DNA from: Candidatus Hodarchaeota archaeon | Lineage (GTDB): Archaea > Asgardarchaeota > Heimdallarchaeia > Hodarchaeales > YT1-057 | Direction of reading: 5' to 3' | Length of the DNA: 7,564 nucleotides | Assembly (NCBI GenBank): GCA_016839955.1 | Contig: JAEOTI010000784.1 | Coordinates: 1 to 7,564, forward strand | Shown here: one piece after another, positions 1 to 7,564 of the stretch | Layout: the number at the start of each line of letters is the position of its first letter | Position numbering within the stretch: the stretch's first letter is position 1 | Program-made: the position numbers and the translations under genes | The notes under the pieces: generated by a model | Told to the model about the DNA's origin: nothing | The model's database searches: none | Seen by the model: only the letters and a program-made list of their open reading frames with translations

Positions 1-662
1 CCTAAACTTAGAATACAAGCAGCTTCACCATCACGTTTTCCAATAGCTTTAGCTATAACTATTGCCTCTTTATGAAGGTTTTCAGCCTTTTCAAGTTCTC
101 CTTGTTGCCTATATAACTCAGCGAGGTTATTTAACGTAATTGACAAGCCAGATTCCGCTGCAGTTGATTTAAGCTGTTTTTTAATTGAGATAGATTCCAA
201 AAAATGATCTATTGCTTTTTGGAGAAAGCCTAAGTTATGATAAACAATACCCAAATTCTGTAACGAAGCAGCGATTCCTTCTTTGTCAGCTAATCGTTTT
301 CGAATTCCTAAACTTTCAAGATAATAAGCTTCAGCTCCTTCTGGGTTTCCACGAACCCACTCTAGATTTGCACGGTAATTCAATGCATAAGCACGACAAA
401 GATCGTATGATATCAAGGAGCTTTTAGAAATCGCTTCGTCAAGAAATTTCTCTGCTTGGGAGAAATCCCCTCGCCTTTGGTAGAGTTTTCCTAGTTCAGC
501 AAGTGAATCTGTTTCAAACTCTTCCATTTCCTTGATATCTTTTGTTTGCGCCCGGATTTCTAATAATATAGGAAGAGCATTCTCAAAGTTGCCGATATGT
601 ACTAATTCACGTGCTTCAGCTAGTTTATTATATATTTCATCTCTTGTAAGAGCCAAAAGCAT
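1..662 (-). CDS. TPR-repeat protein, N-terminal part (cut by left window edge)
   Basis: Reading the minus strand from an ATG at 662 gives an open frame of 220 codons that runs off the window. An in-frame TGA directly precedes the ATG, so the start cannot lie further upstream. The protein is made of helix-pair repeats of about 34-40 residues with TPR signatures: LGKLYQRRGDFSQAEKFL near residues 57-74, a looser unit near 90-125, LQNLGIVYHNLGFLQKAI near 134-151 and LNNLAELYRQQGELEKAE near 177-194; a further repeat begins at the edge. TPR arrays are superhelical scaffolds that bind peptides or proteins; these longer repeats with basic IKKQL-type ends resemble the kinesin-light-chain-like class. 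No signal peptide or membrane segment is seen, so it is probably cytoplasmic. A fused effector or signalling domain could lie beyond the window. It is transcribed divergently from the coiled-coil/methyltransferase cluster. The TPR assignment is firm; the cellular role is unknown. Confidence 0.88.
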   Translation of the reverse strand, partial: MLLALTRDEIYNKLAEARELVHIGNFENALPILLEIRAQTKDIKEMEEFETDSLAELGKLYQRRGDFSQAEKFLDEAISKSSLISYDLCRAYALNYRANLEWVRGNPEGAEAYYLESLGIRKRLADKEGIAASLQNLGIVYHNLGFLQKAIDHFLESISIKKQLKSTAAESGLSITLNNLAELYRQQGELEKAENLHKEAIVIAKAIGKRDGEAACILSL

Positions 663-715
663 TCAACTCAAAATATAAAGAGATCTGGTAAGACATCCAA
701 GCATTAACTTATTTG

Positions 716-727
716 ATTTAATATACT
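716..727 (-). promoter_or_regulatory. candidate TATA box for the TPR gene
   Basis: The minus strand reads AGTATATTAAAT here. If it is a TATA element, transcription would begin about 26 bases downstream, near 695, leaving a leader of roughly 33 bases before the ATG at 662. The region is so AT-rich that TATA-like strings are expected by chance. A second one (TTTATATTTT, minus strand, 670-679) lies too close to the ATG to serve that start codon. Confidence 0.25.
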
Positions 728-733
728 ATTTTT

Positions 734-780
734 CTGAAAAAAACATCAAATAGTGTAGCATCCAATTATGTTTTTTTTAG
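734..780. repeat. inverted repeat (13-base arms, 21-base loop)
   Basis: CTGAAAAAAACAT at 734-746 faces ATGTTTTTTTTAG at 768-780. Twelve of thirteen positions are complementary and the thirteenth is a G-T wobble. The core is a run of A opposite a run of T, which lowers its significance, but the ends (CTG/TAG and CAT/ATG) also match. A second, overlapping inverted pair, ACTATTT at 725-731 and AAATAGT at 748-754, uses part of the loop. It lies in the divergent region upstream of the TPR gene and could be a transcribed hairpin, an operator, or a short mobile-element remnant; no coding content is seen. Confidence 0.5.
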
Positions 781-896
781 CACTTTAGTTGTATTTCCTA
801 TATTATCCGGTTAAAATGAGTTTTAGGTGAAGTATCGTTGAATATAGTCTCTACAATCTACTTTTTTTTTTAATAAGAAAAGTAAAAACAAGAAAA

Positions 897-912
897 ATCA
901 AAGGTCTTTGAT
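897..912. promoter_or_regulatory. perfect palindrome, candidate operator (left)
   Basis: ATCAAAG-GT-CTTTGAT: two perfect 7-base arms around a 2-base centre. It lies 124-139 bases upstream of the coiled-coil ATG and upstream of the only TATA-like string for that gene. The form suits binding by a dimeric helix-turn-helix protein. It shares the TCAAAG half-site with the palindrome at 927-946, and the two centres are 32 bases apart, close to three helical turns. No regulator gene is visible in the window, so function is inferred. Confidence 0.4.
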
Positions 913-926
913 GTCATCTAAGAGCA

Positions 927-946
927 AATGTCTTTTCAAAGACATT
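927..946. promoter_or_regulatory. perfect palindrome, candidate operator (right)
   Basis: AATGTCTTT-TC-AAAGACATT: two perfect 9-base arms around a 2-base centre, not just a homopolymer pair. If transcribed it would form a hairpin of about 8 pairs with a UUCA loop. It sits 90-109 bases upstream of the coiled-coil start codon. Its TCAAAGAC (936-943) also complements GTCTTTGA (904-911) in the neighbouring palindrome, so local and long-range pairings exclude each other. Confidence 0.45.
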
Positions 947-1022
947 AGAAATTTCAAGTAAACAATTATCTAATTTACAATAATACAATCAATATTGAAG
1001 AAGGGCGTTCTTAGGCTTTTAT

Positions 1023-1028
1023 TGAGGT
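1023..1028 (+). promoter_or_regulatory. ribosome binding site of the coiled-coil gene
   Basis: TGAGGT ends seven bases before the ATG at 1036 and matches the archaeal anti-Shine-Dalgarno over GAGGT. It supports this ATG and is the only well-spaced ribosome binding site in the plus-strand cluster. Confidence 0.6.
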
Positions 1029-1035
1029 TCAATTC

Positions 1036-2388
1036 ATGAGTGATTTAGATTTAGCAAGTTTGAGAGAATTAATTGAAGAAATACATAGAGAAAACTCTAT
1101 GGCATGGGAAGTTTCAAATCAAGCAAATAGAGAACTGCAGATTCTCTCTCTTGAGTTAGGACTTACTGTTGATGATTTGGAAAAAAAACGAGAAGAACTC
1201 TTTCAAGGTAGACGCGCAGTAGAAGGAGCAATAGAAAGTCTTGGGATAGTACGAGACGAGTTAATAGCAGAGCATCAGAGACTAATGATAGAAGTTGAGG
1301 AATCTAAAGAAGGACTTGAATTTGCTCAACAAGAATCAGAGAAGAAAATTGCTGAGGCTGAGCATTCATTAGAACAAAATCTTTCACTTAAAACGAGAGA
1401 ACTTGATGCAAATATCATCAGTAAGCGATCAACTATGTCACAAACAACGGAACAGAAAGACCGGAAATTCTCTGAAGCAGTTGCGAAAGCAGAGAAAGAT
1501 TACAACGATACTGTAAAAGATGCAACAAAAAAAGCTGAAGAGAAAATCGTAAACACAGAAAAAGAAAGTGAAGAGAAAATAAGTACAAGAAAAAAATACT
1601 ACGAGTCTAATCTAACGAAGATAAACAAAGAGATTCAAGAAATTACAAAAAAACTAGAAAAGGCTGAGAAGGAACTCGAAAAAAAGGAAAAGGCGATAGA
1701 AAAACAAGATAAGAAAGTAAAAAAAGCTTCTGAAGATAAAAAAGCATCTGAAACTGCAAATCTCGATAAACTACGTAAAGAACAGCTTGAAATAAGAAAA
1801 CAAATTGATGAATTTAAAGAGACTTTGAATGCTACACAAAATGAGCGTAAAAACACAGAAGCAACTCAAAATCAGGAACTTGAAACTCTCTTAGAAGAAG
1901 AAAAACAACAATGTGAGGAGATAAGAAATACTACAACAAAAGAAAAGGAGAAGATCATCGAGCAACAGAGAGCACAATTGGAAGAATTCAGGAGCTCCCA
2001 GCGCGAAATTTTATTACAAATGAAGGCTAAAGATGCCTCAACAGTTGATGATTTGGAAGGTTCTGCAAAAGAAACTCTAGAAAAAATAAAAGAAGAAGAA
2101 GTAACGAATCTTGAAAAATTAAGGTTAACTGAGACTGAAAAGGTAAAAAGACTACGTGCTGAAGTGGAAAAGGAAGTTAAAAATAAAAAGAAAGACTTTG
2201 AGGTTTTACGAAAAGAAAAATTGCTGGATGTTCAATCAGAGGTTGTAAGAACCTATCAATCTCTATCAAATCTGCTTAAACAATTAGAACTTGAAGTGGA
2301 AAAATCTCTCACATCAGTTCCAAAAATAAAAGCTCCTCCTAAAAAGCAAAGCACCAAAGCTCCCCCTAAAAAACAAAAGAAAAAATAA
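1036..2388 (+). CDS. long coiled-coil protein with lysine/proline-rich tail
   Basis: I do not recognise a named family. The 450-residue protein has no proline in residues 1-428, one Trp (W24) and one Cys (C303), and is dominated by Glu, Lys, Gln and Ala, so it should be almost entirely helical. Residues about 25-100 and 340-425 show spaced Leu/Ile/Val compatible with coiled coil; residues about 140-290 are so charged (KAEKD, KKAEEK and EKKEKA type) that single stable alpha helix is an alternative. The tail from P429 carries all five prolines, a tandem KAPPKKQ motif (432-438, 441-447) and a final KKK, a composition typical of disordered nucleic-acid-binding tails. No Walker A or B motif, SMC/Rad50 head, signal peptide or membrane segment is seen, so it is not an SMC ATPase. 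The ATG is supported by GAGGT seven bases upstream. The first methyltransferase gene starts 33 bases after its stop with no evident promoter, suggesting co-transcription and a shared task such as scaffolding or DNA association (inference). Confidence 0.85.
   Translation: MSDLDLASLRELIEEIHRENSMAWEVSNQANRELQILSLELGLTVDDLEKKREELFQGRRAVEGAIESLGIVRDELIAEHQRLMIEVEESKEGLEFAQQESEKKIAEAEHSLEQNLSLKTRELDANIISKRSTMSQTTEQKDRKFSEAVAKAEKDYNDTVKDATKKAEEKIVNTEKESEEKISTRKKYYESNLTKINKEIQEITKKLEKAEKELEKKEKAIEKQDKKVKKASEDKKASETANLDKLRKEQLEIRKQIDEFKETLNATQNERKNTEATQNQELETLLEEEKQQCEEIRNTTTKEKEKIIEQQRAQLEEFRSSQREILLQMKAKDASTVDDLEGSAKETLEKIKEEEVTNLEKLRLTETEKVKRLRAEVEKEVKNKKKDFEVLRKEKLLDVQSEVVRTYQSLSNLLKQLELEVEKSLTSVPKIKAPPKKQSTKAPPKKQKKK
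2329..2376 (+). repeat. tandem KAPPKKQ coding repeat in the coiled-coil tail
   Basis: Two 21-base units (2329-2349 and 2356-2376), separated by the codons for Ser-Thr, encode the same seven residues with only synonymous differences (for example CCT CCT against CCC CCT). This points to a short internal duplication with the peptide conserved, in a basic tail that probably binds nucleic acid or a partner. Confidence 0.6.
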
Positions 2389-2421
2389 GCTTTAGGATCT
2401 AACAGATGTATTTTGATTCGT

Positions 2422-3249
2422 ATGTTAATAGAGTATAAAATTGGAGATTGTCGGAGTCTCCTAAAATCAATCAGAACACAATCCATTGATCTAGTTGTGA
2501 CATCCCCTCCATATAACATAGGAAAAAATTATGGAACGTATTCTGACTCTATTAGTTTTGATGATTGGAAGAAACTCATTACAGATGTTGGTAAACAGAT
2601 TTTTCGGGTATTAACACCATCTGGAGCTTTTTTCCTTAACTTATCTCCAATTCCTGGACCTAATAAAGAAATTATTCCATTACCGTATATTGCATATCCA
2701 ATAATGAAAGAAATTGGATTTATGCTAAGAAATTCAATAATTTGGACATTCAATAACATGCAGAATTGCACTAAACGTCTTAGTGGTCGTTGGGAAACCA
2801 TTCAATGGTGGGTTAAAGACCTTGATAATTATGTTTTTAACCTAGATAAAGTAAGGATACCTTACATAACTCAAGGAGATAAAAGGATCGAAAGAAGAGG
2901 GGGTATTGGGAGAAATCCCACTGATGTGTGGTATTTTAATCGCATAAACAACATGACGAAGAAGAAATTAGGTTTGGATCACCCAACTATTTATCCTCTT
3001 CAAATGATTGAACGAATAATCACAATGGCAAGTAAAATGGAGGACACTGTCCTTGATCCCTTTCTTGGAAGTGGAACAACCCTTGTAGCAGCTATTAACC
3101 TTTCAAGAAATGCAATTGGTTTCGAGATTGACGAAAAATACTGTAGTCTGATCCAAAAACGAGTTGAACAAGAGAGCATCATACAAGAAGACTTAGAATT
3201 TAATTTTAATGGACCACAATTTTCTAAGATAATCTCAAAATCAGCTTAA
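2422..3249 (+). CDS. beta-class DNA amino-methyltransferase (probably N4-cytosine)
   Basis: This 275-residue protein transfers a methyl group from S-adenosylmethionine to an exocyclic amino group in DNA. Catalytic motif IV is TSPPYN at residues 27-32 and the SAM-binding motif I is DPFLGSGTT at 212-220, followed by GFEID (233-237), whose acidic residue usually contacts the ribose of SAM. The order IV then I defines the beta class, and S-P-P-Y rather than D/N-P-P-Y favours N4-cytosine over N6-adenine, though not absolutely. The segment between, including GRNPTDVW (163-170) and HPTIYPLQMIERI (187-199, motif X-like), is typical of the COG0863-type family. Length is normal and all key residues are present, so it should be active. 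I chose the ATG at 2422; a TTG at 2413 would add three residues, and neither has a clear ribosome binding site. It follows the coiled-coil gene by 33 bases and precedes a second methyltransferase by 5 bases. No endonuclease is adjacent, so it is an orphan modification enzyme or part of a larger system. Confidence 0.93.
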   Translation: MLIEYKIGDCRSLLKSIRTQSIDLVVTSPPYNIGKNYGTYSDSISFDDWKKLITDVGKQIFRVLTPSGAFFLNLSPIPGPNKEIIPLPYIAYPIMKEIGFMLRNSIIWTFNNMQNCTKRLSGRWETIQWWVKDLDNYVFNLDKVRIPYITQGDKRIERRGGIGRNPTDVWYFNRINNMTKKKLGLDHPTIYPLQMIERIITMASKMEDTVLDPFLGSGTTLVAAINLSRNAIGFEIDEKYCSLIQKRVEQESIIQEDLEFNFNGPQFSKIISKSA

Positions 3250-3254
3250 AATCA

Positions 3255-4796
3255 TTGGAGGAGAAAGTTTTCTCAAACATTGGATTGGATAAATATAAAA
3301 AGGAATTATTTTCAGCGCTCAAAATAAGGAAGGGTCCTTATCAACTCATAATATTAAATATTAAGTCAATATTGAAAAATCATTCAAAATTATTCTCTGA
3401 TGGATTATTATCTATATTTACAAAGCTTTTAGCTAAAACTGGATTAATTTGGTGTTTTGTTGAGGATTTTTTTAACTATAAAGAGAAGAAATATGATTTT
3501 CGAACATATAATGTCCTTTCAGATTTTGAGACCCATTTTACAGTAAGGAACTGTATTGTCAGATTTAATCCAAATCAACAAGAAGGCGTACTTTTCAAAT
3601 CCTTTTATGATTCAATTATTTTCTGTTCCAAAGATCCAAAAGAATACAAATTTTTTAAAGACAGAATTCGCGAGAAACATATTTGGAAAGATTACGAATG
3701 GGGTGGTGGAAGAAGAAGTCGTTACAACCCTAAAGGTAAAGATCCAAGTAATTTTTGGATACGAACAGAAAGTCATAAGGGGAAAATTACAGCCTACTAC
3801 CCTTTAACTGAGTTTGAAACTCTAGAGAGAATTATTTTATCTTCCTGTTCTTCAAATGATTCTATTTTACTTGTATCAGACTCATTAAATAACGATACCA
3901 TTGGTAAAATAACGAAAAAACACACCATTGATCTCATTAATATTGAATATTCACAGAAAAAGATTAACTCAAATGGATTTCTGCAGAAAAGGAAGGAAAA
4001 ACCTTATACTGAATTAAAAGAGGTTAATTCAAGGCAAGCTGAGTCTATAATTTACTATAAAAGTAGTGAATCAATGAATGAGATATTAGACGAAAGTGTA
4101 AAGGTTATTGTTACGAGTCCACCATACTGGGGACTCCGAAACTATGATCATCCAAATCAGATTGGTTATAATGAGACGTATGAAACTTATCGAGCAAGAT
4201 TACTACAAATTTGGCAAGAATGTTACCGCGTCCTTTCTCCAAATGGTACGATTTGGGTAAATATTAACAAGAGAATAACAGATGGTAGATATCGAAACAT
4301 ACCCCATGATTTCGTAATTGATCTTGTTAAAACAAACTTCATACCCATTGATATAATCATCTGGCATCGACCAATATCTGTTCCAGGATATGGTGAAAAA
4401 AATCTAGCTGATAGATATGAAGTAATCCTTTTATTTGCTAAGAGTTTAGATTATGAATTTTCAGAAAATGGCATTTATTCTTCAGAAGATTATGCTCCTT
4501 CCTACATTAGCCAAAACCTGAATATTTGGAAAATGTTTAGGAAAATTGGGAACATAGGAAAGACCATTAAATCAATGAAAAAAGACTGTGGATTGAAGCA
4601 TACAGCCATGTTTCCAGAAGAACTTCCTCGGCGAGCAATACTGATTGGTTCAAATAAAGAAGATCTAATTCTTGACCCTTTTCTTGGTTCTGGCACAACT
4701 CTTGCAGTAGCAAAAGAACTAGGAAGATCTGGAATAGGCTATGAGATTAATCCAAAATATCGCTCATTAATCGATTTTCGACTACGAAATAAGTAG
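3255..4796 (+). CDS. fused pseudo-methyltransferase and active beta-class DNA methyltransferase
   Basis: The 513-residue protein has two methyltransferase-like halves. The C-terminal half (about 260-513) is intact: TSPPYW at 287-292, NLADRYEVILLFAKS in the middle, H449..FPEELPRRAI, DPFLGSGTT at 474-482 and GYEIN at 495-499, in the beta-class order and with the SPPY form common in N4-cytosine enzymes. The N-terminal half (about 10-235) follows the same layout without the catalytic residues: GPYQLIILNIKS (27-38) stands where TSPPY is expected, then GLIWCFVEDFFN (63-74), YDSIIFCSKD (118-127), GKDPSNFW (161-168, matching GRNPTDVW of the preceding gene), LERIILSS (190-197) and SILLVSDSLNN (203-213) in place of DPFLGSGTT. 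It therefore looks like a degenerate copy kept for DNA recognition or dimerisation. The start is uncertain: the TTG at 3255 lies five bases after the preceding stop with no upstream ribosome binding site, while GGAGGAG (3257-3263) falls inside the first codons; TTG at 3285 is an alternative. Translation is probably coupled to the upstream gene. Confidence 0.9.
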   Translation: MEEKVFSNIGLDKYKKELFSALKIRKGPYQLIILNIKSILKNHSKLFSDGLLSIFTKLLAKTGLIWCFVEDFFNYKEKKYDFRTYNVLSDFETHFTVRNCIVRFNPNQQEGVLFKSFYDSIIFCSKDPKEYKFFKDRIREKHIWKDYEWGGGRRSRYNPKGKDPSNFWIRTESHKGKITAYYPLTEFETLERIILSSCSSNDSILLVSDSLNNDTIGKITKKHTIDLINIEYSQKKINSNGFLQKRKEKPYTELKEVNSRQAESIIYYKSSESMNEILDESVKVIVTSPPYWGLRNYDHPNQIGYNETYETYRARLLQIWQECYRVLSPNGTIWVNINKRITDGRYRNIPHDFVIDLVKTNFIPIDIIIWHRPISVPGYGEKNLADRYEVILLFAKSLDYEFSENGIYSSEDYAPSYISQNLNIWKMFRKIGNIGKTIKSMKKDCGLKHTAMFPEELPRRAILIGSNKEDLILDPFLGSGTTLAVAKELGRSGIGYEINPKYRSLIDFRLRNK

Positions 4797-4817
4797 TCAC
4801 TTTAAAATTTCTCAGAA

Positions 4818-5273
4818 TCATGCCAAATCTTTTTTCACAATGATCTCCCAAAGATCATATGCTTCAAGATAGGTTTCTTCGACCTTGAAATAACCTAATT
4901 TTTCGTAAAAGTCAATAGCGTATGGGTTAGCAGATATCTGAGTATATGTATAGCCTTGTAAACTAGCCAATTTCTCAAGATGGGTAATTAATTTTGACCC
5001 TACACCCTTTCCTTCGCAATTAGGATCAACGAAGACATCCATAATGAGATTCTTACGAACCGCTGCGGTACCAATAATTTTGTTGTTTTCTTCCGCAATA
5101 AAGATTTTCTGTCCGTGATAGGGTTTACTAAAATAATCGGGCTTATATTCAATATACAACAATTGAATGGTAGCCTCTGGATAATCCTTACTAAGTGATT
5201 CTTTGACTGTCTTTCTGACTAAATTTGACACGCCTACAGAATCTTCTGGCTGGAAATCTCTAATAGTTATCAT
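4818..5273 (-). CDS. GNAT-family N-acetyltransferase
   Basis: A 151-residue protein spanning a single GNAT domain, expected to move an acetyl group from acetyl-CoA to an amine; the substrate cannot be read from the sequence. It starts MITIRDFQPED, the usual first strand of the fold. IFIAEENNKIIGTAAV (57-72) is the central hairpin. The acetyl-CoA pyrophosphate loop is CEGKGVGSKL (86-95), the motif A form Q/R-x-x-G-x-G/A with Cys in the first position. ANPYAIDFYEKLGY (115-128) is the motif B helix with the conserved FYEKLGF/Y. No signal peptide or membrane segment is seen. I prefer the ATG at 5273 to a TTG at 5294, because it fits the family start and lies about 26 bases from a TATA box. Its stop lies 21 bases from that of the convergent methyltransferase gene. 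It lies downstream of valS on the same strand but appears to have its own promoter. Confidence 0.9.
   Translation of the reverse strand: MITIRDFQPEDSVGVSNLVRKTVKESLSKDYPEATIQLLYIEYKPDYFSKPYHGQKIFIAEENNKIIGTAAVRKNLIMDVFVDPNCEGKGVGSKLITHLEKLASLQGYTYTQISANPYAIDFYEKLGYFKVEETYLEAYDLWEIIVKKDLA
4830..4835 (+). terminator. candidate oligo-T terminator of the methyltransferase cluster
   Basis: A run of six T on the plus strand lies 34-39 bases after the stop of the second methyltransferase. Archaeal RNA polymerase often terminates at oligo-T without a hairpin. It overlaps the 3' end of the convergent acetyltransferase gene (coding AAA/AAG there), so the run may simply reflect lysine codons. Confidence 0.25.
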
Positions 5274-5294
5274 TTTTATAACCAATAGTGTCAA

Positions 5295-5302
5295 TTATAT
5301 AA
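5295..5302 (-). promoter_or_regulatory. TATA box giving a leaderless acetyltransferase transcript
   Basis: TTATATAA (self-complementary) is centred at 5298.5, 25.5 bases before the A of the ATG at 5273. Archaeal TATA boxes are typically centred about 26 bases before the transcription start, so the mRNA should begin at or beside the ATG. No ribosome binding site lies in the gap, which fits leaderless translation. The upstream BRE is not clear. Confidence 0.55.
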
Positions 5303-5374
5303 TTGAAATATCATCCATTAAATTATTTACCGAATAGTTACAATTCTAGTCTTTTGTATACATGATCCTAAACC

Positions 5375-7564
5375 TTATTGGTTCTTAGTTTCCAGTTTTA
5401 CTAAGCGATGCATTGATTTGAGGTCGTTAGAATATTCTAATAAATCATCAGGTATTGATATTCCTTCAAGCGGAGAATTTAATCCCAAACTACGCTCTTG
5501 TTTTGTTTTCCAAATAAATGAATTGAATTCCATTAATCTTTGTGTTTTATTTTGGAAATCTTCCAGAATCTTAGTTTCTCCTTGAGGAAAAGGTAGAGTA
5601 TGAATTTTATCATTATATAAGCGCCTATAGATGATATCTGTAATAAATGGGATAATTGGTGACATGAAGCGAAGAATTGTCTTTAGAACTAAATGTAGAG
5701 TATACCTTGCCGATTGGTCTCCATCATATGCTCTATATTTCACCATCTCGATATAATTACTAGCAAAAATATCACGAATGAAGCTTCGAGCTCTATTAGC
5801 AGGTTTAAAGAAATTATATTTCTCATAGCTTTGATTACAATCAATGATTAAATCGTTCAGTTCTGAAAAGATCCATAAATCGGTGTGGTTAAGCTTTTCA
5901 GGACGACAGGGTTCCTCAAAATTCGAAATAAATCGAGATATATTCCAGAGTTTTGAGAGAAATTTTTTTGTCCCTAGAATTTTGTCCTTTGAGATGCGAA
6001 AATCTTCTCCAACATTTGTTTCTGATGCAGCCCATAACCTAAATGCATCAGCACCAAACTCATCAAGAATCTTACCAGGGTGTAGTACATTGCTTCTAGA
6101 TTTCGACATAGCTTGTCCATGTTCATCTAATCCCATACCGTGAATCCAAACCTTTTGGAATGCTGGTTTTTTTGTATGATAATAACTACGAAGCAAAGTC
6201 AAGAATAACCAAGTTCTTACAATATCTCTTCCTTGGGGACGTAATGTGCAAGGAAAATTTTGCTTGAAAAATTCATTATCTCTTAGATACTGTGTTACAA
6301 AAAGATTTGATATACTTGAATCTACCCAAGTATCAAATACACGAGTTTCTCCTTCAAAATCTGTTGCTCCACAATGGGGACAGTTATTGAAAGGAGGTTC
6401 TTCACACCAAGGTTTGTAATAAGGTCCTGGTTCGGGGGTACAAGGTTTTTTACATGTTTTGCAATACCAAATTGGTATTTCTGTATGGTAATATCGACTA
6501 CGAGAGATCGGCCAATCAATTGTAATAGCTTTTGTCCAGTCAAGGAGAATTTGCTTGTTTTTCTCAGGTAAAAATTCAATATCAGGGAGGAGTGAATAAA
6601 TATCTTTCTGTGCAAAGCCAATTTGATTAATATAATATTCTGGTAGACTAATAAGTTCAATCGGTGAACGTGACCGCTCACAGATTGGTATCTTATGTGT
6701 TCCAGATTCAATTTTTCCGATATACCCCTTTTCCTTAAGAATTGATATTATTTCTTTTCGAGCTTTATTAGGAGTTAGACCCTCCAATTTACCAGCAGCT
6801 TTGGTCATGAGACCTAATTCATTTATTGCTATTATTGGTTCTAACTGTAATTCTCGAAATATTTGTACATCGGTTAAATCTCCATATGAGCACATCATCA
6901 CCGCACCAGTACCAAATTCTGGTTGTACAATTGGATGAGGAAGAATTGGTACTTCTCTATCGTAGTAAGGGATTATTACATTTTTCTGATGTAATTCCTT
7001 GTATTGTAAATCTGTTGGATGTACTAATATTGCTTGACAAGCACAAAGAAGCTCAGGGCGAGTTGTAGCAATGGAAATTTTTTTTTCCGATTGGAATAAG
7101 CAAAAGTCTAGATATATGAAGCTCATTTCTTTTTCTTCATAATATATCTCTGCTTCTGCTATGGTAGTTCGACACGATGGACAAAAAAAATTGGGTCTCT
7201 GATCTTCATATACAAGTCCCTTATTCCATAAATCAAGAAAACAAGCTTGAGAGAATGACCGATATTCGTCAGAGTCAGTTTCATAATATAATTCAGGACT
7301 ATAATCAGCAGAAAGCCCTATCCGATGAGAAAGACTGAGAATTTCGTTTGAAAGGTCATCAATGGTTTTTTTACAAAGCTGGATAAACTCAGTCCTTTCA
7401 AATTCATGTAACCGTTTGTTGAATTTTCGTTCAGTCGTTAGTTCAATATTAATTCCATTACGATCAAGGCAGAATGGAAAGATAACAGCTTTGCCTTGCA
7501 TACGTTCGTACCGGGCAATCATATCGAGTAAAGCATATGCAGCTGTTGCTCCAATATGCCATTC
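5375..7564 (-). CDS. valS: valyl-tRNA synthetase, archaeal type (N-terminus beyond right edge)
   Basis: The visible 729 residues belong to a class I aminoacyl-tRNA synthetase that charges tRNA-Val in the cytoplasm. The frame is open to the edge and begins EWHIGATAAYALLDMIARYERM, the HIGH-motif region, so the true start lies just outside; 7522 is an internal methionine. In visible numbering: HIGA at 3-6, DRNG at 34-37 (as in archaeal ValRS), a zinc-type CPSC at 128-131, the CP1 editing signature TTRPELL at 167-173, FGTGAVMMCSYGD, DWPISRSRYYHTEIPIWYC, a second zinc cluster CKTC (368-371) and CPHC (395-398), DTWVDSS, and the AMSKS loop at 485-489, followed by the helical anticodon-binding domain and a short C-terminus. 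Together these point to ValRS rather than IleRS or LeuRS; the pattern at the DRNG and DWPISRSRYY sites is archaeal. The fourth HIGH residue is Ala. No frameshift or internal stop is seen, so the enzyme should be functional. The acetyltransferase follows after about 100 bases. Confidence 0.95.
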   Translation of the reverse strand, partial: EWHIGATAAYALLDMIARYERMQGKAVIFPFCLDRNGINIELTTERKFNKRLHEFERTEFIQLCKKTIDDLSNEILSLSHRIGLSADYSPELYYETDSDEYRSFSQACFLDLWNKGLVYEDQRPNFFCPSCRTTIAEAEIYYEEKEMSFIYLDFCLFQSEKKISIATTRPELLCACQAILVHPTDLQYKELHQKNVIIPYYDREVPILPHPIVQPEFGTGAVMMCSYGDLTDVQIFRELQLEPIIAINELGLMTKAAGKLEGLTPNKARKEIISILKEKGYIGKIESGTHKIPICERSRSPIELISLPEYYINQIGFAQKDIYSLLPDIEFLPEKNKQILLDWTKAITIDWPISRSRYYHTEIPIWYCKTCKKPCTPEPGPYYKPWCEEPPFNNCPHCGATDFEGETRVFDTWVDSSISNLFVTQYLRDNEFFKQNFPCTLRPQGRDIVRTWLFLTLLRSYYHTKKPAFQKVWIHGMGLDEHGQAMSKSRSNVLHPGKILDEFGADAFRLWAASETNVGEDFRISKDKILGTKKFLSKLWNISRFISNFEEPCRPEKLNHTDLWIFSELNDLIIDCNQSYEKYNFFKPANRARSFIRDIFASNYIEMVKYRAYDGDQSARYTLHLVLKTILRFMSPIIPFITDIIYRRLYNDKIHTLPFPQGETKILEDFQNKTQRLMEFNSFIWKTKQERSLGLNSPLEGISIPDDLLEYSNDLKSMHRLVKLETKNQ

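What the first reader, a model, noticed from the sequence alone, without database searches (positions are those of the whole stretch)
3255..4010. Degenerate methyltransferase half fused to an active one
The N-terminal ~235 residues follow the beta-class methyltransferase layout (GLIWCFVEDFFN, YDSIIFCSKD, GGRRSRYNPKGKDPSNFW, LERIILSS) and align by eye with both the preceding gene and the C-terminal half. Yet the catalytic SPPY has become ILNIK and the SAM loop DPFLGSGTT has become VSDSLNNDT. The middle region between those sites, where target recognition usually lies, remains recognisable. This is the expected result of duplication followed by loss of catalysis while DNA binding or dimerisation is kept, analogous (not homologous by claim) to the dead METTL14 beside METTL3. 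A pseudo-methyltransferase covalently linked to an active one is unusual.
Basis: partly seen in the sequence, partly recalled or inferred. Interest (0 to 1): 0.75.

Follow-up and report, generated by a model that had tools for sequence, protein, structure and literature searches.

The report
Dead methyltransferase partnering a live one
One half of this archaeal DNA-marking enzyme has lost its catalytic site but keeps an unusually well-preserved segment, and its many relatives in bacteria and archaea, as fused halves or as separate genes, suggest it is a working non-catalytic partner rather than a broken copy.

Summary
ORF 3255-4796 carries two beta-class amino-methyltransferase (MTase) halves. 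The N-half alone matches Pfam N6_N4_Mtase (E 6.7e-10) and its predicted fold matches M.MboIIA, M.RsrI and CcrM. SPPY has become NIKS and DPFLGSGTT has become VSDSLNNDT.

It is not a decayed gene. Of 142 proteins listed in two searches, 136 have a dead N-half and a live-looking C-half. All 16 residues invariant in the N-half of 76 sequences lie in one 33-residue segment, the best conserved of the stretches measured; the former catalytic and SAM sites score lowest. Another 45 protein clusters lack any C-half; 42 of them look full length, about 195 aa. Two loci, one archaeal and one bacterial, encode M1, dead MTase, live MTase and HNH nuclease separately; 13 of 14 bacterial loci have the HNH gene.

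Best reading: a type II restriction-modification family whose second MTase is a dead/live pair, a genetically fixed form of the division of labour seen in EcoP15I. That the dead half reads DNA is inferred. METTL3-METTL14 is analogy only. The window shows no nuclease gene.

The parts
2413..3249 (+). M1: beta-class amino-MTase with intact motifs (278 aa from TTG 2413; ATG 2422 is the likelier start)
   Evidence: PF01555 E 1.3e-53; TSPPY and DPFLGSG present; homologues sit upstream of the pseudo/active pair in related loci
3255..4796 (+). Fused pseudo-MTase + active-looking MTase, 513 aa
3285..3959 (+). N-half, residues 11-235: beta-class MTase fold without catalytic or SAM-binding motifs (pseudo-MTase)
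3357..3368 (+). Former catalytic motif IV site, residues 35-38 (NIKS where the C-half has SPPY)
   Evidence: HHalign columns; conservation of residues 29-45 is 0.341
3645..3794 (+). Highly conserved segment, residues 131-180 (core 136-168 = 3660-3758, DRIREKHIWKDYEWGGGRRSRYNPKGKDPSNFW), at the place of the target-recognition region of beta-class MTases (placement by alignment and general knowledge)
   Evidence: all 16 N-half invariants of 76 sequences lie at 136-168; conservation 0.877; pairwise dN/dS 0.024-0.053 in the three pairs where it could be computed
3873..3899 (+). Former SAM motif I site, residues 207-215 (VSDSLNNDT where the C-half has DPFLGSGTT)
   Evidence: HHalign columns; conservation of residues 203-220 is 0.219
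3960..4037 (+). Linker between the halves, residues 236-261 (low model confidence)
   Evidence: pLDDT 58 and 52 for residues 241-260
4038..4793 (+). C-half, residues 262-513: beta-class MTase with intact motifs (TSPPYW 4113-4130, DPFLGSGTT 4674-4700)
1036..2388 (+). Coiled-coil ORF (450 aa) ending 24 nt before M1: possible operon partner, membership not shown
   Evidence: no Pfam or NCBIfam family; no BLAST relative among the neighbouring ORFs examined, with low-complexity masking on

Best explanation
The N-half is a maintained pseudo-methyltransferase: the non-catalytic partner of the C-terminal MTase in an intramolecular version of the beta-class MTase dimer. The C-half binds SAM and transfers the methyl group. 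The N-half completes the dimer and, through its conserved D-x-[IV]-R-E-x-H-[IV]-W-K-x-x-E-W ... G-K-x-P-x-N-x-W segment, helps to read or hold the DNA. M1 modifies the other strand of what is presumably an asymmetric target, and in the bacterial relatives an HNH nuclease completes a type II restriction-modification system. Shown: homology and predicted fold, dead motifs, conservation pattern, free-standing forms, gene order. Inferred: dimer geometry, DNA reading, asymmetric site, enzymatic activity of any part.
Against: No experiment; no DNA-bound or dimer model was made. The middle of the conserved segment (residues 141-160) is a low-confidence part of both models (pLDDT 57-66, 45-52), so its contact with DNA is not placed. 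In CcrM one subunit's MTase domain both reads and methylates the target strand, so division of labour is not universal in the class. tblastn with four of the HNH proteins found no relative in the window, L001, L037, L038, L039 or L041, so among the seven Asgard loci with flanks only L007 has it. In both split loci (L007, L015) M1 has TSPSY or TSPGY instead of TSPPY, so M1 activity is doubtful there. dS is near saturation in the pairs used and could not be computed in two of six; in a fourth pair (L012/L013) the N-half outside the segment gives 0.547. One standalone relative (L041) has no C-half partner found by BLAST in 14.8 kb, part of it masked. Bacterial N-half profiles match active MTases only weakly.
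Confidence: 0.62

Rival explanations
1. Pure scaffold: the dead half only stabilises and activates the C-half by dimerising with it, like MTA9 beside MTA1, and reads no bases.
Against: A pure interface role does not predict that all 16 invariant residues fall in one 33-residue segment rich in R, K, W and N at the place where beta-class MTases carry their target-recognition region.
Confidence: 0.22
2. Docking module: the conserved segment binds the HNH nuclease or M1 so that restriction and modification act as one complex.
For: Conserved gene order with HNH and M1; a triple fusion M1-pseudo-active exists (P0136).
Against: The segment is also conserved in Asgard relatives with no HNH relative in the fetched sequence (window, L001, L037, L038), although nucleases may lie outside it or be of another kind.
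Confidence: 0.1
3. Sensor or regulator: the dead half binds methylated or hemimethylated product, or the operon's own promoter, and controls the system.
For: Catalysis-independent regulation by MTases is known in type II systems (review PMC12707154, passages).
Against: No extra DNA-binding domain was found in the N-half; nothing here tests the idea directly.
Confidence: 0.05
4. Decayed duplicate on its way to loss.
For: Both catalytic motifs are gone.
Against: Same state in 136 of 142 listed proteins, strong purifying selection in the segment, one dead group across archaea and bacteria.
Confidence: 0.01

Closest known systems
EcoP15I Mod2 (type III R-M; PMC4490356, passages read)
   Same: Beta-class MTase dimer acting on an asymmetric site, one subunit reading DNA and the other methylating
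   Different: Two Mod subunits from one gene and a helicase Res partner; here the two roles would sit in different, diverged halves, one of them dead, and no Res gene was seen in the window
M.RsrI / M.MboIIA / CcrM (beta-class MTases)
   Same: Fold, motif order, G-x-x-P-x-x-x-W-type segment; best solved matches of the N-half
   Different: They are catalytic; the N-half has neither (S/D/N)PPY nor the SAM loop
METTL3-METTL14 and MTA1-MTA9 (MT-A70 family)
   Same: Active MTase paired with an MTase-fold partner that does not catalyse (MTA9: PMC9174199 passages; METTL14: recalled)
   Different: Eukaryotic, separate subunits, MT-A70 family; no MT-A70 match for the N-half at E<=1: analogy by convergence
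M12.MhoVII (PMC12898733, abstract) and M.HpyAV (PMC2816704, passages)
   Same: Two MTase domains in one protein of a type II system with an asymmetric site; HpyAV is an HNH nuclease
   Different: The MhoVII abstract reports that M1 and M2 both methylate; M.HpyAV is described as a fusion of a C5-cytosine and an N6-adenine MTase; a dead half was not mentioned in what I read
PADLOC MTase_II models (PDLC03299, PDLC03387)
   Same: Type II MTase models match M1 and the fused protein
   Different: Only PDLC03299 matches the N-half alone at E<=0.1 (E 2e-8)

Membership tests
Beta-class amino-MTase (PF01555), N-half | Sequence and fold homology | tested here: met
Beta-class amino-MTase (PF01555), N-half | Catalytic (D/N/S)PP(Y/F/W) and SAM motif I | tested here: not met
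   absent at the aligned sites: a homologue of the family, not an MTase by its motifs
Beta-class amino-MTase, C-half | Motif IV and motif I intact | tested here: met
   TSPPYW in 76 of 76, DPFxGS[GS]T in 75 of 76; activity itself not tested
Type II R-M system | MTase(s) plus adjacent restriction nuclease | tested here: inconclusive
   HNH gene in 13 of 14 bacterial loci and in L007; no relative of it in the 7.6 kb window
Type II R-M system | Specific (asymmetric) target cleaved and methylated | not testable with these tools
   needs methylome and cleavage assays
Type III Mod (EcoP15I-like) | Res helicase-nuclease partner gene | tested here: inconclusive
   none among the window ORFs scanned with Pfam, but the window is short and the neighbours in related loci were scanned only in part
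Type III Mod (EcoP15I-like) | Division of labour between the two MTase units | not testable with these tools
   inferred from the dead/live pairing only
MT-A70 (METTL3/METTL14/MTA9) | MT-A70 domain homology | tested here: not met
   Pfam scan at E<=1 gives only PF01555 for the N-half

The most novel reading that the evidence does not exclude
A prokaryotic restriction-modification family spread over archaea and several bacterial phyla has a dedicated, ancient pseudo-methyltransferase subunit that does the DNA reading for a catalytic partner, encoded in trans, as a fusion, or within a triple fusion. It would be the genetically locked form of the division of labour proposed for beta-class MTase dimers, reached independently of METTL3-METTL14.
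Probability: 0.4. Interest if true: 0.75.

Novelty: new variant of a known kind. Interest (0 to 1): 0.6.

Why it matters
The EcoP15I authors thought it conceivable that the whole beta class works with one subunit reading and the other methylating (PMC4490356, passage). In homodimers the two roles share one gene and are hard to separate by mutation; a family in which one unit is permanently non-catalytic separates them, so specificity and catalysis could be altered independently. It also gives a prokaryotic parallel to METTL3-METTL14 and MTA1-MTA9, and a marker segment for recognising such systems: where sources name them, the fused archaeal proteins are called 'DNA methyltransferase' and several free-standing ones 'hypothetical protein'.

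Tried and rejected
Decayed gene: rejected on conservation, selection and spread. Tandem duplication of the C-half: not supported as such; the N-halves stand apart on a long branch, and M1 and four other active MTases group with the C-halves, but long branches limit this. Frameshift as cause of the split gene in L007: considered; two stops end the first frame and the next start overlaps it; the same split in L015 and the 45 clusters without a C-half make an error unlikely as a general cause, though it is not excluded for L007 alone. Of the 45, P0186 and P0187 look like pieces, P0174 is longer, and P0169 is L007's own protein; stop codons of database proteins could not be seen. Fused relatives on plasmids or in phages: no record covers 80% of L016's protein (0 of 305 plasmid records and 0 of 707 phage records with any match); P0163 has no phage match and P0188 no plasmid match; three viral-contig scans gave none. 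Scans of 398 genomes of the phylum of G004 and 294 of that of G005 found only those two genomes at E<=1e-20, so the family is patchy. Of 227 genomes in the phylum of L001, 14 matched at E<=1e-15: four fused, one split (L007), one standalone (L041), and eight that look like ordinary single MTases, three of them inspected at least in part and five judged by length only. VIA-align of the full model: the 50 rows shown match the C-half only, hence the separate N-half model. Literature: ten searches, judged from capped listings of titles and abstract openings (for example 20 of 549 papers), listed no paper on a pseudo-MTase in a prokaryotic R-M system; most subscription journals, preprints and REBASE were not searched. 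The methylated base (m4C or m6A) was not settled: SPPY suggests m4C from recalled knowledge only.

Full report
What is there. The window holds, on the + strand, a 450-aa coiled-coil ORF (1036-2388), a beta-class MTase with intact motifs (M1, 2413-3249) and the fused ORF 3255-4796 (513 aa) in tight tandem; downstream on the - strand lie a GNAT acetyltransferase and a valyl-tRNA synthetase, and upstream on the - strand a TPR protein. No whole genome is held for it. Of the 21 relatives, five carry organism names, all Asgard archaeal MAGs (Hodarchaeota or Hodarchaeales, Heimdallarchaeota, Thorarchaeota), so the window is probably Asgard (inference).

Are the motifs consistently lost? Searching with residues 1-250 found 21 relatives besides the window's own protein, 20 of them with the dead N-half; a bacterial N-half found 410 clusters, of which the best 120 were listed and examined. 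Of the 142 proteins listed in the two searches, 136 have a dead N-half and an intact C-half; three are cut in the C-half; P0022 is an ordinary single MTase; P0060 differs in the segment pattern only; P0136 is a 715-aa triple fusion M1-pseudo-active. Six of the 21 proteins P0001-P0021 keep a PPI at the motif IV site and more keep LD[LIV]FAEN at the motif I site, which suggests stepwise loss; many bacterial rows show a gap at the motif IV site.

Conservation is reversed. In 76 aligned sequences all 16 invariant N-half residues (D136 R139 E140 H142 W144 K145 E148 W149 G151 R153 Y157 G161 K162 P164 N166 W168) lie within 136-168. That stretch scores 0.877, above the C-half's catalytic (0.841) and SAM (0.759) motifs; the N-half's former sites score 0.341 and 0.219. 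In three gene pairs dN/dS in the segment is 0.02-0.05 (dS is high, two of six pairs were not computable, one more not for the segment, and there the N-half outside the segment reaches 0.55). The segment aligns with the region of M.RsrI that follows 'YFFDLDAVREPY' and ends in 'GRNPTNVW', and with the matching region of M.MboIIA, where beta-class MTases carry target-recognition elements (general knowledge).

One old lineage. In a 60-row tree the N-halves are one group (100/100), the C-halves another (99/95), with similar subgroups inside; N and C distances correlate (Mantel r 0.95 over all 76, 0.79 within the bacterial 54). Most simply, catalysis was lost once, before the family spread between archaea and bacteria.

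It also exists without the C-half. A search with the N-half profile, which by length admits only short proteins, gave 65 hits at E<=1e-5: 45 of 217 aa or less with the segment and no catalytic motifs (42 apparently full length), 5 fusions that look cut, 15 without the segment. Two loci show the context: L007 (Heimdallarchaeota MAG) has M1 8962-10020, pseudo 9998-10585, active 10578-11333 and HNH 11352-14042 on the other strand; L015 (bacterial MAG) has M1 9608-10507, pseudo 10479-11045, active 11020-11763 and HNH 11756-13588 on the other strand. M1 in these two has TSPSY and TSPGY in place of TSPPY. In a 49-row tree free-standing and fused forms interleave, which suggests fusion or fission more than once, although the well-supported branches do not force this for the free-standing forms.

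The system. Fourteen bacterial loci were fetched (L002-L006, L008-L016; Clostridia and relatives, Anaeroplasmataceae, Bacteroidales, Elusimicrobiales, Gastranaerophilales, Salinicoccus and an unnamed bacterium). In 13 a relative of the HNH nuclease and an upstream MTase accompany the pair; L006 starts at a contig edge. In L014 the HNH gene is in two ORFs; in L016 the M1 ORF called is short and lacks motif IV; L009's fused gene runs off the contig. HNH was confirmed by Pfam in L004, L012, L016 and L007 and by BLAST in the others. The HNH end matches McrA (6ghc, E 1.2e-8). In the Asgard loci the pair follows M1 (window, L001, L007, L037, L038) but an HNH relative was seen only in L007; L037 and L038 share three further genes beside the pair.

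Mechanism. In EcoP15I one Mod makes most base contacts and the other takes up and methylates the flipped adenine, and the authors think it conceivable that this extends to the whole beta class (PMC4490356, passages). In CcrM the MTase domain of one subunit reads and methylates the target strand while the other's C-terminal domain binds the other strand (PMC6787082, passages and section 11). In both, the dimer is asymmetric on DNA and one active site faces away. A gene in which that idle unit is separate could lose catalysis without cost (inference). The conservation map fits this: the idle unit keeps its recognition-like segment and loses the rest. Not shown are dimer geometry, DNA contact and activity. 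The scaffold reading (MTA9-like) is the main rival.

Novelty. New variant of a known kind: the parts are known; a dedicated pseudo-MTase partner in R-M systems did not appear in the listings of the ten paper searches named in Tried and rejected. REBASE could not be consulted.

Noticed in passing
L037:4525-7630, L038:10280-13502: Two Asgard genomes share three further genes beside M1 and the fused protein (247-253, 291-292 and 412-424 aa; 62-73% identical); the four scanned have no Pfam match above cut-off. The 291-aa one has a PD...ExK-like stretch by eye (recalled motif): candidate nuclease; the 250-aa one looks helix-hairpin-helix-like by eye.
   Followed up: partly
L041:6233-7219: A 328-aa free-standing pseudo-MTase relative in an Asgard genome with no active partner found by BLAST in 14.8 kb, parts of which are masked: possibly reused for another task.
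   Followed up: partly
L007:8962-10020, L015:9608-10507: In both split-gene loci M1 has an altered motif IV (TSPSY, TSPGY) with motif I intact, unlike the M1 genes of the fused loci, which have TSPPY except the short L016 ORF.
   Followed up: partly
L039:7832-10958: A diverged fused relative (442 aa) lies convergent with an AIPR family gene.
   Followed up: no
P0136 (715 aa): Triple fusion M1 - pseudo-MTase - active MTase in one protein.
   Followed up: partly
window 1036-2388 (+): 450-aa coiled-coil protein without family match, ending 24 nt before M1; weak JetC-like PADLOC scores only (E 0.02-0.09), probably chance matches of coiled coil.
   Followed up: partly
window 3255-3290 (+): GGAGGAG immediately after the called TTG start of the fused ORF suggests that translation begins a few codons downstream.
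   Followed up: no
L007:11352-14042 (-): HNH protein of 896 aa with two HNH stretches by Pfam, against one in the three bacterial relatives scanned.
   Followed up: no
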